Shown: positions 1 to 64,000 of the stretch, piece by piece | Layout of the letters: every line of letters starts with the position of its first letter | Position numbering within the stretch: position 1 is the stretch's first letter | NCBI GenBank assembly: GCA_016785955.1 | Contig: JAEUWH010000097.1 | Location: forward strand, 1-64,000 | DNA length: 64,000 nucleotides | Reading direction: 5' to 3' | Source of the DNA: Pseudobdellovibrionaceae bacterium | GTDB lineage: Bacteria > Bdellovibrionota > Bdellovibrionia > Bdellovibrionales > Bdellovibrionaceae | Position numbers and translations under genes: made by a program | The notes under the pieces: generated by a model | Told to the model about the DNA's origin: nothing | The model's input: only the letters and a program-made list of their open reading frames with translations | Databases searched by the model: none

Positions 1-37
1 TAACTTTGAAAACTAGATCTGATGCTTAAATTTTAAA

Positions 38-56
38 CTTCACTTTTTTGGTGAAG
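38..56 (-). terminator. Possible weak terminator hairpin
   Basis: Six-base inverted repeat (CTTCAC / GTGAAG) around a seven-base T-rich loop. It lies downstream of the leftward small gene ending at 134 and is followed on that strand by a short T/A-rich stretch. The stem is short, so the call is weak. Confidence 0.35.
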
Positions 57-133
57 CGTTATTTATTTGTAAACTAGATTGGTCTCAACGCTATGGCTGA
101 GTTCATAGATTTCACAAAATATTTATCCGCTAG

Positions 134-358
134 TTACCGTAGCAATGACACAGGAATCATCGCCGCCGTAGAAGCCGCAATGGACAACAGCGCAGGACTA
201 GAAACTTGAAACACTTCCAATCGATCATCTTTTCCATAAACAGCCTTGATCTGCCGATCGCCTCGTTTATCAATGGCGTAAGCCGTCAGGGAAATGAAAG
301 AAGCCGCCAAAGCCAATTGAGCACTGGCCACAAATACTTTCGAAATCCTTTTCACCAT
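134..358 (-). CDS. Short exported protein, possibly N-terminal remnant of an S1 trypsin-like protease
   Basis: A 74-residue frame that starts with a convincing signal peptide: a positive N-region, a hydrophobic stretch at about residues 10-25, and a likely cut after the Ala-Tyr-Ala near residue 28. The mature part reads VYGKDDRLEVFQVSSPALLS followed by STAAMIP. From memory this resembles the segment just upstream of the catalytic domain in trypsin-like S1 proteases of Bdellovibrio relatives. Here the frame stops at once, with no His/Asp/Ser catalytic region. The same frame past the stop stays open for about 19 more codons, down to a second stop. The gene may therefore be a broken protease or a genuinely short secreted protein. 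The protease link is inference. Confidence 0.4.
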   Translation of the reverse strand: MVKRISKVFVASAQLALAASFISLTAYAIDKRGDRQIKAVYGKDDRLEVFQVSSPALLSIAASTAAMIPVSLLR

Positions 359-475
359 GCCTCCGAAATTTCTCGTCCTTGAGAAAAGTTTGAATACTCA
401 TTTTTTGGGTTTTTCATTTATTATTCAAACGCGTATTCACCTAGAGAACAAAGGATTACACAAAATTTGGACCTA

Positions 476-925
476 TTAATTTCCTTTATTTAACAGATAA
501 TGGAATGCTATCGCGTAATTTTTAATTTGCTGGACCATTGCCATAAGACCATTGGTACGTGAGGGAGTCAGATGACTCTTAAGTCCCGTCTTGTCCAGAA
601 AAAAAAGCTGAGAATTTAAAATATCATTCGGTTTTTCGTTATCATAAACAGATAACAACAATGCCACCAGACCCTTCACAATCAACGCATCACTGTCTCC
701 ACGAAAACGAATACGACCTTTGTCTTTCTCCAGATCTGCAACCAACCACACTTGCGACTGACAACCCTTGATAATATTTTTCTCGATTTTAGACTCGGTC
801 TCCAGAGGAGCCATGCGCTTACCCATCTCGATAATCTTCTTGTACTTTGATTCCCAATCTAAAGAATCAGGAAATTGGGCGATGATTTGATTCTGCTTGT
901 CCTCAATCGAAGATACGGTTGTCAT
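476..925 (-). CDS. sufE: SufE-family cysteine desulfurase sulfur acceptor
   Basis: A 149-residue cytoplasmic protein with the SufE pattern. An N-terminal helix region (about residues 15-50, with KYKKIIEMGKRM) is followed by the acceptor motif GCQSQVWL, whose Cys would take persulfide sulfur from SufS for Fe-S cluster assembly. Later come the conserved GDSDALIVKGLVALLL helix and a C-terminal segment ending in a NGL-containing helix. Length and order match stand-alone SufE (about 140-150 residues). No other suf or isc gene is next to it here, so its desulfurase partner must lie elsewhere. The alternative, CsdE, is a close paralogue and cannot be excluded. Confidence 0.88.
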   Translation of the reverse strand: MTTVSSIEDKQNQIIAQFPDSLDWESKYKKIIEMGKRMAPLETESKIEKNIIKGCQSQVWLVADLEKDKGRIRFRGDSDALIVKGLVALLLSVYDNEKPNDILNSQLFFLDKTGLKSHLTPSRTNGLMAMVQQIKNYAIAFHYLLNKGN

Positions 926-1231
926 GTGCTGGTTCTACTCGCGACCAGAATCCGTTGTCAATAGACCCGGATAAAACCACCCGACAACATCGTGTCTTAA
1001 TCGTGTCTTAGTATTAGGCTATTAGGGTGATAAGGACAGTGACACGCCAAAATAGTCACCACCGTGTACCAACCCCCGCCTCACCCTGATACATTCAAAA
1101 TGATACTGTTTTTTCTTTTGTTTTCATGCACTTAGACTACACACCAATGGTCACTTCTGAGGTCGGTTTGGTAATTTTTTGGACGTTGTTTTGCACTTCA
1201 TTTAAACAAAAGATACAAACATGGAGTTTAT
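926..1231. other. Intergenic region between divergent genes
   Basis: 306 bases between sufE (leftward) and the small exported protein gene at 1232 (rightward). It should hold both promoters. The only clear structure is an exact 11-base tandem duplication at 989-1010, entered separately. A small overlapping frame at 1126-1311 has no ribosome binding site and composition unlike a protein, so I do not call it. Confidence 0.6.
989..1010. repeat. Exact tandem 11-bp duplication
   Basis: ATCGTGTCTTA occurs twice in direct succession, about 65 bases upstream of the sufE start. An 11-base period puts both copies on the same face of the helix. This would suit paired protein binding but may be chance. 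Confidence 0.6.
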
Positions 1232-1489
1232 ATGAAGTCTTATGTTTCAAACATTCTCATCATCGCCACTTTTCTTTTTGCTCACTCTTCACTGGCAACA
1301 CAAAAATTTGAATTCAAATACTCGTTCCAAGGAGAAAAACTGGCCGTTTCGCAAGAGGCAAGCGACTATTACCAAGCTCTAGAAAAAGCCGCAAAAAGCT
1401 GCTTTCGTCACTTTAAACACAAAACAAAATCAAACCAAGAAAAGGGTATAGATTTGATTGACGTTTGCGCCAATCCTCAAGCTTCGTAA
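1232..1489 (+). CDS. Small exported protein of unknown function
   Basis: An 85-residue product with a clear signal peptide (MKSYVSNILIIATFLFAHSS, cut near residue 22) and a mature part of about 63 residues that is charged and carries two Cys (in KSCFRHF and VCANP), which could form one disulfide. The ATG follows a GGAG at suitable spacing. No family is recognised. It faces away from sufE and precedes another small gene by about 70 bases, so the two may share a transcript. It is likely periplasmic. Confidence 0.6.
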   Translation: MKSYVSNILIIATFLFAHSSLATQKFEFKYSFQGEKLAVSQEASDYYQALEKAAKSCFRHFKHKTKSNQEKGIDLIDVCANPQAS

Positions 1490-1561
1490 AAACCATTTGT
1501 CGCGCTTTAAAAAAATGCTATAAGTAAGCGAGCGCTATATTTTTTTTCGAGGTAAAAGCAT

Positions 1562-1753
1562 ATGTCATTAGTAAAGGGAATTCTCGATTTTTTATTTGGT
1601 AAAGATCCTGAAATTTTTGATGAAAAAGGTAATGTCTCTCACAATCTCCCCAGAAAAAAATGGGAAGCTTGGCACCAACGCACTAAAATCGATCCACATC
1701 ACAATTGGCGCTCACACACCGGTCGCACCAGCAATTATAGTAAAAAGAAATAA
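1562..1753 (+). CDS. Small basic conserved-type protein, function unknown
   Basis: A 63-residue protein starting at an ATG preceded by GAGG. It begins with a short amphipathic helix (residues 1-14, SLVKGILDFLFG) and continues as a polar, His- and Trp-containing, strongly basic tail ending KKK. There is no signal peptide and no Cys. A perfect 21-base-pair hairpin 25 bases beyond the stop supports a real transcript end. I do not recognise the family. A nucleic-acid- or membrane-associated role would fit the charge pattern but is speculation. Confidence 0.6.
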   Translation: MSLVKGILDFLFGKDPEIFDEKGNVSHNLPRKKWEAWHQRTKIDPHHNWRSHTGRTSNYSKKK

Positions 1754-1777
1754 CTTTATTTCAGTGGCTTCTTATTG

Positions 1778-1846
1778 AAAAGAACACCGTTTGAGGTTTT
1801 TTGATTTTTGGTTTTAACGCCCAACAACCTCAAACGGTGTTCTTTT
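1778..1846. terminator. Bidirectional rho-independent terminator with perfect 21-bp stem
   Basis: The left arm at 1778-1798 and right arm at 1826-1846 are exact reverse complements (core AACACCGTTTGAGG), with a 27-base loop. A-rich and T-rich edges give a U-tract in both directions. It sits between the rightward gene ending at 1753 and leftward mutS ending at 1859, so it should serve both. Confidence 0.85.
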
Positions 1847-1858
1847 CTGTTTTACATC

Positions 1859-4504
1859 TTACTTTAACTTTACATCCATACCGTGGACGTCTTTTTGAAG
1901 ATTGCTCAAAAATACGAGCGATTCCAACGGACTCATCGTGTTTAAATCCAGTGATTTGAGCCTAGATACAATCCCACTGTAGTCCGGTCCCACGTTTTGC
2001 GGCTCTACAAAAAGGGCCAATTGATTTTCTAAATCCTTTGCTTTTCGCACCATCGTTTTCTGTGATTCTTTCTGAGATTCTTTCTGTGACAACGTCTGTT
2101 TTGCCCGCTGAATAAGAGACTCGGGAAGCCCGGCCAATTCTGCGACCTGAATCCCGTAACTGCGTCCAATAGAACCCTCTTTGAAAACATAGCTAAACAA
2201 AATATCGCTCGCCGATCCTTGCAAAATCTCCATATGCCCATTGCGAATGAACTGAGGGAATGTCTTCGCAAGCGCCGTGATCTCGTGATAATGAGTCGCA
2301 AACAACGTATAACCCTTAATCGTGTGGGCAATATATTCGATGATCGCCTCGGCCAAACTCAAACCATCATACGTCGCCGTTCCCCTGCCAATCTCATCAA
2401 GCAAAATCAAGGACGACGACGTGGCTTCTGCCAACAACTCGGCCGTTTCCTTCATCTCAACCATGAACGTCGAAAGCCCCTCGGACAACGAATCATTCGC
2501 ACCAATACGCGTATACACCGCATCCATTACCGGCAACACCGCCGACTCCGCAGGAACAAATGATCCCACCTGCGCCATGATCTGAATCAATGCCACCTGT
2601 CGCATCAACGTGCTTTTTCCCGCCATATTAGGTCCCGTCAGAACCCAAATTTGTCCCGCACTCATTTGAATTGAATTTGGCACAAAACGCGTTGTCATAT
2701 TTTTTTCCACCACCGGATGACGACAATGCACTAAATTAAGTTTTTCCGTTTTGCTCATTTGAGGGCGAACGTAATTATTTTCCATCGCCACCCACGCTAG
2801 TCCTGTGTATACATCGATTTCCGATGCAAATTCTGAAATTTGCAAAAACTCGCTCGTCAGACCTAAAATATCTTTCTTACATTTTTCAAAATACTCGCTC
2901 TCAAGCTCAGCCCGCCGAGACTGCGCCAACAACACTTTTTTCTCGAGTTCCATCAACTCGTCCGTATAAAAGCGCTCGGCATTGGTCAGCGTTTGCTTGC
3001 GCTTGTAATGAGTCGGCACCTTATCACTGTGGGCATGCGTGATTTCAATATAAAATCCAAAAACTTGATTGTACCTGACTTTTAAAGAATTGATTCCCGT
3101 AGCCGTGCGCTCGGCCGCCTCTAAATCGTGAACTAACTTTTGAACATTGGACGACAAATCAATCCACTCATCCAAATCACCAAAAACCCCACGCTTAAAC
3201 AACCCACCCTGTTTCGTATTCAGCGGCGGGTTCTCAACAAACACGTCAGCCAAATGCTCACATATATTTCGCACCACAGCCTCTAAGGCCCGCAACGATT
3301 CAAGAACGGACGCTCGGGATTGAAAATATTGAGTCTGGAAATAACCAGAAGCTTCAAGCACAGATACAATCTCGAAACATCGCAGCGACGAATCGGCTAA
3401 CCCCTGAATATCTATAATCGAACACTGCGCCTGAGAAACCTTACCCAGCTTACGCTGAATATCATATACGGACGACAACAATTCTCGAGTTTTCTTGGTC
3501 ACGTGAACTTTGCTGACAAAAAACTCAACCTGCTGCTGGCGCGTTTCTATCTCGTCCAAACCCGTCAAAGGAAATCGAAGCCAATCTCGCAACTTGCGGG
3601 CCCCCAACGCCGTTTGCGTTTGGTTCAACACCCCAAACAACGAAGTCGTCTTAATGCCACGAAAGGAATCAAATAACTCGAGCTGTTTCACCGTTTGATG
3701 ATTCAGCTTCATTTTAGAATGCAGATAGCGCACAGGAAAATGAATCGCTTTTTCCTCATTCCAACTGGGGTTAACGTATTTGATATAAGCAATCAGAGTC
3801 GTCGGCGCCAACATCTCTGTCGCCGCCACAACTGCTGCTGCAGGCGTCGTCAATGTCTCTGCCGCACTCGATGTCGGCACGGGCAACTCGGAAATGGTAA
3901 CCTGTCGTTTTTTCAACTCTGCCAACAACTGATCGCGCTGCGTATCCGACGGAAAGAACGACCGCTGCGGCTGAAATACAAATTCAGAAATTTCAAAACT
4001 ATTAACGATCTTCAACAAGTCTTCCCATTCCTTCCATGCAATAGAGAAACTCTCTAACGTCGACGTTTCTATAAACGCGGCTTGGGAAGAATCTATCGCC
4101 AAAATATAATGCGATTGAAATGACTCCAATAAATCAAAATCAAACACCATCCCCGGCGTCAGAATCTTGGTCACCTCGCGCTTGACAATCCCCTTAGCCA
4201 ACTTGGGATCCTCAACCTGATCACAAATGGCCACCTTAAACCCGTGATTTAATAATTTGTTCACAGAGTTTGCGACCGAATGATGAGGAAACCCACACAT
4301 CGGCGCCGAATCAGCATCTTTTTTATTTCGAGACGTCAACGTGATCCCTAAAAATGGCGCCGCCGTCTGCGCATCACCATAAAAAAGCTCGTAAAAATCT
4401 CCCATACGAAAGAATACGATTTTATCAGGATGTTGGTTCTTCACGTCCCAATATTGTTTCATCAGTGGAGTCACTTTTTTTTCTGTTTCGTGTGATTTTA
4501 TCAT
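1859..4504 (-). CDS. mutS: DNA mismatch repair protein MutS
   Basis: An 881-residue protein, the usual length for bacterial MutS1. It recognises mismatches and recruits MutL. The N-terminal mismatch-binding domain holds the FYE motif (in MGDFYELF, about residue 37) whose Phe stacks on the mispaired base. Connector, lever and clamp regions follow. The C-terminal ABC-type ATPase has Walker A TGPNMAGKST, a Walker B ending LLDEIGRGT, and the ATHYHE switch region. The C-terminal extension has a short repeated KESQ segment (about residues 805-820). It is a single gene with its own terminator; no mutL is adjacent. It is divergent from the EAL-domain gene at 4631, with about 125 bases between them. 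Confidence 0.97.
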   Translation of the reverse strand: MIKSHETEKKVTPLMKQYWDVKNQHPDKIVFFRMGDFYELFYGDAQTAAPFLGITLTSRNKKDADSAPMCGFPHHSVANSVNKLLNHGFKVAICDQVEDPKLAKGIVKREVTKILTPGMVFDFDLLESFQSHYILAIDSSQAAFIETSTLESFSIAWKEWEDLLKIVNSFEISEFVFQPQRSFFPSDTQRDQLLAELKKRQVTISELPVPTSSAAETLTTPAAAVVAATEMLAPTTLIAYIKYVNPSWNEEKAIHFPVRYLHSKMKLNHQTVKQLELFDSFRGIKTTSLFGVLNQTQTALGARKLRDWLRFPLTGLDEIETRQQQVEFFVSKVHVTKKTRELLSSVYDIQRKLGKVSQAQCSIIDIQGLADSSLRCFEIVSVLEASGYFQTQYFQSRASVLESLRALEAVVRNICEHLADVFVENPPLNTKQGGLFKRGVFGDLDEWIDLSSNVQKLVHDLEAAERTATGINSLKVRYNQVFGFYIEITHAHSDKVPTHYKRKQTLTNAERFYTDELMELEKKVLLAQSRRAELESEYFEKCKKDILGLTSEFLQISEFASEIDVYTGLAWVAMENNYVRPQMSKTEKLNLVHCRHPVVEKNMTTRFVPNSIQMSAGQIWVLTGPNMAGKSTLMRQVALIQIMAQVGSFVPAESAVLPVMDAVYTRIGANDSLSEGLSTFMVEMKETAELLAEATSSSLILLDEIGRGTATYDGLSLAEAIIEYIAHTIKGYTLFATHYHEITALAKTFPQFIRNGHMEILQGSASDILFSYVFKEGSIGRSYGIQVAELAGLPESLIQRAKQTLSQKESQKESQKTMVRKAKDLENQLALFVEPQNVGPDYSGIVSRLKSLDLNTMSPLESLVFLSNLQKDVHGMDVKLK

Positions 4505-4630
4505 CCCCTATTTCTATGAAAAATCCCACGCACTCGTCCAGCTTGGTTTGACTTTGGTCTTGTTGCGTTAAGGGCCAGTTTTTATTCCAAAATTTGATTA
4601 AAAACAGGCTATTACCTATCCTATATCGGT

Positions 4631-5812
4631 ATGTCATCATCTGCTGTTGTTAAATATCCAAAAGACACCGTTTTATTTCTTCAAGGAGAAATGGGCGAAT
4701 CCGCATTTATCGTCGAAAAAGGTCGAGTACTTATCTACCTTTCTAAAGACAAAGAAGACTTTCCTTTGACTGTCCTAGGAGAAGGCGAAATTTTTGGCGA
4801 AATGGCTATTTTGGACAATCAAGTTCGATCGGCCTCTGCGAAAGCTTTAGATGACTGCGAATTAATCCCCGTCACCAAAGAAATGCTTTTAGAACGCGTT
4901 CATGCTACAGACACCGTCGTTCGCCTTCTTTTACGAGTGCTGCTGAAACGCCTTCGTTCCCAAAACGACCTCGTCACACGGGAACCAAAAAAAGAATTTT
5001 TCAGCACACAAATTGTACAACAAGAAGATATCGAAGCTGTTCAAAAGATTAAATTAGAATCGCGGTTAAAGGATGCGTTTAACAATCGCGAGTTTGTGAT
5101 GTACTATCAACCCATCTTAGACCTGAAACAGGATAAAATCATCGGCGCTGAAGCTCTGATTCGCTGGTTTCCTCCGACCGGAGAACAAATCTCCCCCGCT
5201 ATTTTCATGGATGTCATCGAAAGCTCAGCATTGATGATTCCATTTGGACGATGGATCCTGGAGCAATGCTTTAAAGACCTACGAGTCATTCAAGAGAAAA
5301 AGAACGATAAAAAATTCTCCCTTTCCATCAATATCTCAGGAAAACAATTTATTCACAGCGACTTCATCGACGAAGTGGAAAACTTAAGAACTCTGAACTC
5401 GTTAGAAGCTCAATCGATTAAACTTGAAATGACCGAACGAGTGATGATGGATGGCACTCTGGCTCTGGATACACTTTCCCGCTTTCACGATATCGGTTAT
5501 GGACTTTCTATCGACGATTTCGGCACTGGTTTTTCCAGCCTACAGTACCTATTCCGCATGCCTTTGGATAACATCAAAATCGACCGTTCATTTGTTCGTG
5601 ATATGCTGAAAGATGATAAGGCCCTGGCCATCGTAAAATCTCTGATCTACCTGGCTCAATCCCTACGCATGAAGGTGATTGCCGAAGGTATCGAACGAGA
5701 AGAAGAAAAATCCTTACTCAAAGCCCTTGGTGTCGAACAAGGCCAAGGATTCTTATTTTCCAAAGCCATCTCACTGCAAAACTTTTTAACATTAGTTAGC
5801 AATAAGAAATAA
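4631..5812 (+). CDS. Cyclic-nucleotide-binding domain / EAL c-di-GMP phosphodiesterase
   Basis: A 393-residue soluble protein. Residues about 10-115 form a cNMP-binding (CAP effector-type) domain with the phosphate-binding-cassette-like GEIFGEMAILDNQVRSASA. Residues about 150-390 form an EAL domain. Its expected catalytic motifs are present: EALIRW, the Asn in NISG, MTER, DDFGTGF, IKIDRSF, AEGIE and QGFLFS. So c-di-GMP hydrolysis to pGpG is likely, gated by a cyclic nucleotide. There is no GGDEF domain, receiver or membrane span. It stands alone, divergent from mutS. In predatory bacteria such proteins often control lifestyle or motility; here that role is inference. Confidence 0.88.
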   Translation: MSSSAVVKYPKDTVLFLQGEMGESAFIVEKGRVLIYLSKDKEDFPLTVLGEGEIFGEMAILDNQVRSASAKALDDCELIPVTKEMLLERVHATDTVVRLLLRVLLKRLRSQNDLVTREPKKEFFSTQIVQQEDIEAVQKIKLESRLKDAFNNREFVMYYQPILDLKQDKIIGAEALIRWFPPTGEQISPAIFMDVIESSALMIPFGRWILEQCFKDLRVIQEKKNDKKFSLSINISGKQFIHSDFIDEVENLRTLNSLEAQSIKLEMTERVMMDGTLALDTLSRFHDIGYGLSIDDFGTGFSSLQYLFRMPLDNIKIDRSFVRDMLKDDKALAIVKSLIYLAQSLRMKVIAEGIEREEEKSLLKALGVEQGQGFLFSKAISLQNFLTLVSNKK

Positions 5813-5900
5813 ACACTTCAAAACAAAAATCGTCCTCATCGCCCGCAACAACTTTTGCAATACTTTCTTCCTTCTTGCAATCCCGTACCATCGCTTAACC

Positions 5901-5923
5901 CGAACCCGCAGAAAACGGGTTCG
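5901..5923. other. Short perfect stem-loop in intergenic region
   Basis: CGAACCCG / CGGGTTCG form a perfect eight-base-pair stem with a seven-base loop between the converging EAL gene (ends 5812) and CBS gene (ends 5943). No T-run follows on either strand, so it is not a standard terminator, though it may still act as one or protect 3' ends. Confidence 0.5.
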
Positions 5924-5942
5924 TGATAAACCCAACCAATAA

Positions 5943-6350
5943 CTATTTTTTCAATCGAGTCTCTAAAAGTTCATTCAAAGCATTCAGAGCATCCACCCAA
6001 GTAAAAATACCCACCAACCGATTATTATCAACCACCAACGCCGACCCAATTTTATGATCAGCCATATAGTCACAAACCTCGTTCAGCGGAGTTTTAGGAG
6101 ATACTTTGTAAATCTCGGACGTCAGCGCCTCCTCAATCCGAGTTTTATCAGGATCCACATCCTTTAGGCTAGACACCATTTTAATATCTCGATCAGATAT
6201 AACACCCACTAATTGCCCCCCACTCAACACAGGTAGGTGACGAATACGCAGATCACTCATGATCCCTGCCGCTTTACTCAGAGTCTGCTCGACACCCACT
6301 GTCTGAGGACTCGTTGTCATGAATTTTTCAATATGAGGAATTGTTTTCAT
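5943..6350 (-). CDS. CBS-pair domain protein
   Basis: A 135-residue protein consisting of little more than two CBS motifs. CBS1 (about residues 10-62) contains RIRHLPVLSGGQLVGVISDRD and CBS2 (about 77-130) contains GSALVVDNNRLVGIFTW. Such stand-alone pairs bind adenosine nucleotides and act as energy sensors or adaptors. I start at the ATG of MKTIPH because AAGGAG lies a few bases upstream; a longer frame begins eight codons earlier without a better site. It has no operon partner. The partner or target cannot be told from sequence. Confidence 0.82.
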   Translation of the reverse strand: MKTIPHIEKFMTTSPQTVGVEQTLSKAAGIMSDLRIRHLPVLSGGQLVGVISDRDIKMVSSLKDVDPDKTRIEEALTSEIYKVSPKTPLNEVCDYMADHKIGSALVVDNNRLVGIFTWVDALNALNELLETRLKK

Positions 6351-6490
6351 AATATCTCCTTCGTATAGACCCACTGTAAAACCCCTTCGAAGAAGTAAAT
6401 ATGACGGCCATCATATTGATCATTATTTATTATGCATGGCATAGAGATTAAGCATAGAAATTAAGCCAGATCATCAGATTTATTGACCTG

Positions 6491-8020
6491 TTAACCCGAA
6501 CGTACACACGCGCTCTCCCTGCCGACCGCAAAGCCAGTGCGTCTAACCAGTGCATCAAGACTTAAAATCATGACACTTTTTTTGGCTGACTCAATTTCAA
6601 CCTCCACCGCCGATGTCACATCGTCAAATATTCCCGAAGCCCCTTGCGCTCTACAAAAAAGATCCGGTATTTTCAGTTTTTGATCTTCCGAAAAACTTAC
6701 TATATTTTCAACAGAATCGACAACTAATCCAAAACTGACCCCAAGCCTTTCAAAAATTAAAACTTTGGCGGTTTCAAGCACGAACGGTTTGTCGATACCA
6801 TAAAGAATCTTCGCATCTAAAATCGTCACCATTTTTCCTCGAAGATTTAGCAACCCTTTTACAAATGGAGACAGCGCCGGTGGTCTCATGATGTCCTTAG
6901 GATATTCGATAAGCTCCCTAACTTCATCCATCTCAACGGCAAAAAAATGATCTATTTTAAACGCAATGTAGGACTTCCTCAACATCTGCGCCCTCTTTTT
7001 TACAACCTCTGACTGACTCGCCTTATGAAGCTGACCATAGCAGCGCGCGACCTCACTCGTTTCCGCTTGGGATAATATTTCCGCAGATTTAAGCAGTATC
7101 ACATCCCCCCGACCTTCTGTCGCAAGACAACCTAGAAACAGCCTCGATACTCCGGGGCCAATCAACGGTATCGGCAAAATCTCTTCCTCATAATAGGTGA
7201 TGATACTCTCGACCGAGTCAATAAGAAGACCAATTTTTTGCGATCCAGTTTTCATAACTAAAATTCTCTGTTCCTCTGTGAACAAATTCCTATTTTGCAA
7301 TTTTCGATACTTCAAAACAGCAGCAAAATCGATAACCGGCACAATGTCGCCCCGTAAATCAAACATTCCCAGACACACATCTCCACATCCGACAATTGCC
7401 TCCTGCAACTCTGGCGGTTTAATTATTTCACAGATGTCCTCAATCGAAAAACCAAGTCTATTTTGAGCCACAAGAAATGAAATACACTGCGCCCGACGGC
7501 CTTGATTTCTTTGAGCTTTTCGTTGAGCGTGAAGCAAACCTTGCGGGTCACTCATATGCGGTACATTTTCAAGTCTAAAAAGAGCCCGAACATCCAATAT
7601 CTGAATAATTCGACGTCCTTCTTCAATTTTAATCGCCCCCGAGACAACGTTGCCTCCTTGTCCCGAATAATCAAAATCACTTTTTTCATTCTCACAGTTT
7701 CTAAAAATCTGACCCGTTCGATCAAAAAGCAAACCAATACGCGTTCCCTCGTGATCAATAATAGACACTTTCTTATTCTCAAGGCTTCCCGTATCACCAC
7801 CGATTTTTAAAATAATTTTTAGATCGATGACCGGAATAATCACTCCCCTTAAGTTAAAAACACCCACCATATAATCGGGAGACAAAGGCATTGGCGTCAG
7901 TTTTTCAGGGGGTGTCACAACTTCCTGAATACTTTTAATAGCCAGCGCAAATTCACTGCTATTTAAAAAGAAGGATCCGTAAATTTCAGCCCCGATTGTC
8001 ACTCTTGTTTCACTAGCCAT
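6491..8020 (-). CDS. Triple CheW-domain chemotaxis coupling protein
   Basis: A 509-residue protein that repeats the CheW fold three times, starting at about residues 13, 178 and 347. Each repeat carries the hallmark second half of CheW: VGVFNLRGVIIPVIDLK, LGMFDLRGDIVPVIDF and KGLLNLRGKMVTILDAK. Each then continues with a (V)GLLxDxV-like segment. CheW couples receptors to the kinase CheA. A three-domain version could bridge several receptors or kinases in one array. Its start overlaps the cheD stop by eight bases, with GAGAGG as ribosome binding site, so it is translationally coupled. No CheA (HPt, kinase) sequence is present. Scaffold function is inferred. Confidence 0.87.
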   Translation of the reverse strand: MASETRVTIGAEIYGSFFLNSSEFALAIKSIQEVVTPPEKLTPMPLSPDYMVGVFNLRGVIIPVIDLKIILKIGGDTGSLENKKVSIIDHEGTRIGLLFDRTGQIFRNCENEKSDFDYSGQGGNVVSGAIKIEEGRRIIQILDVRALFRLENVPHMSDPQGLLHAQRKAQRNQGRRAQCISFLVAQNRLGFSIEDICEIIKPPELQEAIVGCGDVCLGMFDLRGDIVPVIDFAAVLKYRKLQNRNLFTEEQRILVMKTGSQKIGLLIDSVESIITYYEEEILPIPLIGPGVSRLFLGCLATEGRGDVILLKSAEILSQAETSEVARCYGQLHKASQSEVVKKRAQMLRKSYIAFKIDHFFAVEMDEVRELIEYPKDIMRPPALSPFVKGLLNLRGKMVTILDAKILYGIDKPFVLETAKVLIFERLGVSFGLVVDSVENIVSFSEDQKLKIPDLFCRAQGASGIFDDVTSAVEVEIESAKKSVMILSLDALVRRTGFAVGRESACVRSG

Positions 8021-8510
8021 GGCCTCTCACTTTTTCTATTCTTGGTATCAGATCAATTTTAAACTCAGCGGTTTCACAAAACACACGTATCTTTCGTCCC
8101 GTATCACCACCAACATCTTTGTAAATAACTTTTATTCCATATTTTTTCAGATAGTCTTCAGCCGCTTTGACATTCTGATAGCCAATCAAAGTCTTCTCGT
8201 CCCTGGCTAGAGGCGCCGTCATATTGCTTCCCCCAACAAGAACAGCTTCGACTTCACTGAAATCCTGCGTACTTCTAATCTTCATAAGCGCAATCAACGA
8301 AGGCACCGCCTGACTCACATAGCGTGCATTTATCTTCAAACTCGACACCGGACTTTCCGACAACAGGCAATGCGCCAATGCATATCTTTTCTTACTTTTC
8401 CACAACAAGGCAATTCCTACGCAAGAACCTAAACTTGATTTAAGCACATCATTGCCCGTCCCCAGTTTAACCTCTCCGATTGAAACATGAACCTCGTCAC
8501 CACCATTCAT
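8013..8510 (-). CDS. cheD: Chemoreceptor glutamine deamidase CheD
   Basis: 165 residues, typical for CheD, which deamidates (and can demethylate) Gln residues of chemoreceptors and in some species interacts with CheC. The conserved Cys lies in SSLGSCVGIALL (about residue 30) and the conserved His in ALAHCLLS (about residue 47). The Thr normally just before the Cys motif seems to be Ser here. The C-terminal half contains VGGSNM and a GGDTGRKIRV stretch, as in the family. It overlaps cheR upstream by four bases (ATGA) and the triple-CheW gene downstream by eight, marking a tight operon. Confidence 0.93.
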   Translation of the reverse strand: MNGGDEVHVSIGEVKLGTGNDVLKSSLGSCVGIALLWKSKKRYALAHCLLSESPVSSLKINARYVSQAVPSLIALMKIRSTQDFSEVEAVLVGGSNMTAPLARDEKTLIGYQNVKAAEDYLKKYGIKVIYKDVGGDTGRKIRVFCETAEFKIDLIPRIEKVRGHG

Positions 8511-9361
8511 GCTGCATTTTCTTTTTTGTTTGCGGCCAAACCATAGATCAAAGGCATTTTGTAAGAAAAAGGCGTCGCCAAACGACTTAAAGACTCGGAC
8601 TCACCAATAATAAGAAGACCATCAGGCTTCATAACTTGGCTAACATTAAACAAAACTTTTTCTTGATCAGAGGCTTCAAAATAAATCAAAACGTTTCTTA
8701 ACAAAACAAGATCAAATTTTTCCTTAACTTTTAAAGTATTAAATAAATTATGCTGCTGAAATTTTATATTTTTACGAACGTCAGACTCTACAGAAAAGCC
8801 ACTCTCCCCATTTGGTCTCATGTGGCCTTTGAACAATTCAGGACGATCATTTCTGAATTGTTCAATCGATCGCCCCGAGTATTCACCTTTGATCGCATGG
8901 TTTAGAATGTCATTTGAAATATCAGATCCCAAGATCTGATATTTCAAGGCCGGCCGTTTAGTTTTAATACTCTGAAGAACAACGCCCAACGTATGCGCCT
9001 CTTCACCCGAAGAGGCCGCCGCTGACCAAGCATTAAAAACACCCCCTGAATGAGACTCAACCCACTGAGGCATGTATTCTTTTTCCAAATAGGACCAAAT
9101 TCTGGGCGTACGATAAAAATATGTTTCATTCGTCGTTACCAAATCCGTCAAGATTTGAATTTCCTCACGGCTTGATTCTAGCAAAGCCAGATACTCTTTA
9201 TAGCCGTGAAGTCCCAACTGACGCACTCGCGGCTTGATCCGCCCCTGCAACATCGTCTTGCGATTCAAAGCCAACGTTATCCCCGTGTGCTTATGAACCA
9301 AACTAATAAACTGAACCAACGTTTGTTCATCTATTTCATCAATAATATGTTCACTCGACAT
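8507..9361 (-). CDS. cheR: Chemotaxis protein methyltransferase CheR
   Basis: A 284-residue SAM-dependent methyltransferase that methylates glutamate side chains of chemoreceptors. The N-terminal all-helical domain (about residues 10-75) precedes the methyltransferase domain with TNETYFYR, the SAM-binding stretch WSAAASSGEEAHTLG (the usual Cys is Ala), and FDLVLLRNVLIYF near the C-terminus. Length is normal, and there is no C-terminal TPR extension. It lies between the receptor gene (nine-base gap upstream) and cheD (overlap). It pairs functionally with CheD for receptor adaptation; a cheB is absent from this window. Confidence 0.95.
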   Translation of the reverse strand: MSSEHIIDEIDEQTLVQFISLVHKHTGITLALNRKTMLQGRIKPRVRQLGLHGYKEYLALLESSREEIQILTDLVTTNETYFYRTPRIWSYLEKEYMPQWVESHSGGVFNAWSAAASSGEEAHTLGVVLQSIKTKRPALKYQILGSDISNDILNHAIKGEYSGRSIEQFRNDRPELFKGHMRPNGESGFSVESDVRKNIKFQQHNLFNTLKVKEKFDLVLLRNVLIYFEASDQEKVLFNVSQVMKPDGLLIIGESESLSRLATPFSYKMPLIYGLAANKKENAA

Positions 9362-9369
9362 ACTTCACC

Positions 9370-10923
9370 TTAGGATGCAAATTTTTTTACATTCTGCGCC
9401 AACATGTCGGCGCCACGACCAAGATCCTTTGTCGCATGAGCAATCGCGTCCGATGCGCTGGCTGATTTCTCGGTGGCTTCGGCGACATTTTGAATGGCCG
9501 AACTGACATCTTTGGCGGCCGTTTGCTGCTCTTGGGCCGAAACCGATATTTCAGAAATGGCCTGCGTTGTTTTCGTAACCCCAGCAACAATTTTTTCAAA
9601 TGCTTCCCCAGCTTGTTTAGAAATAGTGCCACCAAAAGCCACTCGCTTAACCGATTCATTGATCAGTTTTGAAATCTCTTTAGTGGCTTGAGAGGATCGC
9701 TCCGCCAGCTTACGAACTTCATCAGCCACGACCGAAAACCCAAGCCCGTGTTCGCCTGCCCTGGCAGCTTCGATCGCCGCATTGAATGCCAATAAATTGG
9801 TTTGACTGGCAATCTCACTGATCACTTTTACGATTTCACTAATTTCCTCTGAAGATTTATTAATAAGCTCCATAGACTCGATAGATTTACCGATCGCTTT
9901 TGAGCCCACATCCGCTTCCTGCTGTGTCGCCTTCGCCAACGTATCCGCATTTTTGCAATTTTGCGCAATAGAATCAATCGAAGCGCTGAGTTCCTCAACC
10001 GAAGCATTCATCTCTTCCGTTATGGCTCCCAGAGCCTGGGCTTCCCCAGCGACACTATTGACTTGCTCGGCAATTGATTTCGCTTTCACCGCAAACTCTT
10101 GCGCTGTCTGCCCAACCAAAATATCAAATTCTTGTTTTCTATTTTTTTCCCTGGTGATATCAGTCGCAAATTTTACCACCTTAAAGGGTTTGCCACTCAT
10201 ATTAAATATTGGATTGTACGAGGCTTGTATCCAAATTTCCTTTCCACCTTTACCCACACGCTTAAACTCACCCGAAACAAATTCCCCTCGATTTAATTTA
10301 TTCCAAAACTCTTTGTACTCGTTTGAGTTTGCATAGGCAGATTCGCAAAACATTCGATGATGCTGCCCTTGAATTTCTTTTAATGAATACGCGACCGTAT
10401 TCAAAAAATTAGAATTAGCATCCTGAACAGTGCCATCCAAATGAAACTCGATAATCGCTTGAGCCTTACTGATAGCATTTATCTTACCCTCAAATTCAGC
10501 AGCCGTAAGCTTGGCCGCCGTGACGTCCGTCGCAAATTTTACGACTTTAACTGGCTTCCCGTTTGTGTCGAGGATGGGAGTATAGGAAGCATTAATCCAA
10601 ACTTCCTTTCCACCGCTCCCCACACGCTTAAACTCACCCGAAACAAATTCCCCTCGATTTAATTTATTCCAAAACTCTTTGTACTCTCGCGATTCTGCGT
10701 AGTCCAACTCACAGAACATCTTGTGCTTTTTCCCCTGAATCTCACCAAGCGAATAACCAAGAGCACCCAGAAAGTTTTCATTTGCCGTAATGATTGTACC
10801 ATCCAAATGAAACTCGATAATCGCTTGAACCTTATTCAAAGCATTTACAAGCCCGGCGGCATCTTCGCTTAAAAGGTCATGAGTTATTGTTGCTGACTCG
10901 AGTTTCTGGGCTGCTGCGCGCAT
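9370..10923 (-). CDS. Cytoplasmic double-PAS methyl-accepting chemotaxis protein
   Basis: A 517-residue receptor without any transmembrane segment. Two PAS/PAC units span about residues 25-140 and 147-262 and are near copies of each other (both contain HHRMFCE or HKMFCE and [19 protein letters not shown]). They may bind haem or flavin as Aer-type sensors do. From about residue 280 comes the signalling domain, with the conserved hairpin tip [24 protein letters not shown]. This gene heads the operon MCP-cheR-cheD-cheW3, suggesting all four proteins work on the same cytoplasmic array. The ligand is unknown. Residues are typical; no damage is seen. Confidence 0.92.
10255..10686 (-). repeat. Direct DNA repeat from PAS-domain duplication
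   Basis: Bases 10255-10320 and 10621-10686 (66 bases) are identical, 366 bases (122 codons) apart. Similar but not identical sequence surrounds both. The nucleotide identity, not just protein similarity, indicates a recent in-frame duplication or gene conversion between the two PAS units of the receptor. Confidence 0.9.
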
Positions 10924-11218
10924 GAAGCACTCCTTAGTGTTTTAAAAAAGACATATTGATTTTGTTTTTTTGCACACAAATTACTCGTCAAAGAATGACA
11001 CTTTCTTTAAACGCGTTTTGATAATAATAAAATTCAACACCAAGGTCGTGTGTTTTAGGAACTGCCCGTGTTGACTGTGTGTTTTTAGAAGTATTGTTTA
11101 GTTATTTTAACAAGTTAGAATAGTTTTTGTAACAATTGTCGCAAAAACTAAATTAACTATCTAGAATCAGTAGCTATTTCTCAGCTCTTGACCCACGCAA
11201 GGCGGGCAGTTGTTGTGT
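10924..11218. other. Intergenic region upstream of the chemotaxis operon
   Basis: About 295 AT-rich bases between the receptor start (10923) and the end of the leftward DUF2461 gene (11219). It must contain the operon promoter. I looked for sigma-28 (TAAA...GCCGATAA) and sigma-54 (TGGCAC...TTGC) patterns and saw no convincing match, nor a small gene or terminator. Confidence 0.5.
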
Positions 11219-11920
11219 TTATTTCCGATAAGTCCCGACTGTCTTTCTTACCCAAGAAAAAAACTCTATGATCACCCCCAGGTCTTTTACCATATGCTGA
11301 GTAAATCTTGGGTCTAGAAGCTGTTTGCGAGTGTACTGTTTACTAAAATAAAATTGTTTGTATTTAAGATATTTGGCCGGTTCGGAACTGGGGTCATAGC
11401 CTTTTGGAAAACGCTTATAAACATCTCCCTTCAAATGCCCCCAAGCGTTCTTTAATTTTCGATCAGATATAATTTCATCAATGGTCTCGAAATCGTCCAC
11501 CAATGCATTTCGCAGCAGACTGATTTGACGGCTGGAAATCATATAGAGACCCACGCCAAAGAAAATATCGTCATCATCAGAACCGACCTGAAAGTATATT
11601 CCAGGATTCCACTCGAACATCGAGGTTTGCTTTTCCGCCAGCGAAAAATACGAGAGCGTTTTAACGATCGCACCGTCCGCTTCAATTTTATTTTTTGCTC
11701 GTAAGGGCCGACTGATTTTACTTCCCGAAACATCAATGCGCATTAGATTTCGCTGATGAGCATGTGCCATGGCTAGAATCAACTCGGACATTGGCGTTTT
11801 AACAGCTGTTTCGTATAGATCTTTGTTTTTATCGAACCATTCTCGCTTGGAGCGGTTTTTTTTAGCTAAATCAAAATATTTAAATGTGTCTTTGGTAAAT
11901 GCCATATGCGTACGCCCCAT
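11219..11920 (-). CDS. DUF2461 family protein
   Basis: 233 residues with the pattern of the DUF2461/TIGR02453 family. Near the N-terminus is a FTKDTFKYFDLAKKNRSKREWFDKNK segment, in the middle PGIYFQVGSDDDDIFFGVGLY, and a C-terminal region about placement of YLKYKQFYF. The family is widespread and of unknown biochemical function. There is no signal peptide, so it is cytoplasmic. The true start may be five codons further in (ATG of MAFTKD, 11905), because GGGG precedes that ATG. Its start lies 20 bases beyond the MFS gene stop, so the two are probably co-transcribed. Confidence 0.8.
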   Translation of the reverse strand: MGRTHMAFTKDTFKYFDLAKKNRSKREWFDKNKDLYETAVKTPMSELILAMAHAHQRNLMRIDVSGSKISRPLRAKNKIEADGAIVKTLSYFSLAEKQTSMFEWNPGIYFQVGSDDDDIFFGVGLYMISSRQISLLRNALVDDFETIDEIISDRKLKNAWGHLKGDVYKRFPKGYDPSSEPAKYLKYKQFYFSKQYTRKQLLDPRFTQHMVKDLGVIIEFFSWVRKTVGTYRK

Positions 11921-11940
11921 GGTGAAATTATAACCGAGGC

Positions 11941-13194
11941 TTAACGTTCAAAGTAGTCCAACTCTTTCCCGTATGTCTCCTCCAATGTCCATATACTTAG
12001 CAAAGCCAAAGCAAAGAAGATGACTCCGACCACGAGCGCCGCCGTATCGGCCGCTCCCAGTTCTGTTTTAAGATATAGAAATAAACTGACCACGAGCGCC
12101 GCTGCGCCTCGAACAAAGTTAGGCACGGTCGTCGCCACCGTTCCACGAATATTCGTTCCAAACTGCTCGGCAGAAACCGTGACCAGCACCGCCCAATACC
12201 CAGCCGCAGAACCCAATAAAAAACATATAAAATAGATGCCATCAGGAGTTAGCCCACGAAAGTTCAAGTAACAAAGAATCAAACAAAACGCGACGGCAAG
12301 ACAAATTGAGATCGCCTTGTTCCTGGATTTTAGCAACTGACTCAGCATGCCAGAAAGAAAGTCTCCCACAGCTAAACCGATAGAGCCCCACAACAAAGCT
12401 CCCCCCGCACTGACGGAACCCTGTACATCCAAGCTTTGAGTCAGTTCGGGAGAAAATGTAAACAGCACTCCTGTAATGAAATAAATAGGAATGCCCATGA
12501 AAATACATTTTAGATACTTCAGCAACCGACCTTTTTTCAGCAACATCCCCAGGTTTCCACGCTCGACATTTTTTTCATGGGTTTTTTCATACATTCCACT
12601 TTCAAAAACACGAAATCGTGTCACTAAAAGCAATAACCCCATCACTCCACCCATGATATAGGCTGACTTCCAATAAATATGCTGCCCAAAGTAAGCTGCG
12701 GTTACAGATCCCAACAATCCCAACGTCGCCACGATCGTTGTTCCATAGCCTCGCGTTTCTTTCGGTAAAGACTCGGCCACCAATGTAATGGCAGCACCCA
12801 GTTCTCCTGCCAAACCAATCCCTGTGATAAAACGACAAATCGCATAGCTATTAACATCCCACACAAAGGCATTTGCAATATTTCCTAGTGAGTACAAAAT
12901 AATAGAGCCAAACATAACACTGAGTCGGCCGCGCTTGTCAGCCCAGACTCCCCACAGCAAACCACCCAGCATCATGCCGATCATTTGGGCGTTATAAAGA
13001 AGAACTCCGGATTTTAGAATTTCTTGAGGATCCGTCACCCCAAGATCTTTCAAGCTGGCAACACGCACAACACCAAACAGGGTGATATCAAACATATCAA
13101 CGAAGTAACCTAAGCCCGCAACAAGTACGGTCAGATTAATTGCCGATAAGAATTGACTAAAAGACGACTTATTTGTGACAGATTTTTCAGCCAT
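11941..13194 (-). CDS. Major facilitator superfamily transporter
   Basis: A 417-residue integral membrane protein with about 12 predicted spans. The loop between spans 2 and 3 carries the MFS signature GVWADKRGRLSVM, and the fourth-fifth span region RFITGIGLAGELGAAITL resembles the metabolite:H+ symporter and sugar-porter groups. The first span region GYFVDMFDITLF has an acidic pair expected to take part in proton coupling. The start ATG follows a GAGAGT-like site. It is followed by the DUF2461 gene. The substrate cannot be assigned; an organic acid or sugar is possible. Confidence 0.85.
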   Translation of the reverse strand: MAEKSVTNKSSFSQFLSAINLTVLVAGLGYFVDMFDITLFGVVRVASLKDLGVTDPQEILKSGVLLYNAQMIGMMLGGLLWGVWADKRGRLSVMFGSIILYSLGNIANAFVWDVNSYAICRFITGIGLAGELGAAITLVAESLPKETRGYGTTIVATLGLLGSVTAAYFGQHIYWKSAYIMGGVMGLLLLVTRFRVFESGMYEKTHEKNVERGNLGMLLKKGRLLKYLKCIFMGIPIYFITGVLFTFSPELTQSLDVQGSVSAGGALLWGSIGLAVGDFLSGMLSQLLKSRNKAISICLAVAFCLILCYLNFRGLTPDGIYFICFLLGSAAGYWAVLVTVSAEQFGTNIRGTVATTVPNFVRGAAALVVSLFLYLKTELGAADTAALVVGVIFFALALLSIWTLEETYGKELDYFER

Positions 13195-13281
13195 GGACTC
13201 TCACTTTTTTGTATGTGAGATTTTAGATAGCTGAAAGACGATTTGAAGTCATTAGGAAAACATTAGATGTTTTGCTCTATT

Positions 13282-13677
13282 TCAAATCATCGAATCAGAG
13301 GAAGCCGTAAGATACTCGCAGCCATCAAATTTTTTTGTATGACCTTTTGAACGCAATTTAATTTCCCCTGTTCCGCGACGAGAGTCTTTATCCATATCCA
13401 CATTCACCTGCGTGCGATCATCGATCTGGAACGAATACGAAACTTTACTAGTCGCCTCCACAGAGCTATTTGTTTGTTGTTGTATCTGTCGTGAAAGAGA
13501 TGTTTTTGGATGACCTTTTTCATGAACACTCAGTCGATATCGTTTTGTCTGGATATTGAAGTAATACACTTTATCCTCTGCGCCCAGAATTGAGCACTTG
13601 ATACGGCTGTGATTATCCGCCGACAAAGCAAATGTTGAGACAAAAATTATCATCATAAAAAAAATCATTTGATTCAT
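13282..13677 (-). CDS. Small exported protein, function unknown
   Basis: 131 residues with a signal peptide (MNQMIFFMMIIFVSTFALSA, cut near residue 20) and a polar, beta-rich mature region with two Cys (KCSILG and DGCEYL) likely joined by a disulfide. I start at the ATG preceded by GAGGTG rather than a GTG two codons earlier. No family is recognised. It lies alone between the MFS gene and the sensor kinase. It is probably periplasmic. Confidence 0.6.
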   Translation of the reverse strand: MNQMIFFMMIIFVSTFALSADNHSRIKCSILGAEDKVYYFNIQTKRYRLSVHEKGHPKTSLSRQIQQQTNSSVEATSKVSYSFQIDDRTQVNVDMDKDSRRGTGEIKLRSKGHTKKFDGCEYLTASSDSMI

Positions 13678-13889
13678 AATCACCTCGCTCGTTTCTAAAT
13701 AAACTAAACAGCAAAACTGATTCCTATTTCAGAATGAAACATCCTTAACAAAAACTGACTCAGAGTGAGAAACCAGACCTCGCAAAACAGCGAAAACGGC
13801 AAAGACGATGCAAATTTCGCCATCAGCCACGCCCTTTTTGTCCCTTTTTTTATTAAGGTCTGTCCGACAATGGACGAAGAAATACATGA

Positions 13890-15584
13890 ATGAAACTTAA
13901 GCTACCGACCGGCTCCCAAACAGAACTTTTCGAAACACAAAAATCACTGATACGAGTTATTTCACTGGTTTCCGCTGTGGTTGTTTTTATTGCAGGCACA
14001 TCCCTGCAGTTCCTGTACGCCCAGTCGGAAATGAGTTTTATTTTGCGCCTCGGATTTGCTGGGTTATTCTTGTTAACGGCCCACCTCTGCACTCGAAAAT
14101 CAATCCCCGTCCAAAAAGTCGAAATGCTTCTAGCCTTTGCCGGCTCACTTTTATTGACACGCGTTCTATCACAGTACTACATGTCCGAGCTAAACCCCGT
14201 TCACTTGGTCAGCTGTGGACTTATTATTGTCGGACTTTCTGGCGTATTTATCCAGAAGATTTCTTTCTGCACGCTTCTTCTTCCCGTTGCGGGCTACACA
14301 GTCTTCACTTTATTGTCTCCGCACCCGAGCGCAAAATTTCCGAGCGGTCTGGGACTTATACTATTAGCCTGCGCCTCGACGGTGGGATACTTTCTGGCAT
14401 GGCAAAAAATATATCTGATTCAAAATAGCCTCTCTCATGAGATTCACAAAAATACAGTGATCAACAATCTTCACGAAGGTATTATTTTACAAGACACCAC
14501 CGGTCGCGCTCTAGCCATCAACCAAGCCGCGTGTCAGATCCTTAACATGACCACCGAACAGATTTTGAAATTAAAAGACCCGGATGCTTTGGGAAGCCTC
14601 TATCGGGAAGACGGAGTAACCCTTTGCACGTATGACGAACGCCCTTCAACATTAGCCAAAGAGTCTGGGCGCGTGATAAAGAACTTTCCCATGATCGCAC
14701 GAGGACCAGATCAGCAACGGCTTCACTTGGAAGTCACTGCAATTCCGATCTTTCCAAACACCTCATCCCAAGTGGTCGAGTCCGTATTGATTACTTTTCG
14801 TGATGTGACAGAGCTCAGAAAAGCCCAGGTCGTTATCGAAAATCATCGATTGCAAGTACTGGCTAATTCAAAATTAACATCTCTAGGAGAAATGGCCGCA
14901 GGAATCGCCCATGAAATCAACAACCCCTTGACGATAATTCTAGGACGATCCACACAAATTCAAAAAATGATTGAGACTGGCAAAACCACCCCCGATGAAA
15001 TTTTGCAAAATTTAGCTAAAATCACTAGTACCACGTTAAGAATTTCTAAGATTGTCAAAAGCATGAAGTCCCTTTCCAGAGATACGGAAAACGATGAATA
15101 TCAAAAGTCAAACCTTCGCGCCATCATTGACGACGTCATCAATATTTCAAACGACCATCTACAAAAACATGAAGTACACGTGACGGTTGACATGGACCCC
15201 TTGACCGAATTGGATTGCAACCCTGGACTGATTTCACAAGTATTTGTAAACCTGATCAGCAACGCCACCGATGCCATCAAAGAATTCCCCACGGACCGAT
15301 GGATCCGAATCCAGGTCACTGGAGAGCAACAAAAGATAAAAATACTATTTACAGACTCGGGCCCAGGCATCCCGGCCGCTATAAAAGAAAAAATTCTTCT
15401 GCCTTTTTTCACAACAAAAGAGGCGGGCAAAGGAACCGGTATCGGACTCAGCCTGTGTCGCACGATTGTTGAAAACCACGGCGGCCGATTTTATATTGAA
15501 GACTCTCTGCCGAATACGTGCTTTGCACTCGAACTTCCCACCACGCAGACTCAGAAAAAAATCCCACTTATTCGCGCGGCCTAA
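13890..15584 (+). CDS. Membrane-bound PAS-domain sensor histidine kinase
   Basis: 564 residues. The N-terminal third (about residues 20-185) holds roughly six transmembrane spans with short loops. A PAS domain follows (about 190-310, with NNLHEGIILQDTTGRALAIN). Then comes a HisKA dimerisation domain with the phospho-accepting His341 in GIAHEINNPLTIILG, and a HATPase domain with NLISNATDAIKE, DSGPGIP and FFTTKEAGKGTGIGLSLC. All kinase boxes are intact. The E-I-N-N-P motif after His is typical of the NtrB/HK4 class. There is no receiver domain and no adjacent response regulator, so it is an orphan kinase. The signal is unknown; the multi-span sensor could read a membrane or small hydrophobic cue. 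Confidence 0.9.
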   Translation: MKLKLPTGSQTELFETQKSLIRVISLVSAVVVFIAGTSLQFLYAQSEMSFILRLGFAGLFLLTAHLCTRKSIPVQKVEMLLAFAGSLLLTRVLSQYYMSELNPVHLVSCGLIIVGLSGVFIQKISFCTLLLPVAGYTVFTLLSPHPSAKFPSGLGLILLACASTVGYFLAWQKIYLIQNSLSHEIHKNTVINNLHEGIILQDTTGRALAINQAACQILNMTTEQILKLKDPDALGSLYREDGVTLCTYDERPSTLAKESGRVIKNFPMIARGPDQQRLHLEVTAIPIFPNTSSQVVESVLITFRDVTELRKAQVVIENHRLQVLANSKLTSLGEMAAGIAHEINNPLTIILGRSTQIQKMIETGKTTPDEILQNLAKITSTTLRISKIVKSMKSLSRDTENDEYQKSNLRAIIDDVINISNDHLQKHEVHVTVDMDPLTELDCNPGLISQVFVNLISNATDAIKEFPTDRWIRIQVTGEQQKIKILFTDSGPGIPAAIKEKILLPFFTTKEAGKGTGIGLSLCRTIVENHGGRFYIEDSLPNTCFALELPTTQTQKKIPLIRAA

Positions 15585-15646
15585 CAAGCCCCCAAAACCT
15601 GGTAAGCACTCAGCGCCACATCCTCTTCAGCATCCCGACAATGTCT

Positions 15647-16336
15647 TTATTTAATAAATGTAAATGATTGCCCGGCCGAACTGTTTAACACTGGATCAAT
15701 ACCTTTAATTTCAACGACCATACTGCCGCCACTCAGTTCTGAAATATCCACAACGTAAGTCCAAACACCCCCTAAGCAGGGCGAAGAATAGGACACCAGT
15801 GAGTTTACCGTGATCGCAATTTTTCCATCCTCGGTGCATGTCCCCTGCAACGAAAGCTCATCAGGATCCATCAAGGTAGCGCCATTTAGCGGCGAGAACA
15901 ACTGAATTGTCGGCGCAACCGTATCATGAGTTATACTGGCATAAGCACAATCTGATTCTCGCCCGCTATTTCTGACTTTCACATAGAAAAAATTAACCGC
16001 ATTATCTTTCTGTAGCACCCACTGCTTAAAGGCGCGGAAAGGCTCCCACTCGCCACCCACGTTGCAAGAACTTTCCTGAGTGATGTACATTTCCTCTGCA
16101 TTGACGGCAGAAATTTTCACAGCCACTAAACTTTCGGGAGTCACACTGCCACCATTGTTAATCTTAACCGTCAACTGAAACCCATCGGCATGATGAACGC
16201 CTCGCGCGGCTTCCTTCGACGAACTCGTCGCATTGGGCCCATCACTGCAACCCAAAAGGATCACCATCCACAATACTAAACCTGTTGTCAGCGCCAAGAA
16301 GCACTCGGATAAACGGTATTTAAAAACTCTTAGCAT
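15647..16336 (-). CDS. Lipoprotein with C-terminal Ig-like (Big-type) domain
   Basis: About 229 residues from the proposed ATG (MLRVFKYRLS). A hydrophobic stretch ends in VILLGC, a good lipobox with Cys near residue 30, so the product is likely anchored in the outer membrane. The first half has Cys pairs (SSCNVGG, DCAYAS). The second half, from about residue 145 (VAPTIQLFSPLNG), looks like a bacterial Ig-like domain with one Cys pair. The open frame extends upstream to 16465, but that part overlaps a strong terminator hairpin (16451-16476), so the internal start is preferred, though it lacks a clear ribosome binding site. Function unknown. Confidence 0.6.
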   Translation of the reverse strand: MLRVFKYRLSECFLALTTGLVLWMVILLGCSDGPNATSSSKEAARGVHHADGFQLTVKINNGGSVTPESLVAVKISAVNAEEMYITQESSCNVGGEWEPFRAFKQWVLQKDNAVNFFYVKVRNSGRESDCAYASITHDTVAPTIQLFSPLNGATLMDPDELSLQGTCTEDGKIAITVNSLVSYSSPCLGGVWTYVVDISELSGGSMVVEIKGIDPVLNSSAGQSFTFIK

Positions 16337-16450
16337 GATGGTTTTTAATCGGATTTTCGAATCGTTTACTTGAACCATCAAACCGATCTCGTTGAGGCTA
16401 AGTTGAGGTCCTAAGATATCCCAAGTAGTTTTAAGCTGTCTTAAAACGAG

Positions 16451-16476
16451 AAAGGGGAAGTTCACACTTCCCCTTT
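16451..16476 (-). terminator. Rho-independent terminator of the phaR-phasin transcript
   Basis: A perfect 11-base-pair stem (AAAGGGGAAGT / ACTTCCCCTTT) with a TCAC tetraloop begins 27 bases beyond the phasin-like gene stop. T-rich sequence follows in the leftward direction, interrupted by CTCG. Confidence 0.8.
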
Positions 16477-16502
16477 TAGTCTCGGAATCGATCAGCTTAA
16501 AA

Positions 16503-16775
16503 CTACTTAGTCATTTTCTCTGTCATGTGATAATAGTTTTTTCTAAGTTCATCTGCGAAATGAGTTCCTGATTTAAGATACTCTTGAGACAAACGAGTGG
16601 CTTCGTTCACTTGCGTGTACAAATGATCTGTATAGGTCTGACCCCATTTCATCATTTGATCCATCAATGTTTGCGTTGTCTTAACTTGATACCCATAAAT
16701 TTCTTTCCACGCATCTTGTGCTTGCCCTGCGTAGTTCCACACTGGATTATCTGTTGTTACGTTTTCTTTGGCCAT
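16503..16775 (-). CDS. Short phasin-like PHA granule-associated protein
   Basis: 90 residues from an ATG with a perfect AAGGAGGAA site. The longer open frame starting at 16937 has no such signal. The protein is a single amphipathic helical stretch with NYAGQAQDAWKEIYGYQVKTTQTLM and later KSGTHFADELRKNY, in the style of phasins (PhaP), which coat polyhydroxyalkanoate granules. It lacks signal peptide and Cys. The assignment rests mostly on context: PhaR regulator immediately upstream on the same strand, PhaC divergent beyond. A TGC-palindrome of the PhaR-operator type lies upstream. Short length (phasins are often 110-190 residues) lowers certainty. Confidence 0.65.
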   Translation of the reverse strand: MAKENVTTDNPVWNYAGQAQDAWKEIYGYQVKTTQTLMDQMMKWGQTYTDHLYTQVNEATRLSQEYLKSGTHFADELRKNYYHMTEKMTK

Positions 16776-16956
16776 TGATTCCTCCTTGGCTATGTTAATT
16801 TTAGCTTCTGAAGCCGAAGGCCCCTTCATTAAAGTCACCGAATTCACAGCGGTCACTTCTTTGTGCGGTCTTCTTGAGTCGCTATTTTTTGTTTGCATAC
16901 TTGCCTCTCTTGACAGCAAGTATGAATAGGAACTCAATTCAAGGTCAAACTATTTT

Positions 16957-16972
16957 TGCTGCAAATGCAGCA
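16957..16972. promoter_or_regulatory. Putative PhaR operator (TGCTGCA-AA-TGCAGCA)
   Basis: A perfect seven-base inverted repeat with a two-base spacer, about 180 bases upstream of the phasin-like start and just beyond the phaR stop. It contains CTGC-N4-GCAG, close to the TGC-rich CTGC-N3-GCAG sites described for PhaR of Paracoccus. Repression of a phasin gene by PhaR when no polymer is present would be the expected logic. Confidence 0.55.
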
Positions 16973-16992
16973 TGATGTATAGTGCTTTCACT

Positions 16993-17436
16993 TTAGAACC
17001 ATTTTTTGAAAATATTTTTTGTCGATAAATTTAAAAGCGGATTCAACTCAAACACCATACGAATAGACTTATCAAAATAGGGCGACCAAAATTTCTTTAT
17101 CCATGTTTCATTCATACGTATCATCATTTCTAAAACTTCTTGAGGAATTAAGTCCGCTTTCCCTTGCTGCAAAAGGATTTGCAGCAGCACCTCGCAAGTA
17201 ATATCTTTTTCAGAACCGACCTCAATGACCTTGATTTTCTTTCCACTCAACAAATAACCCGAGATATCCTCTAGGTTGATGTACGTTTTATGATTCACAC
17301 TGTACAGCCTGCGATTTTCATATTTACGAACTAGAACATTTGCTTCATTCTCAACCGCGCTATTTGCTTTGTCTGTATTTTTACTGTTTTTTTTCTTACT
17401 GTTATTTTTTTGACTACTCATTTTTTGATTGCTCAT
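16993..17436 (-). CDS. phaR: PHA accumulation regulator PhaR, DNA-binding
   Basis: 147 residues. After a Lys/Ser/Asn-rich N-terminal tail (residues 1-34) comes the highly recognisable PhaR/PhbF DNA-binding domain starting VRKYENRRLYSVNHKTYINL, with the ISGYLLSGKKIKV region and the LLQILLQQ helix. The C-terminal part is helical and may bind polymer or phasin. These regulators repress phasin and their own genes and are released by nascent PHA granules. It precedes the phasin-like gene on the same strand and is divergent from the PHA synthase genes. A second pair of TGCTGCA/TGCAGCA half-sites lies inside its own coding region (17165-17186). Confidence 0.9.
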   Translation of the reverse strand: MSNQKMSSQKNNSKKKNSKNTDKANSAVENEANVLVRKYENRRLYSVNHKTYINLEDISGYLLSGKKIKVIEVGSEKDITCEVLLQILLQQGKADLIPQEVLEMMIRMNETWIKKFWSPYFDKSIRMVFELNPLLNLSTKNIFKKWF

Positions 17437-17521
17437 TTTTTATCTCGCAGCCATAGTTTTATCAACGTCATGACTCTTCTTTGGGCGTGACACAACTTAC
17501 ATCGTTATCAGCGAGGTGGCT

Positions 17522-17929
17522 ATGTTTAAATGGATGGAACAAATACAAACCGTTAAATCCGAATTGCAACAACTAGCAACGGTGAAGACAACAAAGGATT
17601 TAGAGCAGGTTCTTGAAAAACTCAGCACTAATCCGCAGCTTCTGAATACACTTTCCATTGTGCTAAACACACAATCCCAAATAAAATCGTTAGTTAACTT
17701 TAGCTTTGAAAAATTGTGGAAAAACCTACAACTTCCTAACAAAAAAGACCAAGAACGCACTCTTTATCTTTTACACGAACTGCAATTCAAAATTCATCAG
17801 ATGGAAAAAGAAATGAACCGCTTCAAAAAATCAATACACCCAAATCAAGAAATGACCTCGCTGCCATCGCGACCAATCACATTTGTCGACAAGCGTGCGA
17901 CCGATAAACCCATTTCTAAAATGGTATAA
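17522..17929 (+). CDS. Minimal PhaE-like PHA synthase subunit
   Basis: 135 residues, mostly helical, with no signal peptide. Residues about 60-105 (NFSFEKLWKNLQLPNKKDQ, then LHELQFKIHQMEKEM) resemble the conserved C-terminal PhaE segment, where a short Leu-Pro motif precedes a coiled coil. Class III synthases need PhaE (usually about 350 residues) and class IV a PhaR-named subunit (about 200). This gene sits two bases before phaC, exactly where such a subunit is expected. It is far shorter than known PhaE, so it may be a reduced activator or a phasin. The start is the ATG after GCGAGG; the frame also allows a GTG two codons earlier. Confidence 0.6.
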   Translation: MFKWMEQIQTVKSELQQLATVKTTKDLEQVLEKLSTNPQLLNTLSIVLNTQSQIKSLVNFSFEKLWKNLQLPNKKDQERTLYLLHELQFKIHQMEKEMNRFKKSIHPNQEMTSLPSRPITFVDKRATDKPISKMV

Positions 17930-17931
17930 TT

Positions 17932-18993
17932 ATGACGTGGTTTAACATTCTCCCCGAAGCCCTCAATATGAAAGAAAAAATGAGGCCGTTTTTCAAAAAG
18001 CAGCTCCCCATTGCCCCTACTGAATATGACACCCTTTCTCAAGTCAGCGGCATGAAATTGCTTCGATTCAAAACCACCACTACGAGTACGGCACCAGCTC
18101 AACAGTTACAAACTCCACTTTTTATCATCCCGTCGATGATAAATCGGTATTATGTTCTAGATCTACTTCCTGGCAAAAGTTTTATTGAATTTCTACAAAA
18201 CCAAGGTGTACCCATTTATCTACTGGATTGGGGCGTTCCCTATGATGAAGACAATTGGCTAACCTTGGATCAGCTGCTAACCCAACGTCTTGATTATTTT
18301 ATGGATTTGATCGCGACCGATTCCAAATCGGAGAAAGTAAATTTATTCGGCCATTGCCTGGGCGGAACCCTGACAACGATGTACACGCTCCGCTTCCCCG
18401 AGCGAGTCAATACTTTGCTTTTATTAACAGCGCCGATCGATTTTGATCATGGCGGAAAATTGGGCTTATGGGTCCGACAAAACCAGTTTCATCCTGAAAC
18501 GATCACTAAGGCCTACGGGCATATGCCTTGGTGGGTGCTGCAATCCTCGTTTCAGATGTTAAAACCCATGCTTCCTATGCATAAATTAGAGAAATTTTTT
18601 AAAGAGCTTAACAATCCCGAATTCATGAAAAACTTTTGGGCACTGGAAATTTGGAGTCAAGACAATGTCTCTTTTCCTGGTCGTTGCTTTATCACCCTGA
18701 TTGACGAACTTTATCGCAAAAACTCGCTCATCAAAGGCGAACTTTGCATCGCCGGGCAGACGCTGTCACTTGATCACCTGAACTGCCCCACACTCAATAT
18801 TGCCGCCAGTGATGATCATATCGTATTGCATGACTCAACAATGCACGCCCACCACTTGAATTCAAATATTACATTTGAGACCATCATCTCGCAAGGTGGA
18901 CATATTGGCTCGATCTTGGGATCTAAAGCCCAAAAAACAGTTTGGCCCGAGGTCCTTCGTTGGCTTTCGCGCTGGGATATGGGAAAACATTAA
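17932..18993 (+). CDS. phaC: Class III-type poly(3-hydroxyalkanoate) synthase subunit PhaC
   Basis: 353 residues, matching class III PhaC (about 355) rather than class I/II (about 560-590). It polymerises hydroxyacyl-CoA to PHA. It is an alpha/beta-hydrolase fold with the lipase-like box GHCLGG, in which Cys142 replaces the usual Ser nucleophile, Asp294 or Asp295 in ASDDHIV, and His324 in GGHIGSILG. The conserved YLLDWGVP stretch is also present. It follows the short PhaE-like gene by two bases and is followed by an alpha/beta hydrolase six bases after its stop, giving a three-gene operon divergent from phaR. The ribosome binding site is weak, consistent with coupling to the upstream gene. 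Confidence 0.92.
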   Translation: MTWFNILPEALNMKEKMRPFFKKQLPIAPTEYDTLSQVSGMKLLRFKTTTTSTAPAQQLQTPLFIIPSMINRYYVLDLLPGKSFIEFLQNQGVPIYLLDWGVPYDEDNWLTLDQLLTQRLDYFMDLIATDSKSEKVNLFGHCLGGTLTTMYTLRFPERVNTLLLLTAPIDFDHGGKLGLWVRQNQFHPETITKAYGHMPWWVLQSSFQMLKPMLPMHKLEKFFKELNNPEFMKNFWALEIWSQDNVSFPGRCFITLIDELYRKNSLIKGELCIAGQTLSLDHLNCPTLNIAASDDHIVLHDSTMHAHHLNSNITFETIISQGGHIGSILGSKAQKTVWPEVLRWLSRWDMGKH

Positions 18994-18998
18994 AAGGC

Positions 18999-19934
18999 AT
19001 GATAAAAAAAAGCTTCTTCAAAACCAGCCAAAATCGGCTCGCTTATTTCGAATTTGACCACAAAAGCAACGCCGAAACGCTGGTTTTCCTAAACGGCTTG
19101 AGCGACTCCATTGAATCTTGGTCTGAAATAAAATCCTATTTCAAGGGAAAATACTCGACCTTGTTTATCGACCTCATCGGCCAAGGCCAAGCCTTGGAAG
19201 AGGAAATCAAACGTACACCCCCACCCAACTTTGTCATCTCGGCCGCCGAACAAGCCGAAGTTTTAAAAGAAGTCTGGCTCTCGCTCCAAATTAAATCTGG
19301 TTTTCACTTGGTGGGATTTTCATATGGTGGCGGCATCGCCATCCGTTTTGCCACCCTTTACCCTGAACTGGTACATCAATTGATTTTATTTTTACCCTAC
19401 ACCATCCGCTTGGACTTGGCCTTCCCCATCCAGCGCGCCTGGGCCGATCAAATCGGTTTATTGAAAAATTTTAATTTTCTTCGCCCGCATATAAATATAA
19501 TCGGCTCTAGTTATCAAAAAATGATGCGCGATTATATGAATTTTCGTTTCTCAAAACAAATCCCCGATCATCATCGCCGGCAAATTTCGATGGATTTAAC
19601 AGAAGGGATCATGCCATTTAATGCCTTTGACGTTTTCGATTCACTTCCTGACAAAGCCGTGCATTTGGTCACCGTCGAACATGACACCTTGGTTCCAAAA
19701 TCTTTATATCGAGAGATTTGGTCCCGACTACCAGAAAGCAAAAAGCGCAGCTGGTTGAGCATCCAAGACGGTGAACATTTGATTTTCGAGCAAGCCCCCA
19801 TGTACTGCGCTCAATGGATCGAAACGGTCTTGTCGATGAAAGCCACAAAACATCCTCGTCTCTTTGTTGGGCACAGCTACCGCATGGAAACCAAAGAAGT
19901 CACCGAGACACCCCATTCGTCTCATTCCGCCTAA
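18999..19934 (+). CDS. Alpha/beta hydrolase in PHA operon
   Basis: About 311 residues from an ATG five bases after the phaC stop (AAAAGG precedes it). It has an alpha/beta-hydrolase fold with an oxyanion stretch FLNGLSDSIESW (about residue 30), nucleophile elbow GFSYGGG with Ser108, and a C-terminal GEHLIFEQAP that supplies the His. It could be a PHA-related esterase, thioesterase or depolymerase. The location suggests polymer turnover or precursor supply, but the substrate is not visible in the sequence. An alternative longer start inside phaC (18942) is unlikely. Confidence 0.8.
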   Translation: MIKKSFFKTSQNRLAYFEFDHKSNAETLVFLNGLSDSIESWSEIKSYFKGKYSTLFIDLIGQGQALEEEIKRTPPPNFVISAAEQAEVLKEVWLSLQIKSGFHLVGFSYGGGIAIRFATLYPELVHQLILFLPYTIRLDLAFPIQRAWADQIGLLKNFNFLRPHINIIGSSYQKMMRDYMNFRFSKQIPDHHRRQISMDLTEGIMPFNAFDVFDSLPDKAVHLVTVEHDTLVPKSLYREIWSRLPESKKRSWLSIQDGEHLIFEQAPMYCAQWIETVLSMKATKHPRLFVGHSYRMETKEVTETPHSSHSA

Positions 19935-19956
19935 GACCCCTCTAAATACCGCAAAA

Positions 19957-20020
19957 TAGAGCCTACCCTCATTTGCTTAGCCGTCGCGAGGAAATAAGGA
20001 CAGGCTCTAAAGATCTTTTT
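19957..20020 (+). terminator. Likely terminator of the PHA operon
   Basis: TAGAGCCT (19957-19964) pairs with AGGCTCTA (20002-20009) across a 37-base loop. A run of eight T follows a few bases later (in AAGATCTTTTTTTTATTTTT). It starts 23 bases beyond the hydrolase stop. The long loop makes it less certain than a compact hairpin. Confidence 0.5.
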
Positions 20021-20137
20021 TTTATTTTTAAAGCCTTTGATTTCTGCCATAAAATCTTTTTATGTTTTTTTGTGTGAATTTCATAAAAAAGATCTTTATT
20101 TTTAAGGACCTCCCAGCTTATCCTAAGAGTAATGACG

Positions 20138-20171
20138 AAGAGTAAGGACTCCTTGGCGTCCTTACTCTTTT
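20138..20171 (+). terminator. Compact 12-bp hairpin with short T tail upstream of hflX
   Basis: AAGAGTAAGGAC and GTCCTTACTCTT are perfect reverse complements around an eight-base loop, followed by TT. It lies about 200 bases past the PHA operon and 30 bases before the hflX ribosome binding site. It may be a second terminator or a leader structure of hflX. Confidence 0.6.
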
Positions 20172-20269
20172 CACACTTTACAATTTACTCTTCACACAGG
20201 AGTTGATCGATCGATAGTTTTTATCAAAAATCACGAATTTTTAATAACGAAAAAACCATCGTCATCGGA

Positions 20270-21484
20270 GTGGGCTTAAAGTCAGACTCACTCACCGAAG
20301 TAAAAGAAAATCTTTTAGAACTGGAAGAGCTCGTCTCGGCGGCCGGTGGAGCTGTTGTGGCGTCGATTACGCAAACCTTACCGTCGTGGAATCCCGCAAC
20401 TTTGATCGGCACCGGAAAAGTTCAGGAAATAAAAGACCTCGCCGTTGAGTTCGGCGCCGAGCTGGTGGTGATCGACCATATTTTATCCGGAGTGCAAACC
20501 CGAAATTTAGAGTCCGCGATGGGCGTAAAAGTTTTAGATCGCAATCAAATTATTTTAGATATTTTCTCGCAACGAGCCCAGACATTTGAAGGAAAATTGC
20601 AAGTTGAACTGGCTAAACTTTTAGATCAAATGCCACGCATGGTGGATGCCTGGATGGGATCACTGTCTCGTCAAGGTGGCGGAATCGGTACGCGCGGCCC
20701 CGGTGAATCGGCGCTAGAGAATGACCGCCGCCGCATTCGTGAACGTGTTTCCATCATCAAAAAAAAATTAGAATCCGTCAGCAAAAATCGATCTCAACAT
20801 CGGTCTTCGCGCCGCAAGCACGAAATCCCCAGCTTTGCCTTGATTGGCTATACGAACTCGGGAAAAAGCTCGATTTTAAATCGCCTCACGGGTACACAAA
20901 TCTTGGCCAAGAATCAAGTCTTTGCCACGCTCGATCCCACCACGCGCAAGGTATTCTTGCCTGAAGGCCCACCCTCCGTCGTCACCGACACCGTGGGCTT
21001 TATTCGAAAATTACCCGTGCAATTAATTGAAGCCTTTAAGGCCACGTTGGAAGAATCGGCCGAAGCGGATGTCTTGCTGCATGTGGTGGATCTATCGTCT
21101 CCTAATATGGAACGCCAAATTGAGGTCGTTGAAGGACTTATCGAAGAGTTTAAATGGCAGGATAAAAAAATTATCCACGTTTTTAACAAATTCGATATCG
21201 CCAGCCCTGATCGTAAGTTTAAAGTGAAACATTACCCGCGCGTTTTCGTAAGCGCCCTGACTGGCCAAGGCATGGATCAACTCAAAGAACTCATGGCCGA
21301 TTCAATCACCGAAATGCAAAAAAGCGTGCAGATGTTTTTTCCAAAAGCGGCCGAATACAAAATTTTTGATTTAGACCGCGACACTCGCATCACTCGAAAA
21401 GAAGCCGCCACCGAAGGCACGATCTGCTATACCTCACTGACAAGCCAACAGATCAACAAATGGAAAGACTATATCGTTAAGTAA
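20270..21484 (+). CDS. hflX: GTPase HflX
   Basis: 404 residues counted from the first in-frame GTG. HflX is a ribosome-associated GTPase that splits stalled 70S ribosomes. The N-terminal domain has the family pattern GTGKVQEIKDLA and DRNQIILDIFSQRAQTFEGKLQVELA. The linker RQGGGIGTRGPGESALE is diagnostic. The G domain shows G1 GYTNSGKSS, G3 DTVGF, G4 NKFD and G5 SALTG. The homologous frame continues upstream as E-K-T-I-V-I-G-V, so the real N-terminus is earlier than the GTG. No ATG, GTG or TTG exists in that extension, although an AGGAG stands at 20198-20202. The call is secure; the start is not. Confidence 0.93.
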   Translation: MGLKSDSLTEVKENLLELEELVSAAGGAVVASITQTLPSWNPATLIGTGKVQEIKDLAVEFGAELVVIDHILSGVQTRNLESAMGVKVLDRNQIILDIFSQRAQTFEGKLQVELAKLLDQMPRMVDAWMGSLSRQGGGIGTRGPGESALENDRRRIRERVSIIKKKLESVSKNRSQHRSSRRKHEIPSFALIGYTNSGKSSILNRLTGTQILAKNQVFATLDPTTRKVFLPEGPPSVVTDTVGFIRKLPVQLIEAFKATLEESAEADVLLHVVDLSSPNMERQIEVVEGLIEEFKWQDKKIIHVFNKFDIASPDRKFKVKHYPRVFVSALTGQGMDQLKELMADSITEMQKSVQMFFPKAAEYKIFDLDRDTRITRKEAATEGTICYTSLTSQQINKWKDYIVK

Positions 21485-21554
21485 CCGAAGAGTCTTTCCA
21501 TCCACCCATTCTTTTCACAATCCCAGCTTCGCGTACACGTAACCCGTCACCCGT

Positions 21555-21633
21555 CTAGGAAATCTTATTACCAACGGTCACTACCAACCTCTCTAGGGAA
21601 TGTCATTGCCAACCCCTCTAGGTAATGACCGTC
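21555..21633. repeat. Three imperfect direct repeats between hflX and mpl
   Basis: CTAGGAAATCTTATTACCAAC (21555-21575) and CTAGGGAATGTCATTGCCAAC (21593-21613) match at 17 of 21 positions. A third partial copy begins CTAGGTAATG at 21618 and contains the mpl stop codon. The copies fill most of the gap between these converging genes. No function is evident. Confidence 0.6.
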
Positions 21634-23057
21634 AAAGCCGACATCAGTTTGCCATAGATACCGTCAAAACCACCATTGCTCATGATGACAATAAGATCCC
21701 CCGACTGCGATTCTTTTTGCACGTGCTTTACAATAGACTCGACGTTGCCATGCGCCTGCGCCCAGGGCTGTGACTTGCTTTTATTTAAATCTTGAATCAA
21801 CTCGTCGACCGAGAACCGATCAGACTCGGGAATCTTGGACGTATCAAAGGCTTGCATCAAATACACCTGCTGAGCCACCTGAAAGGCCTGAGCATAATCT
21901 TTTTGAAAAACTTTGCGCCGACTGGTGGCTGAGCGTGGTTCAAAAATCGCAATCAATTTTTTTTGCGGGTATTTCTTTTTTAAGCCTTTCAATGTTTCCA
22001 AAACCGCCGTCGGGTGATGAGCAAAATCCTCGATCACAAGTCGTCCACCAGGTTCCCCTAAAATCTCTTGCCGCCGCTTTACCCCTTGAAACTGATTCAG
22101 TGCTTTTTGAACCGTTTCCATCGAGACCCCCAGCAAATAGGCTTGCAGCGCCACCGCCGTGGCGTTCAGCACATTATAATCCCCAGGCTGTAAAAGTTTA
22201 AACGGCCCCAACACCTTCCCTTTAAAGTGGACTCTAAACTCGGTTCCTTGCTCACTGACAGAAATCACCTCGCAACGAGCATGACGATCCTGGGTGACCT
22301 TGTTAAAACCATAGCTGTATATATGAGACGTATTCGTATCATCCAGTAAATCTTTGATGTTACTTTCTTGCTCGTGAAAAATCAGTGACCCGTTGACCGG
22401 GATTAATTTCAACAACCGCCGAAAGGCCGCCTTAACATCGTCTAAATCTTTATAGATATCCGCATGATCAAATTCGATGCTGGTCAGAATGACGTGCTTT
22501 GGACGATAGTGAACAAACTTAGGCACTTTATCAAAAAAAGCCGTATCGTACTCGTCCCCCTCGATCACAAAATAAGGCGCATCTTTTTCTGGATTTCGAA
22601 AACTGAAGTTGAAATTTTTCGGAATACCACCAATTAGAAATCCAGGTTTTTTACCGGCCATCTCTAAAACCCACGACATCATCGACGTCGTCGTCGTCTT
22701 TCCATGAGTTCCCGAAACGCAAATCGTATCATGATTTTTCAAGATCAAATCACCCAGCGCCTTGGGTAACGACGAATACGGAATTTGCAGTTTCATCAGC
22801 TCGATCGCCTCGGGATTATGGGCCGAAATCACATTGCCGACCACAACAAAATCAGGTCGCGAGTTCAGGTTTTGAGCTTGATAAGGCGTTTTAATTTGAA
22901 TTCCCAATTTTTCCAACTGAGTCGACATCGGAGGATAGGGATTAGAATCAGAACCCGAAACTTGAAACCCCTTGTCTTTCAGTATTCCGGCCAGTGACGC
23001 CATCGCGGTTCCACAAATTCCCATCAAGTAAACATGACTCCCTGGTTTCAACTCCAC
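21618..23057 (-). CDS. mpl: UDP-N-acetylmuramate:L-alanyl-gamma-D-glutamyl-meso-diaminopimelate ligase
   Basis: 479 residues, Mur-ligase family, with the Mpl-specific N-terminus HVYLMGICGTAMASLAGILK and the ATP-binding loop SGTHGKTTTTSMM. The central domain contains EGDEYDTAFFDK and the substrate-region IEFDHADIY. A C-terminal Mur domain starts near EDFAHHPTAV. The enzyme joins recycled tripeptide to UDP-MurNAc, saving peptidoglycan fragments. It is the third gene of a leftward group with an LD-carboxypeptidase and a serine hydrolase, which together form a plausible recycling set. MurC is the alternative, but the ICGTAMAS start and EFDHADIY favour Mpl. Confidence 0.93.
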   Translation of the reverse strand: MELKPGSHVYLMGICGTAMASLAGILKDKGFQVSGSDSNPYPPMSTQLEKLGIQIKTPYQAQNLNSRPDFVVVGNVISAHNPEAIELMKLQIPYSSLPKALGDLILKNHDTICVSGTHGKTTTTSMMSWVLEMAGKKPGFLIGGIPKNFNFSFRNPEKDAPYFVIEGDEYDTAFFDKVPKFVHYRPKHVILTSIEFDHADIYKDLDDVKAAFRRLLKLIPVNGSLIFHEQESNIKDLLDDTNTSHIYSYGFNKVTQDRHARCEVISVSEQGTEFRVHFKGKVLGPFKLLQPGDYNVLNATAVALQAYLLGVSMETVQKALNQFQGVKRRQEILGEPGGRLVIEDFAHHPTAVLETLKGLKKKYPQKKLIAIFEPRSATSRRKVFQKDYAQAFQVAQQVYLMQAFDTSKIPESDRFSVDELIQDLNKSKSQPWAQAHGNVESIVKHVQKESQSGDLIVIMSNGGFDGIYGKLMSALTVIT

Positions 23058-23093
23058 CCTCTACTCCTTCATCCTTGCGCGTCCGACAAACAA

Positions 23094-24158
23094 CTACCCC
23101 AGCGATGACTTCCTTAAACCTTCCACAATCCAATTGTGAATTTTTGGTCGCAACTCAGCAAAACGATTCAATTCACGCCCATAGACCAAGCGATTACTCA
23201 AAATCACCACCGACAAATCCGCCTTGGGATCATACCAAATCGATGTCCCCGTAAACCCAGTATGACCAATAGAATTCAACGAAAAATACCCGCCACAACT
23301 GGCCGTTCCCGGCGTCGGCAACATGAACCCCAGTGCCCAGTCCCCTTTTCCTTCCGGTCGCGAGCGCTTCACAAACAACTGCGTGGTTTTCTGCTTAATA
23401 AAATAACGAGCAATGCCCATCACCTGAGAACGTAAATGCAACGAGTACCATCCCAAATCATCGATGCTGCCAAACAAACCAGAATGAGTCGAAACACCCC
23501 CCAGCGCCCAGGTGTTTTCATCATGAACCTCACCTTGCAGTAATTTTCGACGCCATGGACACTCCTCCGTCGGCGCAAAAAGACTCGCACGAAGCGTGGT
23601 TTGATTACGTGGATGAAACTCTAGCGTGGTCCCCGGATAATATTGGTCTTTTATCTTATTCCACAGACCTACTAAATCGAGGTCGTAAAATTTTTCTAAA
23701 ATAAAACCCAAAACCAAAAATCCCACATCACTGTACACACTGACTTCATTCGCGCTTAACGGCAGTGCCGCGATCATTTTCCTAAGGTCTTCTCGGCGAT
23801 TTTGCCATGTGTCTGATAAATTTAAATCTTTATAGAACGGTCGCCACCACACAAGACCCGACGAATGATTAAGAAGCTCGATAATTTTGATCTCCGTGTG
23901 CGGAAACCATTCCAGAAACTGACTCACCTTTGAATCGATGTTCCATTTTCCCTCCTCAAACGCATGCATCATGGCTTGGACCGCAAATACAATCTTCGTC
24001 AAGCTGGCCAAATCATAATACGCATAGGTCGAGCCAACACCAATATCACAAACTAACCGGCCATTTTGATAGGCGCGCACCAAAACTCCCGGGGTGACGT
24101 CCCGAATATTATCTTCGATATTTTTAATAAGTGTTTTTTCTAAAACTGAATACTTCAT
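23094..24158 (-). CDS. Serine beta-lactamase-fold hydrolase (beta-lactamase/DD-peptidase type)
   Basis: 354 residues of the class C beta-lactamase/AmpC-like esterase family. The nucleophile motif SxxK is in YDLASLTKIV (about residue 52). The second motif YSD in VSVYSDVGFLVLGFIL corresponds to Y-x-N. HTGFTGTS (about residue 290) serves as the KTG-like third motif. There is no signal peptide, so it acts in the cytoplasm or is exported by another route. The gene lies 13 bases downstream of ldcA and 37 bases before mpl, so a role in peptide-side-chain or muropeptide trimming is likelier than antibiotic resistance. An esterase activity is possible. Confidence 0.82.
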   Translation of the reverse strand: MKYSVLEKTLIKNIEDNIRDVTPGVLVRAYQNGRLVCDIGVGSTYAYYDLASLTKIVFAVQAMMHAFEEGKWNIDSKVSQFLEWFPHTEIKIIELLNHSSGLVWWRPFYKDLNLSDTWQNRREDLRKMIAALPLSANEVSVYSDVGFLVLGFILEKFYDLDLVGLWNKIKDQYYPGTTLEFHPRNQTTLRASLFAPTEECPWRRKLLQGEVHDENTWALGGVSTHSGLFGSIDDLGWYSLHLRSQVMGIARYFIKQKTTQLFVKRSRPEGKGDWALGFMLPTPGTASCGGYFSLNSIGHTGFTGTSIWYDPKADLSVVILSNRLVYGRELNRFAELRPKIHNWIVEGLRKSSLG

Positions 24159-24170
24159 ACTTTCTTTTCG

Positions 24171-25100
24171 CTATCTCTTATTTTCGATGATTAAATGCCC
24201 GTGGTCATTAATTATTTTAACTTCGGCCGGTGTTCCAAAACTCAGTGGCCACTGCGCTTTTTCATGACCACTGGGAACTCCGCCAAATACGGGGACTCCA
24301 ACATTCTTCGCCCATTCTTTGACCACCCAAGGCCATAGCTTTTTTCCATCCGGTTCTAGGCACGACGTAAATTGCCCCAACAGAATCCCCGAACACCCTT
24401 TTAAAACGCCCGACAACTGTAATTGAGTCAACAACCGATCAATACGATATGCACGCTCGCCGATTTCCTCAAGAAATAAAAAACGATTTTTAAAACTGGT
24501 TTGAAACGGGGTCCCCAAATGACTGCACAACGTGACCAAATTTCCACCCGTCAAGGGTGCGCGAATGGATTTAACTTGTTTTTTGGCCAAATCATTTAGA
24601 GGCTTAATATTTTTATAATGACTGCGCTCACTTTCATTTTTGACAATCGCCACAAGGGCCTTAAGCACCGACCCAGGGATTTCACGAGCAATCCAACGAT
24701 CCAAATTGGATCCATGGACCGAAGTCCATCCCCAAAATTCGTTTACAAAAAGATGCAAAGACGTGATATCGCTTAACCCTACAAGCAACTTTTTTTTCTT
24801 AGGCTTCGGCATCGCTTTTAAATACTTCAGCAACGGCAACGATCCATAGCCTCCGCGCAGACACCACACCACATCCACCCGATCATCACTCATCGCATTC
24901 ACGATAAACTCGGCCCGCTGGGATTCACCATTAGAAAACATCGGATTCTTTTGAATTATTTTTTTTGGAATATCGAATTCAAATTCATTTGAATGAGCGT
25001 GTGCAAATTCTTTAAATTTTTTTTGAACATCCACGCGCGACGGAAAACCGGGCGCAACAACGGCGATTTTTAAACGATCATCAGTTCGAATGGACATCAT
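24171..25100 (-). CDS. ldcA: LD-carboxypeptidase (peptidase S66)
   Basis: 309 residues with the S66 pattern. The N-terminal part has IAVVAPGFPS and CLRGGYGSLPLLKYL. The nucleophile Ser lies in VGLSDITSLHLF, with the C-terminal Glu in FLEEIGERAYRIDRLL and His in GGVPSGHEKAQWPL. Cytoplasmic LdcA removes the terminal D-Ala from recycled tetrapeptides, giving the tripeptide that Mpl then uses. It stands first in the leftward ldcA-hydrolase-mpl group. Its N-terminus has no signal peptide. A microcin-immunity MccF relative shares this fold, but the neighbourhood argues for cell-wall recycling. Confidence 0.9.
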   Translation of the reverse strand: MMSIRTDDRLKIAVVAPGFPSRVDVQKKFKEFAHAHSNEFEFDIPKKIIQKNPMFSNGESQRAEFIVNAMSDDRVDVVWCLRGGYGSLPLLKYLKAMPKPKKKKLLVGLSDITSLHLFVNEFWGWTSVHGSNLDRWIAREIPGSVLKALVAIVKNESERSHYKNIKPLNDLAKKQVKSIRAPLTGGNLVTLCSHLGTPFQTSFKNRFLFLEEIGERAYRIDRLLTQLQLSGVLKGCSGILLGQFTSCLEPDGKKLWPWVVKEWAKNVGVPVFGGVPSGHEKAQWPLSFGTPAEVKIINDHGHLIIENKR

Positions 25101-25155
25101 TATTAATTATGTCCATTTTTAAACAAAAAGGTATCTTTAAATCAAACTATTCAAT

Positions 25156-26538
25156 CTATTCAATGGCCGTCGGGTATTTTTCACCAAAACAGGCCGCGCA
25201 AAACTGTGTGCTGTCACTGTGAACAGATTGATATAAACCGTTCATCGACAAATACGCCAACGAGTCCGAGCCCACAAAATCTTGAATTTCCTTAAGACTG
25301 CGTTGAGCGGCAATCAATTGATCCTTTTGGGGCGTATCGACCCCATAATAACAAGGGCTGACGGTCGGCGGCGAGGCAATTCGAAAATGTACTTCTTTCG
25401 CCCCAGCCCCTCGAATCAGATTAATTATTTTTTTACTGGTCGTTCCCCGCACCAAAGAATCATCAATCACGATGACACGCTTGCCCCGCAAAATTTCCGA
25501 TTGAGGATTTAACTTAATCTTGACGCCAAAATCCCGAATTCCTTGCGACGGCTGAATAAATGTTCGCCCCACGTAATGATTACGAATAATTCCCAGCTCG
25601 AACGCGATGCCGCTTTCTTGTGAATACCCAATCGCGGCCGGCACGCCACTGTCTGGAACAGGTATCACCAAGTCCGCAGCCACAGGCGACTCCTTGGCTA
25701 ATAATTTCCCTAAGTTTTTACGAGACTCGTACACGCTCAATCCAAAAACCTTAGAGTCTGGTCGCGCAAAGTACACATGCTCGAAAATACACTGCGCTTT
25801 GGTTTCTTTTTTATTGTAGAACGTGGAACTCATCCCCTCGTCATCAAACGAAACAATCTCGCCGGGCTCGACATCGCGCACATATTCAGCACCGATTAAA
25901 TCAAACGCGCAGGTTTCACTGGCAACCACCCACGAATCGCCCAATCGCCCAATCGACAACGGTCGAAAGCCCCAATGATCCCGCAACGCGATTAACTTTT
26001 TCTGAGTTAACAGCACAAAGCTAAACGCCCCTTCGACCGTGGGCAACGCCTGCTTTAATGTTTCAATGATGGGACTGTCTTGGTTTTTCGATAACAAATG
26101 CAGAATAATTTCCGTATCATTCGTTCCTTGAAAAATCGCCCCCTGCGCTCGAAGCTGCGCCTTTAAACTCTTATGATTCACAATATTTCCATTATGAGCC
26201 ACCGCCACCGGACCTCGCAAAAGCTCGGCATTCAGGGGCTGCGCATTCACCAACAAATTCTGCCCGGTCGTCGAATAACGAGCATGCCCAATGGCCGCAC
26301 GTCCTTTTAATCGATTCAATTCCTCATCAGAAAAGACATCCCCCACCAGCCCCAGTCCTTTATGAATCAAATGCTCGTGTTCATGCAGAGTGACGATCCC
26401 CGCCGACTCTTGCCCGCGGTGCTGCATGGCATACAAGCTGAGATAGGCCATACGACTGGCTTCTTTGTGATTCCAAATACCAAATACGGCGCACTCGTCA
26501 CGAAATTCATCATTCAGATTTACCATTGCGTTTGTCAT
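25156..26538 (-). CDS. purF: Amidophosphoribosyltransferase
   Basis: 460 residues from the ATG preceded by AGAAGGG; the frame is open 14 codons further. It makes 5-phosphoribosylamine from PRPP and glutamine. The glutaminase Cys is exposed after removal of a short propeptide (DECAVFGIW). The phosphoribosyltransferase site is VIVIDDSLVRGTTSKKI. Four Cys at the positions expected for the Bacillus-type Fe-S cluster are present (AQCIFEH, VSPCYYG, and the C-terminal FCAACFGEKYP). So this is the oxygen-sensitive Fe-S form rather than the E. coli form. It is the last gene of the leftward purine operon, 80 bases after purL. Confidence 0.96.
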   Translation of the reverse strand: MTNAMVNLNDEFRDECAVFGIWNHKEASRMAYLSLYAMQHRGQESAGIVTLHEHEHLIHKGLGLVGDVFSDEELNRLKGRAAIGHARYSTTGQNLLVNAQPLNAELLRGPVAVAHNGNIVNHKSLKAQLRAQGAIFQGTNDTEIILHLLSKNQDSPIIETLKQALPTVEGAFSFVLLTQKKLIALRDHWGFRPLSIGRLGDSWVVASETCAFDLIGAEYVRDVEPGEIVSFDDEGMSSTFYNKKETKAQCIFEHVYFARPDSKVFGLSVYESRKNLGKLLAKESPVAADLVIPVPDSGVPAAIGYSQESGIAFELGIIRNHYVGRTFIQPSQGIRDFGVKIKLNPQSEILRGKRVIVIDDSLVRGTTSKKIINLIRGAGAKEVHFRIASPPTVSPCYYGVDTPQKDQLIAAQRSLKEIQDFVGSDSLAYLSMNGLYQSVHSDSTQFCAACFGEKYPTAIE

Positions 26539-26618
26539 CGACCATTCCCTTCTCATTTGTACAATGTTTTGAGCATACAATTTTGGTTAGCTCACAACTT
26601 GACTCACATAAAATTTGG

Positions 26619-28736
26619 TTAGCGTAAATTTTGACTGGTGCCTAAAACATGCGTGACCAAATTCCATCGCGAGGCCAGATCGTGAAGTTCTTTTTCAAAC
26701 ACGGCTCGTTGCGTACGGGTCACCGCAAAAACAAAATCATAAAGACGCTCTTCAAATAAAAAACCCGTGCTGTTAAACATATGCCCCTCGTCCACCCGAA
26801 TGACACACGCAATCCCATTCGCTGTCATTTTATCCAACGTCAACGCCAAGCCACCCTGCCCCACGACACGACTGACCTGTGGTCTTGCCCGGGCCACAAA
26901 CTGGCTTAACGCGGAAACAAAATCACACGCGTACGCCACGGGTAAATCCCCAACAAACTGAACGTCTTTTTTCAAAACTTCGGCCGTTTTGGCGTACGCC
27001 GCCACCCCCGGCATCTGCACCAAATAAACATCCAAACCCGGTTCCGAAAACACACAGTCAGGCATCCGCTCGTCATTTTCCTTTAAGCCCACCAAACCCA
27101 CCGCCGGCGTGGGCGGGATGCCTTTGCCTTCGGTTTCATTGTAAAAACTGACATTGCCCGAGATGATCGGTGCATCCAATTTCTGAGCGATCTCGGCATA
27201 CAGATCACATGTCTGAACAAAATCCGTCATCACCTCGGGACGTTCCGGACTTGCAAAATTCAAACAGTCCGTCACCGCGATCGGCTTGAACCCCTTGATA
27301 GCCTGCTGGAGCGCCGGATACAGGATCGCATCGATCGCACCAATACGCGTATCCATGCGCATAAAGGCGGGTCGACAACCAACCGAAATCGCCAGATCCC
27401 GATGTGAATTCAACCGAACCACACTGAGCGAGTGAGAAGCATCCTTTACAGTGCGCGTACCGACCCGCTGATCGTATTGCTGAAAAATCCAATTCTTGTT
27501 TTTATAAAATGCATTTTGTTTTAACGTTTCCCTCAGCTCCTGCGGAGTCTGCGACCACACCGATCCCAACTTATCTGTCTTATGCTTTGATTGATAGTTC
27601 GTAAAAGGGCGCTCGTACCGAGGCGCCGAGTCCGTAATCAACGTCGGATCGATTTCCGTGACCACATCGCCTTTCCAGAACAAACGCATTTTTTTTGTGG
27701 CCGTAATCGTACCGATGGGGGCCGCATCCAAATCCCATTTTTTGAAAACAGCTTGTATCGCCTCCAAATTTTCCGGCACACACACCAAAACCATGCGCTC
27801 TTGACTTTCAGAAAGCAGAATCTCTTCCGGAGTCACAGACGAGTCCCGCAGTGGGACTTTATCTAGATGTAAATCCATGCCCACTTTGCCTTTAGAGGCC
27901 ATTTCAAATGTGCTTGAGGTTAAACCCGCCGCACCCATGTCCTGCATACATACCACCAAGTTTTTCGACAAAACCTCGAGACACGATTCGATCAACAGCT
28001 TTTCTAAAAATGGATCGCCAATTTGTATGTTAGGCTTCTTGCTGTCGATGTCCTGATCAAACGATTCACTGGCCATCGCCGCCCCATGCACGCCATCTTT
28101 ACCCGTTTTCGCGCCCACATAAACGACCAAGTTTCCCACACCTTCGGCTTTGCTGCTGGCTAAACTCATCGAGCCCTCCAGCAATCCGACCGCCATCGCA
28201 TTCACCAGAATATTTTTATTATAACCCGCATCGTACTCTGTGTATCCCGTGATGGTCGGTACACCCACACAGTTTCCATAACCACTGATCCCCGCCACGA
28301 CACCCTTAACCAGACTTTTCATGCGCGGGGCATTTTCATCACCAAAACATAAATAATCAGCCAAGGCGATCGGGCGCGCACCCATCGTGAAAATATCCCG
28401 CAAAATCCCACCCACACCCGTGGCCGCCCCCTGATAAGGCTCGATAAAACTTGGGTGATTATGACTTTCCATTTTAAAAACAATTTTTTCGCCAAAACCA
28501 ATATCGACAACCCCGGCATTTTCATCGGAATCATCGCGAGTCATACCGTTTCGGTATGAAAATTTCCTTAGGTGTACCTTCGAACTTTTATACGAACAGT
28601 GTTCGCTCCAGAGCGCGGAAAACAAGGCCCACTCTAGGCCTTGAGGCGGCCGCCCTAAGAGACCCGTGATACGCTCATACTCGCCTTGAGAAATACGATA
28701 GTGTTTTAATTTTTCAGACAGACTTCGTTCTGACAT
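26619..28736 (-). CDS. purL: Phosphoribosylformylglycinamidine synthase subunit PurL (small type)
   Basis: 705 residues, the length of the small PurL that works in a complex with PurQ and PurS (the large form is about 1300). It converts FGAR to FGAM using ATP and ammonia channelled from PurQ. The N-terminal part shows LWSEHCSYKSSK, and the metal/ATP region has KMESHNHPSFIEPYQGAATGVGGILRD. Later halves contain VQDMGAAGLTSS-like MQDMGAAGLTSSTFEM. All are hallmark segments. purQ, purS and this gene are consecutive, which supports the three-subunit enzyme. Confidence 0.97.
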   Translation of the reverse strand: MSERSLSEKLKHYRISQGEYERITGLLGRPPQGLEWALFSALWSEHCSYKSSKVHLRKFSYRNGMTRDDSDENAGVVDIGFGEKIVFKMESHNHPSFIEPYQGAATGVGGILRDIFTMGARPIALADYLCFGDENAPRMKSLVKGVVAGISGYGNCVGVPTITGYTEYDAGYNKNILVNAMAVGLLEGSMSLASSKAEGVGNLVVYVGAKTGKDGVHGAAMASESFDQDIDSKKPNIQIGDPFLEKLLIESCLEVLSKNLVVCMQDMGAAGLTSSTFEMASKGKVGMDLHLDKVPLRDSSVTPEEILLSESQERMVLVCVPENLEAIQAVFKKWDLDAAPIGTITATKKMRLFWKGDVVTEIDPTLITDSAPRYERPFTNYQSKHKTDKLGSVWSQTPQELRETLKQNAFYKNKNWIFQQYDQRVGTRTVKDASHSLSVVRLNSHRDLAISVGCRPAFMRMDTRIGAIDAILYPALQQAIKGFKPIAVTDCLNFASPERPEVMTDFVQTCDLYAEIAQKLDAPIISGNVSFYNETEGKGIPPTPAVGLVGLKENDERMPDCVFSEPGLDVYLVQMPGVAAYAKTAEVLKKDVQFVGDLPVAYACDFVSALSQFVARARPQVSRVVGQGGLALTLDKMTANGIACVIRVDEGHMFNSTGFLFEERLYDFVFAVTRTQRAVFEKELHDLASRWNLVTHVLGTSQNLR

Positions 28737-28815
28737 TTCGCCTCCGGCCTATTACAATCTATTGCCATTAAATAATTGCATAAATAACTGTTCAGATAAC
28801 TGTGCAGATAATTTT

Positions 28816-29448
28816 TCAAATAAATTTAAACCCATCATTACCGCCCATCCATTCAAACATCGCCCGCTCGGGATGAGGCATTAACGCCGCCACGTTTTTT
28901 TGTTTATTCATAACGCCCGCAATGTTGTTCAACGAGCCATTAATATTTTCTGTATAACGAAACCACACAAGCCCCTGGTCCTCAATTTTGTCCAATTCGG
29001 CTTTGTCTGCATAAAAACGACCTTCCCCATGAGCCACCGGCAATCGCAATCGCGTCTTTCCAGATTGAGCAAAAAAACGCGTCGTTTGAACCAACTCTAT
29101 TTCCGTCCATTTATCGGTGAACTGACCATGGTCATTACGCACCAACACCCCGGGCAACAAACCCGTCTCGCATAAAATTTGAAACCCATTACAAATACCC
29201 AAAACAGGTTTTCCTTTGCTTGCAAGTTCACGCACCGAGTGCATCACCGGCGATCGCGCCGCCAACGCCCCACAACGAAGGTAATCACCATAACTGAAGC
29301 CACCTGGTACGATCGCCATGTCCACCGCACTGGTTTCAAATCGATCTTTATGCCACAAAGGAATCACCGTGTGACCATGAGCCTGAACCATTTTAACAAC
29401 GTCTTGATCACAATTTGTTCCCGGAAAGGTAATAACTCCGATTTTCAT
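28816..29448 (-). CDS. purQ: Phosphoribosylformylglycinamidine synthase subunit PurQ (glutaminase)
   Basis: 210 residues from the ATG of MKIGVITFPG. It is a class I glutamine amidotransferase with nucleophile Cys in LGICNGFQIL, preceded by VPGGFSYGDYLRCGA, and the His-Glu pair in PHPERAMFE at the C-terminus. It supplies ammonia to PurL. A GTG four codons upstream overlaps the purS stop (GTGA) and could be the true start, coupling translation; the ATG agrees better with the family N-terminus. Confidence 0.95.
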   Translation of the reverse strand: MKIGVITFPGTNCDQDVVKMVQAHGHTVIPLWHKDRFETSAVDMAIVPGGFSYGDYLRCGALAARSPVMHSVRELASKGKPVLGICNGFQILCETGLLPGVLVRNDHGQFTDKWTEIELVQTTRFFAQSGKTRLRLPVAHGEGRFYADKAELDKIEDQGLVWFRYTENINGSLNNIAGVMNKQKNVAALMPHPERAMFEWMGGNDGFKFI

Positions 29449-29456
29449 AACAACAC

Positions 29457-29753
29457 TCACAACGATTCAATGGTGTAGGTTTCAATCAACGGATTGATCA
29501 ACGTCTGTTCGGTGATCTCAATCGCCTTTTTTTTGGACGCTTCTTTTTTGAACGCTTCCTTATCGGAAGCATCTTTACTGGAAGCATCTTTATCGGACGC
29601 TTCCTTATCCGTCTGCTTTAGATCTAAAACGATATACTTGCCCACGCGACACTGACTGACTTCCTGCCCACTTTGATTCAAATAATCTTGCACCGCCCGA
29701 CCTTGAGTATCTAGTAAAACTTCTCTTGGTAAGATCTTGATTCCCCACTTCAT
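29457..29753 (-). CDS. purS: PurS subunit with repeat-encoded insertion
   Basis: 98 residues instead of the usual 80 or so. The N-terminal half (KILPREVLLDTQGRAVQDYL, then CRVGKYIVLDL) and the end (LINPLIETYTIE) fit PurS, the small dimeric subunit that holds PurL and PurQ together. Between them, residues about 49-73 are replaced by five five-residue repeats of the type DKEAS/SKDAS, highly charged. The family normally has a short glutamate-rich helix here. The insertion matches a 15-base tandem repeat in the DNA (29535-29609). Because both flanks are conserved, the subunit is probably still functional. It sits between purC and purQ. Confidence 0.85.
   Translation of the reverse strand: MKWGIKILPREVLLDTQGRAVQDYLNQSGQEVSQCRVGKYIVLDLKQTDKEASDKDASSKDASDKEAFKKEASKKKAIEITEQTLINPLIETYTIESL
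29535..29609 (-). repeat. 15-bp tandem repeat, five copies, in purS
   Basis: Five contiguous imperfect units, on the + strand of the type GGACGCTTCCTTATC, translate on the other strand to DKEAS, DKDAS, SKDAS, DKEAF, KKEAS. In-frame units allow copy number to change without breaking the gene. Confidence 0.88.
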
Positions 29754-29760
29754 TTCAACC

Positions 29761-30480
29761 TCACTTTAACACCTGCATTAGTCGTTGTTTAACATCCTCG
29801 TAACTTTCCTTAACTGATCCTAAATCCCTACGGAAACGATCTTTGTCTAACTTTTCGTTGGTTTTAATATCCCACAAACGACAACAATCGGGCGTGATCT
29901 CATCCGCCAGCAATACGTTCCCCTGCCCGTCCTTACCAAACTCGACCTTGAAATCAATCAATCGAATCCCTATCCCCAAGAATAATTCTTTAAGATACTC
30001 ATTGATCTTTAAAGCATAGTTCTTAATTTCCAACATTTGCGCATTGGCAATTTTGTATATAATTCGAATCTGCTCCTCGGACACAAAGGGATCCGCTAAC
30101 TCGTCGTTCTTCAAGTAAAACTCCACCAGCGGTTCGGAAAGCGCGACACCTTCCTCGATTCCCAATTTTTTCGCCGTCGATCCGGCCAGAACATTACGAA
30201 CCACCACTTCGAATGGAATAATTTCCACTTTCTTAACCACCATGCCGTTACGGCCTTCTGCGCGCACATAATGCGAGGCAATTCCGCGGCCGCCTAAATA
30301 CTCGAACACTCGCGCGGCGATGTCGCGATTAACCTGCCCCTTGTTTTCAAAGGTTCCTTTTTTAAGAGCATTAAAGGCCGTCAAACTGTCTTTAAATTCC
30401 AAATAGTATTGGTCGGGTGCCGGCGTTTTAAATACTTTTTTTGCTTTACCTTCGTATAGCAAATCGCTGTATTGACTCAT
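29761..30480 (-). CDS. purC: Phosphoribosylaminoimidazole-succinocarboxamide synthase
   Basis: 239 residues. SAICAR synthetase starts LLYEGKAKKVF and contains the diagnostic VEIIPFEVVVRNVLAGS, the ATP-binding LIDFKVEFG, and DEITPDCCRLWD. It joins aspartate to CAIR. It overlaps the end of purB by four bases and is followed seven bases later by purS. Confidence 0.97.
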   Translation of the reverse strand: MSQYSDLLYEGKAKKVFKTPAPDQYYLEFKDSLTAFNALKKGTFENKGQVNRDIAARVFEYLGGRGIASHYVRAEGRNGMVVKKVEIIPFEVVVRNVLAGSTAKKLGIEEGVALSEPLVEFYLKNDELADPFVSEEQIRIIYKIANAQMLEIKNYALKINEYLKELFLGIGIRLIDFKVEFGKDGQGNVLLADEITPDCCRLWDIKTNEKLDKDRFRRDLGSVKESYEDVKQRLMQVLK

Positions 30481-31790
30481 TTTCTATCCTCACTTTGAAG
30501 CACTTTCTTTTGTTTTTTGATAATTTTAATGATGGTTTCACGATGTTTCTTGCCACTAAAGATATCATCCAAATCTTTTTTCGTAAAATAGGCGGATACG
30601 ATCTCGTCTTCATTGATTTTAAACTTCAGATGCTCTCCAAACCCCAACGAATGACATAGTCGCTGCACATGAGTGTAGGCCTCTTCGCGCGACAGACCTT
30701 TTTTCACCAAGTGCAATAACACATGCGAACTGTACAATTGCCCCTGCGCCTGCTCCATGTTGTCCAGCATTCGCTTGGCATTTACTTCCAACCCATCCAC
30801 CAACAACGCCATACGATTCAAGGCATAGTCCGCAACAATAAAGCTATCAGGAAAAACCACGCGCTCGACGGACGAATGGGAAATATCGCGTTCGTGCCAA
30901 AGGGGTATATTTTCCATCCCAGACAACGCATACGAGCGCAGCAACCGTGATAATCCCGTGATATTTTCCGCACTGATCGGGTTCTTCTTATGTGGCATCG
31001 CCGACGAGCCTTTTTGCCCCTTGGTGAATCCCTCCGTCACTTCGGCCACCTCACTGCGCTGAAGATGACGAAGCTCGATCGCTAGTCGCTCAAGACCCGC
31101 TCCCAAAAGAGCAATTTGATTTAACAAGTTGGCGTGACGATCCCGCGGCACGACCTGCGTGGCCACCCACTCGGGCTTTAATCCCAAATACTGACTGACT
31201 TTCTTCTCGACGATTGGCTCTTGACTGGAGTACGTCCCCACCGCCCCCGAAAGCTTACAAATTCTAAGCTCTTCCAGCGCCTCGACCACGCGTTTTTCGT
31301 TGCGAATCAGCTCGGCCAAAAAACCCATTAACTTCATACCAAACGAGGTCGGCTCGGCGAACATGCCATGCGTGCGCCCCGCACACAGTGTTTCTTCATT
31401 TTTGGCAATTTTTTGCTGCAACGATTTTTTCAAACGCACAATCGAATCACGCAAAACCATCCCGGCCTCTTGAATTTGCAAACTGAAGGCACTGTCCAGC
31501 ACATCACTGCTGGTTAAACCATAGTGAATATACTTACCATCTTTGCCCACATTCTCTGCCACGTTGCTGACGAACGCGATCACATCGTGTTTTGTAACCG
31601 CTTCGATTTCCAAAATTCGCTTCACATTGAATTTCGATTTCTTCAAAATAGACCGGTAGGCCTTCTTCGGAATAATACCCAACTCACTTTGCGCTTTGGC
31701 CACAGCGATCTCGACTTGCAACATTTTGCTAAATTTATTTTCTACCGACCACACTACCGACATCTCTGGTCGCGAATACCGATCTATCAT
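30477..31790 (-). CDS. purB: Adenylosuccinate lyase
   Basis: 437 residues of the fumarase/aspartase superfamily. Family signature KGSSAMPHKKNPI (about residue 265) holds the catalytic Ser on its flexible loop. TSSDVLDSAFSLQ and GRTHGMFAEPTS carry further active-site residues, including the His. The enzyme acts twice: SAICAR to AICAR and adenylosuccinate to AMP. It overlaps the unknown upstream gene by four bases (ATGA) and purC downstream, so all are in one transcript. Confidence 0.97.
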   Translation of the reverse strand: MIDRYSRPEMSVVWSVENKFSKMLQVEIAVAKAQSELGIIPKKAYRSILKKSKFNVKRILEIEAVTKHDVIAFVSNVAENVGKDGKYIHYGLTSSDVLDSAFSLQIQEAGMVLRDSIVRLKKSLQQKIAKNEETLCAGRTHGMFAEPTSFGMKLMGFLAELIRNEKRVVEALEELRICKLSGAVGTYSSQEPIVEKKVSQYLGLKPEWVATQVVPRDRHANLLNQIALLGAGLERLAIELRHLQRSEVAEVTEGFTKGQKGSSAMPHKKNPISAENITGLSRLLRSYALSGMENIPLWHERDISHSSVERVVFPDSFIVADYALNRMALLVDGLEVNAKRMLDNMEQAQGQLYSSHVLLHLVKKGLSREEAYTHVQRLCHSLGFGEHLKFKINEDEIVSAYFTKKDLDDIFSGKKHRETIIKIIKKQKKVLQSEDRK

Positions 31791-33067
31791 CTCAATTCCT
31801 TCGTTGTTTCTTTTTTTAATTTATCAGTGACTTTATCAATAAGTTTCTTTTGCGACTGATACTGCGTCTCTTTATTCAACTGATCCCAAACTTCGTAATT
31901 ATTAAAATACACGTTGTTATACTCTTTTGACTCCATACCGCGTTGATGCCGATGCGGATAACGCACCCATCGACTGGGCCCCAGGTCCTGGTACGTATAA
32001 ACATACTCTTGCGGATAGTTGTGAATCTTGGCCGCCGACATTTCAAATCGCTTCGACCATTTTTGCACAATTTTCTCGCCATAATATGTGATGTAGTCTT
32101 TGTTAAAACGCTGATTATTAGGGATCAAAATCCACACATCATACAAAGTCTCGGACGTCGTGCGCTGCCAGATAAGCAAATTCTCGTGCGTCCAAGGCGC
32201 ATTACGATCATCAATCCAAACAGAATGCAGCGGCAATTGTTTAGTTTCTCGGTCCAACGTCACATCCACAGAATACCGCGCCCATGTCCAAATCGGCTCG
32301 GTCACTCCTTTTGGAAATAATATTTTTCCTAATTGGGGACGACAATAGTACGTCTCTTCCGATGACAAACCCCAAACTAAATTTTTAAACTGCACAATTC
32401 CATTCAACTCGCCTTTAGCCTCAAAACCGCTAATTCCCTTACTTGCACCGACGGCAAAATCCAGAATATGGGTCTGCTCGAACGTGTCGATATTTTGTCG
32501 CCGCAACCATTGACTGTTGCGCTCAAGCGAGCGTCGAGTTAAAAAACGCGTGAAAAACGGATTCATCAACGGCAAGGGGTATTCACACACAACAGGATCG
32601 CCAAAGGCCACATCTCGCTGGCTGCTTAACGAACGAGTTAAAAACTCGAGCCACGATTTTTCAAAATGACTGATGAACTCATCGGACTTCTGACTGGCCT
32701 GATAAAAATTCTCGGTCGACGATTCCAGACGCGAGATAAAACCTGATGAAACCCCCAACTGCTGCAATTGGTATTGGATAAAACTGGATTTAAATTCCAA
32801 CGGCCCAGACCCCAAGTAAACCGTAAAGCCAGAATCTTGCGAAACCAACGCCTCTTCATTATTTAATTTTTCAACATAAAAAGGATTCAATGTTTCCGAC
32901 GTAAAAAAACCAAATGGCCCCTCAATGTCTTCCATTGGCCATCGTCCCAATACCGAATGAAGGTCTATATACAGAACACTCCATCCTTGGCGCGCCAACT
33001 CGCTGGCCACCCACGAAATATTATAAAATGAACCCACCACCGCAACGTCATATTTTTTTAATTCCAT
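31787..33067 (-). CDS. Unknown protein inside purine operon, Rossmann-like N-terminus
   Basis: 426 residues, not recognised as any purine enzyme. The N-terminus, KKYDVAVVGSFYNISWVASE followed by GWSVLYIDL, looks like a beta-alpha-beta dinucleotide-binding fold in which the Gly motif is degenerate (GSFYN). It has no signal peptide. The rest is aromatic-rich (many Trp and Tyr) with a charged, helical C-terminus. It overlaps purB by four bases and purN by ten, so it is translationally coupled to purine genes. It may be an FAD/NAD-dependent enzyme or a divergent oxidoreductase in this pathway, or a passenger. Function is not inferred further. Confidence 0.75.
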   Translation of the reverse strand: MELKKYDVAVVGSFYNISWVASELARQGWSVLYIDLHSVLGRWPMEDIEGPFGFFTSETLNPFYVEKLNNEEALVSQDSGFTVYLGSGPLEFKSSFIQYQLQQLGVSSGFISRLESSTENFYQASQKSDEFISHFEKSWLEFLTRSLSSQRDVAFGDPVVCEYPLPLMNPFFTRFLTRRSLERNSQWLRRQNIDTFEQTHILDFAVGASKGISGFEAKGELNGIVQFKNLVWGLSSEETYYCRPQLGKILFPKGVTEPIWTWARYSVDVTLDRETKQLPLHSVWIDDRNAPWTHENLLIWQRTTSETLYDVWILIPNNQRFNKDYITYYGEKIVQKWSKRFEMSAAKIHNYPQEYVYTYQDLGPSRWVRYPHRHQRGMESKEYNNVYFNNYEVWDQLNKETQYQSQKKLIDKVTDKLKKETTKELR

Positions 33068-33585
33068 TTTTCCCCCACCCGACGCACCAGATAGTGCTCT
33101 CGAAAGGTCATCATCCTTGAGGCTAATTTAAAATCGTGCGGAATATGCTGGTTTTCATAAACCTGCGACTGCGCCACGACAGCTCCCGCATCCATTTCTG
33201 GAGTCACATGATGAATGGTCACTCCCATCGGCGCTCGGGCTTGAAATGATTTTTCAATCGCCTCCAAACCCGGAAACAAAGGCAGCAAACTGGGATGAAC
33301 ATTCAAAATGGATTGCGACCATAATTCCACAAAACTCGCCGGAATCAATCGCATAAATCCCAACAAAAATATTTTCTGAATCGATCGGCTTCTCAAAAAC
33401 ATCGCCCACTCCGCAAAGTCGACTTTTTTTGTTTTAAATACAGGAATAAAATAGCGTTTTGCTTTCCCATCGGCGGGAATGGCCGACTTATGTGAACAAA
33501 CAAGCCTTATGCTACAACCTTCTTGATCCAACAGAGCTTGCAGATTACTCCCCCGGCCCGATACAAAGACGGCTAGGCGATTCAC
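33058..33585 (-). CDS. purN: Phosphoribosylglycinamide formyltransferase
   Basis: 175 residues, slightly shorter than usual (about 190-210). GAR transformylase uses 10-formyl-THF. The N-terminal GRGSNLQALL binds substrate phosphate. The catalytic trio is Asn and His in LNVHPSLLPLFPG and Asp in VTPEMDAGAVVAQ. It overlaps the unknown gene downstream by ten bases and lies about 30 bases after purM. The shortened region is between the first strand and the VHPS motif; the active site is intact. Confidence 0.93.
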   Translation of the reverse strand: MNRLAVFVSGRGSNLQALLDQEGCSIRLVCSHKSAIPADGKAKRYFIPVFKTKKVDFAEWAMFLRSRSIQKIFLLGFMRLIPASFVELWSQSILNVHPSLLPLFPGLEAIEKSFQARAPMGVTIHHVTPEMDAGAVVAQSQVYENQHIPHDFKLASRMMTFREHYLVRRVGEKWN

Positions 33586-33615
33586 GCACTCACCCCGCTT
33601 GGCGCGGAGCTGTTC

Positions 33616-34845
33616 TTACTGTTGACTCCGTTTGAAAACAAAATCTTTATCCTTCTTGTTTTTCTTTTTCTTAATCACACCCAAATCAAAGGGACTCATT
33701 AACACATTCTGACGACTGAAATAGTTTTTCGCCATTTTCAAAATTCGTTCTTTATCTTTAGGGCTCACGACCAATACAAAACCAACACCACAATTAAATG
33801 TTCGCAGCATTTCATCGAAATTTAACGCCGCTTTAATCTGTGCTTTTTTAAACAACTCGGGAAATTCCCAGGCATTCAGATCGCAATACATATCCGCAGG
33901 GATCACACGCGGAATATTTTCCACACCACTGCCCGTGATATGAGCGGCCGCCTTAATATTGAATTGAGCCTTTAAAGTTTCTAAAAATTCGACATATAAA
34001 AACGTCGGCATCAACAGAGTTTTTTTAAACGCACTCGTTTCATCGGCAAAAATTTTTCGCACTAGAGAATAACCATTAGAGTGAAAGCCAGAACTGGGCA
34101 ACGCAATCAAGCAGTCACCCGCCTTGACTCGAACCGCGCCCCAACGTTTCTTTTCGTCAACCACACCTACGGCAAATCCCGCGCAGTCAAAATCATCATT
34201 CGCATAAACCCCAGGCATTTCGGCAGTCTCACCACCGATCAGGGCCAGATCACTGTGATCGCACGCATTTTTAATCGAAGCCAAAATTCGCTTGGCTTGA
34301 TCTAGATTCAGTTTACCCATAGCCAGATAATCCAAAAAAAACAAAGGCGAGCCTCCTGTGCAAATCAAATCATTCACACACATCGCCACAAGATCTTGCC
34401 CAATCCCTTCGTAATGCTTAACTTCCACCGCGAGTTTAACCTTAGTACCAACCCCATCCGTACAACTGATAATACAAGGATTTTTAATGCCCTTCGGTAA
34501 ACGAAATAACGAAGCAAAACCACCCACCGCTTCAACAATTTTATCTTGATGAGGCGATTTCTTACGGGAACGACGACTAATCCAATCCACAAACTCATCG
34601 CCTTTTTCAATATCCACACCGGCATTTTTATAGGTAATGGCTGTTTTTTGAGCTGCATTTTTAGAGGCGTTTCTAGACGCGCTTTTGGACGCGCTTCCAG
34701 AGGAGCCTTTAGAAGATTTTCCGTCCGATTCTTTCAGAGCAGATACTTTAGATTTTAAGGATTTTAATTTCGGCGTCGGCGACTTTGACTGCGTATGCAC
34801 ATCCAATTTTTCGCTCACGTTTGCATTCGTCCGAAACTTGTTCAT
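33616..34845 (-). CDS. purM: Phosphoribosylformylglycinamidine cyclo-ligase with Lys/Ser-rich N-terminal extension
   Basis: 409 residues against a usual 340-350. The PurM domain begins at TYKNAGVDIEKGDEFVDWI (about residue 75) and contains GVGTKVKLA, the GETAEMPGVY loop, and GSGVENIPRVIP, all typical. AIR synthase closes the imidazole ring. The first 74 residues are low-complexity, rich in Lys, Ser and Ala (KSPTPKLKSLKSK, SGSASKSASRNASKN), unlike other PurM. I start at the ATG of MNKFRT because AAGGTG stands five bases upstream; no alternative start lies near the domain boundary. First gene of the purine operon. Confidence 0.93.
   Translation of the reverse strand: MNKFRTNANVSEKLDVHTQSKSPTPKLKSLKSKVSALKESDGKSSKGSSGSASKSASRNASKNAAQKTAITYKNAGVDIEKGDEFVDWISRRSRKKSPHQDKIVEAVGGFASLFRLPKGIKNPCIISCTDGVGTKVKLAVEVKHYEGIGQDLVAMCVNDLICTGGSPLFFLDYLAMGKLNLDQAKRILASIKNACDHSDLALIGGETAEMPGVYANDDFDCAGFAVGVVDEKKRWGAVRVKAGDCLIALPSSGFHSNGYSLVRKIFADETSAFKKTLLMPTFLYVEFLETLKAQFNIKAAAHITGSGVENIPRVIPADMYCDLNAWEFPELFKKAQIKAALNFDEMLRTFNCGVGFVLVVSPKDKERILKMAKNYFSRQNVLMSPFDLGVIKKKKNKKDKDFVFKRSQQ
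34655..34714 (-). repeat. 12-bp tandem repeat in purM extension
   Basis: Five contiguous 12-base units, on the + strand of the type GCGCTTTTGGAC, encode four-residue repeats such as SASK, SASR and NASK in the N-terminal extension of PurM. The first four units are alike; the fifth is more divergent. Confidence 0.8.
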
Positions 34846-34920
34846 AATCACCTTGAGATAGGATTTAATCGTCCTACTTATATTTGTCAAAACTTTAGAT
34901 CTCTAACATGGAGGATAATA
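34846..34920. promoter_or_regulatory. Divergent promoter region, purine operon / peroxidase gene
   Basis: 75 bases between the purM start (leftward) and the peroxidase start (rightward), which must include both ribosome binding sites and promoters. No purine riboswitch fold or PurR box is evident in so short a space, and an exact promoter cannot be assigned. Confidence 0.4.
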
Positions 34921-35490
34921 ATGAAACTTTTTTTAACCGTGATCACAGTCTTTGGTTTTTCGCTTACAACATTTGCAGAAACGATCAAAATGTCCTCTTC
35001 AAACAGCGCAAAAAATTTATACGAATACAAAGTCAAAGACATCGCGGGCAAAGATCACGACTTAGCTCAATATAAAGGCAAGGTCACATTGATCGTCAAC
35101 ACAGCCTCCGCCTGTGGGTTTACACCGCAAATGAAAGACTTACAAGATTTACAAACCAAGTACGGCCCCCAAGGCTTTACCGTGATCGCCTTTCCTTCGA
35201 ATGATTTCAAACAAGACACGGGATCCAACCAGGACATTTCCAAATTTGCTCACGACCAATACAAAGTGACGTTCCCTTTGATGGACAAAAACCCTGTTTC
35301 AGGCGAGGGCAAGCAACCTGTTTATAAATTCCTGACAGAATCCAAATCGGGCATTTTATTTAAAGATGTAAAATGGAATTTTGAAAAATTTTTGATCGGT
35401 AAAAATGGCCAAGTGATCGATCGCTGGGCATCATCGACGTCGCCCGCATCGGACGACATCGTTAAAAAAATTGAGAACGCCCTGAAGTAA
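34921..35490 (+). CDS. Secreted glutathione-peroxidase-like thiol peroxidase
   Basis: 189 residues from an ATG with GGAGG upstream. The signal peptide covers residues 1-20 (MKLFLTVITVFGFSLTTFAE). The mature part is a GPX-family thioredoxin fold: VTLIVNTASACGFTPQ with the peroxidatic Cys65 (Cys, not selenocysteine), the AFPSNDF strand, and VKWNFEKFLI holding the catalytic Trp and Asn. A resolving Cys in the usual place is not seen. It is predicted to reduce peroxides in the periplasm, probably using thioredoxin-like donors rather than glutathione. Divergent from purM. Confidence 0.88.
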   Translation: MKLFLTVITVFGFSLTTFAETIKMSSSNSAKNLYEYKVKDIAGKDHDLAQYKGKVTLIVNTASACGFTPQMKDLQDLQTKYGPQGFTVIAFPSNDFKQDTGSNQDISKFAHDQYKVTFPLMDKNPVSGEGKQPVYKFLTESKSGILFKDVKWNFEKFLIGKNGQVIDRWASSTSPASDDIVKKIENALK

Positions 35491-35499
35491 GTGTGATTC

Positions 35500-37251
35500 T
35501 TACTGCTTAGGACTACCATCCGTTGCACCGGAAGAGACCGGCGGGCTTGCTGCGGGTCTCGCGCCAGAACTAGATCCTGACGAGTCCACCTGTGCTAAAC
35601 GGCGCTCGTCCAAGATCTTTTCAATACCAGGGCGACTGCGGATTTTATCCACAAACGCCGCAATGGCTTCACACTCACCGGGTTGTGCGTTATTGCTCTT
35701 TTCACAATAGTATGAAAAAGAATGCGTCTTTCCTGGCTCAACGTCTGACGCCATGATATTCCCGTCAACCGCCTCAAGCATTTTACGAACTTTATCACTA
35801 AATCGGCCCAACTGACCCGGATCCCTCATATGCAAAACATTCTTCTCTTCCTCATCGATCACCATCGCTAAGGCATCCATACATCGACGAGTTAAAGCAC
35901 TCAATGGGTAACGAGGAACACACATATCCCCCTGAATATCTCCCGACGATTCAAAACCATAGGAGTTACATTGAAAGCGAATACCTTTACAGTTTTCGTT
36001 TTCGCCCTCTTCGGGTTTTTTACAATAGAATTTTTTATCTGTATCCGAGGCCGCAGACTTAGTTCTTAAGGTTGATGGCCGACCACCATAAATACAAGTG
36101 TAACCATCGTCTTGCTTAATGGTTCCTAGATTTTGATCACTACTTCCCGAGACGCGTGGACGTGAAGGATCGATGACGCCAGCTGAAGCACCACCACCTA
36201 TCCACCCCAGTGCCTCCGCACCTTTGTAACCGGCATAACCAGCCGCTCCGGCCAATAAAGCGATTTCAGCAGAGTTGTTCAGCAGCCAACGCGCACTACT
36301 GGTATTAGCGGCACGATAGATCGCAGAAATTTCTTTCGACGTTGCACCCGCAGCGCGAAATCTCATTTCCATGTCGTTCGCGCTGCCTCGTAGTCTTTTG
36401 ACTTTAGCCAAGGCGGATCTTTTCTGAGCGGCCGTTCCTATTTTCCTAATTCGATCATAGTCTTTATCCGCTTGAGCAACGTCCTTAAGCAGAGCCCTAA
36501 AGTCTTTACCAAGAACATTTTTGTTTGTCGCAAGACTTGGAATCACACTACGAATTTGTGTTACAGTGTGCCCAGCATCGACGATGCTATTTTTCACCCC
36601 GGTAAGTTTCTTTTCACTGGCAGCTACGCTTTTATTTAACTTCGCCAGCCGCGCCGTCTGCTGAGCCGTCATAGGAGCATTGGAAGGAATCCCCGATTGA
36701 AAAGACGAAACTGCTTTTTTATTAGCTTTCACGGCTTCCTCCGCAACCCTCAGTTTTTCCGCATGACCTTTTACAACGATTTCATCAGCCCTACTGAGCC
36801 CCTTTTCAATGACACCTTTAGCCTTACCCACCGATTCTGCGCTCTTTACCACCACCGCCTTTGCACCCCAAGCAGTCATTTTCCATGCACCCTGAATCAT
36901 ACCCCCAATCATGGCTTGGGATTTCGAAACCATCATATCCCAATAGTAGGAAACTAGGCTCGCGTGTGTTTTTTTCACAGAATTTGAATTGAATGCCGAA
37001 GTGTCCGCATCAGAATCCTCGTAATCGACTGTTTTAGCCTGAGACACCTCAAGCACCTGAACCAGATAAACCAACGCGCGAAAGTAAATGACTTTATCAT
37101 CATCACTTAACTGGGCAAGCTCCTCGTTCGTCAAAATCATTTTTGACAACGGTATATAAAAACCTTTTTTCGCAGGGCTTATTGAGTTTGCATAACTTAC
37201 TTGTGTGATCAGAAAAATAAATGCAAACACAAGGCTCTTCACTTTTTTCAT
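35500..37251 (-). CDS. Large exported Cys-rich protein of unknown function
   Basis: 583 residues. The signal peptide covers residues 1-21 (MKKVKSLVFAFIFLITQVSYA). The N-terminal domain (about 25-95) is followed by a long helical, Lys/Ala-rich region (about 95-320). A hydrophobic Gly/Ala-rich segment (about 325-345, LLAGAAGYAGYKG) may be membrane-inserting. The Cys-rich C-terminal domain (about 375-545) has about eight Cys, and the tail is Ser/Pro-rich. The start has AGGGAG upstream. I recognise no family. It converges with the peroxidase gene (nine-base gap) and is divergent from the exported coiled-coil gene at 37466. Confidence 0.7.
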   Translation of the reverse strand: MKKVKSLVFAFIFLITQVSYANSISPAKKGFYIPLSKMILTNEELAQLSDDDKVIYFRALVYLVQVLEVSQAKTVDYEDSDADTSAFNSNSVKKTHASLVSYYWDMMVSKSQAMIGGMIQGAWKMTAWGAKAVVVKSAESVGKAKGVIEKGLSRADEIVVKGHAEKLRVAEEAVKANKKAVSSFQSGIPSNAPMTAQQTARLAKLNKSVAASEKKLTGVKNSIVDAGHTVTQIRSVIPSLATNKNVLGKDFRALLKDVAQADKDYDRIRKIGTAAQKRSALAKVKRLRGSANDMEMRFRAAGATSKEISAIYRAANTSSARWLLNNSAEIALLAGAAGYAGYKGAEALGWIGGGASAGVIDPSRPRVSGSSDQNLGTIKQDDGYTCIYGGRPSTLRTKSAASDTDKKFYCKKPEEGENENCKGIRFQCNSYGFESSGDIQGDMCVPRYPLSALTRRCMDALAMVIDEEEKNVLHMRDPGQLGRFSDKVRKMLEAVDGNIMASDVEPGKTHSFSYYCEKSNNAQPGECEAIAAFVDKIRSRPGIEKILDERRLAQVDSSGSSSGARPAASPPVSSGATDGSPKQ

Positions 37252-37465
37252 AAAGTCTCCCTAAAATTATATAAGTCTACAAATACGTCTTCGGTAACAC
37301 TATAGGAAACTTAAGCCGTGATGCTTCAAATTGAATAAGCCAGACCTCGCCACAGAACTTTACAAACTCCACTCTGACGCCAGCCATTGGTCCGGTTTAC
37401 CAAGTCGCAACTCATTCCCTATAAACTCTACCTGACAGCTTCCGATAAACAACTAGAGGTACCTT

Positions 37466-38188
37466 ATGAGTAAAACTTTAGTTTTTATATTTCTAGCCAT
37501 CTCGCAAATCGCCATCGCACAAGCGCCTCCAGTGACTAATGTTGCGACAGTTAAAAGCAAGGTGGAAAAACTGAAAGATACAATGACCCTTAGTGAAAAA
37601 TGGCTGACACCTTTGCAAACCACTCTTAATAACTATTATGCTGAGTTTGAAAAAGGTTGCGACATTTCGCGCAGACACTTTCAAACTGGCATTGTAACAG
37701 CCACTCAACGATCGTGCCTTAATCAGAAATTCAGCGGCATCGAAATGACCGCGCGAAATGTCGAGAAGCAAGTTCAATCGCTTAAGAAAAATATAACTGA
37801 TGCCAAAGCTGAATATGTAGAGTTACTTAAGCAAGCACGCAAAGACTACACTCCAAATGACGTCCTAGAACTGAGCACTCTAAGTGGTGACTTAAACAGC
37901 CTCGCGGCCAGGAACGAAGTTGATCAACTTCGCCTACAAATGTACCGCTCCGAACTGCAACGCAAACAAAAAGAGTTTGAAGATTCTGTCGAGTACGCCT
38001 TTACGGCCAGCACCATCCAAAATACCCTCAACAGCCCCTTGCTCTGCACGTCAGTCCAGCGCTGCTCCTCTAACGCTAACGCCCCAGGCACATTGAGCAC
38101 TAGTGATATCAAGAAATCGATTCTTAATTCCGCGTCCTCATCGGCCATCAAAAACTCGACTCGCAAACCAACAGGTGTCGCGAAATAG
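37466..38188 (+). CDS. Exported coiled-coil protein of unknown function
   Basis: 240 residues with signal peptide MSKTLVFIFLAISQIAIAQ. The mature part is strongly helical, with heptad-like stretches at about residues 30-60 and 95-180, and two Cys pairs (GCDISRR with RSCLNQ; LLCTSVQRCSS). It ends in a Ser/Asn-rich tail. The ATG follows AGAGGT. Function and partner are unknown. It may share context with the large exported protein on the other strand and the barrel protein downstream. Confidence 0.65.
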   Translation: MSKTLVFIFLAISQIAIAQAPPVTNVATVKSKVEKLKDTMTLSEKWLTPLQTTLNNYYAEFEKGCDISRRHFQTGIVTATQRSCLNQKFSGIEMTARNVEKQVQSLKKNITDAKAEYVELLKQARKDYTPNDVLELSTLSGDLNSLAARNEVDQLRLQMYRSELQRKQKEFEDSVEYAFTASTIQNTLNSPLLCTSVQRCSSNANAPGTLSTSDIKKSILNSASSSAIKNSTRKPTGVAK

Positions 38189-38333
38189 TCAACTGACCAA
38201 GTTACCGGCACTGGCAAAAATCGTGAATCTTTTTTTGAGACAGTCGATTTTCCTAGTCCCCATATAGCGAAAACTATGAATTCGGATTGATTTGGAATAC
38301 CCCCTAGGTCATAATTAAGGGTACGGGGGCCAA

Positions 38334-39068
38334 GTGAAATCTTTATTTATCTATTTGCTGTTAATTTTATCATTATTTTCCGGCCGACTTTACGCTCAAT
38401 CAGAATCGTCCGATGCATTTGATCCGTTCTCTGATTACTCTGAATTCGATCAAGACTCAGACGAAGAAGCCGACATCAACTTTTTTCGCAATGGTCGCTT
38501 ACTTACCCTGGGCCTAGCCGCAGGACCTCGTCAGTTCACCGAGAATATGTCCAAATCCTATGGCTCTGGACCTAACTTTGGTATCCAAATTAGCTATTTT
38601 TTCGATTTAAAGACAGCTCTAGGTGTCGGGATTATGACCGGTGACAGTGCTCTTAACTTTTCAACTATTTCCGGCAACACCATCAACAACTATTCTGGAA
38701 ACGTGTCATTTACATCGATCAATTTTAACATCAAATATTTTATGAACACACAAAACGTAACCAAAGGACTCGCTGATATTAATCCTTATATTTTAGGCGG
38801 TTTTTCACAGTGGTACAGAACTGTTTCCATATCTGAATTTGGCACTCAATCACGCGAAAATGTAATGGGTGCCGATCTAGGCATCGGCGTAGAAATTCCA
38901 TTAATGCGGCGTAAAGCATTCTTAGGTTTTCAAGCCACCTATCACTATATTAATTTTGCAGATGAAGGCAAAGAATTTCTCTACAACGGAACAACCAATG
39001 AACTTCTTGAACACAAAATCAATGGCGATTTGATGGATATACTTTTAATTCTAGGATTGAACTTCTAG
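38334..39068 (+). CDS. Outer-membrane beta-barrel protein
   Basis: 244 residues, with GTG start after GGGGG. The signal peptide covers residues 1-21 (ending LYAQ), followed by an acidic segment (residues 22-50, rich in Asp, Glu and Ser). From about residue 55 onward come alternating polar and hydrophobic strands with aromatic girdles, ending in Phe (LLILGLNF), as in small OmpA/OmpW-like barrels of about eight strands. The acidic segment would face the periplasm or the medium. A hairpin just after the stop supports it as a single gene. Confidence 0.8.
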   Translation: MKSLFIYLLLILSLFSGRLYAQSESSDAFDPFSDYSEFDQDSDEEADINFFRNGRLLTLGLAAGPRQFTENMSKSYGSGPNFGIQISYFFDLKTALGVGIMTGDSALNFSTISGNTINNYSGNVSFTSINFNIKYFMNTQNVTKGLADINPYILGGFSQWYRTVSISEFGTQSRENVMGADLGIGVEIPLMRRKAFLGFQATYHYINFADEGKEFLYNGTTNELLEHKINGDLMDILLILGLNF

Positions 39069-39096
39069 AAATCATTGCCTTAAAAATGATTTTTGG
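39069..39096 (+). terminator. Terminator of the barrel gene
   Basis: AAATCATT and AATGATTT form a perfect eight-base stem with an eight-base loop, followed by TTGG after the T-rich right arm. It starts at the base after the stop codon. The T-tract is short. Confidence 0.5.
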
Positions 39097-39118
39097 AAAT
39101 ACCCCCGTCTGCCAGCCG

Positions 39119-42100
39119 TCAGTTCTTGGCCTCGGAACTCTGATCAATTTGACCTTCTGAATCACCATGCTTCGTCAAATAAAACTTTTCAAGCTCCCCG
39201 CGGAAATATTTTCGCTCGAATTTTCGGTACGATTCATACTTCACTTGCGAGCCCAGAATTTCTACTAATTTAGCCTCCGTTTCCGATTCGGCATCTTTCA
39301 ATTTTTGAATTCCCTGCTCCAACAAATCTGTTCGTACATTTTCTTTCTTTTCCATCAACGATTTAACCAGCGTCTTGGACATTGCCACGACTTGAATCGA
39401 TTTTTCCTCTTCGATTCTCCACGTTCTTAGCAAATACTCCATCGCCGCTTTACCAAACTTTTCATTAAACGAAGTGCTCAGGTACAACTCATAGAACTGA
39501 TCCGTATACAACACCAAGTCCACATACGAGTCTTTAACTTCAGGCTCGCGTTTAGGAATAAATTTCTTTGCGGCCAAATCTTTGATCGCCTCTTCTTTTT
39601 GTTCTGAAACCAAGGTCTGCACCGGATTTTGATTCTTAACCACTTTGAGATATGACATCTGAATCAATGCAAATGAAACAGCCCCAATCAAAAAACCCAT
39701 CGCCAACTGTTGAAACCGTTCGCGTTTTTGCTTCTTCAGCACCACATTGGTATCTTTCGTTAACTGATTCGACTCTTCACTTGCCCCCAGAGCAATATGC
39801 GCCGTTTGCTCTTCCATCGTCGCTACAATTTTCTCTAACATCAAAGCCGACACGGCACTCAGCTTTTCTACGGGAATACTGCCCACCAGCGTTTTCTCGA
39901 CCTGCTGGTGAATCTCCTTAGCCAAACGCTCTTTAGTTTTATGCAATTCCGACAACAAATCCTCTTTAGTCTTCTTCAACTTCTCCAGCTCAATAAGCTT
40001 CATTTGATTCACTTGCTCGTTTGTTTCCTTCATCATCTGTTGCTTTTCTATCTCTAGTTGAGATTTTAACTTTGCCTTCTGACCTTCAAATTCTTTCTTT
40101 AAGCTCTCCAAACGATTATCATGAGTATCAATTTCAAATTTCATTTCGCCAACACGTTTTTCATAAGCTTTCGATTCGCTCAACAAAGAGTCTCGGCCTT
40201 GTGTCAATAATGACACCTCTTTTTTCAAGTCCGACATTTGCGTCGTATTTTTTTGCACCTCAGTTTTAATATTTTCATGCTCCACACGTAGCACCTGATG
40301 ATCCGACTCTAGTTTACCAAATACCGATTTCAATTCACCAATACGTGTTTCCAACAAAGCATTCTCATCGACAAGAGCCCTATTTTTATTTAAGAATTCC
40401 TCCTGCTTTTCACGTCGCCACACTTCGATATCTTTTTCTTTGTTAACTTCCGCCGCCGCCAGTTGGCTTTCACGCTGACTCCAATCGGCCTCACGTTTAA
40501 CCTGCTCCCCTTCATACCACCTTTGCAATTCCACGCGTTTTTGCGACTCTAAATTTCTAAGCTGCACTTCACGATCATTCCAGTCTTTCTCATTTTTAGC
40601 CCGCATGTCGGCTTCCCAAGCTGATGCCTTCGCCCGCAGCTCGACATCCCATTCTGTCGTTTTAGCTCGAGTTTCCGAATCCCAAGTCGTCGTTTTAGCT
40701 CGCAGTTCCGACTCCCACGCCAAAGTCCGCTCTTTTGTAACACGCTCAAAAACGGCTAACTCATCAGCCTTCTCTTTCTCTTGTTTACGCAAAACCTGTT
40801 CACGTTCATTCCAGTCTTTTTCATTTTTTGTTCGCGTCTCGGCAACCCAATCCAAAGTATCTTTTTTTATTTTTGATTCATAGTCTGCCAGATTCTTTTC
40901 ACGCTCATCCAGCTCTTTCAATTTCGCTTCTCGATCCTTTTGAAGTTTTTGAAAAAATTCGTCTTCTTTTTTCTTCAAACCACCGTGAAATTCTTGAAGT
41001 TCCTTCGTCTTACGCTCTTCTTCTACTTCCAAATCCATATAACGAGCTGAAATATCTTTTTCTGCTAACTCCTGACGTTTCCGCAGGCGCTCTTCAAAAT
41101 CACCACTTTTTTCAACAAGGTGCTTTTCAAGATTGGCTTCTTTTTGCTTTATCTCGTCTTCAAATATTTTACGTTTTTCAATTTCTTCTTTTTCATATTT
41201 CAACGCTACTAATTTTTTTTCTTCTTCAAGATCTTTTAATTCGTCCGCGCAGCGCTTAACATCCAGATTCAGTTGCGAGACTTCTTTTTTAAGCCGCTCG
41301 ATATCCTGCGACGATTCCTTTTTAACTTGATCGACCTCGCTCTTCGCGACTAAAACCATTTTTTCGCGCTCGACCTTACTATTCTCTTCCGCTTCTCTTA
41401 ACAACGCTTGAACCTTCTTTTGTGCTTCACGATCAGTTCGTTGCAATAAAAGTTCTTTTTCTTTTTCGGCATCGTTAAGAATTGCCTTCTTAAGGTCCTC
41501 AATTTCCAACAATGATTTATTCTTAAATTGTTCTAGCTCGCGATGAGCATACTCGCGCATTACGGTGACTTTTTCTCGCGCTTCTTCTACCATTTTATTA
41601 GAAAGAGTTTCATTTTCTTTTAAAACGCGCTCACCGTCAGACTGCGCCTCTTCAATTTTATTTTTGTAATAGTCATCGGCTTCCTTTTTATAGCCGTTGG
41701 CCTTTTCGTATATTTCTTGAACTTTCTTTTGTGCGTCTTCCTGAGCCTCATTGATAACACCAACACCCTTGCGTTTAGCATCTTGAACAATCTGGTTAGA
41801 TTGCATGGAGGCATTTTGTAAAATTTCGTCTTGCTTCAACAACGTCGCGTTTTCTATCGATGTGGATTTATTCTCGGCAATCTTGATTAACTTATCATGA
41901 CTATCCTGCGCTAACTTCACAATTTTTTGAGCTTCCGCATGAGCCCCTTGAATCAAACGTAATAAACCATCACGCTCATCCTTGGGTAACTGACTTTTAA
42001 CTACATCTTCTTTTTTAAAACATTTTTCTAGTAAATTAAAAGAAAGGTAAATCTCGGACTTACCTACTTTTACTTTATCTCCGGGCTCGACACTGACCGT

Positions 42101-42343
42101 TTTCTGTGCGGGAATCTTTTGACCATTTACAAACGTCCCATTCGCCGACCCCTGATCTTCAATCCATATTCGATCATGCTTCAACGTGATAATAAGATGA
42201 ATGCGACTGATGTCGGGATCACTAAAAGCAATCGTAGCATCTAAAGATCGACCGACCGTAAATGAACTATCGTCGACTATTTTATAGTCGACGTCTTCAC
42301 CTTGCTGGATTGTCACAATAAAAACTTGTATACTTTTAGCCAT
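39119..42343 (-). CDS. FHA-domain protein with very long cytoplasmic coiled coil and one membrane span
   Basis: 1074 residues. Residues about 5-100 form a forkhead-associated domain with the phosphothreonine-reading motifs FTVGRSLDATIAF, DISRIHL and SANGTFVNG. Residues about 110-840 are almost pure charged coiled coil, roughly 105 nm if fully extended (0.1485 nm per residue). At 542-585 come four 11-residue repeats (AWESELRAKTT type). A hydrophobic span at about 882-902 (MGFLIGAVSFALIQMSYLKVV) is followed by a helical C-terminal domain of about 170 residues, likely periplasmic. It is the last gene of a three-gene leftward operon with a MotA-like channel and a MotB/OmpA-like protein. No kinase is adjacent. 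Role inferred: phospho-responsive tail or transmitter of this machine. Confidence 0.85.
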   Translation of the reverse strand: MAKSIQVFIVTIQQGEDVDYKIVDDSSFTVGRSLDATIAFSDPDISRIHLIITLKHDRIWIEDQGSANGTFVNGQKIPAQKTVSVEPGDKVKVGKSEIYLSFNLLEKCFKKEDVVKSQLPKDERDGLLRLIQGAHAEAQKIVKLAQDSHDKLIKIAENKSTSIENATLLKQDEILQNASMQSNQIVQDAKRKGVGVINEAQEDAQKKVQEIYEKANGYKKEADDYYKNKIEEAQSDGERVLKENETLSNKMVEEAREKVTVMREYAHRELEQFKNKSLLEIEDLKKAILNDAEKEKELLLQRTDREAQKKVQALLREAEENSKVEREKMVLVAKSEVDQVKKESSQDIERLKKEVSQLNLDVKRCADELKDLEEEKKLVALKYEKEEIEKRKIFEDEIKQKEANLEKHLVEKSGDFEERLRKRQELAEKDISARYMDLEVEEERKTKELQEFHGGLKKKEDEFFQKLQKDREAKLKELDEREKNLADYESKIKKDTLDWVAETRTKNEKDWNEREQVLRKQEKEKADELAVFERVTKERTLAWESELRAKTTTWDSETRAKTTEWDVELRAKASAWEADMRAKNEKDWNDREVQLRNLESQKRVELQRWYEGEQVKREADWSQRESQLAAAEVNKEKDIEVWRREKQEEFLNKNRALVDENALLETRIGELKSVFGKLESDHQVLRVEHENIKTEVQKNTTQMSDLKKEVSLLTQGRDSLLSESKAYEKRVGEMKFEIDTHDNRLESLKKEFEGQKAKLKSQLEIEKQQMMKETNEQVNQMKLIELEKLKKTKEDLLSELHKTKERLAKEIHQQVEKTLVGSIPVEKLSAVSALMLEKIVATMEEQTAHIALGASEESNQLTKDTNVVLKKQKRERFQQLAMGFLIGAVSFALIQMSYLKVVKNQNPVQTLVSEQKEEAIKDLAAKKFIPKREPEVKDSYVDLVLYTDQFYELYLSTSFNEKFGKAAMEYLLRTWRIEEEKSIQVVAMSKTLVKSLMEKKENVRTDLLEQGIQKLKDAESETEAKLVEILGSQVKYESYRKFERKYFRGELEKFYLTKHGDSEGQIDQSSEAKN
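40589..40720 (-). repeat. Four 33-bp (11-residue) repeats in the FHA protein
   Basis: Consecutive units translate to AWESELRAKTT, TWDSETRAKTT, EWDVELRAKAS and AWEADMRAKNE. The 11-residue (hendecad) period differs from the heptads elsewhere and would favour a nearly straight or right-handed coil with a row of Trp every third turn. Confidence 0.85.
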
Positions 42344-42435
42344 CTTTTATCCTAATTCGATTACTTTAAAGCCGCCCACTTGGCATCAAAACTGGCAAAG
42401 CCTACGGCCTTAAAATACTCGGCGCTTGCGTACAT

Positions 42436-43383
42436 TTAAGAAGCTTTTGTTTTCTTCAACTCGTCTGTCTTTACCAACTCATCTAAATCACGTACACGAG
42501 CTGCCTTGGCGATTTCCAAATTAATAGACTCTTCCGCCAACGCATCTTGTGGATCCTTGTGTTCATCAAATAATTTTTCATTTGATGGATAATCATTGTT
42601 ATCACTGCGATACCATAACAAATCTAGCGATGTTTCAAAACGATCCACCATAGAGACAAATACACGATCCGGAGAAAATATCGTATTGATAAAATTCAAT
42701 AGTAACGAAAAAGCGATACCAAAAATCGATGACTTCATCGCAAACGAGATCTCAAACAAGAAACGATCCATGACGTCTTTGGTTCCCGCCGCATCTTGCA
42801 AATTCATCAACCCCAACTCGGGAAGGCCTTTCGCAATACCGATAAATGTTCCCAAGATACCCGCCACAACAAACAAACCCGGCAAAATTGAAACGATATC
42901 ATTCAGTCCCGAGATCGGAAAAACCCCAAACACTCGGTTAAAACACGGATTATGATGAAACGTTGCGCGCGTAATATGCAACAACTTGGGTGTATCATTG
43001 GTCCATTTTAGAAATTTCAGTTGCTTCAAAATGTCTTTCACCAACCAAGCACAACCTTGCTTTACCAACCAAATACGATCACTCCAACGCATCACCTTGT
43101 CACGCTGACGACGCATCATGCGATCGCGAACCTCAAACGTTTCATAGTATGTTCTTTCTAAGATTTTTTTAGACAGAACATAGAACGACACTTTGTTTGT
43201 TGTTCCCGGTTGCTGACTTTCCATAAAGTGAGACACACGTTTTTCAAACTCACGTGAAAACCATTCGTGACGTTTGACCGTGTACCAAATCATGAATCGA
43301 AGGAAGGCGCCAACAACAAAGACGACTCCCATCACCCAAGGCAGACTGAGTATAAAATATTCAGTTAAAGTTTTTGTTCCCAT
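42436..43383 (-). CDS. MotA/TolQ/ExbB-type proton channel protein
   Basis: 315 residues from the ATG preceded by AAGGAG seven bases upstream (a second ATG lies two codons earlier). There are three predicted spans: about 12-33, 178-200 (LPGLFVVAGILGTFIGIAKGL) and 220-245 (SSIFGIAFSLLLNFINTIF). A cytoplasmic segment of about 140 residues lies between the first and second. The LGTFIGIAKGL and FAMKSSIFGIAFS sequences are hallmarks of the MotA/TolQ/ExbB/ZorA superfamily, which uses the proton motive force to drive a MotB/TolR/ExbD/ZorB partner. The partner is the gene directly upstream (17-base gap). It is not flagellar MotA, which has four spans. Confidence 0.87.
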   Translation of the reverse strand: MGTKTLTEYFILSLPWVMGVVFVVGAFLRFMIWYTVKRHEWFSREFEKRVSHFMESQQPGTTNKVSFYVLSKKILERTYYETFEVRDRMMRRQRDKVMRWSDRIWLVKQGCAWLVKDILKQLKFLKWTNDTPKLLHITRATFHHNPCFNRVFGVFPISGLNDIVSILPGLFVVAGILGTFIGIAKGLPELGLMNLQDAAGTKDVMDRFLFEISFAMKSSIFGIAFSLLLNFINTIFSPDRVFVSMVDRFETSLDLLWYRSDNNDYPSNEKLFDEHKDPQDALAEESINLEIAKAARVRDLDELVKTDELKKTKAS

Positions 43384-43399
43384 GTCCATTCTCCTTTAA

Positions 43400-45049
43400 T
43401 TATTTCTTTCCATCCATACTGAAGCGAATAACCACCCGTTGCGACTTCTTACAGTCATTGGCTTTGCAGAAATCAGTGCCCGGCTTAACGTCCTTCACTT
43501 TCATCACTTCCAAAAAGCTTCGCCCAGAGACTTTCATAACCGGGTACATATCTTTTTGATGGTCAAACTCCATCGTCTTATCATCCAAAATATGACTAAA
43601 AATCGACTTCGCCCGTTTGTAACTTAAATCCATATTATACTTGAGCGCCTCTTTATCTTTTTTCGCGCTTGATTTAGGGTCCACAAATTTACCGCCATAA
43701 GTCGGCGACGCAAAACCCACAATCTCGACCGCCGAGATTTTGTCTTTTACTTTGTCATTACCAAATAGGGATTTCGCATAGACAGGCATCGCTTTTTCGA
43801 GAATTGATTTCATGTCTGAATTCAACTTTGCCGAGTCTGTTTCGAAGTAGGCATCACCGAAATCAAGCATCACCTCGCCTGTTTGTAAATCGATGTCCGC
43901 CTTCACACCCGCTTTTTCAAAACCTTTTTTAATTTCATTAGCTACGTCTTTCCGCAAATCCCGCTCTTCCAAAGCTTTCTTCAACTCGCGCTCTTTTTCA
44001 CCCAAGTCGCGACTCATTCCCGCCAACTTATCACCCAGCTCTTTCTCTTTGGCTTTTGCACTCGCTTCAAATTCAGCCAATTTTTTTGCTTTTTCCGCCG
44101 CACCCATTTTCGCGCCACGAAGCTCGTTTTCAAGTTTAGCCTTGTCTCTGGCTTTTTCGGCCTCGAACTGTCCCTTCATTTGATCCATCTTCTGAGCATA
44201 CTCACCATCAAGACCTTCTAACTTTGACTTCAAATCACCCACTTCATTACTTTTTGTATTCAGCTCATTTTTAGTCTTTGCTAAATCCGACGACAACTGC
44301 CCCAAACGCGTTTGCGAATGCTTTAGATCCGTTTCACTGCTGGCTATTTGCTCGTTTAATTTATCAATGCGGTTTTGATTGTCGTTTTGAAGTTGCGAGA
44401 TTTTTTGTTCGTACGCTTTTTTGGAAATTTCTTTGTTTTTAAGCGCGTCTTTCAATTCACTCATCTTGGTGTCAAGTTGCTCTTGCGCCTTAACAATTTT
44501 TTGCTCGTTATCCGCAATCAATTTCTTTTTCAAATCTACTTCTTCATTCAAAGATGCAATTTGCTCTTCTTGAGACGCAATCGTGTCGTCCTGCTCGCCG
44601 ATAATATTATCACGTCGAGTAATTTTTGTTTTCGCCAACGCGTTGGCGTTGATGATACTTTTCACCATCTGCTGATATTGATTTAAAGCGTCTTCTTTTT
44701 TCGAATTATCGTTCGCCGCCTGTCTGAGACGCTCTTTCTCATCCTTTGCTTCTTCCTTAAGCAATGTCAATTTATCCAAAAGCTCGACATAGCGATCCAT
44801 CTCGGACTGACTAGCCTCTTCTTTCATAGCCTGCTTAGCGGTTGAATTATATATCGCAATTTGATTTTCCAAATCGCGTATTTTCTGAGCTTGTTGCTCT
44901 TGATTCACGCCGGACATATTGGTTTTCAGTGAAGACGTGACGTACAAGAGTAGAAAAATCGTCGACAATCCCAAGAACAAATCCGAGTAGGAGGTCCAAA
45001 AATGGCCATCGTCTTGGTGATGTTTGTGTTTATCGTAATTGAATGACAT
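43400..45049 (-). CDS. MotB/OmpA-like protein with long periplasmic coiled coil
   Basis: 549 residues from the ATG of MSFNYDKH, which has GAGG at good spacing; the frame is open 22 codons earlier. A short His/Asp-rich cytoplasmic tail leads to a single span beginning SYSDLFLGLSTIFLLLYV, in which Asp23 corresponds to the proton-carrying Asp of MotB. Residues about 50-370 form a charged coiled coil. The C-terminal domain (about 385-549) has DFGDAYFETDSAKL, VEIVGFASPTYGG and LSYKRAKSIF, the OmpA/MotB peptidoglycan-binding pattern. It is the first gene of the operon with the MotA-like and FHA genes. The coil is much longer than that of flagellar MotB. Confidence 0.87.
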   Translation of the reverse strand: MSFNYDKHKHHQDDGHFWTSYSDLFLGLSTIFLLLYVTSSLKTNMSGVNQEQQAQKIRDLENQIAIYNSTAKQAMKEEASQSEMDRYVELLDKLTLLKEEAKDEKERLRQAANDNSKKEDALNQYQQMVKSIINANALAKTKITRRDNIIGEQDDTIASQEEQIASLNEEVDLKKKLIADNEQKIVKAQEQLDTKMSELKDALKNKEISKKAYEQKISQLQNDNQNRIDKLNEQIASSETDLKHSQTRLGQLSSDLAKTKNELNTKSNEVGDLKSKLEGLDGEYAQKMDQMKGQFEAEKARDKAKLENELRGAKMGAAEKAKKLAEFEASAKAKEKELGDKLAGMSRDLGEKERELKKALEERDLRKDVANEIKKGFEKAGVKADIDLQTGEVMLDFGDAYFETDSAKLNSDMKSILEKAMPVYAKSLFGNDKVKDKISAVEIVGFASPTYGGKFVDPKSSAKKDKEALKYNMDLSYKRAKSIFSHILDDKTMEFDHQKDMYPVMKVSGRSFLEVMKVKDVKPGTDFCKANDCKKSQRVVIRFSMDGKK

Positions 45050-45226
45050 AGAATCCTCTTCTCTTAACTTTAATTCAGAGTTTTTCTTCGATTTACTGAT
45101 CCCTTCATCGTTCATTTATGTGGATTTCTTGAGGTCCAGACAGGTGAAAGAAGTTTTTAGGTCCTAGGTCCTAAATTACCATAACTATTCCTTGATTTTG
45201 GTCTAGGTTTAAAGAATCATTTACTC

Positions 45227-46390
45227 ATGCAGACGCGCACATTACTGTTTCTATTTTTCATAACCATGTCCTATAGCAAATTTGCATTTACCTATCCGGA
45301 CTTTGTGGGTTACGGCTACACTTCATGCATGCTTTGTCACTACAACGGTCATGGCAACGGTCCGCTTACTGATTACGGCCGCGGTGTTTTTGCTTCGGAA
45401 ATTGCGTCCAAAGGCTATATCGACCCAAAAATCACCGACGAACAACTTTCGGAAAGCGGTGGTTTTCTGGGTAAAAAACCTCTTCCCTGGTGGATACGAC
45501 CTGGGTTGAAGTACCGCGGACTTTGGTTTCAGACAAATCCCGGCAGCCAACAGACCATGAAAAAATATGTCCACATGCAAGCCGATGCCAGCGTTGCATT
45601 TATCTTCGATCAAGATCAAAAATATATTCTGGTGGGCAGCTATGGCTACTACCCAGTTCCCGGCAGCCTACGCAACGACCCCAACAAACCTTCCGATTGG
45701 CTTTCTCGCGAGCATTATTTTCGCTGGATGAAAAACGACAATCTGACTTTGTTTTTTGGCCTTATGGATAAAGCCTTTGGCATTCGCATTGTCGACCACA
45801 CGGCTTATTCGCGGGCTAAAGTGGGCGTCGCTCAAAATGACCAAACCTATGGTGTTATGGCTATGTACAAAAAAGAGCCTTGGGAGTTCACACCTCACGT
45901 ATTTATTGGCAACCTGGCTCAGAGTTCAGATCAACGGCAAAAAGGTTTTTCATTCGTCGCTGAACGCGACATGCATCAGTATTTTCGAGTTGGCGGCTCT
46001 GCCATGCTGTCTGAAAATAACTATGTCAATTGGACGCGTCTGGCTGGGCACAGTAAATTTGGATATGGCAAAGGGAATAGTTTACTTACAGAGGTTGGTT
46101 TAATCATGAACAAACCCAAAACCACCGCCGGAAAAACAGGCGGCTATGGAATGGCACAAAGTTTGGCTCTGATCAAACGCGGCTATTTCTTTTTATCACA
46201 AGTAGAATATTACAACCAAACACTGTCGACAAAATCGGCGGATAATTTAAAATGGACCTTTGGACTTTTAAGCTTTCCGTATTTAAAAACAGAATTCAGA
46301 CTCACCGTCGTCAACGGTCGGGACTTATCAGATGAAACGGTTGTGGGTGACTCATGGACGGTACAAACTCAAATACACTTTTCGTTGTAG
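45227..46390 (+). CDS. Monohaem c-type cytochrome fused to an outer-membrane barrel
   Basis: 387 residues. The signal peptide (residues 1-22) is followed at once by a single haem-c motif CMLCH, within GYTSCMLCHYNGHGNGP. The rest (about 90-387) is a beta-barrel-like series of amphipathic strands with many Tyr and Trp, ending LHFSL-like (QIHFSL). It resembles no textbook cytochrome. One protein may thus place a haem at the periplasmic mouth of a pore. It is followed nine bases later by another barrel gene, and is divergent from the stator-like operon. The alternative is an uncharacterised porin in which CxxCH binds metal. Confidence 0.75.
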   Translation: MQTRTLLFLFFITMSYSKFAFTYPDFVGYGYTSCMLCHYNGHGNGPLTDYGRGVFASEIASKGYIDPKITDEQLSESGGFLGKKPLPWWIRPGLKYRGLWFQTNPGSQQTMKKYVHMQADASVAFIFDQDQKYILVGSYGYYPVPGSLRNDPNKPSDWLSREHYFRWMKNDNLTLFFGLMDKAFGIRIVDHTAYSRAKVGVAQNDQTYGVMAMYKKEPWEFTPHVFIGNLAQSSDQRQKGFSFVAERDMHQYFRVGGSAMLSENNYVNWTRLAGHSKFGYGKGNSLLTEVGLIMNKPKTTAGKTGGYGMAQSLALIKRGYFFLSQVEYYNQTLSTKSADNLKWTFGLLSFPYLKTEFRLTVVNGRDLSDETVVGDSWTVQTQIHFSL

Positions 46391-46399
46391 GAAATCACG

Positions 46400-47404
46400 A
46401 TGCGATTTGAAATTCTTTTTTTATTTATTATTTTCAGCTTAGGCATTAATCATGGCCAGCGTGCTCAGGCGCAAAATTATATCGATATCGACTTAAGCCC
46501 ACCTAAAAAGACGCCACCACCAAAACAACAAAAACCCACAGCCAAAAGCACAAACTCAACACCAGCCAAGCCACCCCAAACACCTCGTAAAAAAACGGCG
46601 CCCGCACCCACAACGGCTAAAAAAGTAAAACCCAAACCCGCAACACCCCCCCCGGCATCGCCAGCGGCGACACCGAAACCATTGCCGCTACCAAAATCAG
46701 TCCTCGTTGCTCCACAAAAACCACCACCGACACCTCCTCCTGCGGCTACACCCGTCGTCAAACCACCTCCTGTCGAACCAACACCCATCCCTAAGATCGA
46801 ACCTCCTATTGCTAAACCCGAACCTCCACCACCTCCGCCCCCCGAAGAAAAACAAAAAATGCAAGTGGATAACTTCGAAGAAGAAGCTAAGAATTTTCGA
46901 AACCGCCATGCCTTTTCAGTCGATTACACAACTTGGTATGAGACTTTAAAAATCAGAAGTAGGTCAACGACCGCCATGATGGAAGGCAACAGTCACTATT
47001 TTGGTGTCGCATTCAATTATGATTTCACCTACTATCGCGAAAACTGGGGCGCCGCCATCAGTGTAGGGGGCGTGACCGGAAACGCCCAAGCGGGAACCAA
47101 AGACTCTGGTGATTACTATGAACGTCGTATTGTGTGGACAGGATTTCGCGGCGGCGGCCGATTGTTCTACCGCGCGAACAACCGAATTGAACTCGGCCTG
47201 GGATTCATGGCCCAATCTAAAAATACAAAATGGCCAGAGGAAGAAAACTTTTCAATCATCCCCCAAGCCAATCCCCATTATTTTTATTACTTAGACACCC
47301 GCTGGCGCATCAATTACCGCTACGAAATTATTCAATCTTTTGGAACTCATTTACGAAGCTACGCTTTAGCCTGGCTCCTGGGAGTCAGTTACACATTAAA
47401 CTAG
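46400..47404 (+). CDS. Outer-membrane barrel with periplasmic proline-rich linker
   Basis: 334 residues, with AGGAAA before the ATG. The signal peptide covers residues 1-24. Residues about 30-150 are extremely rich in Pro, Lys, Thr and Ala (runs of PPP, KPP, TPK) and would form an extended linker. From about residue 170 comes a beta-barrel of about 165 residues with NHRFSVDYTTWYE-like aromatic strands, ending SYTLN. The linker could span peptidoglycan and reach a partner, as the Pro-rich part of TonB does. The gene is in one transcript with the cytochrome-barrel gene upstream. Confidence 0.75.
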   Translation: MRFEILFLFIIFSLGINHGQRAQAQNYIDIDLSPPKKTPPPKQQKPTAKSTNSTPAKPPQTPRKKTAPAPTTAKKVKPKPATPPPASPAATPKPLPLPKSVLVAPQKPPPTPPPAATPVVKPPPVEPTPIPKIEPPIAKPEPPPPPPPEEKQKMQVDNFEEEAKNFRNRHAFSVDYTTWYETLKIRSRSTTAMMEGNSHYFGVAFNYDFTYYRENWGAAISVGGVTGNAQAGTKDSGDYYERRIVWTGFRGGGRLFYRANNRIELGLGFMAQSKNTKWPEEENFSIIPQANPHYFYYLDTRWRINYRYEIIQSFGTHLRSYALAWLLGVSYTLN

Positions 47405-47446
47405 GGAACGGCCCTCCTTGAGTGAGTGGACCTAAAGCAAATACCA

Positions 47447-47519
47447 AGTGGTAGCGCTTAACCAGAAGATCCTCTGACTCTCTGAACTGGCTAAAGTTAA
47501 GCACTTAAATACTACCACT
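47447..47519. terminator. Nested inverted repeat between converging genes
   Basis: AGTGGTAG (47447-47454) pairs with CTACCACT (47512-47519), and inside it GCTTAAC (47456-47462) pairs with GTTAAGC (47496-47502). The inner region has further short complementarity. It lies between the rightward barrel gene (ends 47404) and the leftward cytochrome (ends 47541). It could end transcription from both sides, though T-runs are absent. Confidence 0.5.
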
Positions 47520-47540
47520 CAGTAGACGCAGCTTCAGTTT

Positions 47541-47891
47541 CTATAAGGAATTAATCCACGCTTTAATTTCTTTGATTTCCGTGTACGTCAATGTCGGTTG
47601 CCCCGGCGGCATATCACCGGCTTGTCCGACGTCATTACCTCGAATGCGAGTGTATAAACTTGAGTTTGCGGGCGAGCCCTTAAACACAAGACCTTTTTTG
47701 ACATAATCATCCGAAGAGTAAGTTGCCCACGTATTGTGACAGCTTAAACATTTACTCTGAACAATCTCCATGGCCGATACAAACTCGGCTGTCCCTACAA
47801 TAGAGCCGCCATCTGAACTGCTAGAGTTTTTGACTTTTCCGCAGCCTAATATTCCCAAACCCAAAAAAAACAACACAAGAACTTTACACAT
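47541..47891 (-). CDS. Small c-type cytochrome lipoprotein
   Basis: 116 residues. Lipobox LGILGC gives a lipidated Cys at about residue 17. A Ser-rich linker follows, then a single haem motif CLSCH in QSKCLSCHNTWATY. A later DMPPGQPTL stretch has the Met-Pro-Pro typical of c-type haem ligands, and the C-terminal helix is EIKEIKAWI. It is therefore a probable periplasm-facing monohaem electron carrier, in the style of the DUF1588/planctomycete-type cytochromes. It is the last gene of the leftward eight-gene group. Confidence 0.85.
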   Translation of the reverse strand: MCKVLVLFFLGLGILGCGKVKNSSSSDGGSIVGTAEFVSAMEIVQSKCLSCHNTWATYSSDDYVKKGLVFKGSPANSSLYTRIRGNDVGQAGDMPPGQPTLTYTEIKEIKAWINSL

Positions 47892-47957
47892 CTAACATCA
47901 GTGTATTCTGTTTTTTTACGAGGGGCAAATCCTTCATCAGACTTTCGTTAAGTCGAG

Positions 47958-49295
47958 TTATTTTCTTTTTAAAGACTCCTCATACTGTCGCAAAACACTG
48001 AGCGCCATCGATCGCGCCGTCTCGACCGGCAACTTATAATGAGAAGAAAACAAGTGTGCAATTTGATTCACACTCACATGGCCATTTATTGAATGAAACA
48101 AATCCGCATGAAAACGAATCAATTGCTGATGCTGCTTTAATGCCTCACTCAGGGGGATCGCTTGATTCATATCCGTTAACCACGACGGCAGATAACTGAA
48201 CCCATCCACCGCAACTGTCTCTATTTTTTTTGCCTTAAAAACATAAACCGTTTCATTCCTAGAATTCACTTCATCGTCGGCACTTAAATACTTCATTTGC
48301 GAGACTTTTTCAATTTCCAGCTCGAACCCACATTCCCGCATTTGCTCATGCACTTCTGGACGCGTTAAATTGAACGCTTCTTCTTGATGAGAGAACCCCA
48401 TTGGACCAAAATTAATCCAATCCCCGCCTATCTCTAGCATCTGATTCACTCGCTGAGCTAACAATCTAAAATTAAATGGCAAAATATCAATTAGCCACGG
48501 AGTCAAAACCGACTGGAATTGATACGGCTTAAAAGGCAAATCCGTCACATCCGCACACAACAAATAAAAATTCTGCATAGGGCCTAACGGAGATTTTAAT
48601 TCATACAACTTAACAACAGATTCGATTTCTACCGCCGCCGCCGAAAAATCATACAAAAACAAACGCTCGCCTTTTAGCATTTTATCAGCAACCATCAACA
48701 ACAGTGGATTAAAATCAACAGCCACCGTCAGAGGCAATCGGAATTCCTTATGCAAATCCATCGCTAAACGACTCGCCCCTGCACCCAAAACACAAAAACG
48801 AGCCGGAGTCCAATTCACACCCAACACCTCCGTGATTAAATCCACGGAGATTTTGTTCTCTTTTGTTTCCCAACCCCAATCACGAAAAATATTCTTGCGA
48901 TATATATGCAAAGACTGATGGGACGGAATCGTAACCTCGTAACCCGCATCGCCCCTTTGATCTAGACTTTTTAAAATCGTCGACAAATTCTGAAAGTTTG
49001 TCTCATGCGCTTTTTTTAAAAGCTCTAATCGAGACACCGTCAACGAACTGAGGTTTTTACCAGATTTTAATTCTACGCCGATATTCTGAGCACCGATTTT
49101 ATGAAAATTTAAAAATTCGTTTTTTTTATTTTGCCAATAAAAGGCAAAATGATCTGGCTCTGGAAAAACCCATGGCACCTGATCCCAAATCGGATATTTA
49201 TTTTTATTATCCTGGCTGACTAATTGATCTTGAAAGAATCGAAGATCTTTTTTAGTTTGCGGGCATTGTAAAAGAGATAAAAAAGACGCATCCAT
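47958..49295 (-). CDS. Carnosine N-methyltransferase-like (N2227) protein
   Basis: 445 residues, no signal peptide. The N-terminus (LLQCPQTKKDL, then WVFPEP) looks like the short Trm112-type segment. The central SAM-binding domain has FCVLGAGASRLAMDLHKE, VAVDFNPLLLMVADKML and LCADVTDLPF. GGDWINFGPMGFSHQ agrees with the N2227/carnosine methyltransferase family, as does NIFRDWGWE earlier. The last 60 residues (INGHVSVNQIAHLFSSHY) resemble a PqqD-like small helical domain. The substrate is unknown; carnosine is not expected in bacteria. It lies between haem-protein genes, so modification of a periplasmic cofactor or peptide before export is possible. Confidence 0.72.
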   Translation of the reverse strand: MDASFLSLLQCPQTKKDLRFFQDQLVSQDNKNKYPIWDQVPWVFPEPDHFAFYWQNKKNEFLNFHKIGAQNIGVELKSGKNLSSLTVSRLELLKKAHETNFQNLSTILKSLDQRGDAGYEVTIPSHQSLHIYRKNIFRDWGWETKENKISVDLITEVLGVNWTPARFCVLGAGASRLAMDLHKEFRLPLTVAVDFNPLLLMVADKMLKGERLFLYDFSAAAVEIESVVKLYELKSPLGPMQNFYLLCADVTDLPFKPYQFQSVLTPWLIDILPFNFRLLAQRVNQMLEIGGDWINFGPMGFSHQEEAFNLTRPEVHEQMRECGFELEIEKVSQMKYLSADDEVNSRNETVYVFKAKKIETVAVDGFSYLPSWLTDMNQAIPLSEALKQHQQLIRFHADLFHSINGHVSVNQIAHLFSSHYKLPVETARSMALSVLRQYEESLKRK

Positions 49296-49339
49296 ACAAT
49301 TCTAGACTAGTATGGCCCTCTATTTTCTAGCAACTTATT

Positions 49340-50065
49340 TTATTGCAAAGCTCCGTTTTGAATCCACGTTCGAATCGCCGCAATTTCGTCCGCGTTCAAA
49401 CGTGCCCCGTTACGTGGCATAAAGTCATTCCCAGGACGGGTAATGGCTTGCACCAGACGCGAACCATTGGGATCATTCGCACGAGCAATATTATTCGCGA
49501 CAGTTCCCGCATACGTCGTCAAGTTCACCCCGCCCTGAACAACGCCATTGTTACCATGACAAGTTAAACATTTGGTGTTGATAATTCGGATCTTAATACT
49601 GCTGTAAGTCGGCTCCAACGCTGCTGATTCCGCAGGTAAAGTGACACTCCCTGCATCATCAATAAGGCCTTCCATGATCCAAGTATTCAAAGCCGCCAGC
49701 TCGTTTAAACTGACCCCTCCATTCGGTGGCATACTGCCATCCTTGATGACTCGAATGACGTCAGAAATTTCTGGCTGACCAGGAATCACCAAACGATAAT
49801 ACAAAAGCGAACCCAAATCCGTGATATCAGAAATCCCTCCTTCTGGCTTATCCGGATTATGACAAGTTAAACACTTTGCGCTTAAAACTTCCATTGCTTG
49901 TTTACCTAACAAATCCTGTTCCGACAGTGATCGAGAAGTCTTTGCATCTCCGTTTGCAGATCGAACTGCTGAACAGTTTTGAAAAGACACGATCATCATC
50001 AAACCACTGAGCACTATTGCTACTATCCATTGTGCGCGCTTTATATTCCATTTCTTTACGTACAT
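49340..50065 (-). CDS. Dihaem c-type cytochrome lipoprotein
   Basis: 241 residues from the ATG preceded by GGGGAAG. The signal peptide ends MIVSFQNC, where the lipid-modified Cys follows Asn rather than the usual Gly/Ala. Two haem motifs, KCLTCHNPDKPEGG and KCLTCHGNNGVVQGG, begin two similar cytochrome units. Each unit has a Met-Pro-Pro or Met-Pro-Arg ligand segment (SMPPNGGVSL; DFMPRNGARL) and a closing helix (ELAALNTWI; EIAAIRTWI). It is a probable outer-membrane-attached electron carrier. Confidence 0.88.
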   Translation of the reverse strand: MYVKKWNIKRAQWIVAIVLSGLMMIVSFQNCSAVRSANGDAKTSRSLSEQDLLGKQAMEVLSAKCLTCHNPDKPEGGISDITDLGSLLYYRLVIPGQPEISDVIRVIKDGSMPPNGGVSLNELAALNTWIMEGLIDDAGSVTLPAESAALEPTYSSIKIRIINTKCLTCHGNNGVVQGGVNLTTYAGTVANNIARANDPNGSRLVQAITRPGNDFMPRNGARLNADEIAAIRTWIQNGALQ

Positions 50066-50095
50066 TTTACTTCCCCTCAAACATAATCCTAAACA

Positions 50096-51832
50096 CTAGT
50101 TATTCTTCGCACCTTTAGTTAACCAGTTTTCCAAATCATTATACTCCGCCGGCGTTAACGTTTTCAATCGCGGCATCAAATACGACTCTGGTGTAAATTG
50201 CGGTAATGTTCGACGATACATCAAACTTGTCGCCGTAATAATTTTATTAAAATTCGCATCGTATGTTACCGAATCCGCTCCAGGAACCAAAATTTGTTTA
50301 TTGCTGGAAATCATCAGCTCGTAATCTTGAATATCATAACCACCATCTCGTTTGACCGAGTTATGACATTCCGTACATGTTTTATAAAGTGTCCCACCCG
50401 CCATCAATTTACTATAGGTCATCTCGCCAATCGCGGGCACTGGATTCAAAATCTTTTCAAACACAACGCGTACACGTGACGTCGCATCGGGCACCTCGAT
50501 ACTTCCTAACCCAGGCTCTAAACGTAAGGTCAACAAACGATTTCTTTCAAACCGAACATCTCGCGCCGTCTTAATGGTGAATGTCTTGGTTGTTTGCCCC
50601 GGCTCAATACTGAAAGAACTTGTGCCTAACTTATAGTCCCAATCGAACCGGTTAAATGATGTACCCACTACGGAACGTGCCAACTCCAACTTGGCCGAGT
50701 CTGCATGCGGACAATTTCCTGAAGGACACACGACATTGAATGCCTCCGGAAGACATGTCGAACCATTCACAACTCCGCCATTACATATCGCCGCAGAGTC
50801 CACCGTGTACGAGAACGTCACCGTTTCTGAAGATGGAATATCTAACTGCACCGAAAATGTAACTTCACCCGACGCTCCGGCTTTGAACATTCGAACCCCA
50901 CTGAACGACAATTTCACCGGTGGTGGTGGCGGCGGAATCTCTGTTTTTTCTAAAAGTTCAAAATCAAAACTGATCTTATCTTCGGGAAACACCGTACCCG
51001 CAATCACGACGGCCCCCGTTGAAACAAGTGCCGAGGCCGCGGCCTCTGGTTGTCCTTTGGGAATTCTTGCGTCCGCAAAAATAAAGTTCGTACTGTACTG
51101 AATATAACGACCATTAATTTTGGTAAAAATGCCTTTAATATGGATATCATCACTCGCCCCAAAAATTCTGGGAGAATGCACAGAATAATAACGATCTGTT
51201 CCTTTTAACACTTTTCTGACCATGAAAGAAATTTTAGCACCAGATAAATTTGGCACAGGCAAATTCTTCAAAGCCGATAACTCCATGTTTAAATTAAATT
51301 CGATACGACGTTCTTGATTGTCGTCCATGGCCGGAATATTTTTCGCCACTAAACCAAATTTAGCGCGCTCTTTAACGGTTTCTACCGTCTCGACTTGGCC
51401 GTTACCGCCCTTACAAATATCATTTTCAGAAAGAGCACGAACCCAAGTGACTTTTAATTCATTTATGGTTTGCGTGTGGTGAGAACCTGAATAAGGGGCA
51501 TTGTGATTATCACTAATGGCGTTCGAGGAAACTTTCGAATACCCAATCTGCATAAAGTCCTTAAAAGCAATCGTCGTGTCTTTATTTGCAATCTGACCTT
51601 TACCTGGACCTGTCGCATGGCAAGACGCACAGTTTTGAACTAAGAATGGTTGATAACTGCGAGCATAGAAATTCATAAGCTGATCTTCACAGGGATCGTC
51701 GCTCAATTTAGAATAGGACCCCTCGGACGACTCTTCAGCCTCCTTAGGTTTACCACAGTTGTTGAAAGCAACTGTCAAAAAACTTCCCATAAGTACAACA
51801 AGCGAAAGTTTTTTAAGCGTATTAAATTTCAT
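50096..51832 (-). CDS. Large dihaem lipoprotein with Calx-beta-like domain
   Basis: 578 residues from the ATG with GGGGG upstream. A lipobox-like end (LTVAFNNC) again has Asn at -1. First haem motif NCASCHATGPGKG (about residue 66); last haem motif KTCTECHNSVKRDGG (about 505) with MPRLKTLTPAEY near the end. The middle has a copper-type or beta-sandwich region (about 170-280) and a Calx-beta-like segment (about 300-460, FSVQLDIPSSETVTFSYTV). It looks like an adhesin-like electron-transfer protein. It is in operon with the smaller dihaem lipoprotein. Confidence 0.8.
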   Translation of the reverse strand: MKFNTLKKLSLVVLMGSFLTVAFNNCGKPKEAEESSEGSYSKLSDDPCEDQLMNFYARSYQPFLVQNCASCHATGPGKGQIANKDTTIAFKDFMQIGYSKVSSNAISDNHNAPYSGSHHTQTINELKVTWVRALSENDICKGGNGQVETVETVKERAKFGLVAKNIPAMDDNQERRIEFNLNMELSALKNLPVPNLSGAKISFMVRKVLKGTDRYYSVHSPRIFGASDDIHIKGIFTKINGRYIQYSTNFIFADARIPKGQPEAAASALVSTGAVVIAGTVFPEDKISFDFELLEKTEIPPPPPPVKLSFSGVRMFKAGASGEVTFSVQLDIPSSETVTFSYTVDSAAICNGGVVNGSTCLPEAFNVVCPSGNCPHADSAKLELARSVVGTSFNRFDWDYKLGTSSFSIEPGQTTKTFTIKTARDVRFERNRLLTLRLEPGLGSIEVPDATSRVRVVFEKILNPVPAIGEMTYSKLMAGGTLYKTCTECHNSVKRDGGYDIQDYELMISSNKQILVPGADSVTYDANFNKIITATSLMYRRTLPQFTPESYLMPRLKTLTPAEYNDLENWLTKGAKNN

Positions 51833-51918
51833 TAAGTCCCCCATTCTACGTCAACTCACTTAATCGGTATTCGACAGTCGCACCAGAAACCCGATGCGAC
51901 TGTTTTAGTTTGTACTAT

Positions 51919-53379
51919 TTAGGCCGCGTTGAACTTGACAATCTTCTTCAACTGCAAGCTGTCAAACGTACGATTCAACTCGGGAACTGAAGTCCAGGAA
52001 TTCATCTTGTTGGCGGCTGCAAAAAAGTTTGCAATCACTGCCGCCGTTGCAATTTCTGGATTTCCACCAACAAGAAAAGTATCATCCGCCGCTTCAGCAT
52101 TTGGATCCGCTTTCATGTGGCCAACCTGCCAATCAGGAGCCTGAACTGAATCCGTTGGATCGTAGTACATCATATAAATGGCACTAGAGTCGCCTCGGTC
52201 AGCCGTTGGATCTGTTCCTGGAATATCTGATGGTGGCGCACCCACACTGCCATCCGTCGTAACGGCAATAAAGCCAGGCTTACTCATCACATGCAACGAT
52301 TGCAAAATACGCCCAACCAAGGTGCCAATTTCATTGTCTTTCGCAATTGTAGGACCAAGGGCCGAACCATGATAATCACAACCACCGACCTGCATTCCAC
52401 CCGCTCCGGCGTTACCGTTGATGATGTTGTACACTGTCGCCGCATTTACCAAATCGCGATCACCTGGTTGTGTGTTCGCGTTCAATCCCCACACCGCTGA
52501 AAAGGCTGTGTTCACTCGGGGATCCAGATCTAAACCGCTGGGGTTTTCGATCAGCTTGGTATTGTCCACGTTAGCCAGGTTCAACAAGCGATCCAACAGA
52601 CTTCCACCCGTTAAACTAGCCAAGTTACGACTTTGCACTGCCGATAAGGCTTGCGACGCCTTAAACATTTTTGTTTTCTGCGCATGATTCAAAGCCGACA
52701 GACGATCCGCGACACCCAATGCATTCACAATGCTGTTATAGTTATTAACCAGCAGGGGGGCCTTTAATGGATTACTGAACGCCGGTGTCTGATTAACACC
52801 CGTGATACTATCCTGCTGACCAAAGAAGGGCAGAATTCCTGTTCCTCCAACGCCCGCTTTTTGAAGCAAACTAATGGGTGACAATTTATTCGTGTTCGTA
52901 TCATTCTGGCTTTGCAGCGGCATCCCTACAAAGTTAGTTTTTGCTAATGCCAATGAGGCCAAGTTAGGAACCAAACCCGACTGAACGCCGGCCATAAAGC
53001 CTGAGCCGCTGAAGAACGGTGGCTTGTTTTTAAAGTGCCCATCTTTAACAATCATTCCCACTAAATTATTAGCAGAACCCAAACCATTTCGTCCATACGA
53101 AGGAAGAAGCTCTCGACCCTCTGTCAACGGAATCCAGTTCCCACACGCCCACCAACCACCAGAGCAGTTGACATTGATAAATGCGGGGAACTTATCCACC
53201 GCTCCGGTTTTACAAAGCTCTTGCGCCTGCGCCACTCCGGCCGCAGCAAATGTAGACAACAAAGATGTTGGTGTCGTTAACCAAGTTAACGCTGGGATAG
53301 CCCCACTGGCTAGCATCTCACGACGATTCATCGGCAAACGACCGTGGTATAAAATCGGCTTTTTATTATTCTTTTCCAT
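51919..53379 (-). CDS. Tat-exported DUF1501-like protein
   Basis: 486 residues. The N-terminus has the twin-arginine motif NRREMLASGAIPALTW followed by a hydrophobic region and AQAQE cleavage site, so it is folded before export. The mature part contains VGGCDYHGSALGPTIAKDNE and a FIAVTTDGS segment. From memory these fit DUF1501, a sulfatase-like or alkaline-phosphatase-fold group often paired with DUF1588/DUF1592-type cytochromes. The usual metal residues cannot be checked here. Start with GGAG at nine bases. It sits between haem-lipoprotein genes, as in planctomycete and myxobacterial clusters of unknown role. Confidence 0.7.
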   Translation of the reverse strand: MEKNNKKPILYHGRLPMNRREMLASGAIPALTWLTTPTSLLSTFAAAGVAQAQELCKTGAVDKFPAFINVNCSGGWWACGNWIPLTEGRELLPSYGRNGLGSANNLVGMIVKDGHFKNKPPFFSGSGFMAGVQSGLVPNLASLALAKTNFVGMPLQSQNDTNTNKLSPISLLQKAGVGGTGILPFFGQQDSITGVNQTPAFSNPLKAPLLVNNYNSIVNALGVADRLSALNHAQKTKMFKASQALSAVQSRNLASLTGGSLLDRLLNLANVDNTKLIENPSGLDLDPRVNTAFSAVWGLNANTQPGDRDLVNAATVYNIINGNAGAGGMQVGGCDYHGSALGPTIAKDNEIGTLVGRILQSLHVMSKPGFIAVTTDGSVGAPPSDIPGTDPTADRGDSSAIYMMYYDPTDSVQAPDWQVGHMKADPNAEAADDTFLVGGNPEIATAAVIANFFAAANKMNSWTSVPELNRTFDSLQLKKIVKFNAA

Positions 53380-53425
53380 ATTACGTCTCCAATTTATTTA
53401 AATAAAAATCTAGTTAAACAAAAAA

Positions 53426-54094
53426 TTAGTTTAATAACGCGTTCAAACTGGCCAACATTGAGGTGCAGATAATCACGGCTGCTTTTCGGGACGCATCGAC
53501 TTCATTCGAGTTCACCGAACTGACGACCGCATCCACTACGATATCTCGCTCTTCGTTCGACAGCTCGTAATCTTTCCAGCAAGAAAGTGAAAAGTTCAGC
53601 GCCGCATTCGCCAATTGCGATTGCGAAGGCAACGAACTTGATGACAAATTCCAACCAGCAAATAGACGAGTGCCACGGGCAATCTCTTGATCGATCACGT
53701 CATTACAAACTTCACCGGCCACACTGTGTACCGACATCAAGTAGGGACCAGTCACTGTGTTAACAGCTCCATACGTAGACATTGAAGGCGACTTTTCTTC
53801 GTAAACAGCTTTTGTCGAACCCGAAATGGACTCTAGCCCCGTGCAGGCGGCAAAGTGATGAACGATTTGATTCGCTCCTGCTAAGCTGGCAGTCTTTGCA
53901 CCAGGAATAACTTCGATTTCGTTTGGATCTTTACACGAGGCATTTAACGTCGAAGCGATGTCCGCACTGCCTTGTGGATAAAAACCACCCTCCGCGCACC
54001 CCTGACCGTAAACAACCAAAGCACAAACCAAAATCACTGCGGTTTGAAAAGAACGTACTAACCTTTTCACCTTGATTTGACTGCTCTTACCCAT
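53426..54094 (-). CDS. Lipoprotein of unknown function in cytochrome cluster
   Basis: 222 residues. The start ATG has a run of six G, eight bases upstream. The signal peptide ends VVYGQGC, a normal lipobox, so the product is lipidated. The mature domain has Cys at CKDPNE, AACTGLE, VCNDV, SCWKDY and ICTSM, giving likely disulfides; no CxxCH is present. The helical C-terminal part ends SMLASLNALLN. No family is recognised. It begins one base after the stop of the LamG/cytochrome gene, so it probably works with that protein. Confidence 0.7.
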   Translation of the reverse strand: MGKSSQIKVKRLVRSFQTAVILVCALVVYGQGCAEGGFYPQGSADIASTLNASCKDPNEIEVIPGAKTASLAGANQIVHHFAACTGLESISGSTKAVYEEKSPSMSTYGAVNTVTGPYLMSVHSVAGEVCNDVIDQEIARGTRLFAGWNLSSSSLPSQSQLANAALNFSLSCWKDYELSNEERDIVVDAVVSSVNSNEVDASRKAAVIICTSMLASLNALLN

Positions 54095-54095
54095 A

Positions 54096-56351
54096 TTATT
54101 TCCCCCCTAAACATGATTCGTTTGCCACAATTCTCTGAAATAAATATTTGATATTGTAGTTACGTTCCGCACTAGAAAATTCTTCGGCAACTTTTTTAAT
54201 AAACTGTTCATCTTTAGCTTCCGCTTCGCGCTTGCACACGCTAAAGAACACCCGTTTAGCCATACACTTTGGAAAGGCCTTACTTTCCGCAATGGCTTTA
54301 CCAAACTCCGCCAGACCTTTACCCGATGTACGCGTCCAGCCTATATTTGTACGATTAGTCCCCGAGTTCGCATTATTTACCCACTGATCATTTTTAACCG
54401 TTTTACCACCAATGAAGGTGTCTTCATTATGATTCATCGCCGCCTTAATTCCTGGTGCATCCGAATGAACACGCATTTGGATCGACCCATCTTCATCGGC
54501 ATTCAAGTTCGTAGTGGTTGGCACCATAGACGAATGCTTCATAAAACCATTTGAAAAAGTCACGTGTCCAAAGGCCGGGCGAAATCCATCCAAGATCGTG
54601 TGACACGCCCGACATGAGGTCGTAAACTTCGAACGACTACCACCCGGATTACGATCGATATCCCGACCAATAACATCCTCTGGCCCTGCGGAGTCGGCCA
54701 TGTTCTCGATCGGTGAACACAAAAATTCACGGAACGTAAATTCTGCCGCTCGACGATTCGTGCCCGCCACCAAATGGGCTTGCGCCCATTGACGAGTCGT
54801 TAACAACCCTGCGGGAAAAGGGTTCTCGACCGCTTCAAACACAATATTGTTGATATTGTTGTTACCCGTGTTGTTATTACCATTTGTCGAACTTGCTTTG
54901 ATCAACATTTGCCGTCGTTGAACTAAAACGGCTTTTAAATCATAGTTATTCAAATCTAAAGCTTCGTAGTGACTGTTCGAACGCAAAATATTATCGATAT
55001 CGTCACTTGGAACCGCTGCTTTTGCCGGGTCCCCAGCATAAAAATAATTACCTGACAGTAATTCTTTAGCACTGATATTATCACGAACCACACCAATAAT
55101 CGTCGCCGCAAAATCATTCAACGGAAAGGCAATCGTTTCATCACGATTACTCATTTTATTTGCAAAATTACGAACCGTAATATTGTAAAAAGACGGATGC
55201 TCGGTAACCAGGGCGGCCGCGCTGACAGCATCATTAGCATTTAATTTCTCTTCCATTTGCTTTAACATCGGATTGAAGATCGCTGTTTTTGTACCCGTCA
55301 AACGCTCGTATATCTCTGAAGCTTTAATCAAGTTCGGTGTTTTAGCTACATTTACAATTGGAAACACTTCGTTCTTCACAATTTGGAATGCACTCCCTAA
55401 GATCTCGGAATTATCCAAGGCTTCACAATAGATAGCTAAGCGATACAATTTCCCTTTCCAATAACGATTTGGATTATTTGACTCTGGAGCATTTGGCGCA
55501 TAGGCCTTGAACGACTCGGGTTGAGTCAAAGTAGCCACAGTAGGAATATAATCATTACCGATATTCAGGAAGGCTTGACTATTCCAACGGTCAAAATAAT
55601 TAGCCACCGTTCCACCAGAAAAACCATCTGTCGTTTCAATAGCGGGATATAAATTTCCTTTTCTATCGGTCAGGTACAGTGTTGCAAAACCTGTTTTCTT
55701 GTTTACAGTGAAAATGACTTTTTGCTTGTACTGCTGAGCTTCCCGCCCCAAGCCTTGAATCATGACCGAGGTATTCGAAGAGATTAAAGGATCTCTAAAC
55801 AGATTCGCCGCTGCCGCCGAAGTCGCGCCCGCCATAAAACGATCGCCACCATCATAAAACTGACCTAAGGCAAAATTAACCGTCGTAAAATCTTTCGACA
55901 TGCTCACAATACGTAAGGGTTGACCAATATTAGCTGGGAATTCTCCGGTTCTTTCTTCTACGGTTTCGTTATTTTCAATTTCAACTTCTACGGTCAAACC
56001 AGTTGATGTCGCTTTCTTGCACTCAGTGTTAATTTTTGTAGCCAAAGTCATTGATCGAACAATTGTAGGACCACGAAGCCACAGATAGCCATCACCACTC
56101 AAATCCTGTCCCCAACCCACTTTTGTACGATCCGTGGCATACCATTTTAAATTTAATGGCGCGCCAAATTTAGCATCGGCCCGATCGGCAATTTCCACAG
56201 TATTATAACCAGGATCACTTGGCGTATTTGTAAATGCCGTTTCAAAATCGTAATGTACCACAGCCTTTGCGGCTCGGGTCACACTCGAGATATCTGCTTT
56301 AGAGACAAAACTGGCAAAAACGATCAAGATAAGAATTTTTTGCACATTCAT
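54096..56351 (-). CDS. Exported LamG-like and cytochrome-c-motif protein (DUF1588-like)
   Basis: 751 residues from the ATG of MNVQKI with GGGGG upstream. After the signal peptide (about 1-19) the first 300 residues resemble a concanavalin/LamG beta-sandwich (KAVVHYDFETAFTN, GKLYRLAIYCEALDNSE). The second half contains RRAAEFTFREFLCSPIENMAD and, about 20 residues further, TTSCRACHTILDGFRPAFGH, with a single CxxCH. From memory this matches DUF1588-type proteins. A long Asn-rich stretch (NGNNNTGNNNINN) divides the halves. A surface or periplasmic haem protein with binding domain is inferred. Confidence 0.75.
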   Translation of the reverse strand: MNVQKILILIVFASFVSKADISSVTRAAKAVVHYDFETAFTNTPSDPGYNTVEIADRADAKFGAPLNLKWYATDRTKVGWGQDLSGDGYLWLRGPTIVRSMTLATKINTECKKATSTGLTVEVEIENNETVEERTGEFPANIGQPLRIVSMSKDFTTVNFALGQFYDGGDRFMAGATSAAAANLFRDPLISSNTSVMIQGLGREAQQYKQKVIFTVNKKTGFATLYLTDRKGNLYPAIETTDGFSGGTVANYFDRWNSQAFLNIGNDYIPTVATLTQPESFKAYAPNAPESNNPNRYWKGKLYRLAIYCEALDNSEILGSAFQIVKNEVFPIVNVAKTPNLIKASEIYERLTGTKTAIFNPMLKQMEEKLNANDAVSAAALVTEHPSFYNITVRNFANKMSNRDETIAFPLNDFAATIIGVVRDNISAKELLSGNYFYAGDPAKAAVPSDDIDNILRSNSHYEALDLNNYDLKAVLVQRRQMLIKASSTNGNNNTGNNNINNIVFEAVENPFPAGLLTTRQWAQAHLVAGTNRRAAEFTFREFLCSPIENMADSAGPEDVIGRDIDRNPGGSRSKFTTSCRACHTILDGFRPAFGHVTFSNGFMKHSSMVPTTTNLNADEDGSIQMRVHSDAPGIKAAMNHNEDTFIGGKTVKNDQWVNNANSGTNRTNIGWTRTSGKGLAEFGKAIAESKAFPKCMAKRVFFSVCKREAEAKDEQFIKKVAEEFSSAERNYNIKYLFQRIVANESCLGGK

Positions 56352-56431
56352 CTTGTTTTTCCCCCGAAAAAGTTCATTCATTTCACTTCATAACCCACGT
56401 CACGATGATATTCATATAATCTGACGTTTAA

Positions 56432-58564
56432 CTATTTAACCTCGTACAAGTACAAGCCACCGGCTTTAGATCTCGAATTCCCCGACGAAATGACATAGTC
56501 TTTTGTCTGCGACGACACCAATACCGTTGGCACCGAAGCCCCACTTAAAATACCCATCGAGTAACTAAACCCTTCGCCTAACTTCGCATCATGGCTGCGT
56601 TGAACAAACGATCGCGAATTATAGGCCGACGCCGCCGTCGCATCTAGACCATCTTTCTTATAGCGATTAATGGTTCCCGAAGATCCTGTACCACCGCGAG
56701 CACCGACGTATAAAGAATCACCTGCAAACGCCATCGTGACACCAAACCGCTCTTCCGCGGTATTACCTTGAATTGTTTTAGGAGCATCGGCGGAAGAATA
56801 GTTTTTGTAATAAACAATCGCGCCCGCCGCATTGCCAGATGTTTCATTTTCATAAGCACCCACCGCCAATGCGGTACCATCAAAAGCGATCGAAAATCCA
56901 AAGTTACCCTTGGTCGTAATGGTGGCTGGCGCATATTTATGAATGGGCGAACCAAAACTGCCGCCCGCGACATCGTACACATGTACGGAACCCTTGTAGC
57001 CTTCGTTACCATTGTAGGCGGCAACCAATAAACGACTACCTTGGTACACAACATTGGCTCCGAGTCCGACAATCGTGGCGGAGATATCGGCCGCATTCAA
57101 TGTCGCTGATGGTGCGCGATTTGCCGTCGCGCCTTCACCATACAGACCACTATTTAATTTGAATAAATAGGCTTTACCATTCAAATAGGAATCACCAATC
57201 GCGATACTATTTCCAGCAACGGCCACACCAGAACCAAATTTTGTTCCTGACGACACAGGATTGGCAATGGTTTGAAGGGGTGCTGACAATGTATTCCCAT
57301 CTAGATTGTAAACAAACACTCGCCCAGGATACCCAAGACCATCACCAGCCGACGCCACCACCAACACATCATCTTTTAAAGCCACACCTGTCAGCGATGT
57401 TCCATTTCCATTTGGCGCATTAAACTTTTGAAAGAATGTCCAGGCGCCAGAAACTTTTCTAAATATATAAACGTAACCTTTATTAGCCGTTCCATTTGTT
57501 TCTGTATCACTGATCGCCACCGCCCAGTCTCCGTCAATGGCCACGGCTGTTCCAAGGTGAGCATTTGCGGCCGGGATAGAGGCCTCACTGGCTGCGCCCA
57601 TAATTTTTGCTAAATTGTACTCTTTCCAACACGCGTTCTCGATTTCAACTTTTACGTATTGTGCCGACGATTCCATGCGCACATTGTTGACCGTAATTTG
57701 TGCTAAAGGCATGGGTGGTTTGGGATCCGTCAGGCCATTTGTTTCGGTGACAATTTTTACTCGGTAGTACACGTTCCCCTGTACGCATCGAGTGCTTCGC
57801 TCGTTCCCATTTTGACCTTGGCGCAGTTGAAACCCAGCACTCACTGTTAAAAGACTAGGGCCAAAATCCGCCTCATTATCGTTGTTGTTATTCGTTCTGA
57901 TCTGCAAAGTATTGTTATTCAAAAGCCCCACTGCCGTTGTGTTTGCATCCACCGACAAAAGTTGCCCCAAAGTACCAATCCCATGTTCAAAGACGGCGCT
58001 ACGACTGGCGTCGTTATTCACTGGCTCTACCAGCACATAGGTTCTAAATTGACACGCATCCAACGCTTGATGCTTTGAAGTGTCAATTCCACGACTTGAA
58101 TCCACTGTCACCGTATAAGCATTATTAGCCTGAACATCTCCCGAGGCGGTGCCCAATCCCGATTTCAAATTCACCACTTTATTTGAAAAATCAGCTGAAT
58201 TAGTGAAAACTGGATTTTTGACAGCCGAAGCACAGCGCTGACGACGGGCTTTTTCGGCCGCAATTTGTTCTGGTGTGGCGGTCGCTGTTCCTAAATCTGG
58301 CTCCGTCGGAGGAGGTGTTGGAATATTTCCCGTACTGCCACCACCACTGCCGTTTGAACCACCACCACTCCCACTGACATCCGCAACACCTTTCGAGGCT
58401 GCCGACATTTGGCCTTCATCGATTTCAAATTTTCCTTGAGAGCAGTTTTGATAGGAGACCAATAGGAACGACAAAAGCGTAACAAGTGACGCTCGTCTGA
58501 AATAACTTTTTCTTCGCAACTTTAATCGTACAAATACATCTTTAATTCGATTAACAGTTCCCAA
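56432..58564 (-). CDS. Lipoprotein with FG-GAP-like beta-propeller
   Basis: About 710 residues from a TTG preceded by six G (an earlier TTG at 58609 is an alternative). The signal peptide ends LLVSYQNC, another Asn-Cys lipobox. A Gly/Ser-rich linker (SGSGGGSNGSGGGS) follows, then an N-terminal beta domain. From about residue 335 come repeats of the FG-GAP/integrin-propeller type: GTAVAIDGDWAVAISD, TGVALKDDVLVVASA, FGSGVAVAGNSIAIGD, FGFSIAFDGTALAVGA and FGVTMAFAGDSLYVGA, about 55-65 residues apart. It is likely surface exposed and used for binding. It is the first gene of the eight-gene leftward group. Confidence 0.82.
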   Translation of the reverse strand: MGTVNRIKDVFVRLKLRRKSYFRRASLVTLLSFLLVSYQNCSQGKFEIDEGQMSAASKGVADVSGSGGGSNGSGGGSTGNIPTPPPTEPDLGTATATPEQIAAEKARRQRCASAVKNPVFTNSADFSNKVVNLKSGLGTASGDVQANNAYTVTVDSSRGIDTSKHQALDACQFRTYVLVEPVNNDASRSAVFEHGIGTLGQLLSVDANTTAVGLLNNNTLQIRTNNNNDNEADFGPSLLTVSAGFQLRQGQNGNERSTRCVQGNVYYRVKIVTETNGLTDPKPPMPLAQITVNNVRMESSAQYVKVEIENACWKEYNLAKIMGAASEASIPAANAHLGTAVAIDGDWAVAISDTETNGTANKGYVYIFRKVSGAWTFFQKFNAPNGNGTSLTGVALKDDVLVVASAGDGLGYPGRVFVYNLDGNTLSAPLQTIANPVSSGTKFGSGVAVAGNSIAIGDSYLNGKAYLFKLNSGLYGEGATANRAPSATLNAADISATIVGLGANVVYQGSRLLVAAYNGNEGYKGSVHVYDVAGGSFGSPIHKYAPATITTKGNFGFSIAFDGTALAVGAYENETSGNAAGAIVYYKNYSSADAPKTIQGNTAEERFGVTMAFAGDSLYVGARGGTGSSGTINRYKKDGLDATAASAYNSRSFVQRSHDAKLGEGFSYSMGILSGASVPTVLVSSQTKDYVISSGNSRSKAGGLYLYEVK

Positions 58565-59033
58565 AGTTCCCCCCAACACGTTTAAGTGGTTCCTTAAACT
58601 AAAATCCAAAACCCACTCACTCTATCAAATGTCGCCACGCGACCAGCCAATAAAGCAAAGAAAGTTCAGATCTTCTCCTAGTATATTCGGTTTTTTTGGG
58701 TTCTTCCAAAGCCTATAAGTTACGGAAATTGATCAATAAGTTTTCAATTGTCTGATAAGATATTGGAATCAGATATCATTCTCACAGCGAGAATTGCTTT
58801 TTATTTTTCAAAAAAGCAATGCCTGGCTTAAACTGAGAAATAGGTTTCAAACTGGAATGTCAAAATTCTAAATATGACTAAAAAACTGTACACACAAACG
58901 ACAACCTAGACACCTGACCAAAATTTCCGACAATTTTTAAAGATACATCTTTGAAAGTCTAGTGTCTCAGATTGAGGTGTCGTTTCATTTCAAGACAAAC
59001 CGGGGAGAAATTGGGAGCAAAATTTCCACGATT
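58565..59033. other. AT-rich intergenic region upstream of the cytochrome/lipoprotein group
   Basis: Over 420 bases between the FG-GAP lipoprotein start and the end of the small exported gene at 59034. It should contain the promoter of the eight-gene group. It holds one hairpin (58793-58820) and short inverted repeats such as TCTGAT/ATCAGA (near 58751). No small gene is evident. Confidence 0.5.
58793..58820. other. Perfect 10-bp hairpin, possible terminator
   Basis: ATTGCTTTTT and AAAAAGCAAT pair around an eight-base loop. The T/A-rich stem lies about 210 bases beyond the stop of the leftward gene at 59034. No U-tract follows, so it may be a regulatory element instead. Confidence 0.45.
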
Positions 59034-59414
59034 TTAAATATTTTCTTTTTTCTTCTTTTTATATTTACGACGCTCGTCACGCAAAGATTTCATTGCCGCT
59101 TTACAACCCTCTGAAATCTTAAAATCCTTGCTTGCCCGCTTATGCTCGCGAATGCATTTAAGCAACCCACGACCGACACCTTTGTCTGCGCAACCAGCGG
59201 TTTTTGCTTCGTCCTGACATGCAGAATTCACTAAATCACGTTGAGCCGCCAACTTATCTTTCAGTGCCTCTTGCTGCTCTTTCGAGGGCAGACCGGGCTC
59301 AACCCCCGACGACGGCGTAGCCACCACTGAAGACGACGCCGAGTTCGAAGACGAAGTCTGGGCGTAAGAAAATCCAAACGAACACACGAGTAAAAGCATC
59401 ACGATGTCTTTCAT
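59034..59414 (-). CDS. Small exported Cys/Lys-rich protein
   Basis: 126 residues, with AGGAGC before the ATG. The signal peptide covers residues 1-18 (ending FSYAQ). A Ser/Ala/Val-rich linker is followed from about residue 45 by a helical region with four Cys (SACQDEAK, GCADKG, KCIREH, EGCKAAM), spaced about 10-20 residues, and a basic tail RRKYKKKKKENI. Two disulfides are likely. No family is recognised. It stands alone between the kynurenine operon and the cytochrome group. Confidence 0.65.
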   Translation of the reverse strand: MKDIVMLLLVCSFGFSYAQTSSSNSASSSVVATPSSGVEPGLPSKEQQEALKDKLAAQRDLVNSACQDEAKTAGCADKGVGRGLLKCIREHKRASKDFKISEGCKAAMKSLRDERRKYKKKKKENI

Positions 59415-59498
59415 AAAAGCTCCTTTTTTTACTTTGTGTGGCTAGCCTAACAAACTCACCTAAATACTCAATGAATTTGAAATGAAATGATTTTAATG

Positions 59499-59543
59499 TC
59501 CTCGTGCTTGTCTCGATGCGTGCCACGATGCTTGTCTCGAGGA
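59499..59543. repeat. Short direct and inverted repeats before the kynurenine operon end
   Basis: TGCTTGTCTCGA occurs at 59505-59516 and 59529-59540, 24 bases apart. The outer TCCTCG (59499-59504) and CGAGGA (59538-59543) are inverted. The block ends three bases before the SDR stop and may help end the transcript. Confidence 0.5.
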
Positions 59544-59545
59544 TA

Positions 59546-60316
59546 CTAAAAACCGCGCAATACGCCGCCATCGACGGCAATACTCTGTCCCGTGATATAG
59601 CCCGCCCGCTCGGAGGCCAAGAAGGCCACTAAATCCGCTAACTCTTCGGGGCGGCCCAAACGACCCATCGGCACTAATCCCTGAACCGTCTCAGTCGATA
59701 AATTCAATTCTTTCAAACGATCCGTATTCGTATATCCGGGCAACACCACATTCACCGTGATCCCAAAACGGGCCACTTCGCTTGCAAGTGATTTACACAA
59801 ACCACCAAGTCCCGCACGAAGCGCATTGGACGTGGTCAGATTTTTAAGAGGTTCCTTTGCCGAAATCGATGTGACAAGCAGAATGCGGCCAAATTTTTTT
59901 TCTTTCATCGCCGGCAACACGGCTTTGACCGAATCCACAAAACTGAGCCATAAGTTTTGATAATCCAGCATCCACTGCTCGGTCGAAATCTCTTCAAAAC
60001 TTCCTTTGTTCGGCCCTCCGGTGTTCATCACCAAGATATCCAAACCCGACATCGTTGCGTGCGCCTCATGCACCACACGCGCGGCCTCTTTTGGCTGTGT
60101 CAAATCCGCCGCGATTCCATGCACTCGTCCTCCAAACGCTGCGGTGCTTTTTTGCAAATCCTGAAGGGACGCAAGGGCGGCTTGAACACGCGCCGGATGA
60201 CGTGAATTGATGACCACATCGGCGTTTTCTTTTAATAAACTCTCGGCGATGGCTTTACCGATGCCACCCGAAGATCCAAACACCAATGCTTTTTTTCCTT
60301 CTAAACCTAACTGCAT
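59546..60316 (-). CDS. Atypical short-chain dehydrogenase/reductase in kynurenine operon
   Basis: 256 residues with the SDR dinucleotide loop GSSGGIGKAIAESL, the NTGGP replacing NAG, and the C-terminal ITGQSIAVDGG. In the active-site region (SISAKEPLKNLTTSNALRAG) the usual Tyr-x-x-x-Lys is replaced by Ser-x-x-x-Arg, as in a divergent FabG-like subgroup. Normal hydride transfer may be impaired. It lies at the end of the operon for tryptophan breakdown, nine bases after the ACMS decarboxylase gene. Its role in the pathway is unknown. Confidence 0.82.
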   Translation of the reverse strand: MQLGLEGKKALVFGSSGGIGKAIAESLLKENADVVINSRHPARVQAALASLQDLQKSTAAFGGRVHGIAADLTQPKEAARVVHEAHATMSGLDILVMNTGGPNKGSFEEISTEQWMLDYQNLWLSFVDSVKAVLPAMKEKKFGRILLVTSISAKEPLKNLTTSNALRAGLGGLCKSLASEVARFGITVNVVLPGYTNTDRLKELNLSTETVQGLVPMGRLGRPEELADLVAFLASERAGYITGQSIAVDGGVLRGF

Positions 60317-60325
60317 ACCACCCTC

Positions 60326-61345
60326 TTATAAAAAATCATTTTGATTTCGATTCAACCATTTCAAGGCATTGCGATGAAACAGCTTTTCCCGCATAGATTT
60401 ATCAATAAACCCACTGTCATCAATTAGACGTCCGGCCTCGAGCTCGCCCAAAGGAAAGGGATAGTCCGTACCTAAGCAAATATGATCTTCGCTCATGACT
60501 TCTAATAAAAACTTTAAGCTGCGTTGATCATGCACCAAACTGTCGACATAAAATTTGGACACGTACTCTTTCGGTGAGAGCTTGCAATCCACCGCACACA
60601 GGTCTGGGCGTGATTCGTAACCATGCTGAATCCGCCCCAGAGTAAACGGAAAACTCCCCCCACCATGAGCAAATTGAACCCGCAATTTTGGAAAACGATC
60701 AAATATCCCACCAAAAATAAACGAACATATCGCCCGCGACGTTTCCGCCGGCATACCGACTAACCATGGCAACCAATACTCCGGCATTTGCTCTTGCCCC
60801 ATCATATCCCACGGATGCACGAACACACTGGCTCCCAGTTTTTCAAGTTCTTCATACAACGGGTACAACGAAACGTCGGACAGATTTTTTCCCATAATAT
60901 GCGAGCCAATTTGAAAGCCGGCCAGTTTCAAGTCCACCATCGCTCGCTGAGCTTCACGTATCGACAAATCAATGTCCTGTAAAGGAAGCGTCCCCAATCC
61001 GATAAATTTCTTGGGATACCGTCCACAGACCTCGGCCACGTGATCATTTAAAAACTGCGCCACGACAAGCCCATCGCCTGGTTTTGCCCAGTACGAAAAC
61101 ATCACCGGCACCGTCGAGATCACTTGCACATTCACCGCCTGCGCCCGCATGTCTTTCATGCGATCTTCAGCCGTAAATACATTGCTCTCGACCCGTCGAA
61201 AAAACTGGCCACGATCATCCACCATATCACAATGACTGCACCCAGCCTTTTTAACCAGTTGAATAAATCCCCCATAACCAAATCGATCTTTAAATTTGGG
61301 AATTTCGGGCGGTAAAATGTGCGTGTGAGTGTCAATTTTTGGCAT
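60326..61345 (-). CDS. 2-amino-3-carboxymuconate-6-semialdehyde decarboxylase (ACMSD)
   Basis: 339 residues, an amidohydrolase-fold zinc enzyme. The N-terminus KIDTHTHILPPE gives the two metal His (about residues 7 and 9). Further ligands and catalytic residues are likely in VFVHPWDMMG, VQFAHGGGSFP and CLGTDYPFPLGE. It removes the carboxyl group of ACMS, diverting it from quinolinate towards 2-aminomuconate semialdehyde. It overlaps the dioxygenase gene upstream by 14 bases. Length and motifs match the family well. Confidence 0.92.
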   Translation of the reverse strand: MPKIDTHTHILPPEIPKFKDRFGYGGFIQLVKKAGCSHCDMVDDRGQFFRRVESNVFTAEDRMKDMRAQAVNVQVISTVPVMFSYWAKPGDGLVVAQFLNDHVAEVCGRYPKKFIGLGTLPLQDIDLSIREAQRAMVDLKLAGFQIGSHIMGKNLSDVSLYPLYEELEKLGASVFVHPWDMMGQEQMPEYWLPWLVGMPAETSRAICSFIFGGIFDRFPKLRVQFAHGGGSFPFTLGRIQHGYESRPDLCAVDCKLSPKEYVSKFYVDSLVHDQRSLKFLLEVMSEDHICLGTDYPFPLGELEAGRLIDDSGFIDKSMREKLFHRNALKWLNRNQNDFL

Positions 61346-61874
61346 GATTCCACTTTCGCCCGTTCACCGTGCCACAGTTTTTACATTTCGTGTGGGGGCT
61401 ATCATAATAGCGATCAAAAACCGCTTTAAACTGAGTTTCAATGTTTTCAAGTTTAAAAAACTCTTCGTACAATTTGTCACCGCAACGCTCGCAGTACCAC
61501 TGCAAACCATCCCGTTCGCCCTCCTGACGTCGTCGCTCGATCACCAGACCAATCGTATCCGCCGGGCGTTGCGGAGAGTGCGGCGTATGCGCCGGCAACA
61601 AATAGATGTCCCCTTGTTTAATAGACACATCCTTTATCTGCCCCTCAGGCGTGCGAATCTTTAGAATCATATCGCCTTCGATTTGATGAAAAAACTCGTC
61701 GCCGCAATTCACATGAAAATCTGTACGCTCGTTCGGTCCACCCACGGCCATAACGATGAAATCCTGTTGCGGCCATATGCATTTATTGCCCACCGGTGGT
61801 TTCAATAAATGCCGATTTTCTTTTATCCAGTCGGTTAATTTTAATGTCGCTGTTAAATTGAATGCCCCGGTCAT
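61332..61874 (-). CDS. 3-hydroxyanthranilate 3,4-dioxygenase
   Basis: 180 residues, cupin fold. The Fe ligands lie in DFHVNCGDEFFHQIEG (His and Glu) and LPAHTPHSP (His). The C-terminus carries two CxxC pairs (WYCERCG and TKCKNCG) as in bacterial forms with a rubredoxin-like iron site. It opens the ring of 3-hydroxyanthranilate to ACMS. It is 19 bases after the deaminase gene upstream and overlaps the ACMS decarboxylase gene, which uses its product. The symbol haaO/nbaC is used in various species, so none is given. Confidence 0.93.
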   Translation of the reverse strand: MTGAFNLTATLKLTDWIKENRHLLKPPVGNKCIWPQQDFIVMAVGGPNERTDFHVNCGDEFFHQIEGDMILKIRTPEGQIKDVSIKQGDIYLLPAHTPHSPQRPADTIGLVIERRRQEGERDGLQWYCERCGDKLYEEFFKLENIETQFKAVFDRYYDSPHTKCKNCGTVNGRKWNHAKN

Positions 61875-61893
61875 GTGGAATGTCCTGCTAAAT

Positions 61894-62334
61894 TCATTTT
61901 TTTTCCTCGTCCATCACCGCAATGCACTTTAGCTCGATCGCAATCGGTGTGGGCAAAGATACGATTTCCAAGGTGGTTCGACACGGAGGATTGTCCGGAA
62001 AATACTCGGCCCACAATCGGTTGTACGTGGGAAAGTCCGCTTTCATGTTAGTTAAAAACACCGTGACATCCACCAGCGATTGCCAACCAGCTCCCGCATC
62101 CTCGAGAATGGCTTTCACATTTTTAAAAACACTCCGACATTGGATTTCGATATCATAAGAAATGATGTTACCATTTTCATCCACCTCGACACCGGGAATT
62201 TTCACCGTGTTTTTTTCCCGAGGCCCCACGCCCGACAAAAATAATAAATTTCCCACACGCTTGGCATGTGGATACTTACCGACTGGCTCTGGCGCACGTA
62301 AAGAATGCACATCGTGCATCGACTTTTCTTTCAT
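61894..62334 (-). CDS. 2-aminomuconate deaminase (RidA family)
   Basis: 146 residues from the ATG with GGAGAG upstream (a TTG one codon earlier is open). RidA/YjgF fold with VGNLLFLSGVGPRE, VFKNVKAILEDAGAG and the arginine-containing PPCRTTLEIVSLPTPIAIELKCIAVM. The family includes AmnD/NbaF, and the neighbours (aminomuconate semialdehyde dehydrogenase and HAA dioxygenase) settle the substrate: deamination of 2-aminomuconate to 4-oxalocrotonate. Confidence 0.88.
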   Translation of the reverse strand: MKEKSMHDVHSLRAPEPVGKYPHAKRVGNLLFLSGVGPREKNTVKIPGVEVDENGNIISYDIEIQCRSVFKNVKAILEDAGAGWQSLVDVTVFLTNMKADFPTYNRLWAEYFPDNPPCRTTLEIVSLPTPIAIELKCIAVMDEEKK

Positions 62335-62371
62335 CAAGTTATCTCTCCTCTCTTATCCTAAACGCTTATCC

Positions 62372-63820
62372 TCAACTGGTTTCAACACAAATGGTTTTTA
62401 CTTCTGAAAAAAACTTCAACGCCTCTAGGCCACCTTCACGGCCATAACCCGACTCCTTGACCCCACCAAATGGCGTTCGTAAATCCCGGTTCATCCATGT
62501 ATTCACCCAAACAATTCCCACATCCAAACCCCGCACCATCCGCTGCGCGCACTGAATATTTGTGGTCCACACACTGGCCGCCAGACCGTAACGAGTGCTG
62601 TTGGCCATGGACACGACGTGCTCTTCCGACTCAAACGGCGTCAGTGTCACGACCGGACCAAAAATTTCATCTTGATTAACACACGAATCCCAGCGCAAAT
62701 TTTCAATCACGGTCGGCGCGACATAGTATCCCGATCCCAAGCTGAGCTTCTCACCGCCCGTCAGAATCACGCCCCCTTCGTCTTTGGCTTTTTGAATGTA
62801 CGATAGAATTTTCTTTTGATGATCTTCACTGACCACCGCGCCTAAATCACTGGCTTCATCCCCTGGATCGCCCACTTTTAAACGAGCCACACGCTCCACA
62901 AAATCGTTCTTGAATTGATCATAAAGAGGCCGCTGAATAAAAATACGCGAGCCACACAAACAAATCTGCCCCTGATTAGAAAAGCTGGAGCGCACCACGG
63001 TATTCAGTGTTTTTTCATACTCAGCATCCTGAAAAATCAGCACCGGATTTTTTCCACCCATTTCCAAGGCCAGCTTTTTAAAATGCGGCGACGCCATCCC
63101 AGAAATGATTCGTCCTGTCTGCGTGCTGCCGGTAAACGATATCGCTTTCACACGCGCATCGGTCGCTAGCTTTTCACCCAGACTCGCTCCGCGCCCGTGT
63201 AAAAAATTGATCACCCCTTTGGGAAATCCCGCCTGGGCCACCAATTGACTCAGACGATACGCCGTCATCGGCGTGATTTCCGAAGGCTTCGCTACCACCG
63301 TACACCCCGCCGCCAAAGCCGGCGCTATTTTCCAGGTCAACAAATACAATGGCAAATTCCACGGCGAAATGCAAACCACTGGTCCCAGTGGTGCGTACTC
63401 GGTATAACTGACCGTGTTCGGGTCGGATCGATACGCCTCCCCATGCAGGCTGATCGCCATATCCGCAAAAAAACGAAAATTCAATTCACTGCGAGGAATA
63501 TCCACTTCGGATGCCAGCCGCAACGGTTTTCCATTATCCATGGACTCGTCGTGCGCTAACTTGGTCGCATTTTCTTTGATCAATTCGGCCAATTTACGAA
63601 GCAAATCACTGCGCTGTCGCACCGTTGTCTGAGACCACGATTTAAATGCCCCATAAGCCGCAGTGATCGCCCGCTCGGCATCCTCCGCATCGGAATCAGG
63701 CACCAGAGAATACGTCTCTCCTGTGGAGGGGTTTTTATTAGGCAAATACTGGCCTTGCACCGGGGCTAACCACTCGCCGTTAATATAATTTAATATTTTT
63801 TCCACCACGTACCTCTTCAT
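62372..63820 (-). CDS. 2-aminomuconic-6-semialdehyde dehydrogenase
   Basis: 482 residues of the aldehyde dehydrogenase superfamily. NAD binding and catalysis are marked by SPWNLPLYLLTWK (Asn), FTGSTQTGR, LEMGGKNPVLI (Glu) and SNQGQICLCGSRI (nucleophile Cys). It oxidises 2-aminomuconate semialdehyde to 2-aminomuconate. The frame starts with ATG, but GAGGTAC directly before two GTG codons at 63808 and 63805 suggests that translation may begin four or five codons later. The gene lies between kynurenine formamidase and the deaminase. Confidence 0.92.
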   Translation of the reverse strand: MKRYVVEKILNYINGEWLAPVQGQYLPNKNPSTGETYSLVPDSDAEDAERAITAAYGAFKSWSQTTVRQRSDLLRKLAELIKENATKLAHDESMDNGKPLRLASEVDIPRSELNFRFFADMAISLHGEAYRSDPNTVSYTEYAPLGPVVCISPWNLPLYLLTWKIAPALAAGCTVVAKPSEITPMTAYRLSQLVAQAGFPKGVINFLHGRGASLGEKLATDARVKAISFTGSTQTGRIISGMASPHFKKLALEMGGKNPVLIFQDAEYEKTLNTVVRSSFSNQGQICLCGSRIFIQRPLYDQFKNDFVERVARLKVGDPGDEASDLGAVVSEDHQKKILSYIQKAKDEGGVILTGGEKLSLGSGYYVAPTVIENLRWDSCVNQDEIFGPVVTLTPFESEEHVVSMANSTRYGLAASVWTTNIQCAQRMVRGLDVGIVWVNTWMNRDLRTPFGGVKESGYGREGGLEALKFFSEVKTICVETS

Positions 63821-63823
63821 TTC

Positions 63824-63871
63824 TCAAGGTGTTGTTATTCAAGGTGTCGTTCAAGTTTTTTACTCAAGGTG
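63824..63871. repeat. Three TCAAGGTG direct repeats
   Basis: Copies at 63824-63831, 63839-63846 and 63864-63871, with a decayed fourth (TCAAGTTT) between. They fill the gap between the formamidase stop and the dehydrogenase start. They may be leftover coding sequence or regulatory sites. Confidence 0.5.
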
Positions 63872-63873
63872 CT

Positions 63874-64000
63874 TTACCCACCCAACAAAACAGCGCGCAC
63901 CGGCGAAGCTTCGGCCCCTTTAAGCTTTAATGGCAACGCCACTAAATCATAAAGGCCATCGGCCACTGACTCCAGCACAAGACCTTCCAAAATCGCCAGA
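63874..64000 (-). CDS. kynB: Kynurenine formamidase, C-terminal part (cut by window end)
   Basis: Only the last 41 codons are in the window. The peptide [20 protein letters not shown] followed by [18 protein letters not shown] matches the C-terminus of the metal-dependent cyclase/KynB family (from memory: ILEGL...GDYELIALPLKLxGxxxAPxRAIL). KynB hydrolyses N-formylkynurenine, so the operon probably includes tryptophan dioxygenase and kynureninase further upstream. The catalytic His residues are outside the window. Confidence 0.85.

Follow-up and report, generated by a model that had tools for sequence, protein, structure and literature searches.

What kind of machine is encoded where a channel protein, a peptidoglycan-binding partner and a very long FHA coiled-coil protein are produced from neighbouring genes? 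The question is raised by a stretch of 64,000 nucleotides from a Pseudobdellovibrionaceae bacterium, in the following called the window, for which a sequence-only reading had proposed that MotB/OmpA-like, channel and FHA genes form one operon. The ORF listing bears this out. Three genes follow each other on the minus strand in the order motB/zorB-like (43400-45049), motA/zorA-like (42436-43389) and FHA (39119-42343), with intergenic gaps of 10 and 92 bases; promoter and terminator scans returned chance-level signal only. The same order recurs in homologous loci across the order, and presence of the motA-like gene agrees with that of the motB-like gene in 138 of 141 genomes (Fisher p = 2e-35). 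Thus, the arrangement is not due to chance. The nearest homologues of the channel protein, 89% identical, reside on Bdellovibrionaceae or Bdellovibrio MAG contigs; the genome is that of a Bdellovibrio relative. One contig (L025) is filed under an Actinomycetota MAG (ACE_ACT2); its channel match has the same identity and score as that of the Bdellovibrionaceae MAG ACE_BDE1, and the assignment is probably a binning error. Our preferred answer, to which we assign a probability of about 0.6, is a ZorAB-type ion-driven motor with a separately encoded, interchangeable signal-sensing subunit.

The channel protein of 317 residues had been regarded as a three-span MotA/TolQ/ExbB-like protein. Its three spans and a polar pore ring were recovered, whereas its family turned out to be ZorA. 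In the HMM searches that the earlier reading had suggested, ZorA models matched all 28 channel homologues, albeit below the curated cut-offs (46.6 versus 100 bits for the window protein P0002), and the protein hit ZorA in NCBIfam (2.4e-12) and in the PDB (8VVN, 2.8e-5). In contrast, Pfam MotA_ExbB (PF01618) reached E = 0.12 and 12.5 bits on P0002 (cut-off 22.9), missed the gene in a whole-genome scan and detected two of the 28 homologues at E ≤ 0.001. Among motor proteins, a PDB profile search returned only ZorA chains for the channel and only ZorB chains for its partner. Structure predictions were based on shallow alignments of eight rows (the window and loci L021-L029), and the AlphaFold model of the channel is modest (mean pLDDT 65). 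Its best Foldseek matches were ZorA, TolQ and ExbB, none with E < 0.001, headed by ZorA 8QYK (probability 0.99, E = 0.02). Judged by its profiles, the channel is ZorA-like rather than MotA-, Tol- or Exb-like. The expectation that the pair would not fall into an assigned Tol/Exb or flagellar system held, its closest named relatives being ZorA and ZorB.

The pore-lining region (42727-42849) extends from Thr181 in a GTF motif to Ser221. Both residues, like Asp45 of the partner, are invariant in the alignment of 28 homologues, and both are also kept in the sister clade with a different third gene that is described below. As the earlier reading had presupposed, the channel retains its conserved pore residues. 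Work on ZorAB has shown the Asp of the span and the polar Ser/Thr ring to be important for both structure and function (PMC11890865). The channel ends only about 80 residues after its third span. The C-terminal cytoplasmic tail (42439-42594; DEHxDPxEALAEE...KAS) is a candidate docking site for the FHA protein, as it is present in all 56 FHA loci compared with two of 22 others. Yet this association is confined to one clade and thus reflects one evolutionary event on the tree, so that we set docking aside as a suggestion only. An unrelated feature of the same tail is that the last two residues of the channel are small (AS, AA, GA, VS and alike; 42439-42450 in the window) in 61 of 69 homologous rows, some of them fragments or near-duplicates, compared with 24 of 746 other ORFs. 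Such an end might act as a degron; the tmRNA tag of this genome, ADNNVAMAA, also ends in AA.

The motB/zorB-like protein comprises 549 residues from a conserved start, MSFNY, or 571 residues if the ORF is extended to the ATG at 45115. Because homologues share the MSFNY start, we favour initiation at 45049 (Met23), in agreement with the earlier reading. A single transmembrane helix (44924-44983) carries the invariant ion-path residue Asp45, counted from 45115, and aligns with the FWxSYxDL segment of ZorB. It is followed by a periplasmic coiled coil of about 326 residues (43931-44908; heptad z = 8.6, no proline) and a ZorB/OmpA-type peptidoglycan-binding domain with a YNxxLSxxR motif and Cys550 and Cys555 (43403-43918). 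ZorB models matched all 28 aligned homologues, the best match of the window protein being PADLOC ZorB1 (5.6e-33); OmpA reached E = 0.0048 in the HD100 orthologue. The description as a MotB/OmpA-like protein with an Asp in its span and an OmpA-type peptidoglycan domain was therefore sound. The two cysteines near the C-terminus are also invariant (28 of 28) and might form a periplasmic disulphide.

ZorB aligns with this protein only on the two sides of the coil, which appears as an insertion of about 300 residues. At a coil rise of 0.1485 nm per residue, a straight periplasmic coil would extend over about 48 nm, compared with about 110 nm for a straight cytoplasmic coil of the FHA protein. The periplasmic arm exceeds the width of a typical periplasm and has to curve, double back or run along the wall. 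An arm far longer than that of ZorB could also belong to a Tol/Exb-like energy coupler, in which the coil would pull an outer-membrane partner, and in genus g1 the divergent neighbours do resemble genes for outer-membrane-type proteins. However, these neighbours are not conserved beyond close relatives, the arm is capped by a peptidoglycan domain rather than a TolA/TonB-type end, and 26 of the 28 channel homologues lack a MotA_ExbB match at E ≤ 0.001. We therefore consider a coupler of this kind very unlikely and return to the ZorAB-type motor and its third component.

This component, the FHA protein, had been described as a 1074-residue protein with a coil of about 730 residues, in good agreement with our data. 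The FHA domain (residues 29-94; 42062-42259) matched PF00498 with E = 3.4e-17 and 63.1 bits (cut-off 20.7), and at least 90% of 21 homologues share its GR, SRxH and NGT motifs. Residues 130-870, charged and with a single proline, show heptad periodicity (z = 3.6) and form a cytoplasmic coiled coil of about 740 residues (39734-41956). Beyond it lie two features missed before: a transmembrane helix at about residues 880-899 (39647-39706) and a conserved helical periplasmic C-terminal domain (39122-39646; AlphaFold mean pLDDT 76). This helical domain, of about 150 residues, is conserved across the clade, and no PDB fold matched it at E ≤ 0.001. The basic flank on the N side of the helix places the N-terminus inside the cell in the predicted topology. 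Homologues range from 707 to 1369 residues with a cytoplasmic coil of variable length. That the tail of the motor is a separate subunit holds insofar as a separate FHA gene is conserved as third subunit. Nevertheless, the protein is not simply a detached ZorA tail, because it has its own inner-membrane anchor and periplasmic domain. In the FHA clade, the FHA domain is degenerate in two members (L079, L110) and was not detected in a third (L081), hence phosphothreonine binding is not universal. Genus g34 (G051 and G122; L136 and L137) encodes shorter FHA proteins of about 540 residues with the same C-terminal domain away from the motor, perhaps paralogues.

How does this assembly compare with known machines? 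It shares with ZorA/ZorB of Zorya types I and II (PDB 8VVN, 8VVI and 8QYD) the channel and the Asp/peptidoglycan subunit by profile and fold search, the conserved Thr/Ser and Asp residues and the YNxxLSxxR motif. In contrast to Zorya, the ZorA homologue has no long C-terminal tail, the long coil being part of a separate protein, the ZorB homologue contains an extra coil of about 300 residues, and the third gene encodes an FHA-coil-membrane or cNMP-binding protein instead of ZorC/D/E. In the operon the FHA or cNMP gene comes last, with no Zorya effector gene behind it (neighbours were identified in part of the other loci). The ZorA tail and the effector genes being missing, we agree that this is not classical Zorya and regard the operon as a variant of ZorAB-type motors rather than a member of the Zorya defence systems. 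With the flagellar stator MotA/MotB it has in common a probable 5:2 ion-driven plan, the span Asp and an OmpA-like domain, but it differs by its long periplasmic arm, its signal-domain subunit and a MotA_ExbB score under the cut-off. No flagellar genes were found among the ORFs examined beside the operon (35.5-47.4 kb of the window), in line with the earlier view that the system is not flagellar. TolQ/TolR and ExbB/ExbD resemble it in three-span topology and helix-rich fold, whereas here the operon has no TolA/TonB partner and the second subunit carries a peptidoglycan-binding domain. Domains of tolA, tolB or pal were not detected in the window neighbours P0004-P0008, as had been stated for Tol. 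FHA domains also occur in Bdellovibrio predator signalling, in the predation regulators DgcB and Bd0473/Bd0474; they share this domain but have not been described as coupled to a motor operon. Our literature search, covering open-access papers to the exclusion of subscription papers and supplements, found none that describes the operon as a motor.

Retention and loss of the three genes go hand in hand in the order. Tabulating co-occurrence, as had been advised, in 141 genomes and counting the FHA gene by its C-terminal domain, we found the channel in 85, the partner in 86 and the FHA-protein domain in 82 genomes; the homologues do co-occur. The three exceptions to the agreement of channel and partner are short matches, some at contig ends. 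The FHA-protein domain is present in 81 of 87 genomes with either motor gene, and five of the remaining six belong to genus g31. One genome (G075) has retained the FHA gene although about 0.9 Mb separates it from the motor genes.

Further insight comes from lineages in which the third gene differs. A deep clade of family f18 (L089-L093, L109, L112, L113) has the two-gene motor followed by a gene for a protein of 150-160 residues. In two of these proteins that were scanned, cNMP_binding was found with E = 2.1e-18 and 9.4e-15, and the other six are alike by inspection, so a cyclic-nucleotide-binding-type gene takes the position of the FHA gene in all eight loci. This cNMP clade is monophyletic with a support of 100, and FHA-bearing loci fall on one side of a branch with a support of 94 in a tree calculated without the C-terminal tail. 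The five genomes of genus g31 and several genomes of f17, f13 and f18 encode the two-gene motor with no recognised sensor. The simplest reading of these sequences is that a common motor core gained different signal subunits. The replacement of the FHA gene by a cyclic-nucleotide-binding gene in the sister clade is new here. The motB-like proteins of the cNMP clade span 559-1057 residues, and the length of their periplasmic arm thus varies greatly; seven of the eight cNMP proteins end in small residues like those described above for the channel.

Signal sensing by the third gene suggests that the motor is switched by internal signals of the cell. Four Hanks-type kinases in this genome exceed the Pfam cut-off, and class III cyclases were found in the cNMP genomes examined. 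Both signals are possible on this permissive evidence; kinase or phosphatase genes were not noticed in the operons, whose neighbours were inspected in part. Gating of the motor by phosphothreonine may be considered on the indirect support of the conserved FHA residues, the four kinases and the cyclic-nucleotide swap in the sister clade. By homology to ZorAB, five channel subunits would surround a dimer of the Asp-bearing, peptidoglycan-binding subunit. By analogy, ions passing the Asp and the Thr/Ser ring would drive rotation of the channel pentamer relative to the dimer fixed to the wall. With its anchor in the inner membrane and its long coil extending into the cytoplasm, the FHA protein would sense the phosphorylation of threonine and allow, stop or localise the motor. 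It may report the phosphorylation state to the motor or else recruit phosphorylated clients. In the sister clade, the small cyclic-nucleotide-binding protein would act in its place.

When might such a motor be active? In B. bacteriovorus HD100, where SMC is Bd1158 (PMC11318664), the gene count from SMC suggests that the operon corresponds to about Bd1165, Bd1166 and Bd1167. The only inferred tag covered in the literature, by one relevant open paper, was Bd1167, an attack-phase gene that is turned off after prey contact and was described as crescentin-like. Gene order and this description indicate that Bd1167 is probably the HD100 FHA gene; a tag error of one or two genes would probably still leave Bd1167 in this operon. 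The crescentin-like description, together with the great length of the coils on either side of the membrane, would suit a static wall-to-cytoskeleton anchor, a scaffold built on a non-conducting channel homologue that shapes the attack-phase cell. Yet Asp45, Thr181 and Ser221 of the ion path are invariant in the 28 homologues, and the two in the channel are also kept in the cNMP clade, although a non-conducting channel would have no need of them. These findings argue against a static anchor, which we regard as improbable. The attack-phase expression also bears on anti-phage defence, namely a relative of Zorya with the FHA coiled-coil or cNMP protein in place of ZorC/D/E and of the ZorA tail. 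Such a function would be consistent with ZorA and ZorB as closest named relatives and with patchy loss of the operon within genera. However, expression of the probable HD100 FHA gene follows the predation cycle, the operon contains no nuclease or helicase and Pfam detected none in the scanned window neighbours (P0004-P0008). Moreover, the operon is usually single-copy, its distribution clusters broadly by lineage over many genera and its flanking genes are kept inside genus g1. Defence therefore appears unlikely.

A ZorAB-type motor with a sensing subunit would, in Bdellovibrio, probably be made in free-swimming attack-phase cells, where it would exert or sense force at the envelope. More tentatively, the operon may represent an undescribed class of ZorAB-type motors with a built-in interchangeable receptor, by which phosphorylation or cyclic nucleotides directly switch envelope force during the predator life cycle. 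ZorAB is known as a defence motor. A nuclease-free ZorAB-like pair co-inherited with signal-binding subunits in the model predator HD100 offers a genetically tractable non-defence candidate. It would make testable both the role of such motors outside immunity and the gating of a 5:2 motor by phosphorylation or cyclic nucleotides.

With strain names assigned by inference, B. bacteriovorus HD100, Tiberius and SSB218315, kdesi and the strains KM01, NC01, SKB1291214, ZAP7 and W carry the operon, and among the 141 genomes those of B. reynosensis LBG001, P. exovorus JSS and Ca. B. qaytius lack it. In HD100 it occupies positions 1107724-1112616. A strict link to intraperiplasmic invasion was considered, as the epibiotic JSS and qaytius lack the genes, but it was rejected: four members of the exovorus genus group have them and the intraperiplasmic LBG001 lacks all three. 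The proposed invasion role is weakened accordingly. Since several other genomes also lack all three genes, the operon has no essential role in predation.

Some observations on neighbouring genes may be added. Divergent from the operon in the window, P0004 (45227-46390) combines a signal-like N-terminus with a CxxCH haem-type motif and a barrel-like body and has no Pfam match; outside the genus and its near relatives it is not conserved next to the operon. P0005 (46400-47404), which adjoins P0004 in relatives, is proline-rich with a barrel-like C-terminus. In genus g31, from which the FHA gene is missing, an ankyrin-repeat gene is located divergently upstream of the motor (L044, 2682-4271, and L045). 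Two loci of one genus with a two-gene motor (L086, L118) have a flagellin-like gene 0.5-0.6 kb downstream on the same strand.
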